DNA of 53,979 bases, from the NCBI GenBank assembly GCA_030433275.1, contig JAUILK010000024.1, positions 1 through 53,979 of the forward strand, given 5' to 3'. Made by a program: the position numbers and the translations under genes. This DNA comes from Gammaproteobacteria bacterium. Its GTDB lineage: Bacteria; Pseudomonadota; Gammaproteobacteria; Nitrococcales; Nitrococcaceae. Positions 1-53,979 of the stretch are shown here, piece by piece; position 1 is the stretch's first letter; every line of letters starts with the position of its first letter. The notes beneath the pieces were generated by a model. It ran no database searches and was not told the DNA's origin. It saw nothing but the letters and a program-made list of their open reading frames with translations.

Positions 1-65
1 TCTAACAAATTCACGGCATCCGCCTTGAATTCTTCGGAGTACCGCCGTCGTGTACCCTTACTCAT
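1..65 (-). CDS. IS3-family transposase OrfA, N-terminal end (partial)
   Basis: On the minus strand an ATG at 65 opens a frame reading MSKGTRRRYSEEFKADAV, the standard beginning of IS3/IS911-type OrfA, the helix-turn-helix half of the OrfAB transposase. A strong Shine-Dalgarno AGGAGG lies five bases upstream. The gene runs off the left edge, so only about 21 residues are visible and nothing can be said about whether the element is intact. Family recognition rests on the conserved RRRYSEEFKADAV start. Confidence 0.8.
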   Translation of the reverse strand, partial: MSKGTRRRYSEEFKADAVNLL

Positions 66-127
66 CAACACCTCCTGTCCCATCAGTGTGGCTTAACAGG
101 GGTGTCCGTTGCTATTGGACCACTTCA
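1..127 (-). mobile_element. End of an IS3-family insertion sequence
   Basis: The bases upstream of the OrfA start, read on the minus strand, begin TGAAGTGGTCCAATAG and look like an IS3-type terminal repeat followed by a short leader and the OrfA Shine-Dalgarno. The outer boundary is estimated at 122-127, because the other end of the element is outside the window and the repeat cannot be matched. Confidence 0.55.
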
Positions 128-205
128 TTTTGCGCCGAATTCTGGGACGGCTACTGGCGGAATCGAGGCCCGAAGTGCGTGAGCAGGACACGGAATTCGG
201 TCTTC

Positions 206-301
206 GGGAAGCCGTGTAACAGGTTGTTCAGGGCTGACTATCTCGTGACCTACATGCGTTATTTTGAACTCAATCCCCGTGTGTCGGGTGGTGCATCTGG
301 A
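206..301 (+). pseudogene. Degenerate fragment resembling a REP-associated (Y1/IS200-like) transposase
   Basis: The plus-strand translation at 218-286 contains DYLVTYMRYFELNP, which resembles the conserved DYLLTCMRYIELNPVRAG stretch of REP-associated tyrosine transposases. The flanking residues do not fit the family, there is no credible start, and the frame decays afterwards. It is best read as a decayed fragment beside the IS3 end. The match is short, so the family assignment is tentative. Confidence 0.3.
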
Positions 302-498
302 TCGGGAACGGCGCATCAGAAACAGCACCCCTGGGTAAAGCCGGAGCAGTCCGGCAACGTATATTACTCTGGCAAATAAGCGTGGGTCATAAGCCAGGCT
401 GTACATCAGCCAGTGGCTGTCCTAGCTCGAATTGTATTCACTGTACCTAATTGCCTGGTTAATAGCTCCGATTTGTCCGGACATGAAGGGGATTGATC

Positions 499-1557
499 AT
501 GCGCGTAGACGAACAGCGACTGAACCAGTTGATAGAGCGGGCCGTGAGCGATTTCGGCGCCGTCTGGCACGCCCCGCTGGTCGTGATCGGCGATCGGCTG
601 GGCCTGTATCGGGCGCTGGCCGAGGAGGGCCCGCTGAATTCGATGGAACTGGCCGCTCATACGCAAACTCATGAGCGCTACGTGCGCGAGTGGCTGCGTG
701 CGCAGGCCGCCGGCGGCTATGTGAGCTACGATTCCGACGCCGAGCGCTATTACATGAGCCCAGAGCAGAGCATGGTGCTGGCGAACGAGGACAGCCCCGC
801 GTTCCTGGTCGGGGCGTTCCAGGGTGCCGTGGCCGGGCTGCTCTCAACACCGAAAATCGAAGCTGCCTTCCGCAGCGGTGCGGGGGTTGGTTGGGACGAA
901 CACGATGCGGAGCTGTTCCATGCCACCGAACGGTTATTCCGTCCCGGCTATGCCGAGCACTTGGTCCGTGACTGGATTCCCGCCTTGGATGGAATAGCGG
1001 ATAGGCTTGCAAACGGGGCGCGCGTAGCCGACATCGGTTGTGGCTTCGGCGCCTCGACCATACTGATGGCTCAGGCGTTTCCCGCTTCGAGCTTCATCGG
1101 CTACGACTATCATGAAAACTCGATTCGGATCGCTACCGAGCATGCCCAAAACGCAGGGGTGGCCGATCGTGTGCGCTTCGAAGTGGCTGGCGCCAAAACC
1201 TACCGTGGTCGTGACTACGATCTGGTCGCCGCCTTCGACTGCTTGCACGATATGGGTGATCCAGCCGGTGTTGCCGCGCATGTGCTCGAGACGCTCGGGC
1301 CTGGGGGTAGTTGGATGATCGTTGAACCTTTCGCCAACGATCGAGTCGAGGAGAATCTGAATCCGGTCGGGCGGGCCTTTTATTCGGCATCCACCATGGT
1401 CTGTACTCCGTGTTCGCTCGCCCAGGAGGTCGGGCTCGGACTGGGTGCTCAAGCCGGCGAGGCGCGTCTGCGCGAAGTGGTGAATGAAGGCGGCTTCCGT
1501 ACCTTTCAGCGGGTGGCGCAAACGCCGTTCAATCTAATCTTCGAAGCTCGGCCGTAG
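499..1557 (+). CDS. Class I SAM-dependent methyltransferase with N-terminal winged helix
   Basis: A 352-residue methyltransferase of the Rv2258c-like type. Residues 1-90 form an all-helical winged-helix region (dimerisation in related small-molecule methyltransferases). The Rossmann SAM-binding motif I is VADIGCGFGAS near residues 176-186, followed by an acidic motif II (IGYDYHENS). The ATG at 499 is preferred because AAGGGG sits seven bases upstream; an in-frame TTG at 493 lies too close to that site. The substrate is unknown. The gene is followed after only three bases by the convergent aldo/keto reductase gene, so both stop within a very short shared region. Confidence 0.85.
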   Translation: MRVDEQRLNQLIERAVSDFGAVWHAPLVVIGDRLGLYRALAEEGPLNSMELAAHTQTHERYVREWLRAQAAGGYVSYDSDAERYYMSPEQSMVLANEDSPAFLVGAFQGAVAGLLSTPKIEAAFRSGAGVGWDEHDAELFHATERLFRPGYAEHLVRDWIPALDGIADRLANGARVADIGCGFGASTILMAQAFPASSFIGYDYHENSIRIATEHAQNAGVADRVRFEVAGAKTYRGRDYDLVAAFDCLHDMGDPAGVAAHVLETLGPGGSWMIVEPFANDRVEENLNPVGRAFYSASTMVCTPCSLAQEVGLGLGAQAGEARLREVVNEGGFRTFQRVAQTPFNLIFEARP

Positions 1558-1560
1558 CGG

Positions 1561-2562
1561 TCAGGCTTCGGTTCGGTCCGGCGGCGCCATGAATTCCGGT
1601 CCGATCGGGGCGGTTATGTGCTGTGCCAGAATTTCGTTGATGGTTGTCATCGCCTGGTCTTCGATCTGCCAGCCCAGCACGTCGGCCACCGGGTCGAGCT
1701 GATCGGGTCGCCGAGCGCCCCAGAGCGCAACCGTGAGGTCCGGCTGATCGAGCAGCCAACGCAGCGCCAAGGCCATGACATCCTTGCCATAGCGTTGTTT
1801 GGCGAGCTCATTCAGTGCCTGCACGGCAGTGAGGTACTGATCGAAGCACGGCGGTTGGAATTTGGGATCGGTCTGGCGTAAATCGTCGCCGTGGAAGACC
1901 CGCTCACGGGTCATTTTGCCACTGAGCAGGCCGCGGCAGAGCGCACCATAGGTGAGGGTGGCGAGCCCATGATGTCGGCTATATGGCAGCACATCTTGCT
2001 CGATCCCGCGCTCGAAGAGGTTGTAGGGTGGCTGATTGGCATGCAGTGGCGCACAGGCGCGGAACAGATCCATCTGCTCGGGCGAAAAATTGGAAACACC
2101 GATCGCGCGGATCTTGCCGGCTCGATAAAGTGCCTCCATGGCGTGCGCTGTCTCCTCGATCGGGGTCGTCGAATCCGGCCAATGGATCTGATAGAGATCG
2201 ATGTAGTCCGTTTGCAGGCGCCGCAGAGAATCATCGATTTCCTGCATAATGCGTTGGCGGCTCGCGTTGCGCCGAATTTTTCGACCGTCCGGCGACCATT
2301 GCAGCGCGACCTTGGTGGCGAGCACAACCCGCGCGCGGCGATTGCCGTCCACTAACGCGCGCCCGACGATTTCCTCCGAGCGGCCGAAGCCATAGACAGG
2401 CGCCGTATCGATAAGCGTGATGCCCTTATCGATTGCATGCTGGATGGTCGCGATGGCGGCTTGCTCGTCGCTGCCGCCCCACATCCAGCCCCCGATCGCC
2501 CAGGTTCCCAGCCCGATTCGCGAGACCTCGATGCCGGTATCGGCGAGGATCGTCTTTTCCAT
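1561..2562 (-). CDS. Aldo/keto reductase
   Basis: A 333-residue NADPH-dependent oxidoreductase of the AKR superfamily, which reduces aldehydes or ketones in the cytoplasm. The catalytic tetrad is visible: Asp52 and Tyr57 in IDTAPVYGFG, Lys84 in LATKV and His127 in YQIHWPD. The N-terminal GLGTWAIGGW and the central GVSNFSPEQ motif also fit the family. The ATG at 2562 is preceded by GGAG with good spacing. The physiological substrate cannot be read from sequence. It converges on the methyltransferase gene and is transcribed away from a hairpin-containing spacer. Confidence 0.9.
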   Translation of the reverse strand: MEKTILADTGIEVSRIGLGTWAIGGWMWGGSDEQAAIATIQHAIDKGITLIDTAPVYGFGRSEEIVGRALVDGNRRARVVLATKVALQWSPDGRKIRRNASRQRIMQEIDDSLRRLQTDYIDLYQIHWPDSTTPIEETAHAMEALYRAGKIRAIGVSNFSPEQMDLFRACAPLHANQPPYNLFERGIEQDVLPYSRHHGLATLTYGALCRGLLSGKMTRERVFHGDDLRQTDPKFQPPCFDQYLTAVQALNELAKQRYGKDVMALALRWLLDQPDLTVALWGARRPDQLDPVADVLGWQIEDQAMTTINEILAQHITAPIGPEFMAPPDRTEA

Positions 2563-2633
2563 GAAAATCTCCGCGTCCAGATGTGTCAGGATGCGTCGCA
2601 GGGGTCCATAACAGTTACTTTAACCAGGGCTTG

Positions 2634-2650
2634 GGGGGCAAATTGCCCCC
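2634..2650. terminator. GC hairpin between hemoglobin and reductase genes
   Basis: The palindrome GGGGGCAAATTGCCCCC forms a six-base-pair GC stem with a short AT loop. It lies downstream of the minus-strand hemoglobin gene and upstream of the minus-strand reductase, so it could end hemoglobin transcription. There is no clear T-run on either strand, so intrinsic termination is unproven. Confidence 0.35.
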
Positions 2651-2715
2651 TTACCGCAGGACCGACGGATTATTTGCTACTCACAGTCGTATCTCAATAC
2701 GAGTCGTGGGGGCGT

Positions 2716-3138
2716 TCAGGCGGGCCGTGCAAGGCTGCCGTGGACACCCGGTTGCCACTCGGCGAGCATGCGGATGGAGCGGCCCATGTGCTCGGCGCGT
2801 TGATACCACTGGGCCGCCAAATCCGCTTCCAGATGATCCGCAAGGGTGGTGTGGAACAAAACGAGCCAATCGTCGACCAGCGCATCGCTGATCCCAATTG
2901 GTAAGTGCGTAGCGGCGACCCGGTAACGGTCATCCCGATATCGTTCGCCACCTAAACTGATCCACCAGAAATGACTCAGGCGGGCTTTGTGCTTTGGCCA
3001 GTCCTTAACGCGGCCGAAAGGCGCAGCGAGAGTGGGATGGTGCCGTATACGATTGTAGAAATCATCCACGACGCTCTGGACGGCTTCAAGCCCGATAGCG
3101 GTATGCGTGTTGCGCTGGCGCATGGCGGGATGTTTCAT
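2716..3138 (-). CDS. Group III truncated hemoglobin (copy 1)
   Basis: A 140-residue globin of truncated group III, the Ctb type of Campylobacter. Visible features are VDDFYNRIRHHPTL (B helix with Phe27-Tyr28, TyrB10), DWPKHKARLSHFWW (E helix, His56 as a distal candidate), THLP with His78 as the likely proximal heme ligand, and Trp111 at the G8 position. Family members bind O2 and NO and are linked to NO handling or microaerobic respiration. The start could also be the ATG at 3123. A second, similar globin gene lies upstream on the same strand, suggesting a tandem duplication. An AT-rich stretch at 3145-3170 is a plausible promoter. Confidence 0.85.
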   Translation of the reverse strand: MKHPAMRQRNTHTAIGLEAVQSVVDDFYNRIRHHPTLAAPFGRVKDWPKHKARLSHFWWISLGGERYRDDRYRVAATHLPIGISDALVDDWLVLFHTTLADHLEADLAAQWYQRAEHMGRSIRMLAEWQPGVHGSLARPA

Positions 3139-3283
3139 CCGAATAAAGATAGAAAATATACTTTATAGTACTTCGGGCAGGGCGCATGACCAAGTAGCTT
3201 ATATACCGCTCGCGTCGGCGGCATAATACACCGACTTGGCCACACGCCCGTAATGGGCGAGGCGCTGCTAGGGTGAGGCAAGT

Positions 3284-3682
3284 TTACCGCGGTGGCCTCG
3301 CTTGCCCGCCCGCTCTCATTTGGGCGAGCATACGGATAGACTGGCCTAGCTGCTCGGCGTATCCATACCAAAACTCGGTCTGCTCCGGGGTGAGATGATC
3401 GTCGAGCGTCGTGCGAAACAGCGTTAACCAGTCATCCACCAAGGGGTCGGTGACGCCGACGGGCATATGCTTGGCGAGCACGTGGTATTGGTCGTTCCGA
3501 TAGCGTTCGCCGCCCATGGTGATCCACCAGAAATGGCTGAGTCGAGCGATGTGCTCGGGCCAGTCCTTGACGCGCTTGAATGGCTCGGCGAGGGTGGGAT
3601 GGCTTTGGATGCGGCCGTAGAAATCATCCACGACCCGGCAGACGGCCTCGTGATCGATGGCTTGGTGCGTGCGCGGGCTCAT
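3284..3682 (-). CDS. Group III truncated hemoglobin (copy 2)
   Basis: A 132-residue group III truncated hemoglobin, clearly homologous to the neighbouring copy along its full length. It keeps Tyr22 (B10), His50 (distal candidate), His72 (proximal ligand in KHMP) and Trp105 (G8), so heme binding should be intact. The start at 3682 (MSPRTHQ) is set by homology to copy 1; the Shine-Dalgarno is weak. The open frame continues far upstream antisense to the next gene, but that part has no globin character and is a GC-rich artefact. The two paralogues may have divided roles, for example different ligands or induction conditions. Confidence 0.85.
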   Translation of the reverse strand: MSPRTHQAIDHEAVCRVVDDFYGRIQSHPTLAEPFKRVKDWPEHIARLSHFWWITMGGERYRNDQYHVLAKHMPVGVTDPLVDDWLTLFRTTLDDHLTPEQTEFWYGYAEQLGQSIRMLAQMRAGGQARPPR

Positions 3683-3872
3683 GACGGAACAGTCTCTATC
3701 AAAAATGTAAAAAAATGGTACATGCAATCGCGCTTCTAGCCAAGCGTGACCGATGCTTGGTCGTTTCGGTAATTCATTTATTTTGCAATAGGTTGTGTTT
3801 GAGCAGGGTGCAATAATGCGTAAGGCATTGCGCCCCGTGATGGTGGGCTGAGTAAGGAAGAAGGCGATCCCC

Positions 3873-6542
3873 GTGCGGCATACGATTCTGGTAACGCGGC
3901 CGTTGGCACGGCAGATGGCCTTGGTCGAGGCTGCTCGTATGCGCGCGCACGGACGCCAAGTGTTGAACCCAGCACAGGTGGCCGCCCGCCTAGCCGGCGG
4001 GTTTTTGCAGGCCCCGGAATCGGACGCCGTGCAGAAAGCGCTCCATGCCGTCCTCCGGGATGACTCCGTTGCCTTAGGCGAGTTGGAGGGTATTCGCCGT
4101 CTGCCTGGTATGGTGAGCGCCAGTGCCCGATCGCTGCGCCGGGTCTGGCTGAGCGGCCAAAATTTGAGCATGCTGGCGGCACACGGCGAGCCGCGTTTGC
4201 AGGCCATGGCGCAACTCGAGCGGGCGGTGCTGAGCCGACTGCCCGGCGCCCGGCTGCGACCGCGCGAATTGGTCGCCAGGGCATTGCAGCAAATCGATCG
4301 AGCGCCGCGTCTGCTCGGCCCAATTACGTTGAGGGGGGTGTTCGACCTTGATCCCGTCTGGCGCCCCCTGTTGCTCGAGCTTGCCAAGGTCGGCCCCGTT
4401 CGCTGGGAGGCTCTGCTGGATTCCAGACCGCGTTGGGCCTGTAACAGCGCCCGGATCAAGTGGCAGGCGACCAGCCGAGCGACTCCGCAAGTGAGCCGAG
4501 TCTCTTGCGCCAATCCGCGGCATGAGGCCTTGGAAGCGCTGCGCTGGGCACGGGAGCTGCTTGCCGCCGGCCAGGTTCGGCCGGAGGAGATTGCGATTGC
4601 GGCGCCGGTACCGACCGAATGGGAGCCGCACATCGCGCTCATCGCCGCCGAGGCCGACCTGCCCGTTGCGTTTGCCGGCGGGCGCCCGGCGTTGTCGACG
4701 CCGGACGGACAGGCGGCGGCGGCGCTGGCGGAGATTCTGCTCAAGGGGTTGAGCCGCAGCCGCGTGCAGCGGCTGCTCAGCCTGGTGCGCGGGCAAACGC
4801 CGCTGACTGCCCAAGTTCCGCCCGCATGGCGGCAAATCTTGCCGAAGGATGCACCGCTGCTGCATCTCGACCAGTGGCGGATGTGCCTAGCGAGCGCCGT
4901 GACGGCCGGTAATGGCGCGGCTGAGGGACTACTCAGTGTGCTGGAGCTGCTCGATCGCGGCCTTGATGCGGCGGAGGCCATCGGCGAGTTGCTCCTTGGC
5001 AACCGGGCTCTGCGCATTTGGCGCACGGCGCTGAGTGAGGGCCCGGCCCGGGGATTGGATGTCACGCTTGAACGCTTGCGGGTCAAGGACGAGCGCGAGC
5101 CGGCGACAGCCATCTTGTTCGGCCAGGCCGCCGATCTGGCCGCTTGCCCTCGGCCTTACGTGTGGCTGCTGGGCTTGACCAATCGTGGCTGGCCACGGAC
5201 CTCCCAAGAGGATGCGCTGCTGCCTGCCCATGTACTGGAGCCGGCCGTGCTTGATCCGGTTTCTCTACCGGAGTGCGACCGACGGGATTTTAAGATCATT
5301 TTGCACACGACAGTGAAGCGGCTCATCCTCTCCCGGGCCCGTCATGATGCCGAGGGCCGGGAGAACGGCGAGAGTACGCTGCTACATGCCATCGATGCAG
5401 CAGAAATCTACTGGCGCGATGCACGCGTGCCGGAGCATGCCGTGAGCGAATCCGACCGGGTGCTGGCCCGACCGGAGGAGTTTGCGCAACAGCCTCGCGC
5501 CCGCAGCGCAGTCGCGTGTTGGTTCAATTGGCATCGGCCACAGCTTACGGCGCATGACGGGCTACTGCGCGCGGATCATCCGGTTCTGCAACGGGCATTG
5601 CAGCGGCCTTTTTCGGCAACTCGGCTGCGCGCGCTCGTGCGTGACCCCTTGGGATTCGTCTGGCGCTATGTGTTGAAGTGGGAGGCGCCGATAGTAGAGC
5701 GCGAACCGCTTGCGCTGGATGCCCAGACCTACGGCAACCTGACACATCAGGTGCTGGAGCGGGCATTGGTGCGTCTTGAGCAGGCGGGCGGGTTGGCCGG
5801 CGCGACCGCGGGTCAGGTGAGACAGGCCGTCGATGCGGCATTGGCCGACACCGTTACCGAGTATGAGGTGAACGAGCCCGTCCCGCCACGGGTTCTCTGG
5901 CGCCGCACCCAGGCCGAGATCAGGCAGGTGGCGCTCGCCGCGCTGGCCTACGAGGAGCCACCTCTCGCCGGCCAGCGCTCGTTCGCCGAGGTTCCGTTCG
6001 GCGGCGGGCGCTCAGCGCATGAAGCGGATCGGCCTGCCCCCTGGCATGGCGCCACGGCCGTGCGAATTCCGGGTACCGATCTTGCCATCACCGGCCGGAT
6101 CGATCGGCTGGATCTCGCTGCCAATCAAAGCGTTGCCCGTGTCACGGATTACAAGACGGGGAAACCACCCGCCCCGGGCAAGACGGTCATTGTAAGGGGC
6201 GGTGCGGAGTTGCAGCGGTGCCTGTACGCCTTCGCGGTCCAGGCTCTGCTCGGGCCGCAGCTCGTAGTGGAGGCGCGGTTGCTCTATCCGGGTGAGCCCG
6301 GCACGTTGCTGAGCATGGAGGCCCCGCTTGAGCGTCTCGAGGAGATCGCCCGCTACCTGGTTGCCGCCCGCGAGCATCTGCTGGCGGGCCACGCGCTGCC
6401 TGGGCCGGGTACCGCCGAGTTTGACAGCGATCCTTTACGGTTCGTTTTGCCGGGTAACGCGAAAGCCATCTATCTGGAAACGAAGTGGCCGCTTGCGGTT
6501 CAGAGATTGGCGCCGTTGCCGGAGTTTTGGGAGCTGCCGTGA
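3873..6542 (+). CDS. AddB-like PD-(D/E)XK nuclease, probable DNA repair protein
   Basis: An 889-residue protein of the gammaproteobacterial probable-DNA-repair family that accompanies an AddA/RecB-like helicase. The long N-terminal and central part is a degenerate helicase-like region without a Walker A. The C-terminus carries a RecB-type nuclease: GRIDRLD with Asp744, VTDYKTGK with Asp759 and Lys761, and QxxxY at Gln781-Tyr785. GTG at 3873 is preceded by AAGGAAGAAGG. It overlaps the helicase gene by four bases, so the two are translationally coupled and probably form one heterodimer that processes double-strand breaks. No AddB-style iron-sulphur cysteine set was obvious. Confidence 0.85.
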   Translation: MRHTILVTRPLARQMALVEAARMRAHGRQVLNPAQVAARLAGGFLQAPESDAVQKALHAVLRDDSVALGELEGIRRLPGMVSASARSLRRVWLSGQNLSMLAAHGEPRLQAMAQLERAVLSRLPGARLRPRELVARALQQIDRAPRLLGPITLRGVFDLDPVWRPLLLELAKVGPVRWEALLDSRPRWACNSARIKWQATSRATPQVSRVSCANPRHEALEALRWARELLAAGQVRPEEIAIAAPVPTEWEPHIALIAAEADLPVAFAGGRPALSTPDGQAAAALAEILLKGLSRSRVQRLLSLVRGQTPLTAQVPPAWRQILPKDAPLLHLDQWRMCLASAVTAGNGAAEGLLSVLELLDRGLDAAEAIGELLLGNRALRIWRTALSEGPARGLDVTLERLRVKDEREPATAILFGQAADLAACPRPYVWLLGLTNRGWPRTSQEDALLPAHVLEPAVLDPVSLPECDRRDFKIILHTTVKRLILSRARHDAEGRENGESTLLHAIDAAEIYWRDARVPEHAVSESDRVLARPEEFAQQPRARSAVACWFNWHRPQLTAHDGLLRADHPVLQRALQRPFSATRLRALVRDPLGFVWRYVLKWEAPIVEREPLALDAQTYGNLTHQVLERALVRLEQAGGLAGATAGQVRQAVDAALADTVTEYEVNEPVPPRVLWRRTQAEIRQVALAALAYEEPPLAGQRSFAEVPFGGGRSAHEADRPAPWHGATAVRIPGTDLAITGRIDRLDLAANQSVARVTDYKTGKPPAPGKTVIVRGGAELQRCLYAFAVQALLGPQLVVEARLLYPGEPGTLLSMEAPLERLEEIARYLVAAREHLLAGHALPGPGTAEFDSDPLRFVLPGNAKAIYLETKWPLAVQRLAPLPEFWELP

Positions 6543-9500
6543 GCGAGCTTATCGATCATCGGCAACGGCAGCGTGCGCTGACCGCCATCGATTCCACATT
6601 GCTGGTCGAGGCGGGAGCGGGTTCCGGCAAGACGGCGCTTATGGCCGGGCGCGTCGTTTATTCGCTGGCGCAAGGTGTCGAGCCAGGGCGAATCGCCGCG
6701 ATCACATTCACGGAGCTGGCCGCCGGACAGCTGCTTCTGCGCATTCGCAGTTTTCTCGAGCGGTCCTTGTGCGGCGAGATCCCGGCCGAGCTGCAAGCCG
6801 CATTTCCAAGGGGGTTGAGCGATACCCATGCGGCCCGGCTGGCTGCGGCCCGCGAGCACCTCGCAGAGCTTACCGCCACTACGATCCACGGATTCTGCCA
6901 ACAGCTTATCCGTCCGTATCCGGTCGAGGCCGATATCGACCCGGGGGCAGCGATCATGGACGCCTCGGCCGCGGAGTTGGCTTGGCAAGACCTCTTGGAG
7001 GCGTTTCTAAGAGAGCGTCTCGAGGCGGCGCGGGAGGATGATCCGTTGGCCGTCTTCATCGAGGCGGCGGGTGCGAATTCAGCCGCAGAGATCGAGCGGA
7101 TCGCACGCTTTCTGCGGCGGAACAGGAACATTAGCCCGATTGCGGCACCAGACACTACCCAGCGGCTCGAGTCGCTGCACGAGGCGATTATCGCTCTAAC
7201 CAGCTGGCTGCAAGAACAGTCCTGCAGCGAGCCGACCACGGTGGAGTTGGTGGCCGAGCTGCGTGTGCTGGTGCAGGCCTATCGGCACGCATTGCAACAC
7301 GGGGCGAATCCAGCTGCGCTGATGGCCTTGGCGTTCGATCCGCCGCGGTGTAGCGCCCACACCCAGAAGCTCACCTTCCGAAAATGGGGTCGGCAAGGCA
7401 GGTGGCAGAGCGCCGCGTCGGCGAGCGGTCTGTCCAAGGCCGCCGGCACCGTGCTCTCACGAGAGGGAGAAGCGTTGTACCAAGCGGTTGGAACCGCCTG
7501 TACGGCGTTGCAGGGAGCAATCGCCAGCGGCGCATTCGAACAGCTGGCCGAATCGTTGCACCCTTTTCTGGAGCGCTATCAAAGCTATAAGCGCGCCGCC
7601 GCCTTGTTGGACTTCGATGATCTGCTGGCAACGGCGTGCGCTTTGCTGCGCGATCCCGCCAACGAGCCGGTGCGCCGTGCGCTCAGCGCGCGTTACCGAT
7701 ACATTCTGGTGGACGAATTTCAGGATACGGATCCTCTGCAGGTGGAAATCCTGTGGCGGTTGTGCGGGGAAGGCGCACCCGAGGCACCGTGGCAAGAACG
7801 CATGCTGCGAGCGGGTGCGCTTTTCTGTGTCGGTGATCCCAAACAGGCGATCTATCGCTTTCGCGGCGCTGATGTGGCCACCTACGTCGCCGCCCGGGAC
7901 CGGCTCAAAGCCGCCGATCCCGAGTGCATTCTGGAGATAACCGCTAATTTCCGCTCCTACCGGCCGATACTCGATTGGGTGAACGAGCGCTTTGCCGCGC
8001 CGCTTGCGATCGCCGGTCAGCCTGGCTTCCAGCCGCTCGCCGCGACCCGGACTCCACCGGATGACACACCACGTGTGGTTCGCCTGGCCGTATCGGTGGA
8101 CGTCGCGGGCGACCAACCCCGGCCGAGCGAATGCCGCGAGGCGGAGGCGCAGCGGGTGGCGGAGCTGTGCCAACGGCTCATCGGCCGCTATTCGATCCAA
8201 GCCGGCCGTCGGCCACGCCCCTGCCGACCGGGTGACATTGCGTTGCTGGCACCGTCCGGAACCGAGCTTTGGCGCTACGAACGGGCGCTCGAAGAGCGGG
8301 GGATCCCGGTTGCGAGCCAGGCCGGTAAGGGGTTCTTCCGCCGCCAGGAGATCCAGGATCTCATCGCCATCACCCGCGTGCTGGCCGATGCCCGCGACAC
8401 CGTAGCACTTGGTGCGCTGTTGCGCGGGCCATTGGTGGGGCTCACCGAGGAGGCATTGCTCGACATCGTCGATCAGTTGCCGCCGTCGGCGAATTGCGCA
8501 GGACCTGCGCGGCTGACGCTGTGGACCGAGCCGGCGGCCGTGGCCGACACTTTGGCCCGGGCGACTCTCGAGATCCTGCAGGCGCTGTCGGCGCAAGCGT
8601 TGGTCACGACGCCGTTTGCGCTGCTCGGGCAGGCCGTTGCCGAGTTGCACGTGCGTCCATTGCTGATGCACCGCCACCCCGGCGGGGCGGAGCGTGCCCT
8701 GGCCAACGTCGAGCTGTTCCTGGAAATGAGCAAACCGTATGCAGTGCGGGGCTTGTTCGCCTTCGCCGCCGACATGCGCGCGCGTTGGGAGGACGCCGAG
8801 GCGGGTACGGAAGGCCGCCCGGATGCGCAGGAGCACGCCGTTCACCTTATCACCATGCACTCCGCCAAAGGTCTGGAATGGCCCGTTGTGATCCCTGTCA
8901 ATACCGTGAGCGAGGGCCGCGCCGCCGGTGGCCCTTTGCTCGATCGCTCGGATCAGCGGATCAACTACTACCTGGGTGCTTTCCGTCCGGAGCGTTACGT
9001 TATGGCGCTCGATGAGGAGAAGGCCGAGCAGCGGCACGAGCAGGTTCGGCTGCTTTATGTGGCCTTCACGCGGGCCGAGCAATTGCTGGTGTTGCCACAG
9101 CCGCTCGAAGCCGAATCAGGCTGGTTCGGCCTGCTGGATTTGTGTCTCGATAAGCTGCCGACCCTCGATGATGAGGGGTGGGGTAGCGCGCGGCCGGAGC
9201 GTGCCCCGGAGCCGGTCATCAATGGTCAGGATCGAGTGAGGTTTCAGTACGAGGCGCAGCGTATCCACGCCGCCCACCGAGCGCTCGTTTGGCGCCGTCC
9301 AAGCGATCATGAGCCGTTCGGTGCTGTGTCGAACGTGGCGGACGAGTCCAGCGTCTTCGCTGAGTCGGCCGTGGACGCGGTGAGTACGGCTGAGGGTGGT
9401 GCGCTGCGTGGAACGGTATTGCACAAGCTTATGGAGGAGGTGCTGACGGAAGAGGTGGACGAGGCGGCGCAGGCGCTGCAAACGCGCGCGGCCGACTTAC

Positions 9501-9892
9501 TGGTGCAGTTGGCACCTACTCCGGGCGCAACCCCGGCGATCAGTGATTCACCCGCCGCGCTTGCCGAGTTGGTGCGGCGCACCCTTGCGTTACCGGTGAT
9601 AGTGGCGTTGCGGGCACGGCTGCTGGCGGAAGTGCCGATCTATAGTTGCTGTGCGGCGGCTGAGACCTCGCGGGCGGAAACGCTGATCTCGGGAGTCGTC
9701 GATGCACTCGCACTCGGTACCGACGGTGCCGTCGAAGCGGTGATCGACTGGAAAAGCGATATCGCTCCAAGCGAGCGCGTGCGCCGGCTCTACCGCGAGC
9801 AGGTGCGTGCCTATCTTGCTGCAACGCAGGCCAAGCGTGGGCTGGTCGTGTATATGAGTCTGTGCGAAGTGGACGAGATCACCGTGGCCTGA
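6539..9892 (+). CDS. AddA/RecB-like UvrD-family helicase-nuclease
   Basis: A 1117-residue superfamily 1A helicase with a C-terminal nuclease. Walker A is AGAGSGKT (Lys31), motif Ia is ITFTELAA, Walker B is VDEFQDTDPLQ (Asp392-Glu393), motif III is GDPKQAIYRFRGAD, then ITMHSAKGLEWP and LLYVAFTRAEQ. The nuclease motif IDWKSD (Asp1070, Lys1072) is followed by EQVRAYLAA. The GTG at 6539 overlaps the stop of the AddB-like gene (GTGA), the best start; an earlier in-frame start lies inside the upstream gene. Together the pair should unwind and resect DNA ends for RecA, replacing or supplementing RecBCD. Confidence 0.9.
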   Translation: MSELIDHRQRQRALTAIDSTLLVEAGAGSGKTALMAGRVVYSLAQGVEPGRIAAITFTELAAGQLLLRIRSFLERSLCGEIPAELQAAFPRGLSDTHAARLAAAREHLAELTATTIHGFCQQLIRPYPVEADIDPGAAIMDASAAELAWQDLLEAFLRERLEAAREDDPLAVFIEAAGANSAAEIERIARFLRRNRNISPIAAPDTTQRLESLHEAIIALTSWLQEQSCSEPTTVELVAELRVLVQAYRHALQHGANPAALMALAFDPPRCSAHTQKLTFRKWGRQGRWQSAASASGLSKAAGTVLSREGEALYQAVGTACTALQGAIASGAFEQLAESLHPFLERYQSYKRAAALLDFDDLLATACALLRDPANEPVRRALSARYRYILVDEFQDTDPLQVEILWRLCGEGAPEAPWQERMLRAGALFCVGDPKQAIYRFRGADVATYVAARDRLKAADPECILEITANFRSYRPILDWVNERFAAPLAIAGQPGFQPLAATRTPPDDTPRVVRLAVSVDVAGDQPRPSECREAEAQRVAELCQRLIGRYSIQAGRRPRPCRPGDIALLAPSGTELWRYERALEERGIPVASQAGKGFFRRQEIQDLIAITRVLADARDTVALGALLRGPLVGLTEEALLDIVDQLPPSANCAGPARLTLWTEPAAVADTLARATLEILQALSAQALVTTPFALLGQAVAELHVRPLLMHRHPGGAERALANVELFLEMSKPYAVRGLFAFAADMRARWEDAEAGTEGRPDAQEHAVHLITMHSAKGLEWPVVIPVNTVSEGRAAGGPLLDRSDQRINYYLGAFRPERYVMALDEEKAEQRHEQVRLLYVAFTRAEQLLVLPQPLEAESGWFGLLDLCLDKLPTLDDEGWGSARPERAPEPVINGQDRVRFQYEAQRIHAAHRALVWRRPSDHEPFGAVSNVADESSVFAESAVDAVSTAEGGALRGTVLHKLMEEVLTEEVDEAAQALQTRAADLLVQLAPTPGATPAISDSPAALAELVRRTLALPVIVALRARLLAEVPIYSCCAAAETSRAETLISGVVDALALGTDGAVEAVIDWKSDIAPSERVRRLYREQVRAYLAATQAKRGLVVYMSLCEVDEITVA

Positions 9893-10007
9893 TCTTTGCC
9901 GCGAAGTCACTTGCTGCAGCCGCCCGGCGACACGCCCGATGGCGGTGAAGAAGACGCACCGGCGTTCTATGCTGAAGGCAAGCCCCGTATTTTTACCGGA
10001 GGCATTC

Positions 10008-11009
10008 ATGAGCGAAGCCGAGCTGGCATTGTTCGCATTGGGCGCGACCCGTGAGTATGGCCAGCAGATCGCCGCCTATCTGGGAGACGAGCTCGCGAGT
10101 CATGAGGAGCGTGCCTTCGAGGACGGCGAGCACAAGAGTCGGCCGTTGGAGGGCGTTCGGGGACGCGATGTTTATGTGCTGCACTCCCTCTATCAGGGTG
10201 CGAGCGAGGGCGTCAACGACAAGTTGGTACGGCTGTTGTTCTTTTTGGGGGCGCTCAGGGACGCGCAGGCAGGCTGTCTTACAGCGGTCATCCCGTATCT
10301 GGCATACGCGCGCAAGGACCGCCGCACCAAGCCGCGCGACCCCGTTACGACTCGGTACGTCGCGCAGCTTCTGGAGGCCGTGGGGGTGAATCGGGTGTTG
10401 GCTATGGATGTGCACAACGTTGCCGCCTTCGAGAACGCCTTTCGAGTGCCGGTTTTCAACTTGGAAGCCGGTGCGTTGTTCGTACGCGCGCTCTGCCGCC
10501 AGGTGGGTGACTCCGAGTTGGTTGTTGTCTCGCCCGATGCCGGCGGCTACAAACGCGCGGAACGGTTGCGGGAACTGCTCGCGCAGCAGCAGGGTCGTTT
10601 ACCCGGCATAGCGTTCCTGGAGAAAAAGCGCAGCGACGAGGTGGTCTCGGGGGAGGCGTTGGTTGGTGAGGTCTCGGGCCGCATCGCCGTGATCGTCGAT
10701 GATCTGATCAGCACGGGGGGCACGCTCGTCAAAGCCGTTGTGGCTTGCCGGAAGGCCGGGGCGAGGGCGGTCTATGCGGCGGTCACACATGGTCTTTTCA
10801 CCGGCGCGGCCAGCCATGTGTTGGCACAGGCACCGCTCGAGCGGCTGTTCGTGGCCGATACGGTCTCGCCTTTCCGGCTGGGCGCCGAGGTTTTGCAGGA
10901 TCGAGTCACGGTGGTGCCGACCGCGCCGCTGCTGGGCGAAGCGATTCGGCGGCTGCATCGAAATGGCTCATTAAGTGAGTTGCCCACCGTCTTTCTCGAT
11001 CAAGGTTAA
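10008..11009 (+). CDS. Ribose-phosphate pyrophosphokinase family protein
   Basis: A 333-residue PRPP-synthetase-like enzyme, which transfers pyrophosphate from ATP to ribose 5-phosphate. Seen are the N-terminal FEDGEHKSRPLEGVRGRDVYV segment, AYARKDRRTKPRDPVTT, SPDAGGYKRA and the PRPP-binding loop VDDLISTGGTL (Asp231-Asp232). ATG 10008 has GGAGG five bases upstream and is preferred over an ATG at 9939 that lacks a site. It is more divergent than a housekeeping Prs, so it may be a second paralogue or act on another pentose phosphate. It lies 115 bases after the helicase gene, so co-transcription is possible. Confidence 0.8.
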   Translation: MSEAELALFALGATREYGQQIAAYLGDELASHEERAFEDGEHKSRPLEGVRGRDVYVLHSLYQGASEGVNDKLVRLLFFLGALRDAQAGCLTAVIPYLAYARKDRRTKPRDPVTTRYVAQLLEAVGVNRVLAMDVHNVAAFENAFRVPVFNLEAGALFVRALCRQVGDSELVVVSPDAGGYKRAERLRELLAQQQGRLPGIAFLEKKRSDEVVSGEALVGEVSGRIAVIVDDLISTGGTLVKAVVACRKAGARAVYAAVTHGLFTGAASHVLAQAPLERLFVADTVSPFRLGAEVLQDRVTVVPTAPLLGEAIRRLHRNGSLSELPTVFLDQG

Positions 11010-11126
11010 AGCGAGCGCATATGAGCGAAGCTCTTGTAACCGGGATGACCGCGGGTACCGCTTGCCGGTTCGGGCGCAGAGCGCGGTAGCGCATCCCTTG
11101 CTCCAGCAGCCGTTCTCATCCGTAGC

Positions 11127-12551
11127 TTATTTGCCCAAGGCCCAAGCGGCCGGTTCCTCGCATAACGGCAAGTCCGGGGTTCGGCGGTGGCGGTCGAGTT
11201 CGCGCCGAGCCGCCTGCAGCGCCGAGCGCAGGCCTTCCTCGACCACCGGATGGTAGAAGGGCAGCTGCAGCACTTCATCGACCGTCAGGCCCTGCTGTAT
11301 GACCCAAGCCAGCAGGTGTGCCAAATGCTCGCCGTCGGGTGCGGCCATTTCCGCGCCGAGCAACCGCGCGTCCGCAGTGGCGGCGTAGACCCTCAGGCAA
11401 CCGGCATTGCGCCCGGCCATGAGCGCACGTCCTTGTTGAGAGAAATCGGCTTCTCCGACGACAACGTGTGCGCGGTTGAGCTCTGCATAGCTTTGCCCCA
11501 CGCGTGCGGCGTTGGGTTCAGTGAAAACGATGCCGAGTGCGGTGCGGCGGGTCAGGCACTGTGCATCGGGATGCAGTGCAAAATAAGCGGCGATGCGGCC
11601 ATCGTCTGCAGCTTCGTGAAGGACAGGGCGCGCGCCGTTGACATCGCCGGCGATGTAGATCGGGTGTTTGCCGAGGCGCCGCGTTGCCGGATCGAATGCG
11701 GGTATTCCCCGCTTATCGAGTTCCACGTCAAGATTTTCGAGGCCCAGGTCCTCGAGGTTGGGGCGACGCCCGAGGCTGGCGAGCACCCAATCTACCTCCA
11801 CGGCCCGAGTACCGGTATGCACACGTATCGCATTGTAGTCTGCGGATTCGAGGTGTACCTCGGTTCCGGTGAAGACCTGCATGTCCGCGCGCAGGCAGCG
11901 GATCAGCGCCTGCGAGACTTGCGGATCGGTCAGCCCGGCCACGGTTTCAGCGCGGGTAAAACCGGCAACCTGCAAGCCTAGCTGTGCCAATGCTTGGCCG
12001 AGTTCGGCGCCGACGGCGCCGAGGCCGATGACGCCCACACGCGGCAATAGATCTTCCTGTTCGAAGAGGTCGTCGGAGGTCAGTACTCGATTCCCAAACT
12101 TCCGCCAAGGCTCCGGCAGCACGGGCCGGCTGCCGGTGGCGATAACCGTTGCCTCTGCCTCGATCCGCTCACCGCTGAGCTCCAGTGTATGCGGGTCGAG
12201 AAAGTGTGGCCGTCCCCGCAGGCTACGCTCACCGAGTGACTCGGCGAGCCGAATCGGGCCGGCAATGAAACGATCGCGCAGGCTTCGCACTCGTTCGAGC
12301 ACGGCCGGCAAGTCCACCGAGAGCGCCTCGGTACCGCGCACGCCGGCCTCGGCGAGAAAAGTACGACCGTGAAAAGCATGGGACGAAGCGAGTAGGGCTT
12401 TGGAGGGCATGCAGCCCACCCGTGCGCAGGTGGTACCATAGGGGCCGTCGTTGATGAGCACCACGTCGGGCGTGATGCGTTGGGCTTCCTTGAGCGCGGT
12501 TAAGCCGGCGGTGCCGGCGCCGATGATCGCCAAACGTACTCTGCGAGCCAT
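11127..12551 (-). CDS. Dihydrolipoyl dehydrogenase-like FAD/NAD disulfide oxidoreductase
   Basis: A 474-residue class I pyridine nucleotide-disulfide oxidoreductase. The FAD-binding AIIGAGTAGL opens the protein, the redox-active pair is Cys42 and Cys47 in GTTCARVGCMPSKAL, a central NAD-binding GVIGLGAVGAELGQ follows, and the C-terminal His434-Glu439 pair (HPVVEE) matches the catalytic dyad of lipoamide dehydrogenase. The ATG at 12551 sits behind AGAGGTGA; a GTG inside that site was rejected. No 2-oxoacid dehydrogenase subunits are adjacent, so it may serve another disulfide substrate, as in stand-alone members of the family. It is convergent with the PRPP-synthetase-like gene. Confidence 0.85.
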   Translation of the reverse strand: MARRVRLAIIGAGTAGLTALKEAQRITPDVVLINDGPYGTTCARVGCMPSKALLASSHAFHGRTFLAEAGVRGTEALSVDLPAVLERVRSLRDRFIAGPIRLAESLGERSLRGRPHFLDPHTLELSGERIEAEATVIATGSRPVLPEPWRKFGNRVLTSDDLFEQEDLLPRVGVIGLGAVGAELGQALAQLGLQVAGFTRAETVAGLTDPQVSQALIRCLRADMQVFTGTEVHLESADYNAIRVHTGTRAVEVDWVLASLGRRPNLEDLGLENLDVELDKRGIPAFDPATRRLGKHPIYIAGDVNGARPVLHEAADDGRIAAYFALHPDAQCLTRRTALGIVFTEPNAARVGQSYAELNRAHVVVGEADFSQQGRALMAGRNAGCLRVYAATADARLLGAEMAAPDGEHLAHLLAWVIQQGLTVDEVLQLPFYHPVVEEGLRSALQAARRELDRHRRTPDLPLCEEPAAWALGK

Positions 12552-12585
12552 AGCGTTCACCTCTAGCTGGAATCCCTTTGGTAAA

Positions 12586-12754
12586 TCAATGGCACTTACC
12601 TAAGTGATCAGGTTTCGCGATATTCGCTCCGAGGGCCGCCGTAAATCCATCCGTGGAGGCTCGCTTGCCGCGTCCATGCGGCAAAACGCCCTCGGATCGA
12701 ATACCACGAAACTCTTTCGGTTCGTTGTAAGTCGGTAAAGATAAGTGCCATTCC
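12586..12754 (+). repeat. MITE-like hairpin element, copy A
   Basis: A 169-bp non-coding element with terminal inverted repeats AATGGCACTTA (12588-12598) and TAAGTGCCATT (12742-12752), flanked by the 9-base near-duplicates TTTGGTAAA (12577-12585) and TTTGGTAGA (12755-12763). The interior is itself a long imperfect palindrome: GTTTCG, TATTCG and TCCGAGGGC on the left pair with GCCCTCGGA, CGAATA and CGAAAC on the right, around a core hairpin TTGCCGC..GCGGCAA. A second copy in opposite orientation lies at 16772-16938. It occupies most of the divergent spacer between the lipoamide-dehydrogenase-like gene and the alcohol dehydrogenase gene. Confidence 0.8.
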
Positions 12755-12894
12755 TTTGGTAGATTATAGAGTTACGGCATCACCGGAGCCGAACCGGCGG
12801 TTGCCGCCATCATTCAGGCAAACTTGCGCCCCGATGGATTGCGGGTCAACCACTCAAAGCACTCTGCGACGACCAAAGATCAGGAGCTTTATCA

Positions 12895-13911
12895 ATGAAA
12901 GCTGTCGCTCTCACCTATTATCTTCCTGTCGATAACCCGAAAGCGTTTCTTGACGTGGATCTACCCAAGCCTGCAGCTTTAGGTCGTGACCTTCTGGTCT
13001 CTGTAAAGGCCGTATCAGTCAATCCGGTCGATACCAAGGTCCGCAGACCAAAAAGCAAAGTGGAAGACCCCCCGCGCGTTCTTGGTTGGGATGCCAGCGG
13101 GATTGTCGAAGCCGTCGGCCCGGAAGTCACGCTCTTCAAGGCGGGGGATGAGGTCTATTATGCCGGCGACATCACCCGGTCCGGTTCGGACGCAGAATTT
13201 CAGCTGGTGGACGAGCGCATCGTCGGATTTAAGCCGAAGAGCCTCGGTTTTGCCGAAGCCGCAGCGCTGCCGCTGACAACGCTCACTGCCTACGAGGCTT
13301 TCTTTGATCGTCTCGGTATCGACCGTGATGGTGGCGACAAAGAACAGTCGGTGCTCATCATCGGGGCGGGTGGTGGTGTTGGCTCGATTGCCATTCAGCT
13401 TGCCAAGACGGCCGGGCTTGTCGTCATTGCCACGGCCTCGCGCCCGGAGACGACCAGCTGGATCAAAGAGCTTGGCGCAGACCATGTTGTCAATCACCGC
13501 GAACCCATGGTTGAGCAAGTGCGTGCCCTCGGATTCCAGCATGTCGATCACATCGCGATTTTCAACGATATGCGCCACTGGGAAACGGCGGTCGAGCTGA
13601 TCCGGCCCCAAGGCGGCATCGTCTCCATCGACGAGACCGATCTGCCGATGCCGATGGAAGGCATGAAGATGAAATCGGCCAGCTTCCACTGGGAGTTCAT
13701 GTTCGCGCGTGCCATGCATCAGACGCCGGACATGATCGAGCAGCACAAACTGCTGACCTGGGTGGCCGAGGAGATCGACGCCGGCCGCATCCGCACGACC
13801 GTCAACAAGGTGTTCACCCCGATCAATGCCGCCAACATGCGCGAGGCGCACCGACTGGTCGAAACCGGTACTGCCAAGGGAAAGATCGTGCTGGAAGGCT
13901 GGACCAGCTGA
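12895..13911 (+). CDS. MDR-family alcohol dehydrogenase / quinone oxidoreductase-like
   Basis: A 338-residue medium-chain dehydrogenase/reductase resembling the zinc-binding alcohol dehydrogenase family typified by TIGR02817. An N-terminal GroES-like domain contains VSVNPVDTKVR and VLGWDASGIVEAVG; the nucleotide-binding domain carries GAGGGVGSIAIQLAK near residue 160. The usual cysteine ligands for the structural zinc are not apparent, so it is closer to NADPH:quinone reductases in mechanism. AGGAG precedes the ATG with suitable spacing. It is monocistronic by spacing and its promoter lies next to hairpin element A. Confidence 0.85.
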   Translation: MKAVALTYYLPVDNPKAFLDVDLPKPAALGRDLLVSVKAVSVNPVDTKVRRPKSKVEDPPRVLGWDASGIVEAVGPEVTLFKAGDEVYYAGDITRSGSDAEFQLVDERIVGFKPKSLGFAEAAALPLTTLTAYEAFFDRLGIDRDGGDKEQSVLIIGAGGGVGSIAIQLAKTAGLVVIATASRPETTSWIKELGADHVVNHREPMVEQVRALGFQHVDHIAIFNDMRHWETAVELIRPQGGIVSIDETDLPMPMEGMKMKSASFHWEFMFARAMHQTPDMIEQHKLLTWVAEEIDAGRIRTTVNKVFTPINAANMREAHRLVETGTAKGKIVLEGWTS

Positions 13912-14095
13912 CACCGCGCGATTAGGCCGTTCTGACGCCGCTTATCTCGGAGCACGCCAGCCCCTATGGGCGATCGGCCTCGACATGAATGCCTGGTTGT
14001 CATCACTCTGAATTGAAAGGGCGGCGGGTGACACGACTGCTTGTTCTGCCCCTATGATCGTGCCAGGCTTGCCAAAGCCAATGCGGGAGGACGTA

Positions 14096-14158
14096 ATGTT
14101 CGCTGAGCTTTGCCAGGCGGGGCGCAGCCCGTTTCGCCTTGAGTGTGTACCGGCTTGA
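14096..14158 (+). CDS. Possible 20-codon leader peptide before truD
   Basis: ATG 14096 has a strong GGGAGGA site six bases upstream and opens a 20-residue frame whose TGA (14156-14158) overlaps the probable TTG start of truD as TTGA. The truD start itself has no Shine-Dalgarno. This fits translational coupling, with the leader delivering ribosomes to truD. It could instead be a fortuitous frame, or a sign of a frameshift in a longer truD. No similarity to a known peptide is recognised. Confidence 0.4.
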   Translation: MFAELCQAGRSPFRLECVPA

Positions 14159-15228
14159 ACAGCGGGGATCTCAAGCCTGCGAATCCGCTTTTGACCCGCG
14201 TGCTACCGGCTCACGGACCGCCGCTCGGCCGCGCGTGGTTCAAAAGCGTTGCCGAGGATTTCCAGGTCACAGAAATACCGCGAGTCCAACCGGACGGGCA
14301 GGGCGAGCACCTGCTCGTCGAGATCCGCAAACGCGGCCTCACCACCGCCGAGGCGATCGAGCGGCTTGCTGGCTTTCTCGGCGTAGCGCCCCGCGCCGTC
14401 GGTCATGCCGGGCGCAAGGACCGCAACGCGGTAACCACCCAGTGGTTGAGCGTGCACCAGCCCGGCAGCGGGAATCTACCGGCGCCGGGGGCGATTGCTC
14501 CAGGGCTCGAACTTCTGAGTACGGCTCGGCATAGCCGCAAGCTCCGGGTCGGCGCCCTGGCCGGCAACCGTTTCCACATTCGGCTGCGCGGTATAGACGT
14601 GCCTCGTGCCGCGGCGGACCGACGGTTATTGCGTATCGTTCATCGCGGCGTGCCCAACTATTTCGGCCGTCAGCGCTTCGGCCGCGGCGGGGAGAACGTG
14701 GCCAAGGCTCTTGCCTGGCAACGCGGCGAATTAACGATCCGCCGGCGCGACGTCCAAGGGCTGTTGTTGTCGGCGGTGCGTGCGGAGTGCTTCAATCGAG
14801 TGCTTCACCACCGGGTGGAAACCGGCACTTGGGAGCGTGCTCTGACTGGCGACTGGATGATTCTCGATGGCCGCGGCAGCGTTTTTGCGGCCGCCGATGA
14901 GTCACCGGCGCGGCTCGCCCAGCGTCTGGCCTTGCAGACGATCCACCCGACCGGGCCATTGCCCGGGGTGGGCGAGCCACTGGTAACCGATAAGGTTCAG
15001 CGGCTGGAGCAAGCCGTGCTCGACGAGATCCCTGAACTGATGGCGTTGCTGATCCGGCGCAAAGTCAGTGCTCAGCGTCGGGCGCTGCGCCTGCGGGTGG
15101 CTGAGCTCGCTTGGTGGTGGCCGGCCGTGGACGAGCTGGTAGTCGGATTTCGGTTACCGCCTGGGGCCTATGCAACGACGGTGCTAGCCGAATGCTTCGA
15201 GCTCATCGAACCGACTGGAGCTGAATAA
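14155..15228 (+). CDS. truD: tRNA pseudouridine(13) synthase TruD
   Basis: A 357-residue pseudouridine synthase that modifies U13 of tRNA(Glu). The catalytic aspartate is Asp89 in GRKDRNAVTTQW, equivalent to Asp80 of E. coli. Other family blocks are KSVAEDFQVTEI, RHSRKLRVGALAGNRF and VPNYFGRQRFGRGGEN, and the C-terminal LPPGAYATTVLAE. TTG at 14155 gives an N-terminal extension similar in length to the Pseudomonas protein; GTG at 14143 or GTG at 14200 are alternatives. It appears coupled to an upstream leader frame. A REP-like palindrome follows the stop and separates it from the photolyase gene. Confidence 0.9.
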   Translation: MNSGDLKPANPLLTRVLPAHGPPLGRAWFKSVAEDFQVTEIPRVQPDGQGEHLLVEIRKRGLTTAEAIERLAGFLGVAPRAVGHAGRKDRNAVTTQWLSVHQPGSGNLPAPGAIAPGLELLSTARHSRKLRVGALAGNRFHIRLRGIDVPRAAADRRLLRIVHRGVPNYFGRQRFGRGGENVAKALAWQRGELTIRRRDVQGLLLSAVRAECFNRVLHHRVETGTWERALTGDWMILDGRGSVFAAADESPARLAQRLALQTIHPTGPLPGVGEPLVTDKVQRLEQAVLDEIPELMALLIRRKVSAQRRALRLRVAELAWWWPAVDELVVGFRLPPGAYATTVLAECFELIEPTGAE

Positions 15229-15232
15229 ATTT

Positions 15233-15296
15233 TCTGTTCGTGCTTCGGCAAGGTTTGCCTGAGCCAGTCGAAGGGCTCAGCAGGAACGGAATTTTT
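15233..15296. repeat. REP-like palindromic repeat between truD and photolyase gene
   Basis: An inner perfect stem CTGAGCC (15259-15265) / GGCTCAG (15274-15280) with loop AGTCGAAG is nested in outer arms CTGTTCGTGCT and AGCAGGAACGG. This is the arrangement of the widespread proteobacterial repeat containing GAGCC-GTCGAAGG-CTCAG. It may act as a transcription or mRNA-stability boundary. Only one copy is in the window. Confidence 0.6.
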
Positions 15297-15323
15297 CGGA
15301 GCTTCGCGAGAGAGACTTTATGT

Positions 15324-16763
15324 ATGTCGGATCGAGCGCCCGTTCTGTTCTGGTTCCGGCGCGATCTGCGCTTCTCGGACCACCCCGGCCTTGTGGCTTG
15401 CCAGGCTGCGCGTGTACCGGTTATCCCGGTCTTTATCCTCGATCCGCAGACAGAAGCGCTGGGCGCCGCTGCCAAGTGGCGCCTCGGGCTGGCCATTGCC
15501 AGTTTCCGCAAGCGTTTGCAGGCAATCGGCAGCGATTTGATCCTACGCCGCGGCCCGGCAAAGGAGACGCTGCTGGAACTGCTGGAAGAGACCGGCGCTT
15601 GCGGGGTGCATTGGTCGCGTAACTATACGCCTGATGAGATTGAACGCGATCAGGAGGTGAAGATTGCGTTCAAAAGGGCGGGGCGGTACGCGGTGAGTCA
15701 TCCCGGCCATACGCTCATCGAGCCTTGGGCGGTTTCGCCGGCATCGCGCGATCACTTTCGAGTCTATTCGCCGTATTGGCGGGCGTTCGAGACAATCGAA
15801 ATCGCCCCCGTCGTGCCGGATATCGAAGCGTTGCCCGCGCCCGCGCTATGGCCCCGCTCGGATAATCTGGCGGAGTGGCGGTTGGATGCTGCGATGAACC
15901 GTGGCGCGGAGGTGGTGGCACGGTATGCCTGCGTTGGCGAGCAGGCCGCCCTCGAGCGGTTTGCCGCCTTCCTCGACAAACCCTGGAGCACTTACCAGAA
16001 TGGGCGTGATCGCCTCGATCTGGCAGCGACATCGTTGCTCTCGGAAAACCTCACTTATGGGGAAATATCCCCGCGAACCATCTGGCACGGGGTGTGTGCG
16101 AGCGGGGGCGACCAGGAGAAAGGCGGCGAGACGTTTCTCAAGGAGCTCGTCTGGCGTGAGTTCGCCTATCACCTCATCTACCACACGCCCCATATCACGC
16201 AGCGCAATTGGCGCGCCGAATGGGATGCTTTCCCGTGGCGCGGCGATAATGAACAGGCGGCGCGGTGGCGCAAGGGGCTGACGGGGGAGCCGGTAATCGA
16301 CGCGGCGATGCGGCAGATGTATGTGACTGGCATTATGCACAATAGGGCTCGGATGTTGGTGGCGAGTTATCTGACCAAACACCTCATGACCCATTGGAAG
16401 GTCGGAATGGATTGGTTTGCGCAGTGCCTCATCGATTGGGATCCGGCCGCTAACGCGCTGGGTTGGCAATGGGCCGCCGGCAGCGGCCCGGATGCGGCAC
16501 CGTTTTTCCGGGTGTTCAATCCGGCTACCCAGGCGGAGAAATTCGATCCCGACGCGGCCTATCGCAGGCGCTACGTGGCCGAGCTCGCAGGCGATGATCC
16601 GGGTGCGGCGGCGTTGGCTTATTTCGATGCCTGTCCGCGCCGCTGGGGACTTGATCCGGCGCAAAAGTATCCTGAGACGCCGCTGATCGAACTCAAGCGC
16701 GGGCGAGAGCGCGCGCTTGAGGCGTATCAGCATTATGTGGTCAAAAGCAAACCCATAATTTGA
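15324..16763 (+). CDS. Deoxyribodipyrimidine photolyase (class I)
   Basis: A 479-residue light-driven flavoenzyme that splits cyclobutane pyrimidine dimers. The N-terminal antenna domain starts APVLFWFRRDLRFSDHPGL; the FAD domain carries WSTYQNGRDRLDLAATS, ELVWREFAYHLIYHTP and TGIMHNRARMLVASYLTKHL, ending with WAAGSGPDAAPFFRVFNP, the signature of class I photolyases. The tryptophans of the electron-transfer chain seem present. ATG 15324 follows GAGAGAGA and aligns with the usual N-terminus; the frame opens earlier without family similarity. Element copy B starts within a few bases of the stop codon. Confidence 0.92.
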   Translation: MSDRAPVLFWFRRDLRFSDHPGLVACQAARVPVIPVFILDPQTEALGAAAKWRLGLAIASFRKRLQAIGSDLILRRGPAKETLLELLEETGACGVHWSRNYTPDEIERDQEVKIAFKRAGRYAVSHPGHTLIEPWAVSPASRDHFRVYSPYWRAFETIEIAPVVPDIEALPAPALWPRSDNLAEWRLDAAMNRGAEVVARYACVGEQAALERFAAFLDKPWSTYQNGRDRLDLAATSLLSENLTYGEISPRTIWHGVCASGGDQEKGGETFLKELVWREFAYHLIYHTPHITQRNWRAEWDAFPWRGDNEQAARWRKGLTGEPVIDAAMRQMYVTGIMHNRARMLVASYLTKHLMTHWKVGMDWFAQCLIDWDPAANALGWQWAAGSGPDAAPFFRVFNPATQAEKFDPDAAYRRRYVAELAGDDPGAAALAYFDACPRRWGLDPAQKYPETPLIELKRGRERALEAYQHYVVKSKPII

Positions 16764-16771
16764 GCCTGACG

Positions 16772-16938
16772 CGAATAGTACTTAATTTGCCGACTTGCAG
16801 CGGGCAGGCAGGGTTTCGTGGTGTTCGATCCGAGGGCGTTTGCCGCATGGATGCGGCAAGCGGGCCTCCAAGGATGGATTTATGGCGTCCCTCAGATCGA
16901 ATAGCGCGAAACCCAATCATTTAAGTAAGTGCTATTCG
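16772..16938 (-). repeat. MITE-like hairpin element, copy B
   Basis: The second copy, inverted relative to 12586-12754 and about four fifths identical to it by eye. Its ends are AATAGTACTTA (16774-16784) and TAAGTGCTATT (16926-16936). It is flanked by AGCCTGACG (16763-16771) and AGCCTGACA (16939-16947), a 9-base duplication with one mismatch. The left duplication begins on the last base of the photolyase stop codon, and the right one is 25 bases before the acetolactate synthase start. The core hairpin TTGCCGCAT/ATGCGGCAA is conserved. Confidence 0.8.
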
Positions 16939-16972
16939 AGCCTGACACCGCAGGAAAGGGAGTAGCAAAGCG

Positions 16973-18622
16973 ATGAAAGCCTCCGATCGGCTCGTGCAAT
17001 GCCTGGAGCGCGAGGGCATCACCCATGTCTTTGGTGTGCCGGGCGAGGAGAACGCCGATGTCATGCTCTCGCTGCAGGAGTCGAACATCCGCTTCGTGCT
17101 GGCGCGCCATGAACAAGGGGCCGCGTTCATGGCGGAAGCTTTCGGGCGTCTGACCGGCAACCCGGCCGTATGTCTGGGCACGTTGGGGCCGGGTGCGACC
17201 AACCTGATCACCGCCGTGGCCGATGCCAACATGGACCACGCCCCGATGCTCGTGCTGACCGGCCAAGGGGCCACCACCCGGCAGCATAAGGAGAGCCATC
17301 AGATCATGGACGTGGTGAGCATGTACGCGCCGGTGACCAAATGGGCGCATGCCGTGCGGCATCCGGACAACATCCCCGAAGTGGTGCGCCGGGCCGTACG
17401 CACCGCCCGTGCCGAGAAACCGGGGGCGGTGCACATCGAGCTTGCCGAGGACATCGCCAAGCTCGACTCGGCATACCCGCCCATGGAACCGCGCCGTTTC
17501 CGCCGGCCGGGCCCGGACGATAAGGTGACGGATCAGGCCTTCGAGTTGCTGCGCAAAGCCCGCAGTCCGATCATCATTGCCGGCAACGGCGCCATTCGCA
17601 AACGTGCCAGCCGCCAGTTGCGTCGTTTTTGCGAGCAGACCGGCATCGGCGTTATGGGCACCTTCATGGGCAAGGGCTGTGTCCGCCTCGACGCCGATTA
17701 CTGCTTGTTCACCATCGGCCTGCAACAAAAAGATTACGTCAGCTACGCCCTCGATCAGGCCGATTTGGTGATCACGGTGGGCTACGATCTGGTGGAATAC
17801 CCGCCGCGCTTGTGGAATCCGCAAGGCGACAAGGCGATTCTCCACATCGATTTCGCACCGGCCGGCATCGATCGGGAATACCACCCCCAGGTTGAGTTGG
17901 TGGGCGACATCGCCCACGCGCTTTGGGCGCTCAATGAGCGCGTGGTGGCCCGTGGGGTGCCTGGCTACGAGTTCGACATGCAGCGCCGCACCCGCCAGCG
18001 TATGCAGGAGGATTTTGCGCTGCACGCCGAGGATGACACGGAGGGGGTGATCCGCCCGCAAAAGGCGATCTGGGATGTTCGCCAGGCGCTTGGCGAGCAG
18101 GACATCCTGCTCTCCGGGGTCGGTGCTCACAAAATGTGGGTCGGGCGCTACTACCACTGCTACGAGCCCAACACCTGTCTGATCCCCAACGGGTTTTGTT
18201 CGATGGGCATGCCGTTGCCCGGAGCGATCGGTGCTCATCTGGTCTACCCGGAACGCCGGATTTTCGGCATTGCCGGTGACGGTGATTTTCTGATGAACGT
18301 CCAGGAGATGGAAACCGCCCGCCGGCTCGGTGCGGATATTACGCTGATGGTCTGGGAGGACGGCGGCTATGGGCTGATCTCGTGGAAGCAGGAGGATCAG
18401 TTCGGCCGCCACACCGACCTCGCCTTCGGCAACCCGGACTGGCTGAAACTCGCCGCGAGCTTCGACTGGCAGGGGCAGTATGTTGTCAATGCCCGAGATC
18501 TGCGCCCGGCCATCGATGCCGCGCTCGCCTACCGTGGTCCGTCGCTGATCGTCATCCCGATCGATTATCGCGAAAATCGCCTGCTCACCCGCCGCCTCGG
18601 CGAGATCCGCTGCTCGATCTGA
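16973..18622 (+). CDS. Acetolactate synthase, large-subunit type (ThDP-dependent)
   Basis: A 549-residue thiamine-diphosphate enzyme that condenses two pyruvates to acetolactate. Glu47 in ARHEQGAAFMAEAFGR is the catalytic glutamate; GPGATNLITAVADANMDHAP follows. The C-terminal cofactor motif begins GDGDFLMN (Asp436) and ends in a VWEDGGYGL loop. There is no small regulatory subunit gene next to it, which fits a catabolic AlsS-like or stand-alone enzyme rather than IlvBN/IlvIH. GGAAAGGGAG lies upstream of the ATG. Related decarboxylases or oxalyl-CoA enzymes are less likely. Its promoter region contains hairpin element B. Confidence 0.85.
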   Translation: MKASDRLVQCLEREGITHVFGVPGEENADVMLSLQESNIRFVLARHEQGAAFMAEAFGRLTGNPAVCLGTLGPGATNLITAVADANMDHAPMLVLTGQGATTRQHKESHQIMDVVSMYAPVTKWAHAVRHPDNIPEVVRRAVRTARAEKPGAVHIELAEDIAKLDSAYPPMEPRRFRRPGPDDKVTDQAFELLRKARSPIIIAGNGAIRKRASRQLRRFCEQTGIGVMGTFMGKGCVRLDADYCLFTIGLQQKDYVSYALDQADLVITVGYDLVEYPPRLWNPQGDKAILHIDFAPAGIDREYHPQVELVGDIAHALWALNERVVARGVPGYEFDMQRRTRQRMQEDFALHAEDDTEGVIRPQKAIWDVRQALGEQDILLSGVGAHKMWVGRYYHCYEPNTCLIPNGFCSMGMPLPGAIGAHLVYPERRIFGIAGDGDFLMNVQEMETARRLGADITLMVWEDGGYGLISWKQEDQFGRHTDLAFGNPDWLKLAASFDWQGQYVVNARDLRPAIDAALAYRGPSLIVIPIDYRENRLLTRRLGEIRCSI

Positions 18623-18715
18623 GGTGTCCTATTGCAGGTTGCTCGCGACAGTGGCCGGTACGTATCCCGCGGCCTTGCTTGGACCAATGCGGTCTGGTTT
18701 ATGCCGCTTGGTCGG

Positions 18716-19014
18716 CTAGCCTGATTGGGTTCCGTCGATCGACTCCATGCCCTGACGCTCGAGTGCGATCTTGATGCCTTCGTCCTCCTCCATGTGTTGG
18801 CGATGCGCCTTGAGGGCCGGATAGTCGTCGATCGATAGCGCGGTCTGCTCGGTCCTGCGGCACAGCACGTACAGATATGGATCGGCAAGGCTTTGTTCGC
18901 CCAAATACCAGTCGGTGCCACTGTTCTTGAGCGCGGCGTTCATTCGCTCATAATGCTGCGCCAGTTTGTCGTAGGCCTTGTCCCTGATTTCTTGCCTCTT
19001 GGATTCAACGGTAC
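18716..19014 (-). pseudogene. Glutathione S-transferase, C-terminal remnant
   Basis: The minus-strand translation contains YERMNAALKNSGTDWYLGEQ and SLADPYLYVLCRRTE, the all-alpha C-terminal domain of GstA-type glutathione S-transferases, ending EGIKIALERQGME. The thioredoxin-like N-terminal half with the glutathione site is missing: upstream the frame runs into the 3' end of the YdjM-type gene. GST similarity begins near VESKRQEIRDKAYDK at about 19014. The remnant probably cannot bind glutathione. It looks like the scar of a deletion or recombination that joined the two genes. Confidence 0.75.
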
Positions 19015-20040
19015 GCGGGCATCCCCTGTAAACCGGCGCAAGCGGTAGGGGCGCCACGCGCTCGCCGTTGCATCACGACACATCCCGTAGCGAAACGGTG
19101 GCGACAACCCGGGGAACACGTAGCGCAGATCGGTGAACCACACGCACTGCTGCGCGTCCCGCATCTCGTTACGATAAACCACAGGGTAGCGCGCGAACCG
19201 CCGAAACGGCGTCATCTCCGAGTGGGCCCATACCTGCCGGACCGTTGCCGAAGGCGAGGCAGGAGGCGCTAGGTGTTTTCGCCAGATCAGCTGCGAGGGG
19301 GCTTGATAAGGGCGGATCAACGTCGCCATGCCCGGGAGTCGGCGCAGCCGCTCGTGCAACGCGGGCATAAGCACGAGGTAGGCTTCCGCGTAGTACTCAT
19401 CCCGCACAGCGATCGCTTTCCAGTACACTGGTAGCGGCGCCATGGGCAGAGCGTGGAAGGCGTGCTCGTCCATTGTGGGTGCGGGTGCGTGAATCAAGGC
19501 AAGCGTTTCGGCCTCGTTTTTTAGCCAGGCCTGAGCGGCGACGTAGAGAGCCAGCACGATCAGGCCGGCACTGGCACCAGTGTGCGGGCGCCAGCGCACG
19601 GAGGCGAGAAGCCCCAGGATCACCACGCCGGTGAAGAGCGCGTCGACCACGAAGCTGATGTCGAGCGCGGGACGCCAGTTCGACAACGGCGCAAACAAGT
19701 GGACGCCATAGGTGGTCAGCAGGTCGGAGCCGATATGCGAAGCGATGGCCAGTGCCACCAGCGCGATCGCGGCGGCCCGAGGCACGGCGAATACCCAGGC
19801 CACCGCCGCTCCGAGCAAGGCGGCCCACAGCGGCAGCAACACCAGGGAATGCGTCGGTCCGCGATGCCACTGGGCGAGGAAGGCCAGGGGATCGATCCAG
19901 TAGGTCAGATAGTCGATGTCGGGGAAGGCGGCGGCCACCGCGCCGATCCAGCCGTGTCGCGCCGCGCTGGTGCCTGTGGCTAAGGCGGGCACGGCACGGG
20001 CGACCAACGCCCCCAACATTGCGTGTGTCGCGGTATCCAT
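18940..20040 (-). CDS. YdjM-type membrane-bound metal-dependent hydrolase
   Basis: A 366-residue inner-membrane protein of the YdjM family (PF04307). The N-terminus has MDTATHAMLGALVARA, then FPDIDYLTYW and WHRGPTHSLVLLPLWAALLG, the His/Asp metal-site motifs, and several hydrophobic segments up to about residue 170. The biochemical role of the family is poorly known; E. coli YdjM is SOS-induced. The last 40 residues or so (after RYGMCRDATASAW) are low in family character and overlap the GST remnant in another frame, so the C-terminus may be chimeric. The gene lies four bases downstream of a TetR gene on the same strand. Confidence 0.75.
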   Translation of the reverse strand: MDTATHAMLGALVARAVPALATGTSAARHGWIGAVAAAFPDIDYLTYWIDPLAFLAQWHRGPTHSLVLLPLWAALLGAAVAWVFAVPRAAAIALVALAIASHIGSDLLTTYGVHLFAPLSNWRPALDISFVVDALFTGVVILGLLASVRWRPHTGASAGLIVLALYVAAQAWLKNEAETLALIHAPAPTMDEHAFHALPMAPLPVYWKAIAVRDEYYAEAYLVLMPALHERLRRLPGMATLIRPYQAPSQLIWRKHLAPPASPSATVRQVWAHSEMTPFRRFARYPVVYRNEMRDAQQCVWFTDLRYVFPGLSPPFRYGMCRDATASAWRPYRLRRFTGDARVPLNPRGKKSGTRPTTNWRSIMSE

Positions 20041-20044
20041 GGCA

Positions 20045-20731
20045 TCACGGCTCGCGCTCTAGCCAGCTCCTTCGCCGACGGGATAACGGCCCGCCGGCGA
20101 GCACAGCGAACGAGCGCAACAACTGCGGGAGGGGGGGCAACCGGCCGAAGGCGGCTGTCAGCTGGAGCAGGCGATGGAGGAAGCGCCGGGTAGCCTGGAG
20201 ATCGCCGCGTGGGTTCAGGAGCCAGTACGCGAAAGTCGTGACGAGCAGCGTGGTCAGGACGCTTTCGTCGAGCGCCCGCAGCACGAAGGTTTGCGGGCGG
20301 CCGCAGGCCTCCCGTAGCCACTGAACCGTGCGACTGATGCGAAGCACAGCGGGGATCTGGACATGCAGATGGCCCGGTTCCAGCTTGTTGAGGATGATCT
20401 CGCGGGTCACGCGCCGGTGCGTGTCGAGCGCGCCGAGCCAGGCGATGATGCAGTCCTCGATACGTTCGAGCTCTGGCAGAGGTCGGGTCTGTTCGCTGGC
20501 CGCCGCTTGCAGCATCACTGCATCCGCCCGGTCGAACCAGGCCTCGGCGATGGCTTCTTTCTCCCGGTAGTGGCGGCGGATATCGTCGAGGCCGATGTCG
20601 AGCGCATCGGCGACGTCGGCGAGTCGGATCGCCTCCCAACCGACGTCTTCCGCCAGGAAGATAGCAGTATCCAGTATGCGCTGATCGAGCGTTGCAGGGT
20701 AATAGGCGGTTTTTGCCGGCGGTCTTGTCAT
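20045..20731 (-). CDS. TetR/AcrR-family transcriptional regulator
   Basis: A 228-residue regulator. Residues 14-65 form the helix-turn-helix domain (RILDTAIFLAEDVGWEAIRL, then ADVADALDIGLDDIRRHYREK); the rest is a helical ligand-binding domain of unknown specificity. The C-terminus is rich in arginine. It probably forms an operon with the downstream YdjM-type gene, which starts four bases after its stop. The strongest upstream AAGGAGAG is about 25 bases from the ATG, so the start is slightly uncertain. Its target may be its own operon or the adjacent ZIP transporter gene. Confidence 0.8.
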   Translation of the reverse strand: MTRPPAKTAYYPATLDQRILDTAIFLAEDVGWEAIRLADVADALDIGLDDIRRHYREKEAIAEAWFDRADAVMLQAAASEQTRPLPELERIEDCIIAWLGALDTHRRVTREIILNKLEPGHLHVQIPAVLRISRTVQWLREACGRPQTFVLRALDESVLTTLLVTTFAYWLLNPRGDLQATRRFLHRLLQLTAAFGRLPPLPQLLRSFAVLAGGPLSRRRRSWLEREP

Positions 20732-20779
20732 GCAGCTTGTCCCGTATGAGACTCTCCTTCTGCCACTGACTATAGTGAA

Positions 20780-21514
20780 TCAGTTCTTCGATGCGACAAT
20801 AACCAATGCGACGAGCACGCCGCCGGCCAAGGCGACCAAGCTGTATTTTTTATTTTCCTGTTCCGCTCTGGGCAGCAGGTGAGTGGCTCCAACGTATACC
20901 AGCGCACCGGCTGATAGCGACAGTAAAGCCCCCAACATATGATCGTCGATGGCGGTAATCATAGGATAAGAGACCAGCATGCCTAGGGGCGTGGTCGCTG
21001 CCGCGGCTAGAAAGGCCAGGATTGTGGCCTGACGCTGAGTAAAGCCGGCGCGCACGAGCAGCAGATATGTGATGATGCCTTCGGGGAACTCGTGCAGGAC
21101 CATGCCCAGGGTCGCTAAATATCCCATAAGGATGCTGACAGTGAAGGTGATGGAATAGATGCATCCGTCAATGAAGGAATGAAAGCCGATGCCGAGCATG
21201 GGTACTACGCCGATCGTATAGTCTTTTTTGCCGGGGTCACGCTCGCAGACGAATGCCGTGATGAAGCGGTTGAATAAATGCAGTCCAAGGAACCCGGCTA
21301 GCAGCCAGAACGGAGCACGCGGATTCATGGAGAAGGATTTTGGGATGATGTGCAGGAAGGACGCCGATATAAGCACACCGGCCGCGAAGCACATGAAATA
21401 CGTGGTGTTCCGATGTCCCCAGTCGGCGTACCTACGTATCGTATAGATGCCGAGAAATGTGACAAGAGCGGCTAGGCTGCTGGCAGCCAGGGCCATCAAG
21501 AATGCATTATCCAC
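20780..21514 (-). CDS. ZIP-family divalent metal transporter
   Basis: A 244-residue inner-membrane transporter with about eight hydrophobic segments. The metal-binding sequences are HSFIDG at residues 112-117 and HEFPEG at 141-146, diagnostic of ZIP proteins (Zn, Fe or Mn import). The cytoplasmic loop between segments 3 and 4 is short and not histidine-rich. The start is GTG at 21514 with GGAG eight bases upstream. An ATG two bases further up is out of frame. Metal specificity cannot be read from the sequence. Confidence 0.88.
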   Translation of the reverse strand: MDNAFLMALAASSLAALVTFLGIYTIRRYADWGHRNTTYFMCFAAGVLISASFLHIIPKSFSMNPRAPFWLLAGFLGLHLFNRFITAFVCERDPGKKDYTIGVVPMLGIGFHSFIDGCIYSITFTVSILMGYLATLGMVLHEFPEGIITYLLLVRAGFTQRQATILAFLAAAATTPLGMLVSYPMITAIDDHMLGALLSLSAGALVYVGATHLLPRAEQENKKYSLVALAGGVLVALVIVASKN

Positions 21515-22035
21515 ATTTTATCTCCAGTTTTGCCAAAATCGTAATGATTCGAAGCAGAGTGTGCGCGCGGCTCGTTTTGTTGGCCGACGCAAACTGCAAC
21601 AAGTACACACTGGCCGTGCCCTGGCCGGGTGTCGAGTAAAGGGCGTGCTCGTGTTGTACTCAGACATAGATGCTAAAGCCCGTTTTTAAGCCACTGTGCT
21701 CCATTGTCGACCGGGGAAAGGTGGCGCTTTTCTCTGTAAGAATACCTTCTCCACCTAGTGTGTCCGTTGACGTGGGTCCGGAGTGTTTCCTCGGTCGATA
21801 AGGCCGATCACCCGCTGGTCTTCCGGCCAGGATATTTGGCGTGCCTCGGTAAACATCGCAGCCGCAGCGTCCAAACTGGATGCAATTTCTGGGCGCCGTC
21901 CGGCGGTGGGCCGAATTTGCGCAGTTGGGGAAAATACGACCCATCCCAATCGAGAGTCGGCAACCGGATCAAGCCTTGTTGGGGCCTATAGCAACCTTGC
22001 CGTGCGTTGTAGTAAAGGGCATAGAGAGCGAGAGG
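21515..22035. other. Gene-poor spacer of about 520 bases
   Basis: The spacer lies between the divergent ZIP and DUF4010 genes and must hold both promoters. Short open frames exist on both strands, for example a minus-strand frame of 64 codons ending at 21755, but none matches a family I recognise or has a good ribosome-binding site. No riboswitch fold, repeat or RNA gene could be identified by eye. Confidence 0.5.
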
Positions 22036-23286
22036 ATGAGTGAAATCGAGAGCTTCCGCGCGCTGGGGTTAGCCCTTGGACTGGGGTTGCTGGTCGGGTT
22101 GCAGCGCGAACGCGCCAAACCCGATCTAGCTGGTATCCGTACCTTTACGATTATCACCCTACTTGGTGCTGCGACCGGGTTGTTGAGTTCAGAGCAAAGT
22201 CAGTGGCCGATTTTGATCGGCATGCTCGCAGTAGCCGTTATGTTGGTCGTTGGGAATCTTTTTATCATCAAGACTAAGCGGGGCAGTGCCGGGATAACTA
22301 CCGAGATGGCGGCGCTGATGATGTACGTCGTGGGGGCCTTGCTGGCATTGAATCAGATCGCGATCGGTATCGTGCTCGCCGGTGGCACCGCCGTGCTGTT
22401 GCAATGGAAGCAACCGCTACACAGCTTTGTCAAGCAGATCGGTGAGCAAGAGATTCGGGCGATTACCAAGTTTGTGCTTCTAGCATTGATCATACTGCCG
22501 CTGCTGCCGGATAAGACTTATGGCCCTTATGAGGTGCTGAATCCTTATAAGATTTGGTTGATGGTCGTCTTAATCGTCGGCATCAGTGCTGGTGCCTTTG
22601 TGGCGCACTTGTTTTTGAAGCCACGGTCCGGATCGGTGCTTGGCGGAATCCTTGGTGGATTGATATCGAGCACCGCCACCACGGTGAGTTTCGCGCGCCA
22701 GACGAAGACCAATATCGCTACGGCATCACATGCCTCATTGGTTATCGTTATCGCCTCAACTGTCGTTTATCTGCGGATTTTGTTTGAGATCGCAGTCGTG
22801 GCGCCTGGGCTTTTGCCGCATGTGGCGCTTCCGCTCATCGTGATGCTCATCTTTATGTCCGGTTTATCTGCACTCCAATTCGTCAAAGCTGCCCGATCCG
22901 AGGAGTTTGACGTATCATCGAGTAACCCGGTGCAACTCAAACCGGCGCTGATATTCGGCGCGCTCTACGCGATAGTCTTGTTAGTCGCGGCGGCGGCCAG
23001 GGACTATATCGGAGCCAGTGCATTGTATGCGGTGGCTGGCTTCAGCGGTCTGACGGACGTGGATGCTATAACCTTATCCGCGGCTGAGTTGTACACTCAG
23101 GGTCGCATCGGTGCCGATATCGCCTGGCGAGTTGTCTTGCTAGCATCCCTTTCCAACCTTGTGTTCAAAGCTGCCATCGTCGGGCTGTTGGGGAGCCGTC
23201 AAGTTTTTGTAGAGATCGCTTCCTTGTTCGGCAGTTCGGTTGTTGCGGGAGCAGCCATCTTATGGCTACTACCGGCCATACGTTGA
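22036..23286 (+). CDS. MgtC/SapB-like and DUF4010 membrane protein
   Basis: A 416-residue integral membrane protein. The first ~140 residues match the MgtC/SapB domain (LGLGLLVGLQRERAK and AGIRTFTIITLLGA); the remainder is a DUF4010 region with SSTATTVSFARQTK and GFSGLTDVDAITLSAAEL. About a dozen hydrophobic segments are expected. The function is not established. ATG 22036 with GAGAG upstream matches the family N-terminus; the frame continues 52 codons upstream with no similarity. It sits opposite a ZIP transporter, which may hint at metal homeostasis, but that is inference. Confidence 0.85.
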   Translation: MSEIESFRALGLALGLGLLVGLQRERAKPDLAGIRTFTIITLLGAATGLLSSEQSQWPILIGMLAVAVMLVVGNLFIIKTKRGSAGITTEMAALMMYVVGALLALNQIAIGIVLAGGTAVLLQWKQPLHSFVKQIGEQEIRAITKFVLLALIILPLLPDKTYGPYEVLNPYKIWLMVVLIVGISAGAFVAHLFLKPRSGSVLGGILGGLISSTATTVSFARQTKTNIATASHASLVIVIASTVVYLRILFEIAVVAPGLLPHVALPLIVMLIFMSGLSALQFVKAARSEEFDVSSSNPVQLKPALIFGALYAIVLLVAAAARDYIGASALYAVAGFSGLTDVDAITLSAAELYTQGRIGADIAWRVVLLASLSNLVFKAAIVGLLGSRQVFVEIASLFGSSVVAGAAILWLLPAIR

Positions 23287-23422
23287 AGCGCCATAAACAC
23301 CAATCGATAGTGGCATCTTTATGTCGCTCGGCCGCCGGGCGCTTTGTGCATACAGTCATGCGGCGGCGCTCCGTATAGCAAAAGCCTCGGCGGGGGCGTC
23401 GTGTGTATAAGGCGGTGTTTCG

Positions 23423-24358
23423 ATGAATTTCCAGCTCGTTGACATCGAAGCCTATTTCCTCGTCGTCGAGAGTGGTTCCATCAGCGCTGCGGCGCGGCGC
23501 AGCGGACTGGCCAAATCCATTCTCAGTAAGCGGATTGTCCGTCTGGAGCAAAACCTCGGCACGGAGTTGCTGCGCCGCTCGACCCGCGGGGTTGTGCCCA
23601 CTGATCGGGGTGAGGAATTCTATCGCCGAGCTCGCGGGGGGGTGCACGAGTTGGAAGCCGCCGCCGAGGCGGTTTCCTCCCGTGAGCAGGCGCTGCGTGG
23701 CGAGCTGCGCATCACAGCACCCATGACTTTCGGCACGCTTTATCTGGGCCGCATGCTCTTTCCGTTTCTGGCGCGTCATCCCGCACTTTCGGTAAAGCTC
23801 GATTTCGACGACCGGGTACTCGATATCACCCGGGCGGGTTATGATTTGGCCATTCGCATTACGCGCGATCCCGGTGACTCGCTGAAGGCAAGGCGGCTTG
23901 CCACAAGCCGTCGTGTCGTCTGCGCCAGCCCCGGGTATATCGAGCGCAACGGTCGTCCGCAGCGGATCGAGGATCTCCCGCAGCACCGCTGCATCGGCTA
24001 CTCCAATGTCCGGCCCCACCGGCTCTGGCAGTTTGCGGCCGATGCAGCGGGCGGTGCGCCGCGCTTGCTCTCGGTACCGAGCCCCATTTCTTTCAACAAC
24101 GGCGAGCTCATGCGTGATGCGGCGATCGCCGGTCTCGGCATCATTGTGCTCCCGCTGTTTATCGCTGCCGAGGCAGTGCGCCGCGGTGATCTGGTGGTGC
24201 TGCTGCCGGGTGAGCGGCCATTGCCGGATTCCATCTATGCCGTCTATCCGGCAACCCGGTATGTGCCCACCAAGGTGCGGTTGGCGATTGATCATCTGGT
24301 CGCCGCTTGCGGTGAACTCCCGCCTTGGGAGCGAGATCTTCCGGATTGCTCGCAGTAG
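23423..24358 (+). CDS. LysR-family transcriptional regulator
   Basis: A 311-residue LTTR. The N-terminal winged helix-turn-helix spans residues 1-62, with SISAAARRSGLAKSILSKRI as the recognition region and LEQNLGTELLRRSTRGVVPT closing it. The effector-binding domain begins near residue 90 (GELRITAPMTFGTLYLG). This subtype resembles the CrgA/DmlR/AaeR clade. No divergently transcribed partner is present: the upstream gene runs in the same direction. The downstream pirin gene is a possible target, as LysR-pirin pairs are common in proteobacteria. Confidence 0.88.
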   Translation: MNFQLVDIEAYFLVVESGSISAAARRSGLAKSILSKRIVRLEQNLGTELLRRSTRGVVPTDRGEEFYRRARGGVHELEAAAEAVSSREQALRGELRITAPMTFGTLYLGRMLFPFLARHPALSVKLDFDDRVLDITRAGYDLAIRITRDPGDSLKARRLATSRRVVCASPGYIERNGRPQRIEDLPQHRCIGYSNVRPHRLWQFAADAAGGAPRLLSVPSPISFNNGELMRDAAIAGLGIIVLPLFIAAEAVRRGDLVVLLPGERPLPDSIYAVYPATRYVPTKVRLAIDHLVAACGELPPWERDLPDCSQ

Positions 24359-24487
24359 GCGTCCGGTAAGCGCGATTTGCCCGAGTGTCTCTGGGCTGGA
24401 AACGCGGCGTTCCAGCAGTGAATTCTATCTATTAGCCGACGACCCGCCTATCGTTTCCCAATAATGATATGCCGTATGGAGAGCGCC

Positions 24488-25393
24488 ATGAACGGTGACA
24501 TGAATAGGGTTCGGGAGGTCGTACGGATCGTGACTGCGCACCGCCAGCGCGAAGGGGCGGGTTTTATGGTTCGTCGCCCCTTGCCGAGCAACGGGTTCGA
24601 CGCCGCCGATCCGTTTTTGCTCCTCGACGAGATGGGGCCGGTGGACTATGGGCCCGGCGAGGCCACGGGTGCGCCCGATCATCCCCATCGCGGCTTCGAA
24701 ACAGTGACCTACATGATCGAAGGCGAGTTCGAACATGAAGACTCCGCCGGGCACCGAGGCACGCTGAAACCGGGCGATGTGCAGTGGATGACCGCCGGTG
24801 CCGGCATCGTTCACTCGGAGATGCCGACGGCGCGGATACGGGACGCCGGTGGTCGTGTTCACGGCTTCCAAGTCTGGGTGAATCTGGCGGCGCGCGACAA
24901 GCTGATGCGTCCGCGATATCAAGAGCTGGCCGCCGCAGCCATCCCGAGCGCGACGAGCGAGGACGGTTTGGCCCGGGTCAAGGTGATTGCGGGCGCAGCC
25001 CTGGGTGTGACGGCCGCAATCGCCACACGTACGCCGATCGTGTTCCAGGACTGGGAATTGAAGCCCGGCGCCGATGTCACGACGCGCCTTTCCGCTGAGC
25101 AACATGGCTATGTTTACGTCTATGAGGGTGCTGCATCATTGGGAGATGAGGCTACGCTTTCCAGCGGAGGTCAGCTCGTTATTCTTGGCGCCGGTTGCGC
25201 GGTTCGCCTGCGCTGCCGCATGGAGGCGACTGCCTCGGCTCGGCTCTTGCTGCTGGCGGGTGTGCCGTTGCACGAACCGGTCGCGCGTTATGGACCGTTC
25301 GTCATGAACACCGAGGAAGAACTGGTGCAGGCTGTTCATGACTTCCGGGCCGGCAAGTTCGGAGAGATCACGCGGTCGGCGACAATCGGCTGA
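24488..25393 (+). CDS. Pirin family protein
   Basis: A 301-residue bicupin. The N-terminal cupin carries the four metal ligands: His65 and His67 in PDHPHRGFETV, and His109 and Glu111 in GIVHSEMP. The C-terminal cupin ends VARYGPFVMNTEEELVQAVHDF, typical of pirins such as YhhW, which can act as a quercetinase. ATG 24488 has GGAGAG upstream; an ATG at 24464 is poorer. The gene is followed after 43 bases by a ycaC-like reading frame and then by the C-terminal remnant of a second pirin, so this locus probably arose by duplication within a pirin-ycaC cluster. Confidence 0.9.
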   Translation: MNGDMNRVREVVRIVTAHRQREGAGFMVRRPLPSNGFDAADPFLLLDEMGPVDYGPGEATGAPDHPHRGFETVTYMIEGEFEHEDSAGHRGTLKPGDVQWMTAGAGIVHSEMPTARIRDAGGRVHGFQVWVNLAARDKLMRPRYQELAAAAIPSATSEDGLARVKVIAGAALGVTAAIATRTPIVFQDWELKPGADVTTRLSAEQHGYVYVYEGAASLGDEATLSSGGQLVILGAGCAVRLRCRMEATASARLLLLAGVPLHEPVARYGPFVMNTEEELVQAVHDFRAGKFGEITRSATIG

Positions 25394-25436
25394 ATGGCCA
25401 CGATGAACCGATGTTTCGATTCTGATGGAGGCCGTC

Positions 25437-26069
25437 ATGAATAGTGGGTTCAAGTACAATCGAATACAAAAAGACGATGCGGTCGTCTTGCTGATAGACC
25501 ACCAGTCGGGCTTGATTTCGATGGTGCAAGACTTTTCCCCGGCGGAGTTCAAGGACAGCGTCCTGGCTCTTGCCGATATAGCCAAGTTCTTCGCTCTTCC
25601 AACCATTCTGACCACGAGTTTTGAGGAAGGTCCGAACGGTCCCTTGGTGCCCGAGCTCAAGGAGATGTTTCCAAAGGCGCCTTGCATCCCGCGTCCGGGC
25701 TAGATCAACGCATGGGACAATGAGGATTTCGTGAAAGCGGTCAAAGAGACCGGCCGCAACCAGCTGATCATCGCCGGGGTGGTGACTGATGTATGTGTGG
25801 CATTCCCGGCGCTCTCCGCATTTGAGGAGGGCTACGAAGTCTTCGTGGTGACTGATGCCTCGGGAACCTTCAACGAAGCGGTCCGCCATGCGGCATGGCA
25901 GCGTATGTCCCAGGCGGGAGTGCAGCTGATGAACTGGTTCAGTGTGGCGTGTGAACTGCACCGTGACTGGCGCAACGACATAGAGGGGCTCGGTAAGCTG
26001 CTCTCCAATCACATCCCAGCCTATCGAAACCTGATGACGAGCTATCTGGCACAAACGAAACATAGATAG
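25437..26069 (+). pseudogene. YcaC-type isochorismatase-family hydrolase interrupted by an in-frame amber codon
   Basis: The translation matches E. coli YcaC almost end to end: DAVVLLIDHQSGLISMVQDF, LPTILTTSFEEGPNGPLVPE, RPG-stop-INAWDNEDFVKAV, then IIAGVVTDVCVAFPALSAF and YRNLMTSYLAQT. Asp21 and Cys120 of the cysteine-hydrolase active site are kept. Codon 89 is TAG at 25701-25703 exactly where homologues have Asn or Gln, and the frame resumes without any shift. A single substitution (for example CAG to TAG) explains it. It is a recent pseudogene, a read-through gene or a sequencing error. GGAGG precedes ATG 25437. Confidence 0.85.
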
Positions 26070-26194
26070 ATAGCCAATAACCGGCCTGAACAATATAGAC
26101 TCGCGGTGGATATATACACTGGGGAACCGTTCCGGACCATGCCAGATATGGCGGTAATGTTGCTTGCTGCATCGCAACAGCGTGGGCCGTCCGT

Positions 26195-26413
26195 TTGCTC
26201 GTGTTTCGTCCAGACGATGGAATTCCGATTCGTGCGTGCGGCCCGGCGCGGTTGCTTATGCTGGGCGGACCGGCGTTCCGGTGCAGGCGCTATATTGGGT
26301 GGAATTTCGTATCGAGTACGATGGAGCGGATCGAACAGGCAAACGCAGCCTGGCAGGCCGGACATTTCGAATCGGTGCCGGGCGAGCATGAGTGGATTTC
26401 GTTGCTTGGGTAG
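26195..26413 (+). pseudogene. Pirin, C-terminal remnant
   Basis: The frame reads ARLLMLGGPAFRCRRYIGWNFVSS, then MERIEQANAAWQAGHFESVPGEHEWISL, the conserved C-terminal domain of YhhW-type pirins (compare IWWNFVSSSKERIEQAK..W). The N-terminal metal-binding cupin is absent, and no related sequence lies upstream. It is not part of the complete pirin at 24488-25393, which has a different C-terminus, so it is the relic of a second pirin gene. The TTG at 26195 is only where the frame opens; expression is doubtful. Confidence 0.75.
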
Positions 26414-26504
26414 TCGGCGTTGCTAAGCTGGCGACGATGTGCAGATTGTGAAAAACGCCCAAAATACTTGTCTGCGTTGACGGGAGGTTTCGTCGACCGC
26501 CGTC

Positions 26505-28961
26505 TTAGTATGATCTTTGGTGACCATGCTCCCCGTCTCGTAGTAGAGATTCTATCTCCTCAGGCGGGCGCGGGTGGTAATAGAGATAGCCTTGAACGAG
26601 GTCGCAGCCGAGTTGGCGCAAATGGTTGCGTTGGGCGACTGTTTCCACACCTTCGGCCACCACTTCGCACCCGAGATCATGGCCGAGTGTGATGATGGCG
26701 GAAACAATCGAGGCCGTGGTTGGGTCCCCTGCCAAGCCCGAGACGAAACTGTGATCCACTTTGAGCGTGTTTACTGGCAAGCGGCGCAAATAATGCAACG
26801 CGCAATAACCCGTGCCGAAGTCGTCTACCGCTACTCTCAAGCCGCGCTGCGAAAGTGTTCGCAAAGCATCTGTACCGTCGAACGCATCCGCCATCAGCAC
26901 ACTCTCCGTGATTTCCAACTCCAGGCAGGCCGGGGGGATCCCTGCTTCCGTGACCATGAGCCTGATGGTCTCGGCAATATCGGGATTGGCAAACTGTCTG
27001 ACCGATAGGTTTACGGCTACCGTAACAAGAGGTAGCCCCATCTCCTTCCAGGCCGCACACTGCTTAACAGCTTCCCGGAGCACCCATTCGCCTACCGGCT
27101 CGATCAATCCGGTTTCTTCCAGCACGGGGATAAAGATTTCAGGGGCTAATATTCCACGCTCGGGATGTTGCCAGCGAATCAGTGCCTCTAGCCGAGCAAA
27201 GGCCCCGGTTTGCAAATCGACCTGCGGCTGATAGTGGAGCACGAACTCGTTTGCTTTTACTGCTCGACGCAGGTCTTCCTCCAGATTCAGCATTTCGTGG
27301 GACTGGGCATTCATTTCGTTGGTGTAGTATTGGAAGTTATTGCGCCCGTTTCCTTTGGCCTGATACATAGCCGTATCTGCGTTCTTCAGCAGCATATCTG
27401 AATCCTCTCCATCGAAAGGATACAGCGCAATACCGATGCTGCAGGTCAGTACGATCTGGCGATTTTTCACCTCTATGGGTTCGCTTACGACCTTGCGGAT
27501 TTTGCTCACGATGGCGGTTAGATCGTTATTGTCGAGGACCTCGGCCGCGATGACCACGAACTCATCGCCGCCATGCCGGCCGACCGTGTCGCTGCGCCGC
27601 AGGCATCGGCAAATGCGTTCGGCTACCGTGCAGAGAATGGCATCGCCTACGTGATGCCCTAGGGTGTCGTTGATTCGCTTGAAGCGATCTAGATCGACGA
27701 ACAGCACGCCGACGCGGTGCTTGTGGCGACGGGAATAAGCGATAGCCTGCTGCATGCGATCCAGCAACAACATTCGGTTGGGGATACCGGTCAGAGCGTC
27801 ATGGTTGGCCTGATAGGCAAGCTCCTCCTCCAAGCGTTTGCGTTCGCTGATATCTCGTGCGATAGCCGATAGAAACTCGACTTCTCCTTCGGGGCCGCGA
27901 TGGGCAATAATGACTTCGGAGACGGGAATCTCCAGTCCATCCTGGTCGATCATGGCAAGCTCGCCACTCCAGGTGCCTTCCTGCATGGCTACGGGGATTG
28001 CCTTGCTCATCAGTTTTGCGGACGCCCACTCGGTATGTCCATCGGATAGGGTGCGGATCTCGGCTTGATCCTCCGGCCCTAAGCCTAAGACGCTTCGGCG
28101 AGCTGCGTTGGCATAGAGAAGGTGTCCCTGAAGATCGGCTATAGCCACGAAATCGGTCGTCGCCTCCAGCGTTGCAGTCAGCCGCTTGCGAGTCGTCTCG
28201 GCTTTCATCCGGTCGCTTATGTCCTGACCGGTGGAAACGAAATGGGTGATGACGCCGTTGCCGTCTTTTATAGGCGTGATCACTTTATCCTCATAGAAAA
28301 GGGTGCCGTTTTTGCGACGATTGATTACCATGTCTCGAAAGACACCGCCGTCTTTCAGCGTCCGCCACATATCACGATAAAATGAGGCACAGTGCTGTCC
28401 TGACCGCAGTATGCGGGGAGAATGACGTATGGCCTCTTCCGATGGGAAACCGGTCAAGTGCTCGAATGCAGGATTGACGTATTCGATGATCCCGTCCGAG
28501 CTGGTGATGAAAACACACTCCGCGGTCTGTTCGATCGCGCGTGAGAGCTTTTGTAATTGATCCTGTGCGCGTAAGCGTTCGCGCCGCAGTTCGGCCTCTC
28601 GCAGCTCACGACGCACGGCGGGAACCAAACGGCTGAGGTGCCCCTTCATGATGTAATCGTGGGCACCTGCTTTCATGACCTGCACGGCGCGGTCCTCACC
28701 CACGGTCCCGGAGACCATGATGAAGGGTATGTCGATCTGCTTGCGTTGGAGTAATCGTAAGGCCTGCGGGGTGCTGAAAGAGGGCATGGTATAGTCGGAA
28801 ATAATCAAATCCCAGGGATGCTGCAAGGCCTCTTCCATGCAAGGGGCATTCTCGATCCGGTGTAATACCGGATCGTAGCCGCCTGCTCGAAGCGCCCGCG
28901 CAACCAACAGCGCGTCGTCTTCCGAGTCTTCGATGATTAGCACCCGTAACGGCGTGTTCAT
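26505..28961 (-). CDS. REC-PAS-PAS-GGDEF-EAL cyclic-di-GMP signalling protein
   Basis: An 818-residue cytoplasmic protein. Order: receiver domain (residues 5-120, phospho-acceptor Asp56 in ISDYTMP), PAS 1 (about 135-255), PAS 2 (about 260-375), GGDEF (380-545; intact HGGDEF at about 463-468) and EAL (560-810; EALIRW at about 592, DDFGTG present). Both catalytic signatures look intact, so it could make and break cyclic-di-GMP. No RxxD inhibitory site is obvious upstream of GGDEF. ATG 28961 (or TTG 28964) lies a few bases after the stop of the response regulator, so the two are co-transcribed with the histidine kinase. Confidence 0.9.
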   Translation of the reverse strand: MNTPLRVLIIEDSEDDALLVARALRAGGYDPVLHRIENAPCMEEALQHPWDLIISDYTMPSFSTPQALRLLQRKQIDIPFIMVSGTVGEDRAVQVMKAGAHDYIMKGHLSRLVPAVRRELREAELRRERLRAQDQLQKLSRAIEQTAECVFITSSDGIIEYVNPAFEHLTGFPSEEAIRHSPRILRSGQHCASFYRDMWRTLKDGGVFRDMVINRRKNGTLFYEDKVITPIKDGNGVITHFVSTGQDISDRMKAETTRKRLTATLEATTDFVAIADLQGHLLYANAARRSVLGLGPEDQAEIRTLSDGHTEWASAKLMSKAIPVAMQEGTWSGELAMIDQDGLEIPVSEVIIAHRGPEGEVEFLSAIARDISERKRLEEELAYQANHDALTGIPNRMLLLDRMQQAIAYSRRHKHRVGVLFVDLDRFKRINDTLGHHVGDAILCTVAERICRCLRRSDTVGRHGGDEFVVIAAEVLDNNDLTAIVSKIRKVVSEPIEVKNRQIVLTCSIGIALYPFDGEDSDMLLKNADTAMYQAKGNGRNNFQYYTNEMNAQSHEMLNLEEDLRRAVKANEFVLHYQPQVDLQTGAFARLEALIRWQHPERGILAPEIFIPVLEETGLIEPVGEWVLREAVKQCAAWKEMGLPLVTVAVNLSVRQFANPDIAETIRLMVTEAGIPPACLELEITESVLMADAFDGTDALRTLSQRGLRVAVDDFGTGYCALHYLRRLPVNTLKVDHSFVSGLAGDPTTASIVSAIITLGHDLGCEVVAEGVETVAQRNHLRQLGCDLVQGYLYYHPRPPEEIESLLRDGEHGHQRSY

Positions 28962-28967
28962 CAAGCA

Positions 28968-29414
28968 TCACTCTCCCAGCGGCGGCAGGCGGTTGAGTAT
29001 GAACCAGTAGATACCTAGTTGGCGCACGGATTCTGAAAACTCATTAAAATTCACTGGTTTACGTACATAGCTATTGGCGCCGTAGTCGTAGCCGGCGAGG
29101 AGATCCTGCTGCTCGTCCGAAGTGGTCAGGATGACGACCGGGATCAGCCGTGTCGTGGGATGAGCGCGAATCCGCCGCAGCACTTCCAGCCCGTCGACCC
29201 GAGGCAGTTTCAAGTCCAGCAGCACGAGGTGGGGTAAATCCTGCGGGGTCGCATTGGCCTTGGCCTCAGCTGGGAACAGCAAGTCAAGCGCTTCCATGCC
29301 ATCCCGGGCTACCAGAATTTGGTTGGCGACATTGTGCTTGCGAAGCGCCCGCAACGTGAGCGCTACATCGTCAGCGTTATCCTCAACGAGCAGGATGGTA
29401 GGGTTTTGTATCAA
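28968..29414 (-). CDS. Single-domain response regulator (Rcp1-like)
   Basis: A 148-residue receiver domain without output domain. Acidic pocket EDNADD (residues 11-16), phospho-acceptor Asp67 in VLLDLKLPRVDG, Thr97-Thr98 and Lys119 in YVRKPVNFNEF are all present. A TTG start at 29414 is chosen because AAGGAG lies six bases upstream; no ATG fits. Regulators of this type pair with bacteriophytochrome-like or PAS kinases. It sits ten bases after the kinase gene and six before the GGDEF-EAL gene, so it probably carries the phosphoryl group between them or acts as a sink. Confidence 0.85.
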   Translation of the reverse strand: MIQNPTILLVEDNADDVALTLRALRKHNVANQILVARDGMEALDLLFPAEAKANATPQDLPHLVLLDLKLPRVDGLEVLRRIRAHPTTRLIPVVILTTSDEQQDLLAGYDYGANSYVRKPVNFNEFSESVRQLGIYWFILNRLPPLGE

Positions 29415-29424
29415 GCGGCTCTCC

Positions 29425-31365
29425 TTAGCGTGCTTCTCGTTCGCTGTGAAAATCCGGGTCGGCCAGTGTGAAGTAAAAAGTCGCTCCCTGCTGAGGTTCG
29501 GCATTGGCCCAGATGCGTCCGCCATGACGCTGGATGATACGCTGAACGGTGGCCAGACCGACGCCGTGGCCCTCGAACTCCTGCGACGAGTGCAGCCGTT
29601 GGAAAGGCCCGAAAAGGCGCCCCGCATAGGCCATATCGAAGCCGGCTCCGTTGTCCCGAACATAGTAGATCGGGGTGGCTCGGCCAGCAGCGTCAACCCC
29701 CAACTCGACCTTTGCTCGGGGTTGTTCCGCTGTGAATTTCCAGGCGTTGTCCAGAAGGTTCTCCAGGGCCACGCGCAGTAGCCGTCGATCACCTTCGACG
29801 TTCAAACGGGGAGCAATCTGGATCGTTACTTGGCGATGCGGCGCTTCGGCGCGGCGCTCGGCCAGAATTTCATTGGCGATGGCCGTTAGGTCTACGGTAT
29901 CGAGAACCATTTCTGCGCGGGTGATTCGTGATAACCGCAACAGATCGTCGATCAGTTGTGCCATGCGCTGGCTCGCGGCGCGAATGCGTCCGAGGTAATC
30001 TCGGCCCGTTTCATCCAGCGCCGCGGCGTAGTCTTCGAGCAGCGCTTGGCTGAAGCCGTCCAGGCCACGCAGGGGCGCGCGCAAATCATGCGAGACCGAA
30101 TAGCAGAAAGCCTCCAATTCCTGGTTTACGCTGGAAAGCTCAGCCACTTTCCGCGCAAGTGTACGGTTGAGTTTGCGTATCTTATTGGTGGTTGCAATAC
30201 GCGCGGTGACGTCTCGGGCAATAACGATGGTCAGTGCTCCATCCGGGGTAAGCAGTGGGCTCAGACTGATCTCGATGGGGAATTCGTCGCCATTGTTGCG
30301 CTGCGCAAAAAGCTCGCGGCCTATTCCCATGGGTCGGGTCTCGGGCTGCTCCTGGTAGCGGTTGCGTTGTTTTCCGTGACGGGCCCGGTAGCGTTGCGGT
30401 ACCAGCCGTTCCACCGGCATGCCAACCAGTTCCAAGCGGCTATAACCGAACAGCCGTTCCGCTTGTCCGTTGGCCAAAGTGATGACACCAGCGGCATCCA
30501 CTATCATGATGGCATCCGGAGCCGACTCAAGCAGTGTCTGAAACAGCCCCGTATTGCGCTTGCGTTCGGTAATGTCGCGGGCGATGCTGATCGTGAGCGG
30601 TCCAGTGGCGGTCTCCAAAGGACTTAGGCTGATTTCGACAGGGAACTCCGCGCCGTCTTTACCTCTTGCATAGAGCTCGCGCCCCGCCCCCATGGGGCGG
30701 CTCACAGGGTTTGCTTGATAGGCCTCCCGATAGCCCACATGCCGGGAGCGAAACCGCTCGGGCATCAGCATTTCGATATGCATCCCGACGAGTTCGTCAT
30801 GGGAGAAACCGAACAGTATTTCCGCCTGTTCGTTGGCGAGCGCGATTGTCCCCGCGGCATCGATTAGCAGGATGGCGCTCGGCGCGGCCGCCAAGAGGCC
30901 GCGAAAGAGCTGCTCGCTTCGGTGCAGGGACTCCTCCCTGTGTATGTGCTCGGTGATATCCCAAGCGTCGGCGATCACCAGCTCTACCTGGGTGTCGGCT
31001 GCTTTCAAAGGAGTCAAGATGTACTCGAAATGACGGCGCTCACCCCGAATCGAGAATGGCGTCTCTCCGGTTAGAGTTTTTCTCTCTCGAAAGACACGGT
31101 GGAGATTTTCCTCGAACGGCACCATGAGATCGGCAGGTAAGCCCAGTTCGCGCCATGAACGGCCTATCATGGCGGCTGGGTCGAGTTGCAGCAGGCGGGC
31201 TGCATGAGGGCTGACGTAACGGTAACGACTCTTCCGGTCGAAGACAAAGAGCATCTCCCGAGATGCCGATAGAATTGCTTCGCTCAGGTGCTTCTCAACC
31301 TCAGCGCCTATTCGAGGGGGTTTATTCCCGGGCTGCTGAGCCATATCGTCCGGTTTGGAAGGCAA
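29425..31365 (-). CDS. Multi-PAS sensor histidine kinase
   Basis: A 646-residue soluble kinase. PAS 1 covers about residues 25-140, PAS 2 about 150-268 and PAS 3 about 272-390; PAS 2 and 3 are near-duplicates (shared FGxSxxELVGM and GAEFPVEISLSPL-like segments). A short coiled coil (390-418) leads to the H-box with His426 in SVSHDLRAPLRG, then N, G1 and G2 boxes (LLDNAWKFT, VRDNGAGFD, GHGVGLATV). No membrane segments, so the signal is internal. TTG 31365 has AGAGGGG five bases upstream; ATG 31344 is an alternative. It begins a three-gene signalling operon. Confidence 0.9.
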   Translation of the reverse strand: MPSKPDDMAQQPGNKPPRIGAEVEKHLSEAILSASREMLFVFDRKSRYRYVSPHAARLLQLDPAAMIGRSWRELGLPADLMVPFEENLHRVFRERKTLTGETPFSIRGERRHFEYILTPLKAADTQVELVIADAWDITEHIHREESLHRSEQLFRGLLAAAPSAILLIDAAGTIALANEQAEILFGFSHDELVGMHIEMLMPERFRSRHVGYREAYQANPVSRPMGAGRELYARGKDGAEFPVEISLSPLETATGPLTISIARDITERKRNTGLFQTLLESAPDAIMIVDAAGVITLANGQAERLFGYSRLELVGMPVERLVPQRYRARHGKQRNRYQEQPETRPMGIGRELFAQRNNGDEFPIEISLSPLLTPDGALTIVIARDVTARIATTNKIRKLNRTLARKVAELSSVNQELEAFCYSVSHDLRAPLRGLDGFSQALLEDYAAALDETGRDYLGRIRAASQRMAQLIDDLLRLSRITRAEMVLDTVDLTAIANEILAERRAEAPHRQVTIQIAPRLNVEGDRRLLRVALENLLDNAWKFTAEQPRAKVELGVDAAGRATPIYYVRDNGAGFDMAYAGRLFGPFQRLHSSQEFEGHGVGLATVQRIIQRHGGRIWANAEPQQGATFYFTLADPDFHSEREAR

Positions 31366-31717
31366 TTCGACCCCTCTGCATTTAGCTTGTTCCCCAAGTA
31401 ATTATTGCGAAATTGATAGCTACCAGTATGTGACCAAATTAACATTTGGTCCTGGCTGTTCCATATCGGTTGGTTGGAGTCTTTTCAAAAGAACAGGTCA
31501 AGAAAATGATGCTGTTGTGCGCAACCCGCATAAGATTTCTTTACGCGTGCGGGTACGGAGTGGTGCTGGTGTAATACGTGGAGATCGTTGATGACGGGTC
31601 GAAAGGCGTGGGAGGCGCCGGCAGCACCGATGGGTACGCTCTGGAATCTAATTGCGGTTGTTACTGCCAGTGTTGATATGTAAAAGCGCATAATTAGCGA
31701 TTTGAACGTAATGCGCC
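31366..31717. other. Spacer of about 350 bases, no gene seen
   Basis: This spacer lies upstream of the signalling operon and downstream of the acyl-CoA ligase gene. It must hold the kinase promoter. I see no convincing open frame, repeat, RNA fold or regulator box. Confidence 0.5.
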
Positions 31718-34423
31718 TCATTTCAAATCCAACTCTACTCGTACGAGACTTGGATCTTTGGGTACCGAACGCGACCGGAAACCAAGTGTTCCGCACAGGC
31801 GCAGCATGATCGTGTTCTGCTGTAAGACCTCACCGAAGACGAGCCGTGTTCCGCGCCGGCGGCAATAATCGATGATTCGACACATGAGCAGGCGACCTAG
31901 TCCCAGCCCTGTCAGATCGTGGCGAACGATGATGGCATATTCCGCCTGCTCGTTGTCCGGGTCGGTGGCGATACGAACCACCCCATAGATCTCGGTCTGA
32001 CCGGCGATGCCTGGCTTGGTTAGAATGAGTGCCATTTCCCGATCGTAGTCGATCTGGGTGAACCGGGCGGCCATCATGTGCGAGAGAACCTTCATCGGTG
32101 CCAGGAAGCGCAGCCGGATTTCCTCGGGGGTGAGTTTGGCAAACCCCGCCTGCAGTGCCGGCTCATCCTCGGGCCGGATGGCGCGTAGCAATAGCTTGCG
32201 GCCGTCGTCGAGCGGTATGACCTCCTCAAGCTCTTTCGGATACGGGCGGATGGCAAGGCGATCCGGGTTGATTGCGTCGCCGCTGCGCACCCGAGCACGG
32301 GCATCGAGCGCCACTACCCCATACTCGTCCGCCAGGAGCGGGTTAATATCCAGTTCGGCGATCTCCGGGATGTCGGCTACCAACTGTGCGACCTGAATGA
32401 GCGTCAAAGCGATGGCGTCCAGGTTCGCCGGTGGGCGGCTTCGAACGCCTCGCAGTTGCCGATGGATGCGTGTGCGGGAGATGATCTCGTGGGCGAGTTT
32501 CATATTGAGCGGCGGCAGTCCCAGCGCTTGGTCCTTGACGATCTCCACGGCTGTGCCACCGTGACCGAATAGCACCACGGGGCCGAACTGAGGATCATCG
32601 GTCATGCCGACGATGAGTTCGTAGGCGCCGGGGCGACGCACCATCGGTTGGACACTGAACCCTTGGATGTGAGCTTCGGGCGTGACCTGCCGCACCCGCT
32701 GCAGCATTGCCTCCGCCGAGCGGTGTACGGCTACGGGTCCGGCCAGTTCCAGGTCCACGCCGCCCACGTCGGACTTGTGCGTGATATCGGATGAGAGGAC
32801 TTTCAGCGCCACCGGACCGCCGATTTGCGCTGCCAGGGCGGCGGCTTCCTCGGGCGAGTGGGCAATGTGAGTGGTGATCACTGGGACCCCGTAAGCGGCG
32901 AGCACCTCCTTCGCCTCCGGCTCGGTGAGCCAACCGCGCGAATGGGTGAGCGCCTCCGAGATCGCGCGCCGCGCGCTAGCCACGTCGGGGACGAAGTCCA
33001 CCGGTACCGACGGCGGGGTTTCCAGCAACGTTTCCTGATTGCGGCGGTAATTGACCATATGCATGAAGGCGCGGACAGCTGCTTCCGGCGTCGTGTAGCT
33101 GGGAATGTGGTGCTCGGCGAACAACGCTCGGGCCTTTTCGGCCGTCGATTGGCCCACCCAGCTCGTCAGCAGGAATGGGCGCTGCGCACGGTCTTTGCGG
33201 TGGCTGAACTGCTCGGCACTGTCGATCACAGCCCGCGCGGCCTCCCGACTGTCGGCGATTGCCGTGGGGCAATTCAGGACCAGTACTGCATCCACTTCCG
33301 GGGCGTCCGCGAGGACGCTGAGGGTGTCCGTGTAGCGTTCGGCGGGAGCGTCCCCGATGATGTCCACGGGGTTATCTCGTGGCCAGGTGGCTGGTAGGAC
33401 CTTATCGAGCTTGCCGACAGTCTTTTTGCTGAGCGCGGCAAGTGTGCCTCCCTCGTCAATGAATGCATCGGTTGCCAGGACACCGATGCCGCCGCCATTG
33501 GTGAGAATAGCAAGCCGCTCGCCACGGGGCAGTTCACTCATCGCCAGTGTTTCGACCGCTGCGAACAGCTCGCCGAGTCTGAATACTCGAAGCATGCCGG
33601 CCCGCCGAAATGCGGCGTCGTAGACACTGTCTGCACCGGCCAGCGCCCCGGTGTGAGAGGCCGCGGCGCGTGCGCCCTCGACGTGGCGCCCGGCCTTGAC
33701 GACGATCACCGGCTTCATACGTGCAGCCGCTCGCGCGGCGGACATGAATTTGCGCGCCTGAGTGATCGCTTCGACATAGAGTAGGATCGCGTGAGTGTCG
33801 GGCTCGTTCGCAAGGTAGTCCAGCATGTCGCCGAAATCGACATCGGCCATATCGCCCAAGGAAACCAGGTGGGAGAAGCCGATGCCACGGCTCTTGGCCC
33901 AATCGAGCACGGCGGTAACTATGGCGCCCGACTGTGTAACGAAGGCCAGCCGACCGAATTCCGGGCTCAGATGCGCGAAGCTTGCATTGAGCCCCGCCTT
34001 CGGTACCAAAATCCCCAAACAGTTCGGTCCAATAAGGCGCATGAGGTGCGGCCTGGCCGCATCGAGCATCGCCTGGCGGCGAGCGATGCCCAATTTATCG
34101 GCACCTTCGCCGAACCCGGCCGTTACGACCACAGCGGCTTTCGTGCCGCGCTCGGCCAGCTGGCCGATGAGCTCGGGAACGGTGTCCGGCGGGGTGCTCA
34201 GCACGGCGAGCTCGGGACTTATTGGTAGGCTGTCGACGTCCGGATAGGCGAGCACGCCCTCGATAGCCCGATACTTTGGGTTGACCGGCATGACCGGCCC
34301 CTCGAACCCGGATTTGAATAAGTTGCGCGCGAGGACCGCGCCAACGGAGTTGGGCACTCGACTGGCACCGATAAGGGCCACCGATTCGGGTCGAAACAGG
34401 TGGTGTAGATTCCGAATGCTCAT
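31718..34423 (-). CDS. NDP-forming acyl-CoA ligase fused to GNAT acetyltransferase (Pat/AcsA-like)
   Basis: A 901-residue fusion. Order: CoA-binding Rossmann domain (SVALIGASRVPNSVG), succinyl-CoA-synthetase-like flavodoxin domains, ATP-grasp (about 480-700) and a C-terminal GNAT domain (about 740-895) with acetyl-CoA loop RHDLTGLGLGRLLM. This is the architecture of the protein acetyltransferase Pat/PatZ. Here the motif SHTGALAG keeps the histidine that is phosphorylated in true ADP-forming ligases, so it may have both activities. Start ATG 34423 has GGAG upstream. It is divergent from hsp20, with an Anr/FNR-type box in the shared spacer. Confidence 0.88.
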   Translation of the reverse strand: MSIRNLHHLFRPESVALIGASRVPNSVGAVLARNLFKSGFEGPVMPVNPKYRAIEGVLAYPDVDSLPISPELAVLSTPPDTVPELIGQLAERGTKAAVVVTAGFGEGADKLGIARRQAMLDAARPHLMRLIGPNCLGILVPKAGLNASFAHLSPEFGRLAFVTQSGAIVTAVLDWAKSRGIGFSHLVSLGDMADVDFGDMLDYLANEPDTHAILLYVEAITQARKFMSAARAAARMKPVIVVKAGRHVEGARAAASHTGALAGADSVYDAAFRRAGMLRVFRLGELFAAVETLAMSELPRGERLAILTNGGGIGVLATDAFIDEGGTLAALSKKTVGKLDKVLPATWPRDNPVDIIGDAPAERYTDTLSVLADAPEVDAVLVLNCPTAIADSREAARAVIDSAEQFSHRKDRAQRPFLLTSWVGQSTAEKARALFAEHHIPSYTTPEAAVRAFMHMVNYRRNQETLLETPPSVPVDFVPDVASARRAISEALTHSRGWLTEPEAKEVLAAYGVPVITTHIAHSPEEAAALAAQIGGPVALKVLSSDITHKSDVGGVDLELAGPVAVHRSAEAMLQRVRQVTPEAHIQGFSVQPMVRRPGAYELIVGMTDDPQFGPVVLFGHGGTAVEIVKDQALGLPPLNMKLAHEIISRTRIHRQLRGVRSRPPANLDAIALTLIQVAQLVADIPEIAELDINPLLADEYGVVALDARARVRSGDAINPDRLAIRPYPKELEEVIPLDDGRKLLLRAIRPEDEPALQAGFAKLTPEEIRLRFLAPMKVLSHMMAARFTQIDYDREMALILTKPGIAGQTEIYGVVRIATDPDNEQAEYAIIVRHDLTGLGLGRLLMCRIIDYCRRRGTRLVFGEVLQQNTIMLRLCGTLGFRSRSVPKDPSLVRVELDLK

Positions 34424-34587
34424 CGGCCGTCTCCGTTCGAGTTGCGCTTGTCGATAGTGCCCTGTAATGGGACGAAAAGCCGGTAGCATGCACAGCTGCT
34501 GCGCCGCTTGCCTGGATCGAGTAGCCGCCGCGCTTAACGCAATAAGAACATAATGATTAGAGGCCGTTTTTAGAAAACGACTCCATG

Positions 34588-34601
34588 TTGATTTATGTCA
34601 A
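34588..34601. promoter_or_regulatory. Anr/FNR box upstream of hsp20
   Basis: TTGATTTATGTCAA matches the Anr/FNR consensus TTGATnnnn(A/G)TCAA. It lies 137 bases before the Hsp20 start and 165 bases from the divergent acyl-CoA ligase start. A possible -10 TAATAT is at 34631-34636, giving a promoter start near 34643. The window encodes an FNR-like regulator at 51865-52671. Confidence 0.65.
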
Positions 34602-34737
34602 TGCGATTCGGGGTGAGTGATTTAAACTTGTAATATGGTTGGTAAAGTCGGTGAAAAGCCGCGGATTATACGGCCTCTCAACTGCGTCATGTAATGACTG
34701 CCGACCTATTTGAGCTTGAATATCAGGAGTGAATGCC

Positions 34738-35238
34738 ATGGCCGAGCAGAACGTCAGGGAAATCACCCCAACTGCGAAAGAAGTCCAGGCGGCCTCGCGG
34801 GCTTTGAGTCCGTTCGAGGAGTTTGATCGGATGTTTGCAGAGTTTTTCAGTCGGGGCTGGATGCGGCCGTTGAGCTGGGAGCGTCCGCTGTGGGACCGTC
34901 TCGCCCTGATCGAGCCGCGCATGCCCAAGGTCGACGTCGTCGACCGGGATAAGGAGGTGTTGGTGCGCGCCGAAATCCCCGGTGTCGATCGCAAGGACCT
35001 GGATATTTCGGTAACCGACAATACGGTGACGATCAAGGGACAGAGTTCTAGCGAGACCAAGGAAGAAAAGGGCGATTACTATCGCTGCGAAATCGCCCGC
35101 GGCGCATTCGCACGGACCGTGTCGCTGCCCAGCGAAGTCGATGCCGACCAGGCCGAGGCCAGCTTCAGCGAGGGCATTCTTGAGCTGACCCTTCCGAAGA
35201 TCAAAGAAGCCCGCCGGCGTAAGGTCGAGGTGAAGTAG
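34738..35238 (+). CDS. Hsp20/alpha-crystallin small heat shock protein
   Basis: A 166-residue ATP-independent holdase. The alpha-crystallin domain covers about residues 65-165 with MPKVDVVDRDKEVLVRAEIPGV, DNTVTIKGQSSSETKEEKGD and the A-x-x-x-n-G-I/V-L-x-L/I type motif FSEGILELTLPK near the end. The N-terminal arm includes SPFEEFDRMFAEFFSRGW. ATG 34738 follows AGGAG; a GTG overlapping that site at 34729 was rejected. The upstream Anr/FNR box suggests induction at low oxygen, as for many proteins of this class in gammaproteobacteria. Confidence 0.92.
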   Translation: MAEQNVREITPTAKEVQAASRALSPFEEFDRMFAEFFSRGWMRPLSWERPLWDRLALIEPRMPKVDVVDRDKEVLVRAEIPGVDRKDLDISVTDNTVTIKGQSSSETKEEKGDYYRCEIARGAFARTVSLPSEVDADQAEASFSEGILELTLPKIKEARRRKVEVK

Positions 35239-35318
35239 AACGATTCTTGAGTGTGCGCCATGCGCCCCGGCGAAGGCGGCGCATGGCGGGAATATTCGCT
35301 TTCCTGCGTTGGATCTCA

Positions 35319-36338
35319 CTACAGCACGTAGTTATGTGCCAGCGCGAGGTATTCGGTAGACCGGTTCATCCACTTGTCGCGGTTGCGTTCGGGGTCTCGG
35401 GCCAGGTGCCAGACGGCTAGCTTTGCCCAGAGCATGGCGCGGCAGGCCATGAAAAAGCAGTATAACCTCTCCGATGACTCATCCCGGCTGGATTCGGCGT
35501 AGCAACGGAGTAGACGCTTTCTCACCCAATTCGCCCCGCAACGATCGCACTCCATGGCAAGCAAGCTGATCTCGTCGATTGCGTCCAGTGTTCTCAGGCC
35601 AGGGTTGAACTCTAGACAGTCGATGACTACGGGTTCCGGGGCGAAGTAGACGTGCTCGGGACGGAGATCGCCGTGCCCTTCGACAATCCGGCCGGCACCC
35701 ACGCGTTCCCGCAATGTGTGTTCCAAATCGTACGCGATGCCGTGGAGAGCTGTGGCAATTCGTTTTATCAGATTACGGTCGAGGCGGTAGCGGCGCTCGG
35801 CCAGGGTATTGGTGTCTTCGCGGATTCGCCGGTGCAGGTCTTCGACATATAAGGACGGGTCCGGCGACAGGCCGGGCAGTTTCTCGTGGAACCGGGCAAG
35901 GGTGGTGGCCAGTGAATCGATCGCCTCGGGGGGCAACCTGCGCTGCTGTAGGAGCCAGTCGAAATTTTGCGTTTCCGCCAAGCGACGCATTCGCACGACA
36001 TACTCCACGGAGCTGCCAGGACCATCCAGCGTCAGCGCGCCACACCCATCCTGCATCACGCTACTCACGCCCAGATATATGTTGGGAGCCAGGCGGCGGT
36101 TCAGCCTGACTTCGGCCTGGCATTGCCCATACCGCGTCTCGACGGTGGAGTAGTCGAGATAGCTGTAGTGCAGCGCCTTCTTGAGCTTGATCACCTGATA
36201 CGCCGATAGGAGAAGCCAGGATAAGTGCGTTTCCATGATTTCGATAGGCGCTGCGCTCTCCTGGCTCAGAGTGCTCTGCAATGCATCGATCATCCGGCGT
36301 TGGCGTTCGAGCTGCGCTTGCAAGAAAGTTGATGGCAT
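35319..36338 (-). CDS. COG2187-type aminoglycoside-phosphotransferase-like protein
   Basis: A 339-residue protein kinase-like-fold protein of the COG2187 type. Typical is the block HLSWLLLSAYQVIKLKKALH followed by DYSTVETRY and EVRLNRRLAPNIYLGV. The catalytic loop is EGHGDLRPEHVYF and the metal-binding aspartate is in VVIDCLEFN. Many relatives carry a C-terminal P-loop kinase domain; that domain is absent here, so it is the short form. The substrate is unknown and there is no reason to infer antibiotic resistance. It is convergent with hsp20. Confidence 0.8.
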   Translation of the reverse strand: MPSTFLQAQLERQRRMIDALQSTLSQESAAPIEIMETHLSWLLLSAYQVIKLKKALHYSYLDYSTVETRYGQCQAEVRLNRRLAPNIYLGVSSVMQDGCGALTLDGPGSSVEYVVRMRRLAETQNFDWLLQQRRLPPEAIDSLATTLARFHEKLPGLSPDPSLYVEDLHRRIREDTNTLAERRYRLDRNLIKRIATALHGIAYDLEHTLRERVGAGRIVEGHGDLRPEHVYFAPEPVVIDCLEFNPGLRTLDAIDEISLLAMECDRCGANWVRKRLLRCYAESSRDESSERLYCFFMACRAMLWAKLAVWHLARDPERNRDKWMNRSTEYLALAHNYVL

Positions 36339-36598
36339 ATCCTGCGCTATTCCTCCCTCGCGCGGGTCGACGTGAACCTCATGTCAGCAGCGAATTCCCA
36401 CGCCAAATCGTGTGATAGCCTGACTCGATGGATGCGGCTGCCGCCTAGTAAAGCCCGGTGTGCTTCATGATTTTTTGCTCGCTGATCGCGCATCTATTAA
36501 GCAAGATCGACTTGTACCCGGCTTGCTGCATCCTAAGCTAAAGAATAGAGTCTCCCATGGCTACACCACACCACCTCGAGCGATCGGAAGGGGAGTGA

Positions 36599-37735
36599 AT
36601 GGGCAAAACCAGCGATGCGGCCCTCATAACCCGGGTTGGAGTGCAGCGGCTCATCGAGGTGCTTACCGCCCGCGGTTACCAAGTGATCGGTCCAACCGTT
36701 CGTAATGGCGCGATCGGCTATGATGCGATCGCCGGCATCGGCGATTTCCCGGTGGGTTGGACCGACGAACAGGATGGCGGGCACTACCGCCTTCGGCGGC
36801 GCGACGATGCGGCGTTTTTCGGCTATGCGGTTGGGCCGCATTCCTGGAAGCGCTATCTGCATCCGCCCCGATTGCGACTCTGGCGGGCGCAACGCAGCGG
36901 CGATGAGATGCGGATTATCGATGAAGACGATGAGCCGCCACGCTATGCATTCATTGGTGTACGGGCATGCGAACTCAATGCCATTGCCATCCAGGACAAA
37001 GTCTTTCTCGGTGGTCCCTATGTGGATCCGCACTATCGGTCCCGTCGAGAGGCTATCTTCACCGTGGCCGTGAACTGTGCCGTGGCGGGAGGGACCTGTT
37101 TTTGCGCGTCCATGGGAACCGGGCCGAAGGTGGAAGCCGGTTTCGATCTGGCCCTTACTGAGATCGTTCATGACGGCGAACACCGTTTCCTCGTCGAGCC
37201 AGGGACGGACTTCGGCGCGCAGGTGCTCGCCGAGCTACCCTATCGGCCGGCACCGCCGGCCGATATCGATACGGCACGGGCCATCGTGGAGCGCACCGCG
37301 CAGAGTATGGGACGCGAGATGCCGGCTACCGACGTCCCCGCTTTACTGCGGCGCAACCTGGAACACTCACGCTGGGACGATGTGGCCGAGCGTTGCCTCA
37401 CTTGCGGCAACTGCACCATGGTTTGCCCGACCTGCTTCTGCACGAGTGTGGAAGACGAGACGGATCTCAGCGGTACGATGGCCACGCGCACGCGGCGCTG
37501 GGATTCCTGCTTTACGATGGATTTCTCTTATATTCACGGCGGCAGTGTTAGAAGTTCCACCCGAGCGCGTTATCGCCAGTGGATGACCCACAAGCTGTCC
37601 ACGTGGGTCGAGCAATTCGGGACCTCGGGCTGCGTGGGTTGCGGCCGCTGCATCAGCTGGTGTCCGGTCGGAATCGATATCACCGAGGAGGTCCGGGTGC
37701 TTCACGAGGACGAGTGTGACGGAGACGACTCGTGA
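36599..37735 (+). CDS. NiFe hydrogenase (group 3b type) beta subunit, 4Fe-4S dicluster protein
   Basis: A 378-residue electron-transfer subunit like HydB/HyhB of the soluble sulfhydrogenase. Two ferredoxin-like clusters are seen near the C-terminus: [16 protein letters not shown] (from Cys266) and [17 protein letters not shown] (from Cys345). The preceding 200 residues match the HydB domain ([20 protein letters not shown]). It should pass electrons between the small-subunit clusters and the flavin subunit. ATG 36599 is preceded by AGGGGAG. It is the first gene of the hydrogenase operon and overlaps the next gene by four bases. Confidence 0.9.
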
Positions 37736-38193
37736 AAGGGATCGAGCAGATTGTCCAGGAGCATCCGTTTTTCCAGGGGCTGGATGAAGCCTTTTGTGAT
37801 TTGGTCTGCACCTGCGCGCGCAATGTGCGCTTCGACAGCGGCGAGTATCTTTTCCAAGAGGGTGGTGTGGCCGACACGCTCTATCTCATCCGCCATGGCC
37901 ATGTCGCGCTCGAAATCGCCGTTCCCGGCCGTCCCGCCGTGCGGTTTCAGACACTGGGTGACGATGAACTGGTGGGCATTTCCTGGCTGGTGCCGCCCTA
38001 TCGCTGGGCTTACGATGCCCGCGCCATAGAGTTGACTCGCGCCATCGCCATGGATGCCGGCTGTCTGCGCGGTAAGTGCGAGTCGGACCATGATCTGGGC
38101 TACGAGGTCATCAAGCGGTTGATGCCGATACTGATTGGGCGTTTGCAGGCTACCCGTATGCAGATTCTCGATGTCTACGGCGCTCCGGAGTAA
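37732..38193 (+). CDS. Cyclic-nucleotide-binding-domain protein in hydrogenase operon
   Basis: A 153-residue protein consisting of one Crp-type cNMP-binding beta-barrel (residues about 8-115; ARNVRFDSGEYLFQEGGVADTLYLIRHGHV) and a helical tail. There is no helix-turn-helix domain, so it is not a transcription factor of the Crp type. The phosphate-binding cassette is poorly conserved, so nucleotide binding is uncertain. GTG 37732 overlaps the beta-subunit stop (GTGA), meaning coupled translation. Similar proteins occur at this place in bacterial group 3b hydrogenase operons, where their role is not defined; redox or allosteric control is my inference. Confidence 0.8.
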   Translation: MKGIEQIVQEHPFFQGLDEAFCDLVCTCARNVRFDSGEYLFQEGGVADTLYLIRHGHVALEIAVPGRPAVRFQTLGDDELVGISWLVPPYRWAYDARAIELTRAIAMDAGCLRGKCESDHDLGYEVIKRLMPILIGRLQATRMQILDVYGAPE

Positions 38194-38197
38194 CCTC

Positions 38198-39037
38198 ATG
38201 CGCTTGTCGATGCCGTCCGATCCCATGCGGCCGGCCCCGACGCGGGTGCTTACCCGGCGCCGGGAGGTTGCCGACACATGGACCTTGGAGCTGGAGCCCG
38301 GAGGCACAGCGGAGCGTCCGTTCGCTCCCGGTCAGTTCAATATGCTCTATGTTTTCGGTGTGGGCGAGATTCCGATCAGTCTGAGCGGGGATCCCGCCAG
38401 TCCCCACCGGCAGGTGCACACCGTGCGGGCGGTGGGGCCGGTATCACGGGCGCTGGCGGCGCTCGGACCGGACGCTGCCGTTGGCGTGCGCGGGCCGTTC
38501 GGCCAGGGCTGGCCGGTGGAGGCGGCGGCCGGCGCCGATGTCGTGCTGATCGCCGGCGGGCTGGGTCTCGCGCCTTTGCGCCCCGCGCTGTATTACATTC
38601 TGAGCCGGCGCGCCCGCTATGGGCGCGTGGTGCTGCTCTATGGCGCGCGCAGCCCCGGCGACATCCTGTTCCGTCGCGAGCTGGAGCGCTGGCGGCGCCG
38701 CACGGATCTGGAGGTCCGGGTTACGGTGGACCACGCGGGCAGCGACTGGCTCGGCCGCGTGGGTGTGGCTACTAACCTGGTTCCCTTGGCGTCGTTCGAC
38801 CCCGGGGATACGGTCGCCTTTGTGTGCGGCCCGGAAGTGATGATGCGCTTCGCCGTGGCGGCGTTACGGGAGGCCGGCGTCGACACCGCTGCCATCTATT
38901 TGTCGATGGAGCGCAACATGAAATGCGCTATCGGTCATTGTGGACATTGTCAATTCGGGCCGACTTTCGTCTGTAAAGACGGACCGGTCCTGTCCTTCGA
39001 GCGCATTCGCGGATTGCTCAGCCGCAAGGAGATTTGA
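38198..39037 (+). CDS. Hydrogenase FAD/NAD(P)-binding gamma subunit
   Basis: A 279-residue flavoprotein of the HydG/HyhG type. FAD-binding residues include [10 protein letters not shown]; the NAD(P) motif is [14 protein letters not shown]; the C-terminal 2Fe-2S site is [13 protein letters not shown] with a fourth cysteine in FVCKDGP. It is homologous to dihydroorotate dehydrogenase electron-transfer subunit PyrK. In group 3b enzymes it exchanges electrons with NADP(H). ATG 38198 follows GGAG of the previous gene's end. The small-subunit gene begins two bases after the stop. Confidence 0.9.
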
Positions 39038-39038
39038 T

Positions 39039-39821
39039 ATGGCCCGCCGCCGGCGCAAGCCGCGCCTCGCCGTTTGGAAATTCGCCTCGTGCGATGGCTG
39101 TCAGCTGAGTCTGCTTGACTGCGAGGACGAACTGCTGGCGGTGGCCGATGCCTTGGAGATTGCCTATTTTCCGGAGGCGAGCCGCGGCGAGATTCGGGGC
39201 ACCTACGATCTCTCGCTAGTGGAAGGATCCATTACCACCGCCCATGATGCTGCGCGCATTCAGGATGTTCGCCGGCGCTCGTGCAGGCTAGTCACCATCG
39301 GGGCTTGCGCCACCGCTGGCGGCATCCAAGCACTGCGCAACTTTGCGGACGTGGAAGCGTTTATCTCCGTAGTTTATGCGAACCGTGCGTATATCCAGAC
39401 GCTGGCGACCTCCACGCCCATCGCCGATCATGTCGGTGTGGATTTCGAGTTGCAGGGTTGCCCTATCAACAAACGCCAGCTGCTGGAGGTGATCACGGCC
39501 TTTTTGAGCGGCCGGCGCCCGACCATACCGAGCCACAGCGTCTGTATCGAGTGCAAGCTCAAAGGCAACGTCTGCATCATGGTGGCTCACGGCACTCCCT
39601 GTCTCGGCCCGGTGACCCACGCCGGCTGCGGTGCGCTGTGCCCGTCGTATAACCGCGGTTGCTACGGTTGCTACGGGCCTATGGAGACGCCGAATACGCG
39701 GGCACTGAGCGAGTGGTTACAGAGTCTCGGAATGACGCCCGGCGACCTTCTGCGCGTATACCGGAAATTTTACGCCAACGCCGCGGCGTTTCGTACCGAG
39801 AGTAAACGGCATGACCCATAA
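39039..39821 (+). CDS. NiFe hydrogenase small (delta) subunit
   Basis: A 260-residue small subunit carrying iron-sulphur clusters. Proximal-cluster ligands are Cys18 and Cys21 ([11 protein letters not shown]), with IGACATAGG and QGCPINKRQ. The C-terminal half is cysteine-rich ([37 protein letters not shown]), matching distal clusters of group 3 hydrogenases. There is no twin-arginine signal, so the enzyme is cytoplasmic. AAGGAG lies upstream of the ATG. It overlaps the large-subunit gene by 11 bases. Confidence 0.92.
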
Positions 39822-41100
39822 GACCATCAAGGTGAACTACCTTGCCCGGGTCGAGGGCGAGGGCGCGCTGCGCGTCACGGTGCGCGATGGTGTGGTCCGC
39901 GCTGCCGAATTGCGCATCTTCGAGCCGCCCCGTTTTTTCGAGGCGCTGTTGCGCGGTCGAGCGTTTGCCGAGGCACCGGATATCACCGCCCGCATTTGTG
40001 GGATCTGCCCGGTGGCCTATCAGATGAGTGCGGTGCATGCCATGGAGAACGCGCTGGACGTGCACGTCGACGGCCCGCTGCGCGCGCTTCGCCGGTTGCT
40101 CTACTGCGGTGAATGGATCGAAAGCCACGCCTTGCATATCTATCTGCTCCACGCACCGGATTTTCTGGGCTATGCCGGAGCCATCGATATGGCTCGGGAT
40201 CATCCCGAGACGGTGCGTCGCGGTCTGGCCTTAAAAAAGGTGGGCAATGCGGTGCTGTCGCTGCTGGGCGGTCGAGAGGTCCATCCCATCAACGTCCGCG
40301 TGGGGGGCTTCTATCGTACGCCGACTCCCCAGGAACTCGCTCCCCTCGCCGAGAATCTCCGGCGTGCACGGGAAGCAGCGTTGGAGACGGTTCGCTGGAC
40401 CGCCGGTTTCGATTTCCCCGACTGCAATCGCGATTACGAGTTAGTCGCGCTGCGCCATCCGCAGGAATACCCCTTCAACGAGGGGCGTATCGTCTCCAAC
40501 CGAGGGTTGGATATCTCGGTCGCCGAGTACAATCGGCACTTCGTCGAGGAGCACATTGCGCATTCCACGGCGCTGCACTCGCGGCTGCGGGAGCGCAACC
40601 GTTATCTGGTCGGGCCGTTGGCGCGCTACAGCCTCAACCATGACCGCCTCTCGCCCCTGGCCCGGGAAGCCGCGGCCGAGGCCGGGCTGGGGCCGAGTTG
40701 CACTAATCCGTTCCAGAGCATCATCGTGCGCAGCGTCGAGGTGCTGTATGCCTGTGACGAGGCGTTGCGCATCATCGAGCACTATCAAGAGCCCGAGCGG
40801 GCGGCTGTCGAGCTGAGACCGTGCGCCGGTGTGGGTTACAGTGCTACCGAGGCCCCCCGCGGCCTGCTCTTCCATCGCTACCGCCTGAACGGCGATGGCA
40901 CCATTGCAGAAGCGCAGATTGTGCCCCCTACGGCGCAGAACCAACCCAGCATCGAGGAGGATTTGAAGACCTTCATCGGTGATTGGCTCGAACTGCCCGA
41001 TGCGGCGCTGCGGGAGCGCTGCGAGCAGACTGTGCGCAACTATGACCCATGCATCTCATGTGCGACGCATTTTTTGAACTTGGAGATCGACCGTGCTTGA
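39811..41100 (+). CDS. NiFe hydrogenase large (alpha) subunit
   Basis: A 429-residue catalytic subunit. The L1 motif [10 protein letters not shown] (Cys63, Cys66) and the L2 motif DPCISCATH (Cys414, Cys417, His420) provide the four nickel-iron cysteine ligands. The nine residues after His420 are the C-terminal extension normally removed after nickel insertion, and a protease gene follows at once. Subunit makeup, lack of a signal peptide and gene order point to group 3b, the bidirectional NADP-linked enzyme type. Some members also reduce polysulfide. Whether it evolves or consumes H2 here cannot be told. Confidence 0.93.
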
Positions 41101-41554
41101 CCCCATGCCTTGTCGGCGCATTATCGGTCTAGGCAACCGGGGTCGGGGGGACGATGCGGTCGGGCGAATGGTCGCCGCCGGTTTGCGGGGACGGGTGCCG
41201 GAGGGTGTCCATGTAATCGAGCATGACGGCGAGAGCGCCGGTCTACTGGAGTATTTGTACGGCGCTGATGCGGTCTATCTGGTGGACGCCGCCGTCTCCG
41301 GCGCCGCACCGGGAACGATTCGGCGCTTTGATGTTCTGGAGGAAATGCTGCCAGCGCTGCCTGGGAGTGCCTCGACGCATGCACTTGGCTTGGCCGAGGC
41401 GGTTGAGTTGGCGCGTGCGCTGGGTCAGTTGCCGGCGCGTTGTTTTGTCTATGTCGTGGAGGCGGGTTCCTTCGAGGTGGGGGCGAGGCTTTCCCCAGCC
41501 GTCGCTACGGCTGTCGATACCCTGACGGCGCGAATTCTCGAGGATATCCGGTAG
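41093..41554 (+). CDS. Hydrogenase maturation protease
   Basis: A 153-residue HycI/HyaD-type endopeptidase that trims the large-subunit tail after nickel insertion. Motifs are [15 protein letters not shown] with the metal-binding acidic residue, VYLVDAA and [13 protein letters not shown] with the metal-binding histidine. GTG 41093 overlaps the large-subunit stop by eight bases; ATG 41105 is an alternative. Its position directly after the large-subunit gene fits a dedicated enzyme. Confidence 0.9.
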
Positions 41555-41680
41555 CGACGTCGGTGTACGAGAGTTCGGTTGAGCAATCGCTTTATGTGCC
41601 GTATTGGGTATTCGCGGACATGGGGGTCGGTTACGCGCCACAGCTGGGTCGCAAAGGCGCGTGAGGAGGTGGAGGATCCT

Positions 41681-41755
41681 ATGGATAGAGGCTGTCACCC
41701 GTTCAGGAGCGGGCATTGGAACGAAGGCAGGGCTTTAATTGGCGATCGTTTCTGA
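41681..41755 (+). CDS. Possible 24-codon small ORF before hypF
   Basis: ATG 41681 is preceded by GAGGAGGTGGAGG, one of the strongest ribosome-binding sites in the window, and opens a 24-residue frame that ends at 41755, just before the likely hypF start. It contains an 18-base stretch (41717-41734) repeated exactly at 50646-50663. It could be a coupling leader for hypF or a by-product of an inserted repeat. No homologue is recognised. Confidence 0.35.
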   Translation: MDRGCHPFRSGHWNEGRALIGDRF

Positions 41756-41789
41756 ACAGCAGCACGGCGCAGCCGGGTCCGGAAGCTCT

Positions 41790-44123
41790 ATGCCAGGTGA
41801 GGCGGTCCGCGTGCGCGGCCTGGTGCAGGGTGTAGGTTTCCGCCCGACGGTTTGGCGGTTGGCCACCGAGTGCGCTCTGGACGGCGAGGTCTGGAACGAT
41901 GCCGAGGGGGTGGCTATCCGCATCTGGGGCGATTGGGCGGCTCGCCGGCGCTTTTTGTCCCGGCTGTGCAGCGAGGTGCCGCCGCTCGCGCGCATCGACG
42001 CCGTGGCTACCGAGCCGCTGGGTGGGGCGCCGCCGCGCTCGGGCTTCCATATCGTTGCCAGCCGCAGCGGGGCGGTGCATACGGGTGTGGTGCCGGATGC
42101 GGCCACCTGTAGCGCCTGTTGTGCTGATATCGCCGATTCCGGCAATCGGCGATATCGCTATCCTTTCACCAACTGCACTCATTGCGGGCCGCGCCTGAGT
42201 ATCGTGCGTGGCATCCCCTACGACCGCGCGCACACCAGCATGGCGGAATTTGCCATGTGTTCGCGCTGTCGAGCCGAGTATGCGGATCCAGGCGACCGTC
42301 GCTTCCACGCCCAGCCCAATGCCTGCCCGCAGTGCGGCCCGCAGCTGTGGCTGGAACGCGCCGGCGGTGCGGCGTTTGCGGCCGATGATGCCATCGCTGC
42401 GGCGCGCCGCTTATTGGTGCAGGGGCGCATCGTCGCCGTCAAGGGGCTCGGTGGCTTCCATTTGGCCGTAGATGCGGGTAACGCGGCGGCGGTCGTCCGC
42501 TTGCGCCAGCGCAAGCGGCGTTATCACAAGCCGTTTGCACTGATGGCGCGCGAGACCGGGGTCATCCGCCGCTATTGCGCCGTGAGCGGCGCGGAGCAAG
42601 CTCTGTTGGAGAGCCCTGCCGCGCCTATCGTCCTTTTGGAGGCAAGCGGTCCGGAATCCGTTTCCGCCGCAGTGGCGCCGGGCCAACGCACGCTGGGTTT
42701 CATGCTGCCCTACACCCCCTTACATCATTTGTTGCTGCAAGGGCTGAATCAGCCGATCGTGCTCACCAGCGGCAATCTCTCCGATGCACCGCAATGCACC
42801 GACAACGACGAGGCGCGCACCCGGTTGGCCGATTTGGCCGACTATCTGCTTCTGCATGATCGAGCCATCGTCAATCGTGTCGACGATTCGCTCGCCCGGG
42901 TAGTGGACGGCACGCCGCAGCTGCTGCGCCGCGCGCGCGGTTACGCGCCGGTTCCGCTAACCTTGCCGGAGGGATTCGGCCGGGCCGCGCTGCTGCTGGC
43001 GATGGGGGGCGAACTCAAGAACACTTTTTGTCTGGTTCGGGACGGTGCGGCCATTCTCTCCCAGCACGTGGGTGATCTGGAGGACGCTGCTACTCAGGCC
43101 GACTATCGCCGGAACCTGACGCGTTACCGAGCGCTCTTCAGGCACCGCCCCGAGCGGATTGTCGTCGACTGTCATCCGGAGTATTTATCGACCAAGCTGG
43201 GACAGGCGCATGCCGAGCGCGAAGGTTTGCCGGTGCTGGCGGTGCAGCACCACCACGCCCATATTGCAGCCTGTTTAGCCGACAACGAGGTGCCCCTGGA
43301 GAGTGCGCCGGTGCTTGGTGTCGCCCTGGACGGTTTGGGTTACGGTGATGACGGCACGCTCTGGGGCGGGGAGGTGCTGCTCGCTGATTACCGGAGCTAC
43401 GTCCGCCTCGCGCGTCTTATGCAGGTGCCACTGCTCGGCGGCGCACAGGCCGTCCGCGAGCCCTGGCGCGGTGCCTACGCCCATATTCGCGCGGCGCTCG
43501 GCTGGCGGCGCTTCGCCCGTCAATACGGCCGTCTCGAACTCTGCGCCTGGCTGCGCGATCGCCCGCTGGCCACCTTGGAGGCCATGCTCGACAAGGGCTT
43601 GAACTGTCCATTAACCAGTTCTTGTGGGCGGTTATTCGATGCTGTGGCCGCCGTGCTCGGGATCTGTCGGGCGCGCGCCGGCTACGAAGGCCAGGCGGCG
43701 GTCGAGTTGGAAGCATGCGTCACGCAAGCGGCTCTGGAGACGGCAGGTGAGGGCTATCCGTTCGATTTGATCGCAGTCGATGGGTTGTACGTGCTCGACT
43801 GCACTCCCCTGTGGCCCGCGCTGCTGGATGATCTGATGCGCGGCGTTACACCGGCGCTTGTCGCGACACGCTTTCATCTCGGGCTCGCCCGCGCTTTGGT
43901 GGGTTTGGTGATTCGGCTTGGCGAGCGACCTGACGTGCGCCCGGGTGGTTCGGTGGCGTTGTCGGGGGGGGTGTTTCAGAATCGTTTGTTGTTTGAGACG
44001 GTAGCCGAGGGTCTGCGCGAAGGCGGGGTGTCCGTGCTTAGCCATCGCCGCGTACCCGTCAACGACGGGGGGCTCTCGCTGGGGCAAGCGGTGGTGGGTG
44101 CAGCCATCGGCCACGCCTTGTGA
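41790..44123 (+). CDS. hypF: Carbamoyltransferase HypF
   Basis: A 777-residue enzyme that makes the cyanide ligand precursor (thiocarbamate on HypE) from carbamoyl phosphate. Order: acylphosphatase domain (VRVRGLVQGVGFRPTVWR), two zinc fingers (CSACC..CTHCG and CSRCR..CPQCG), YrdC-like domain (VKGLGGFHLAVDA, KRRYHKPFALM) and a Kae1-like domain (AVQHHHAHIAACLAD, VALSGGVFQNRLL). ATG 41790 gives the usual family N-terminus; TTG 41739 is possible. It follows a short gap after the protease gene and starts the hyp series. Confidence 0.92.
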   Translation: MPGEAVRVRGLVQGVGFRPTVWRLATECALDGEVWNDAEGVAIRIWGDWAARRRFLSRLCSEVPPLARIDAVATEPLGGAPPRSGFHIVASRSGAVHTGVVPDAATCSACCADIADSGNRRYRYPFTNCTHCGPRLSIVRGIPYDRAHTSMAEFAMCSRCRAEYADPGDRRFHAQPNACPQCGPQLWLERAGGAAFAADDAIAAARRLLVQGRIVAVKGLGGFHLAVDAGNAAAVVRLRQRKRRYHKPFALMARETGVIRRYCAVSGAEQALLESPAAPIVLLEASGPESVSAAVAPGQRTLGFMLPYTPLHHLLLQGLNQPIVLTSGNLSDAPQCTDNDEARTRLADLADYLLLHDRAIVNRVDDSLARVVDGTPQLLRRARGYAPVPLTLPEGFGRAALLLAMGGELKNTFCLVRDGAAILSQHVGDLEDAATQADYRRNLTRYRALFRHRPERIVVDCHPEYLSTKLGQAHAEREGLPVLAVQHHHAHIAACLADNEVPLESAPVLGVALDGLGYGDDGTLWGGEVLLADYRSYVRLARLMQVPLLGGAQAVREPWRGAYAHIRAALGWRRFARQYGRLELCAWLRDRPLATLEAMLDKGLNCPLTSSCGRLFDAVAAVLGICRARAGYEGQAAVELEACVTQAALETAGEGYPFDLIAVDGLYVLDCTPLWPALLDDLMRGVTPALVATRFHLGLARALVGLVIRLGERPDVRPGGSVALSGGVFQNRLLFETVAEGLREGGVSVLSHRRVPVNDGGLSLGQAVVGAAIGHAL

Positions 44124-44138
44124 AACCGAGGTGATGAG

Positions 44139-44417
44139 ATGTGCTTGGGCATCCCGGGGCAGATTATCGAAATCAGCGACGCCGAGAACTTGTGCGGTAT
44201 CGTCAACGTTGCCGGTGTCAAGCGTGAAATCAACCTCCACTGCGTGGTCGATGCCGAACATCCGGTGGCGACCTGCCTCGGCGTCTGGGTGCTGATTCAC
44301 GTTGGTTTCGCCATGAGCCGTATCGACGAAGCCGAGGCCGTCAGGACTTTGCAGCTGCTCACCGAGCTCGGCGAGATGCAGCAGGAATTCGAGGCTATGC
44401 AGCGTTCGGAGAAATGA
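44139..44417 (+). CDS. hypC: Hydrogenase assembly chaperone HypC
   Basis: A 92-residue chaperone beginning MCLGIPGQIIEI; Cys2 coordinates the Fe(CN)2CO precursor together with HypD. The rest (VDAEHPVATCLGVWVLIHVGFAMSRID) matches the family including the C-terminal helix motif. It lies 15 bases after hypF and is followed by hypD with a short gap, so it is in the same transcript. Confidence 0.95.
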   Translation: MCLGIPGQIIEISDAENLCGIVNVAGVKREINLHCVVDAEHPVATCLGVWVLIHVGFAMSRIDEAEAVRTLQLLTELGEMQQEFEAMQRSEK

Positions 44418-44469
44418 CGAGGCATGGCGCCCATGCGGCAGAAGGCGAGGTGAGGCGAGGAGCGACGCC

Positions 44470-45642
44470 ATGAAATACGTCGACGAATTTCGCGATCCGG
44501 ACAAAGCCCGGGCGCTGCTGCAGGCGATCGAGGGGCTGGTTGCTGACATCGAAATCTGTCGCCGCCGGCCTCTTCAGATCATGGAAGTCTGCGGCGGCCA
44601 CACTCACTCGATCTTCAGGTACGGCCTGGAGGCCCTGCTTCCGGAGGCGATCGAGTTCGTGCATGGCCCTGGTTGTCCGGTCTGTGTCCTGCCGATGGGA
44701 CGGGTGGACGATAGCCTTGTTCTGGCCGAGCATCCGGGGGTGATCTTCACCACCTTCGGCGATGCCATGCGCGTGCCCGGCTCGAAGAAAAGCCTGCTGC
44801 AGGCCAAGGCCGAGGGCGCTGACGTGCGCATGGTCTACTCGCCGCTGGATGCGCTCGGGATCGCCAAGGCCAATCCCGGCAAAGAGGTAGTGTTCTTTGC
44901 ACTCGGTTTCGAGACCACCATGCCCAGCACTGCCATGACCGTACTGCAGGCCGAGCGCGAGCGGGTCGCGAATTTCTCGGTATTTTGCAACCACATCACC
45001 ATTATTCCTACGATAAAGGCGATCCTGGATTCCCCGGAGCTCACCCTGGACGGCTTTCTCGGCCCCGGCCATGTGAGCATGGTGATCGGCACCGCCCCCT
45101 ACCGGTTCATCTGCCGCCACTACCGCAAGCCCCTGGTGGTGGCCGGCTTTGAGCCGCTCGATATCCTGCAGTCGATCTGGATGCTCCTGCGGCAGCTTGT
45201 CGAGGGTCGTTGCGAGGTGGAAAATCAGTATCGTAGGGTGGTAGCCGATGCCGGCAACGACCCGGCATTGCGCGCGGTGCAGGAGGTATTCGAACTGCGC
45301 GAGTTTTTCGAATGGCGCGGGTTGGGTTCCATCGATCACTCCGGCGTGCGTATCCGCGATGCCTACGCGGCATTCGATGCCGAGCGCCGGTTCTCGGTGC
45401 CCAACCTCGAGATCGCGGATCCCAACTCCTGCCAGTGCGGCGAGGTGCTCAAGGGGATGATCAAGCCTCGACAGTGCAAGGTTTTCGGCCGCGCCTGCAC
45501 TCCGGAGACGCCGCTTGGGGCGTTGATGGTCTCCTCCGAGGGCGCCTGTGCCGCGTATTATAATTACGCCGGCGTGCAACTCGGCAAGGTGGGAGGGCAG
45601 CGTTCGGAGCCCGCCAGGGGGCGGGCGAGGGATAGGTCATGA
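44470..45642 (+). CDS. hypD: Hydrogenase formation protein HypD
   Basis: A 390-residue scaffold for assembly of the Fe(CN)2CO group with HypC and HypE. Seen are IMEVCGGHTHSIFRYGLEALLP with the essential cysteine, EFVHGPGCPVCVLP, EVVFFALGFETTMP, GFLGPGHVSMVIG, and the C-terminal 4Fe-4S ligands in SCQCGEVLKG, QCKVFGRACTPETPLGALMVS. Length is somewhat above the usual ~375 because of a basic tail. It overlaps hypE by four bases. Confidence 0.95.
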   Translation: MKYVDEFRDPDKARALLQAIEGLVADIEICRRRPLQIMEVCGGHTHSIFRYGLEALLPEAIEFVHGPGCPVCVLPMGRVDDSLVLAEHPGVIFTTFGDAMRVPGSKKSLLQAKAEGADVRMVYSPLDALGIAKANPGKEVVFFALGFETTMPSTAMTVLQAERERVANFSVFCNHITIIPTIKAILDSPELTLDGFLGPGHVSMVIGTAPYRFICRHYRKPLVVAGFEPLDILQSIWMLLRQLVEGRCEVENQYRRVVADAGNDPALRAVQEVFELREFFEWRGLGSIDHSGVRIRDAYAAFDAERRFSVPNLEIADPNSCQCGEVLKGMIKPRQCKVFGRACTPETPLGALMVSSEGACAAYYNYAGVQLGKVGGQRSEPARGRARDRS

Positions 45643-46721
45643 GCGTCGATGCCAAGCCGCTGCCGCAAGAGGGCGTGCGCCGGCGCCACGGCCAGTTGCG
45701 CGACACCCGTATCACGCTGTCCCACGGCGGAGGCGGTAAGGCGATGCGCGATCTCATCGACGATGTGTTCGTCGGTGGTTTCGACAACGCCTTGCTCGCT
45801 TCGTTGGACGACCAGGCGCGGATCCCGCTCGCCGAGTTGGCCGCTGGCGGCGACCGATTGGCCTTTACCACCGATTCCTACGTGGTCGACCCGTTGTTCT
45901 TCCCGGGCGCCGATATCGGTGCCCTGGCGGTTAACGGCACGGTCAACGATCTCGCGGTGGGCGGTGCCCGCCCGCTGTTTCTCTCCTGCAGCGTGATCCT
46001 GGAGGAGGGGCTGGAGGTGGCGACCCTGCGCCGTGTAGTGCGCTCGATGAAGGCCGCTGCGGCAGTCGCCGGTGTCGCGGTGGTCACCGGAGATACCAAG
46101 GTGGTGCCGCGCGGCTCCGCGGATAAGCTTTTCATCAACACCGCGGGGATCGGTGTGATCCGGGCTGGCCTGGAGTTGGATCCGGGTGCCGTGCGTGCCG
46201 GCGACGTGATCTTGGTGAATGGCCTGCTCGGCGATCACGGCGCCGCCGTACTCAATGCCCGCGGCGATCTGGCACTGGAGAGCGACATCGCGAGCGACTG
46301 CCAGGCGTTGAGCGGCTTGATCGATACGCTTTTAGAGGCTTGCCCGACCGTGCGCTGCTTGCGGGATGCTACCCGCGGCGGCGTGGCCACCGTGCTCAAC
46401 GAATTCGCGCTGGCGTGTGGACTGTGCCTGCACATCGACGAGCACGCCCTACCCATTCGCGAGGAGGTCAAAGGCCTGTGCGAGATTCTCGGCCTGGATC
46501 CCCTGTATCTGGCCAATGAAGGGAAACTGGTGGCGGTGGTGCCGGCCGACGGCGCGGAGACGGCATTGGCTGCAATGCGCTCGCATCCAGCTGGCCGCGA
46601 GGCGGTGCGCATCGGCACCGTGCACGCAACGCCGCAAGCCACCGTGGTGATGGGCACGCTCTTCGGCGGCGAGCGCATCGTCGATATGCTGGTCGGCGAG
46701 CAGTTGCCTCGGATCTGCTGA
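45639..46721 (+). CDS. hypE: Carbamoyl dehydratase HypE
   Basis: A 360-residue PurM-like ATPase that turns the carbamoyl group on its C-terminal cysteine into thiocyanate. LSHGGGGKAMRDLIDDVF and TDSYVVDPLFFPGADIG are family blocks; DATRGGVATVLNEFA forms part of the ATP site; the protein ends PRIC with the acceptor cysteine. The start overlaps hypD (ATGA), so translation is coupled. Confidence 0.95.
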   Translation: MSVDAKPLPQEGVRRRHGQLRDTRITLSHGGGGKAMRDLIDDVFVGGFDNALLASLDDQARIPLAELAAGGDRLAFTTDSYVVDPLFFPGADIGALAVNGTVNDLAVGGARPLFLSCSVILEEGLEVATLRRVVRSMKAAAAVAGVAVVTGDTKVVPRGSADKLFINTAGIGVIRAGLELDPGAVRAGDVILVNGLLGDHGAAVLNARGDLALESDIASDCQALSGLIDTLLEACPTVRCLRDATRGGVATVLNEFALACGLCLHIDEHALPIREEVKGLCEILGLDPLYLANEGKLVAVVPADGAETALAAMRSHPAGREAVRIGTVHATPQATVVMGTLFGGERIVDMLVGEQLPRIC

Positions 46722-46733
46722 CACGGTGGTGCC

Positions 46734-47066
46734 GTGCATGAGCTCGCCCTCACTCGGAACCTCATCGAAGTCTGCAGCCAACAGGCGCAGGGCGCGCGTA
46801 TCCTGCGCGTCACCGTGGAGCTCGGGGCGTTGACCTGCGTGATGCCCGAGGCGCTGCGCTTTTGCTTCGAGGCGTGTCGCGTAGGGACTGCGCTGGCGGA
46901 GGCCGAGTTGGAGGTTATCATGATGCCGGGCCGGGCACGCTGCCGCGACTGCGGCGCGGAAGTCGAGCTCGACGAGCTGCTGGCCGACTGCGAGTGCGGC
47001 TCGGTGAACCTAACAGAGTGGCGCGGCGGCGACGCTCTGAGAATTCGTTCTATGGAGGTGGCGTAA
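46734..47066 (+). CDS. hypA: Nickel metallochaperone HypA
   Basis: A 110-residue nickel chaperone acting with HypB. The GTG start at 46734 produces [10 protein letters not shown]; His2 and Glu3 are needed for nickel binding, which confirms the start. The zinc site has Cys70-x2-Cys73 and, instead of the usual second CxxC, Cys86-x-Cys88 (DCECGS). The altered spacing is odd and may change zinc affinity. The stop TAA overlaps the hypB ATG. Confidence 0.92.
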
Positions 47067-47905
47067 TGTGCACCAGCTGCGGTTGCTCGGGTGACGGCAA
47101 GGCGAGGTTGACCGATTTGGTCACCGGCGAAACACGGTCGGCCGGCATCGATGAGCACTTAGATCACCATGGCTCCGTCCACCATGAGCACGGCCACGCT
47201 CACCACCATGACGAGGCGCATGGTCAAGTCCGGGAGCAGGGCACCACGATCATGCTGGAGCAGGCGCTCCTCGCCAAAAACGATCACTTGGCCATGCACA
47301 ATCGAGTCTGGTTGACGGATCGTAACATCTTGGCGCTGAACCTCGTGAGTTCCCCCGGTGCGGGCAAGACCACTCTGCTCGAGCGCACTCTGCGCGAGCT
47401 CGCCGGCGCGATTCCCATAAGCGTGGTGGAGGGCGATCAGGAGAGCGTCTTCGATGCCGAGCGCATCCGCGCCACGGGTTGCCCCGCCGTGCAGGTCAAC
47501 ACCGGAACCGGCTGTCATCTGGATGCGGCGATGCTGGCACGCGCTCTCGACGAGCTGGCACCATCGCCGGGTTCCGTGGTCATGATCGAAAACGTCGGCA
47601 ATCTGGTCTGCCCGGCGCTGTTCGATCTCGGCGAGTGGGCCAAGGTGGTGGTCCTGTCGGTCACCGAGGGCGATGACAAGCCAATGAAGTACCCGCATAT
47701 GTTCCGGGCCGCCCGGCTCATGCTCCTCAACAAGCTGGATCTGCTGGCGCATGTGGACTTCGACCTGGAGCGTTGCATCGGCTATGCGCGCCGGGTCAAT
47801 CCGCAGATCGAAGTGCTGGCACTGTCCGCCCGCACCGGTGAGGGTTTGGACGAGTGGTATCAGTGGTTGCGCGCGTCTGCATCCGCTCAACCTCGCACAC
47901 AGTGA
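47066..47905 (+). CDS. hypB: Hydrogenase nickel-incorporation GTPase HypB
   Basis: A 279-residue GTPase that loads nickel into the large subunit. The N-terminus MCTSCGCSG has the high-affinity metal motif CxxCGC; residues about 36-52 are histidine-rich ([15 protein letters not shown]), suggesting nickel storage. GTPase motifs are [15 protein letters not shown] (Walker A), [13 protein letters not shown] and [13 protein letters not shown] overlap with hypA. It is the last gene of the hyp series, and a GC hairpin follows 54 bases downstream. Confidence 0.94.
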
Positions 47906-47958
47906 TCCGTCGACGCGCCCTGCGGCACTTCAGGTGCTGCGCTTAAGTTGAGTTCAGT

Positions 47959-47977
47959 GGCGGCGTTTCACGCCGCC
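47959..47977 (+). terminator. GC hairpin after the hydrogenase/hyp operon
   Basis: GGCGGCG-TTTCA-CGCCGCC is a perfect seven-base-pair stem located 54 bases after hypB. A second stem CCGGGG/CCCCGG lies at 48002-48020. Neither has a T-run, so they may be transcript-end stabilisers or part of a Rho-dependent end rather than a classical intrinsic terminator. Confidence 0.4.
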
Positions 47978-48120
47978 GAGCTGGTGGTCGCCCCCCATGC
48001 GCCGGGGAATTGAGCCCCGGTGCACGGAGATCGCTTATCGCTAACTCCATTAGCTTTCGTTGAAGGCCCGATCCCCCATCGACAGCATTATCGTCATACG
48101 CATGTGCTATCGACGTGAGA

Positions 48121-48198
48121 ATGATCATGGACACGATTTTCTCCCGCGCTCTCGAGGCTACAGCCGAGCTGTTAGTTCCGCTTGTTAAGTCTTTGTGA
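48121..48198 (+). CDS. Possible 25-residue hydrophobic small ORF
   Basis: ATG 48121 opens a frame of 25 codons ending ATAELLVPLVKSL with an amphipathic or hydrophobic C-terminal half. The upstream GTGAGA is only a weak ribosome-binding site. It lies in a spacer that also holds a toxin remnant. No family is recognised; it may be chance. Confidence 0.15.
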   Translation: MIMDTIFSRALEATAELLVPLVKSL

Positions 48199-48259
48199 GG
48201 TGTTCAAGCGCGTCGTCTAGCAACGTGGGGAAGGCCATGCCTTGCCGGCCGTAGTGCTG

Positions 48260-48385
48260 ATGCAGCAAGGTCGGGTCATCGAACTCTCCTCGCCCCTTGC
48301 TCTGTCAGCCGCCCGCCTGAGCCTTGAACATCGCTTGCCCATGGCGGATAGCGTGATCTTGGCTTCGGCCAAGGCGCATGTGTGA
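48260..48385 (+). pseudogene. VapC-type PIN-domain toxin, C-terminal remnant
   Basis: A 41-codon plus-strand frame contains LALSAARLSLEHRLPMADS followed by VILASAKAHV, matching the segment of VapC RNases around the third conserved acidic residue (Asp in MADS). The N-terminal two thirds with the first acidic residues are absent, and the frame stops before the last strand. No vapB antitoxin is visible upstream. It is a decayed toxin gene in the 620-base spacer between hypB and the porin gene; the rest of the spacer holds two GC hairpins and an AT-rich stretch at 48391-48420 that probably belongs to the porin promoter. Confidence 0.6.
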
Positions 48386-48524
48386 GATGTGTTATTTTTT
48401 TAAATAAAAATAAGTTTGCAAGCGCAAGAGCGTTTTTTGCTATAGAACGCTAACGCGTCTTAATTGCGGCAATAGGGTCGTCATCCTTCATTAACTGAGG
48501 CCGAACAGACCAGAGAATCAGAGC

Positions 48525-49838
48525 ATGTTCATCTCAGCGTTTGGCAAAGCGCCGCGCTTTTTCGGCTGGATGACGCTTGTTTTCTTTTTGTGCATGGGGG
48601 AAGAAATACTTGCATCTGAAATCCCCGCTGGCGATTCCGTGCCTCGGGGACCAACGAGCACCTTCGGGCTCTTTACGGACAAGGCCACCGGGGATTGGGG
48701 CGGCCTACGAACGAGCTTGCTTCGCCACGGCATCGAGGTCCATCTCGCCAATACGGGTGACATGATTGCCACTCCACAGAGCGGGTTGCCCGACCATGTC
48801 AGTTACTCCAATCTGCTGGAGGCCTCGCTAACGATCAATATGCAGGCGCTGGCGAATATTCCGGGTGGCACGGCCTACCTGATGGCCTTGGGTACTCACG
48901 GAGACAATCTGCAGGAGGCAATCCAGACCATAGATGCTCCCAGTAACTTGGCTGCGGACAATGCGTTTCGGCTCTTTGAGCTGTGGTATGAACAGACATT
49001 TTTTGAGGATCGAATCGGCGTTCTGGTTGGACTATACGCCGCCGACGCCGAATTCGATGCCAAGGATACCGCTGCGGTATTCATAAACGGCGCTTTTGGC
49101 ACGGGGCTGGATTTTTCCGAAACCGGCCAGAACGGTCCGTCGATTTTTCCGGTCACCTCTCTCGGCGTCCGCGTGCGGGCGAACCTTAGCCAGGAGATCA
49201 TCTGGCGTGGGGCCGTTCTAGACGGTGTTCCCGGTGATCCGGACGATCCGGGAGCTACGGCGATCCATTTAGGCGATGGGGATGGGTTGCTCATTTTAAA
49301 CGAGCTCAACTACGAACCGAACGGTTTCGACTTCCTCAGGCTCGGCTTGGGCGGGTGGCTTTACACCGCGGACTTCGATGATGTACACGATACCAGCGCC
49401 AACGGCACACCTGTGGTTCGGAGCGGATCCCATGGAATTTACGGTTTCCTCGAAGGGATGATTTTCAGTGAGCCTAAGGCCCCCGAGCAGGGGCTCAGTG
49501 GCTTTTTAAGGATCGGCAAAGCGGAGGAAGACGTCAATCAGATCGGCGCGTATTATGCGGGCGGTCTGGTTTATACCGGCCTAATCCCGGGTCGGGATCA
49601 GGATGTGCTGGGCTTGGGCGTTTCTGTCGGGGTCAATGGGGACAAGTTTCAAAAAGCGCAGGAAAGCGTCGGCACGCCTGTCACTGATACCGAGACAGCC
49701 CTGGAGCTGACTTACCGTGCCGAATTCCTCTCCTGGTTCAGTTTCCAGCCAGTGCTTCAGTACTACATCAACCCTGGAAGCGATCCGGGAAGGGATGACA
49801 TCGTAGGTATTGGATTTCGTTTCAGCGTCAACCTTTAA
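48525..49838 (+). CDS. OprB-type carbohydrate-selective porin
   Basis: A 437-residue outer-membrane beta-barrel. A signal peptide (FGWMTLVFFLCMGEEILASE, cleavage near residue 31) is followed by GDWGGLRTSLLRHGIEVHL, the hallmark start of OprB porins, and LWYEQTFFEDRIGVLVG. It ends GIGFRFSVNL; the last residue is leucine where many porins have phenylalanine. The family usually admits sugars, but members also occur in autotrophs with unknown cargo. Two codons' distance separates it from a cytochrome lipoprotein gene, so the two may be one operon and act together at the outer membrane. Confidence 0.85.
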   Translation: MFISAFGKAPRFFGWMTLVFFLCMGEEILASEIPAGDSVPRGPTSTFGLFTDKATGDWGGLRTSLLRHGIEVHLANTGDMIATPQSGLPDHVSYSNLLEASLTINMQALANIPGGTAYLMALGTHGDNLQEAIQTIDAPSNLAADNAFRLFELWYEQTFFEDRIGVLVGLYAADAEFDAKDTAAVFINGAFGTGLDFSETGQNGPSIFPVTSLGVRVRANLSQEIIWRGAVLDGVPGDPDDPGATAIHLGDGDGLLILNELNYEPNGFDFLRLGLGGWLYTADFDDVHDTSANGTPVVRSGSHGIYGFLEGMIFSEPKAPEQGLSGFLRIGKAEEDVNQIGAYYAGGLVYTGLIPGRDQDVLGLGVSVGVNGDKFQKAQESVGTPVTDTETALELTYRAEFLSWFSFQPVLQYYINPGSDPGRDDIVGIGFRFSVNL

Positions 49839-49858
49839 CAGACCTTAGGTCCTCTGCT

Positions 49859-50431
49859 ATGACACGGCGCAATTGGAAACAATACCGGTGGCAACTTGCG
49901 ATCATGGCACTGCTGCTCGTAACCGGCTGCCAAACCAGTCCCGAAGGAGAGGCGCCGATGCAAGCAACGCCCGACACGGCAAGCAGCCAAGGGGGTGAGG
50001 GCCAATGCGTGGCGACACGAGACACGCCCCGCGCACCCGAGCGTTACTTCAATAAACAGAATCCGCTAAAGCCAACACCTGAGAACCTCGCTCGAGGGGA
50101 GAAGCTCTACCTGACCGAGGCGAAGCCGGTTCCCTGTGCCGAGTGCCATGGCGCGCGCGGTGACGGTCGAGGTCCAATCGGTAGGCGTTTGCAACCGCCT
50201 CCCACCAATTTCACCTGTGCAGAGCTTATGGAGACACTGCCCGACGGGCAATTTTTCTGGGTCATCGAGACTGGCTCTGGATTTTTTGAACAACAGCCCG
50301 GACACAGCCAGCGGGCAATCAAGCGCCCGGGTCGCCGCGCCCGCACCACGGCCATGCGCGGTCACAGGAACCATCTGACGGATCGTGAAATTTGGCAACT
50401 GATCCTTTATATCAGGACATTGGCCGAATGA
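49859..50431 (+). CDS. Lipoprotein monoheme cytochrome c
   Basis: A 190-residue protein with a lipobox LLLVTGC (Cys24 as lipid anchor), a low-complexity linker to residue 60 and one c-type heme site CAECH (Cys93, Cys96, His97) followed by GARGDGRGPIG, as in class I cytochromes. A methionine in TTAMRGH (about residue 163) is a candidate sixth ligand. The C-terminus TDREIWQLILYIRTLAE is the usual closing helix. It should be anchored on the periplasmic side of a membrane. It follows the OprB-type porin gene by 20 bases; electron donor and acceptor are unknown. Confidence 0.85.
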   Translation: MTRRNWKQYRWQLAIMALLLVTGCQTSPEGEAPMQATPDTASSQGGEGQCVATRDTPRAPERYFNKQNPLKPTPENLARGEKLYLTEAKPVPCAECHGARGDGRGPIGRRLQPPPTNFTCAELMETLPDGQFFWVIETGSGFFEQQPGHSQRAIKRPGRRARTTAMRGHRNHLTDREIWQLILYIRTLAE

Positions 50432-50672
50432 GGGCGCTCAGCATGAGCGGCAGTGAAACAAGACAGTTTCTCCTGCTCTGCACATCCTACATGAGGCTGT
50501 AGCCGGTTGTTTGTTACGGTTTGAGATGTCTATCTCCGGCTTGCTGCGCTCATTGCGAGCGGGGCGAGCGAATTCCTGCCGGGCAACACGTCGAGCATCG
50601 GCCGGAACCCCTTCGAGCGTTACGGGCGTGCCGCTCATGAGGTGCTGGAACGAAGGCAGGGCTGTAAGGCGC

Positions 50673-51407
<735 letters not shown>

Positions 51408-51416
51408 CTAATACCG

Positions 51417-51572
51417 CCAGTGGGTGGCAAGTGCGATCGGTACCAGATAGCCTAGCGCCGAATGCGGTTGCATTGTAATCGCGCTACCAGGCCGCTATCT
51501 CGGCTCGCCGCATGGGCGAGACTCGTAAACCAGCGCTCATTCAAGGACTCCTTCCGTAATAGCCCGATGAAA
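51417..51572 (-). pseudogene. IS3-family OrfB transposase, C-terminal remnant
   Basis: Read on the minus strand, one frame gives LLRKESLNERWFTSLAHA, corresponding to the conserved GKLRDECLNEHWFTSL of OrfB integrase-type transposases; after a frameshift the text continues HSALGYLVP, the equally conserved RPHSALGYLTP. The catalytic DDE core is missing. It is a decayed end of an IS3 element immediately next to the IS21 derivative. From here to the regulator gene at 51865 nothing else is recognised. Confidence 0.7.
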
Positions 51573-51864
51573 TCGCCGCGCTTAGCGCTGGGCTATGCGC
51601 TCGCCGTCTCACTATTGAGCGGCAATTCAAGGCAGGGAGGCTATATTCCGTGCCCACATTGCGGAGCACGTCAGCTATCATGCGCCTTGACCCGGTGAGA
51701 GGCGTTTACTATATGAGTAATATTTGAACCATGTCGTGAATTTTGATTATTTCGAACAAAATTTAGTACAATCAATATCTTATAGTATGCGAGCTCTAGG
51801 CTTCAGGGAAGATGCCTCTGAAATACCAGGGAAGGGTCCGCCAGTCGAAGAAGGATCGTCCGCC

Positions 51865-52671
51865 ATGGTGGATTCAGGCCATTTTGTTCACCGGCGTCCG
51901 CTTTACGAGATTCGCCAGGCTTGCCGCACATGCAATCTGGCTGATTTGTGTCTGCCATTGATGCTCAGTCCCGAAGACATCGACGCGCTGGACCGGATCG
52001 TCCGAAGACGGCGCCCCCTCGTCAAGAGGGGTATACTGTATCGAGCGGGTGAGCGCTTTGGCGCCATCTACGCTGTGCGGTCAGGCTCTCTGAAACGCGT
52101 TTCGCTGACTGAGGATGGCGAAGAGCAGATTACGGCGTTCCATTTGCCCGGCGAGCTCTTGGGGCTGGGCGCCATCACGTTCGACCGTTACCCATGCACG
52201 GCGGTGGCGTTGGAGACCACCAGTGTCTGTGAGATCCCGTTCGCCCAGTTGGAGGATCTCGCGACGGAAATTCCCGGCCTGCAGCGTCAGCTGTTACGAA
52301 TCATGAGTCGCGAGATCTTCAACGAACAGGAAATGTTGCGAACGCTCGCCCGTCGTACCGCCGAGCAGCGCTTGGCGATCCTGCTGCTCAGTTTGAGCGA
52401 GCGTTTCGCTCGGCGTAGCCTGTCGTCGACCCGATTTCGCCTACCGATGCTGCGGCGCGATCTCAGTAACTACCTGGGATTGGCTTCCGAGACCACGAGC
52501 CGACTGTTCAAGCGCTTCGTAGAGCAAGGGCGAATTGCAGTATCGGGGCGTGAAGTCGAATTGATCGATATGCATGCCTTGCACTCTTTAGCAGGAAACG
52601 CTTTGGAAGAGAGCGGCTGCGATCAACACGCTACCGGAGGAGCGCAGAGGCAGTGCGCCGGTTTGAGATGA
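51865..52671 (+). CDS. FNR/Anr oxygen-responsive transcriptional regulator
   Basis: A 268-residue Crp/Fnr protein. With the start at 51865 the numbering equals E. coli FNR: cluster cysteines Cys20, Cys23, Cys29 (ACRTCNLADLC) and Cys122 (VCEIPF), and DNA contacts Glu209, Ser212, Arg213 in SETTSRLFKRF. It should carry an O2-labile 4Fe-4S cluster and bind TTGATnnnnATCAA boxes. Position 154, an aspartate in E. coli that tunes dimerisation, is glutamate here. The C-terminus has a 20-residue extension. The open frame extends 47 codons upstream without family similarity. Hsp20 has a matching box at 34588-34601. Confidence 0.92.
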   Translation: MVDSGHFVHRRPLYEIRQACRTCNLADLCLPLMLSPEDIDALDRIVRRRRPLVKRGILYRAGERFGAIYAVRSGSLKRVSLTEDGEEQITAFHLPGELLGLGAITFDRYPCTAVALETTSVCEIPFAQLEDLATEIPGLQRQLLRIMSREIFNEQEMLRTLARRTAEQRLAILLLSLSERFARRSLSSTRFRLPMLRRDLSNYLGLASETTSRLFKRFVEQGRIAVSGREVELIDMHALHSLAGNALEESGCDQHATGGAQRQCAGLR

Positions 52672-52972
52672 TGTTCGCAGATTGTAGTGCTATTTCGAAC
52701 GACCGACTTGCTGGATAGGCACTCGCAATCTTTTCTGCCGTTTCCGGCCGAGTGCCCACAGCCTTCAAGCTCATCGAGAAGCTCTTCCCCGAACACGCGG
52801 TGAGCGCAGACGGTAACCCGTTCGCCATATAGGGTCTATCGTTGGATGTTCGTATGTTATTTATTCTCTTGATTCTCTTGGCCGGTCAGGCATAGGGTTC
52901 TGAACTCGCGTGTGGCGCGCTCGCTCGCTTAAGGACAAGAATGTCAGCCTATCTTTAGTCTTGGAAAGAGCT
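52672..52972. other. Spacer of about 300 bases with one possible gene relic
   Basis: A plus-strand stretch at 52719-52832 reads ALAIFSAVSGRVPTAFKLIE and continues KLFPEHAVSADGNPFAI before a stop. The residue make-up looks protein-like but no family is recognised and no start exists. The rest of the spacer carries the transporter promoter; nothing else is seen. Confidence 0.3.
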
Positions 52973-53746
52973 ATGAACGAGCACACCACTACTCGCAACC
53001 TGCAAGCCGAGCATCAGCCGACCGCCATCCGCCGGCGGTTGCAGAACCAGCAGAACCCGAGCTATGTGGGTGACGCCGTGCTGGGCGGCATCGACGGTTG
53101 TGTGACCACCTTCGCGATTGTGGCCGGCGCTGCCGGCGGCGGCTTTTCGGTCATGGTGGTTGTCATTCTAGGTTTTGCCAATCTGTTCGCAGACGGCTTC
53201 AGCATGGCTGTCAGCAACTATCAGAGCGCTAAAAGTCAGCGCCAGATGGTTGACAAGATCCGCCGTATCGAGCAGCAGCACATCCGGCTCGTTCCCGACG
53301 GCGAACGTGAGGAAATCCGCCAAATCTATCGGGGCAAGGGCTTCGAGGGCGCTACTCTGGAGGCCATCGTCGAGACCATTGCCAGCGACGAAGATTTATG
53401 GGTAAACACTATGCTCACGGAGGAGCACGGTATGCAACTGCGCACGCCCAGCCCTTTGCGGGCCGCGCTGATCACTTTCTTTGCCTTCCTTGCGGTGGGC
53501 CTGATCCCGTTGACGCCTTATATCGCATTTCCTTACCTCATGCCGGGGCTTTCGCGGTCGGCGTTTTTCCCGCTTAGTGCCGCCGCAACAGGGATAGCCT
53601 TTTTACTGATTGGCTGCGCGAAAGGACATTATCTCGAACGTGCGGCATTACGTGGCGGTCTGGAAACGCTGATCATGGGTGGGACGGCAGCACTTCTGGC
53701 CTATGTGGTCGGTGCGTGGCTGCGCGTCTCCTTTGGGGTTGGCTGA
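52973..53746 (+). CDS. VIT1/CCC1-family transporter (DUF125)
   Basis: A 257-residue membrane protein of the VIT1/CCC1 family, which moves Fe or Mn out of the cytosol. YVGDAVLGGIDGCVTTFAIVAG forms the first membrane helix with the typical motif, and LGFANLFADGFSMAVSNYQS the second; a cytoplasmic metal-binding loop (residues about 85-150, EREEIRQIYRGKGFEG) precedes three C-terminal helices. ATG 52973 follows GGAAAGAG; the frame opens 21 codons earlier without similarity. It stands near the FNR-like regulator but no matching box was found in its spacer. Confidence 0.88.
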   Translation: MNEHTTTRNLQAEHQPTAIRRRLQNQQNPSYVGDAVLGGIDGCVTTFAIVAGAAGGGFSVMVVVILGFANLFADGFSMAVSNYQSAKSQRQMVDKIRRIEQQHIRLVPDGEREEIRQIYRGKGFEGATLEAIVETIASDEDLWVNTMLTEEHGMQLRTPSPLRAALITFFAFLAVGLIPLTPYIAFPYLMPGLSRSAFFPLSAAATGIAFLLIGCAKGHYLERAALRGGLETLIMGGTAALLAYVVGAWLRVSFGVG

Positions 53747-53979
53747 ATAAGCTCGTCCTTAAATGGGGTGTTTCCCAATTCGTGCGGTTGAGTGCGTTTA
53801 CAGGCGGGGGGAGGAACCTTTGATCTGCGTCAACACGGTGATCCGCTAAGTTGTCGATCCTGAAAAACGCCTAACGCGTTGATGGGTTGGTGCTTATAGC
53901 ATTTTTCGGCATTCTGAAATTGCCGGATTTTGGTAACCTGGGTGCCGTTTCCTTGCAATTGTGGACGGTGTAAATGGGC
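53747..53979. other. Right-edge spacer, no gene identified
   Basis: No open frame of note is present. An ATG at 53974 at the very edge may begin another gene, but only two codons are visible. No terminator with a T-run or repeat was found. Confidence 0.4.

Follow-up and report, generated by a model that had tools for sequence, protein, structure and literature searches.

The window, meaning the whole stretch of 53,979 nt that was analyzed, carries a [NiFe] hydrogenase operon in which a gene for a small PF00027 protein, here called CNB, stands between the genes of two enzyme subunits. The features of the locus are as follows, with the basis of each assignment in parentheses.

36599..37735, + strand: HydB, iron-sulfur (4Fe-4S dicluster) beta subunit (Fer4_22; P. 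furiosus SHI beta, 9nez_B)
37732..38193, + strand: CNB gene, GTG start, 153-aa PF00027 protein (ORF list, Pfam, AlphaFold2, structure search)
37813..37815, + strand: codon of CNB Cys28
37975..38025, + strand: rewritten ligand cassette of CNB, residues 82-98 (GISWLVPPYRWAYDARA in the window; GxSWLxPPYxW...ARA in most close members)
38062..38079, + strand: codons of CNB Cys111 to Cys116
38140..38181, + strand: conserved end of the CNB C-helix, residues 137-150, RLxxTRxQLLDxYG (HydA-selected rows)
38198..39037, + strand: HydG, FAD/NAD(P)-binding gamma subunit (Pfam, NCBIfam)
39039..39821, + strand: HydD, small hydrogenase subunit (Pfam, NCBIfam)
39811..41100, + strand: HydA, large [NiFe] subunit (Pfam, NCBIfam, structure match; RICGIC and DPCISC in the translation)
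41093..41554, + strand: hydrogenase maturation protease (Pfam, NCBIfam)
41739..44123, + strand: HypF maturation protein (Pfam, NCBIfam)

The CNB gene begins within the last 4 bp of hydB, and the ATG chosen as the start of hydG, at 38198, lies 4 bp past its stop codon. Past hypF come HypD at 44470, an AIR-synthase-type protein at 45639, which from its position would be HypE, and a CobW/HypB-type protein at 46862. An opposite-strand ORF of 201 aa (37702..38307) overlaps CNB and is regarded as a shadow ORF such as GC-rich DNA produces. Three lines of evidence indicate that CNB itself is a real gene and not a chance reading frame. Between the window, which comes from a genome of Nitrococcus type, and Nitrococcus mobilis Nb-231 (locus L030), which holds a CNB gene at 93% identity, CNB has a dN/dS of 0.105, a value like those of the hydrogenase subunits (HydB 0.129, HydG 0.214, HydD 0.080, HydA 0.103). 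HydB lies directly upstream on the same strand in 79 of the 80 loci retained as best among 422 relatives in a CNB-selected scan, and 54 of the 62 assessable loci selected by HydA carry CNB. The earlier note had described a conserved neighbor that overlaps the beta-subunit gene, precedes the flavin-subunit gene and is co-encoded with the enzyme, and all of this holds: HydG is directly downstream in 78 of the same best 80.

As an observation on the wider region, an FNR/ANR-like site, TTGATTTATGTCAA, with one mismatch to the consensus, occurs at 34588-34601 between a divergent acyl-CoA ligase/GNAT gene (31718-34489, - strand) and an HSP20 gene (34729-35238, + strand). With up to two mismatches to this consensus, the whole window holds 27 such sites where 11 are expected; none falls upstream of hydB, from 36330 to 36600.

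Large subunits of [NiFe] hydrogenases carry an L1 motif of the form RxCGxC and an L2 motif of the form DPCxxC, and the window HydA has both (RICGIC and DPCISC). The best NCBIfam kin of the enzyme are sulfhydrogenase subunits. HydA scored 284.8 bits against ShyA, for which the equivalog cut-off is 700, so it is kin and not the archaeal equivalog. Scores of the window HydB for the HydB/ShyB families were likewise below the family cut-offs, and HydG hit the cytochrome-c3 hydrogenase gamma subfamily first, then HydG and ShyC. Among solved structures, the group 3b sulfhydrogenase I of Pyrococcus furiosus (PDB 9nez, 9nf0) matched HydB through chain 9nez_B (E 4e-40) and HydA through 9nez_D, and HydG and HydD matched SHI/SHII subunit models. 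With HydB, HydG, HydD and HydA co-encoded as in group 3b [NiFe] hydrogenases, the window enzyme is predicted to be group 3b-type and NADP-linked. The P. furiosus enzyme is described as a heterotetramer (PMC8346489), and no 9nez or 9nf0 chain was among the 60 matches listed for CNB or the CNB profile.

The CNB-selected set came from a genome scan with the pattern A-x-R-x-x-x-L-D-x-Y and is limited to the 80 top-ranking of its 422 relatives. Within it, the HydB-CNB gap runs from -20 to 308 nt, with overlap in 42 loci; CNB overlaps hydB or lies within 18 nt of it in 74 of 79, with starts chosen by script. The gap to HydG is -38 to 133 nt. Two loci deviate: neither HydB nor HydG was found in L066, and in L070 the contig ends after CNB. 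These 80 loci span about a dozen phyla, named partly from the groups in record titles: Pseudomonadota, Acidobacteriota, Chloroflexota, Nitrospirota, Nitrospinota and Armatimonadota, with further carriers in Planctomycetota, Binatia, Ignavibacteriales, Bacteroidota, Sumerlaeota and a Calothrix. Plasmids of Rhodococcus, Burkholderia, Paraburkholderia and Pandoraea also carry CNB, and two scans of a viral collection confirmed no relative. Genetically tractable carriers include Azotobacter vinelandii (L056) and a laboratory strain of Paraburkholderia (L044). On the Pandoraea vervacti plasmid, hydA (L004, 8083-9356) matches in two pieces with no listed CDS in an incomplete listing, and it may be broken.

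Since CNB itself was the bait, that set is biased, and the census made with HydA as bait is the better guide to how often the enzyme has the gene. We searched 299 Pseudomonadota, 201 Chloroflexota-type, 149 Planctomycetota-type and 198 Bacteroidota-type genomes, the last three groups being the phyla of loci with such titles, at E limits of 1e-60 and then 1e-100. Loci with HydA identity of at least 49% were taken as group 3b-type, giving 9, 25, 17 and 14 in the four groups, and three cut by a contig end (L134, L157, L174) were left out. CNB was present in 3 of 8 Pseudomonadota, 21 of 23 Chloroflexota-type, 16 of 17 Planctomycetota-type and all 14 Bacteroidota-type loci. In these counts L169 was recognized by profile, L172 and L204 stand as carriers, and L176 was scored as a carrier on a CNB fragment at the border of the sequence taken, in which its HydB was not seen. 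The eight assessable loci without CNB are L132, L133, L136, L137, L138, L158, L161 and L190; no family member was found elsewhere in those eight genomes, where the best stray match had E 3.5e-5 and 32% identity over part of the domain. CNB was also absent from all 12 loci fetched of the 18 Pseudomonadota loci with HydA at 35-39% identity. Together these loci indicate that the enzyme class can work without CNB.

Two gene orders occur, B-C-G-D-A and C-B-G-D-A, the latter in 13 loci (nine Chloroflexota, four Planctomycetota). CNB adjoins hydB in both, which makes this adjacency the constant feature, with a 936-nt gap between the two in L182. The association is also kept where the operon is split. 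In Calothrix, hydB-CNB-hydG lie together (L103, 6505-9405) and hydD-hydA are on another contig (L206, 7099-9163); in genome G448, CNB, a HydB-HydG fusion and HydD are together (L204) with HydA on another contig (L172). Such fusions, single ORFs of about 650-680 aa with CNB upstream, were seen in some Chloroflexota (L165, L167, L168, L169, L173, L204). In the Planctomycetota-type locus L176 (2795-6101), about 3.3 kb separates hydA and hydD.

CNB has been inherited with the hydrogenase. On a quick, simple-model HydA tree of 143 of the 159 loci (HydA of at least 300 aa), its presence and absence require 3 changes against a shuffled mean of 18.1, and none of 500 shuffles was as low. This pattern is compatible with one gain and two losses.

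Across 102 loci, mean identity is 0.51 for CNB, 0.55 for HydB, 0.54 for HydG and 0.37 for the protease. Partial distance correlations of CNB, a measure that shared operon transfer alone can raise, were highest with HydG (0.38, bootstrap 0.21-0.51), followed by HydA (0.26, 0.09-0.39), and close to nil with HydD (0.03), the protease (0.03) and HydB (0.00). The correlation with HydG exceeded that with HydB in all 500 bootstraps and that with HydA in 83%, and it was repeated in two subsets (0.42 and 0.43). As to the side on which CNB may dock, adjacency thus favors HydB and rate covariation favors HydG, both of which are within the NAD(P)H-side module.

Two other approaches to the docking site were rejected. 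Positions at least 95% conserved with CNB and changed without it numbered 0, 3, 1 and 0 in HydB, HydG, HydD and HydA, and the CNB-less controls for this comparison included L169, a mislabeled CNB carrier. Residue covariation between CNB and the subunits gave between-protein scores no better than background, from 102 rows with an effective number of 53.

These data bear on the reading of CNB as a chaperone that serves HydB or HydG during assembly or maturation and is absent from the mature enzyme. In its favor, CNB is co-encoded with the iron-sulfur subunit it adjoins, and protease and hyp genes do follow in the same run. However, the gene stands within the structural block and apart from the maturation genes. 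CNB is also conserved far better than the protease, and it covaries with HydG and not with the protease. We consider a chaperone role unlikely.

In a Pfam scan, PF00027 cNMP_binding (residues 32-118; 38 bits against a cut-off of 27.5) was the single domain of CNB, and nothing DNA-binding was found. AlphaFold2, given an alignment of 78 sequences including the window CNB (81 close sequences minus the near-duplicates L029, L039 and L060), predicted a CRP beta-roll followed by a C-helix at residues 120-150 (mean pLDDT 89.5, pTM 0.83). The beta-roll and C-helix are common to CNB and the CRP/FNR regulators (CRP, GlxR, FNR), whereas those regulators continue into a C-terminal helix-turn-helix. In the model CNB ends three residues beyond the C-helix, which leaves no room for one, so the earlier note was right that the helix-turn-helix is missing. 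The best solved match to the model was 3mdp, by Foldseek (E 2.9e-12, TM 0.78/0.89) and by VIA-align (Z 19.4, rmsd 1.9 over 132). Chains of cAMP-bound CRP and of GlxR gave VIA-align Z of about 16-18, and FNR matches too. The cyclic nucleotide-binding insert of family 2B encapsulins (NF041163) matched CNB weakly as a profile (E 3.9e-5, 22.9 bits, residues 8-122), far under the family cut-off of 400 bits, and this is a likeness at the superfamily level only.

In CRP-type domains, a Glu and an Arg of the phosphate-binding cassette (E72 and R82 in CRP numbering) bind the ribose and phosphate of the ligand. CNB is predicted to have the beta-roll of canonical cNMP-binding domains but lacks both residues: in the ungapped part of a HMMER alignment, the GlxR cassette Glu and Arg fall on CNB Ile83 and Trp92. 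Among 81 relatives, position 83 is Trp in 35, Ala in 22, Val in 15, Leu in 4, Ile in 3, and Thr and Phe in one each, and never Glu; position 92 is Trp in 72, Ala in 4, Ser and Thr in 2 each and Phe in 1, and never Arg. The HydA-selected set agrees at position 83 (Trp in 43 of 47, Glu in none) and has Trp at position 92 in 26 of 47, with Arg in 2. In the C-B-order clade, mainly the G, W and S of GxSWLxPPYxW remain.

Could CNB nevertheless be a subunit that genuinely senses cyclic nucleotides and relays a cAMP or cGMP signal to the enzyme? The PF00027 score above cut-off and the likeness of the predicted fold to cAMP-bound CRP and GlxR are what such a sensor would show, and Arg91, present in 51 of the 81 close relatives and one residue before the canonical Arg, could in principle replace it. 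A ligand Glu that is never kept and an Arg that is almost never kept, in a cassette replaced by an aromatic, proline-rich motif, make ordinary cAMP or cGMP sensing improbable, and from the alignments we infer that neither is the ligand. Our guess is that the pocket is filled by tryptophans. Given Arg91 and the two sequences with Arg92, a nucleotide phosphate site is still conceivable. The earlier note suggested that a nucleotide or redox signal is linked to H2 turnover; this is weakened where the signal would be a cyclic nucleotide.

A different signal might come from cysteines. Cys28 and Cys111 are present in 81 of 81 members of the closest clade and Cys116 in 72 of 81, so CNB could be imagined as a redox or metal sensor in which these residues form a disulfide, metal or iron-sulfur site that serves as an oxygen or redox switch of the hydrogenase. 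At least one of the three is absent from more remote relatives that also belong to hydrogenase operons (L007, L118, L122 and the C-B clade), Cys111 and Cys116 often being missing there, and the cysteines are thus not the core function. This reading is a special form of the subunit reading, with which its chances overlap; it would apply to one clade at most and has only a slight chance of being right.

The other conserved element is the end of the C-helix. Because the genome scan behind the 81 sequences used a single pattern, conservation of residues 140-149 among them is partly built in, and our statement about this segment is based on the HydA-selected rows, which that pattern does not bias. 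Hydrogenase-linked CNBs and orphan paralogues differ here at positions 143, 144, 145, 146 and 149.

The paralogues away from hydrogenase operons show that the family can act elsewhere. Nineteen gammaproteobacterial relatives, at 30-37% identity, lie outside the operon; 16 have no hydrogenase gene in the stretch taken, and the other three (L109, L110, L118) are 4-6 kb from hypF or hydB. The window genome shows one CNB copy only. Two Nitrococcus genomes hold a second paralogue, 31-33% identical, 4-5 kb from hypF (L109, 5981-6430, in G001, N. mobilis; L110, 6363-6782, in G004). The gammaproteobacterial genome G029 has six CNB matches at E 0.001 or better; one of these is in a hydrogenase operon, and 5.8 kb from it lies an orphan (L118 on G029:C72; G029:C149). 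Two Streptomyces plasmid copies have no hydrogenase match beside them. The one in L005 has carbonic anhydrase among its neighbors and the one in L008 has universal stress, CBS and GAF-kinase genes, surroundings resembling a hypoxia or dormancy island. Pfam analysis of ten neighbors of five orphans found no common partner.

Orphans retain GWSWL, R137, L138 and R142 and depart from the hydrogenase-linked CNBs at positions 65, 67, 68, 74, 143, 144 and 149, which are candidate contact positions. To the idea that CNB is a free regulator, merely co-transcribed and acting elsewhere in the cell, as the orphans of gammaproteobacteria and of the Streptomyces stress-gene islands might suggest, we give very little weight, since the orphans diverge at just these positions, well conserved in the hydrogenase-linked group, and the hydrogenase-linked CNB tracks the enzyme across phyla and split operons.

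The closest working precedent is one that the earlier note did not name. In the Cupriavidus NAD-hydrogenase, HoxI is described as a dimer that sits on the diaphorase module and provides the site of activation by NADPH (PMC3702609, PMC3189943). Like CNB, HoxI of Cupriavidus necator (Ralstonia eutropha; 167 aa, L002:14836-15339) is a small cyclic-nucleotide-type domain with no helix-turn-helix, is encoded with an NAD(P)-linked soluble [NiFe] hydrogenase, here the group 3d NAD-reducing enzyme, and lacks the canonical Arg, which is His in HoxI. It differs from CNB in retaining the Gly-Glu-Leu of the ligand cassette and in being encoded downstream of the protease, whereas the CNB gene stands among those for structural subunits. 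The partner enzyme of HoxI, too, is different, with the complex I-like HoxFU in place of HydBG. The two proteins share only 24% identity, over 58 aa. Specific kinship or descent is not supported: on the CNB family profile HoxI scored 34.6 bits, below GlxR (54.6), PKG (70.6) and 3mdp (70.6), which have no hydrogenase link, and recruitment of CNB and HoxI thus looks independent. A 2025 paper gives the name HoxI to the CNB gene of a methanotroph group 3b cluster (PMC12319191), an orthology that our profile test does not support.

Group 3b hydrogenases have been reported in nitrifiers, methanotrophs and mycobacteria, and the accounts we consulted describe them by the archaeal four-subunit model. 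For Nitrospina, four subunits and accessory proteins are given (PMC3578206). The P. furiosus enzyme is called the only characterized type 3b in one account (PMC6688271), and another also counts the M. smegmatis enzyme (PMC13332983). The latter source lists a cyclic nucleotide-binding protein in a Rhodococcus equi 3b cluster and assigns it no role in the passage concerned. Our literature search, with most subscription journals outside its scope, found no functional study of the CNB family, in line with the statement in the earlier note that its function is not established.

Taken as a whole, the evidence argues that one bacterial subclass of group 3b [NiFe] hydrogenases probably has CNB as a constitutive accessory subunit. 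Its place inside the soluble hydrogenase operon in many bacteria is what suggests an overlooked accessory subunit, and a structural or allosteric role within the complex, put forward in the earlier note, is made plausible by the co-encoding, the missing helix-turn-helix and the conserved neighborhood. The enzyme would then have the composition B-C-G-D-A, against B-G-D-A in archaea. CNB would probably dimerize through its C-helix, as CRP does, dock on the HydB-HydG electron-input module and there tune or stabilize electron exchange with NAD(P)H. By analogy its mechanism may be like that of HoxI, with no specific relation between the two proteins. The rewritten pocket suggests that CNB is either ligand-free or reads something other than cAMP or cGMP; our best guess for such a ligand, again from the HoxI analogy, would be NADP(H).

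If CNB is a fifth subunit, enzyme expressed or purified without it may be misregulated or unstable, and the ligand of CNB would tell when these bacteria switch between making and using H2. More tentatively, and this may well not hold, bacterial group 3b hydrogenases could, a few lineages apart, mostly be five-subunit enzymes whose fifth subunit is a CRP-fold protein with a plugged or re-specified pocket, and the CRP fold would have been recruited at least twice, in CNB and in HoxI, for the regulation of NAD(P)H-linked hydrogenases by direct contact and not via transcription.
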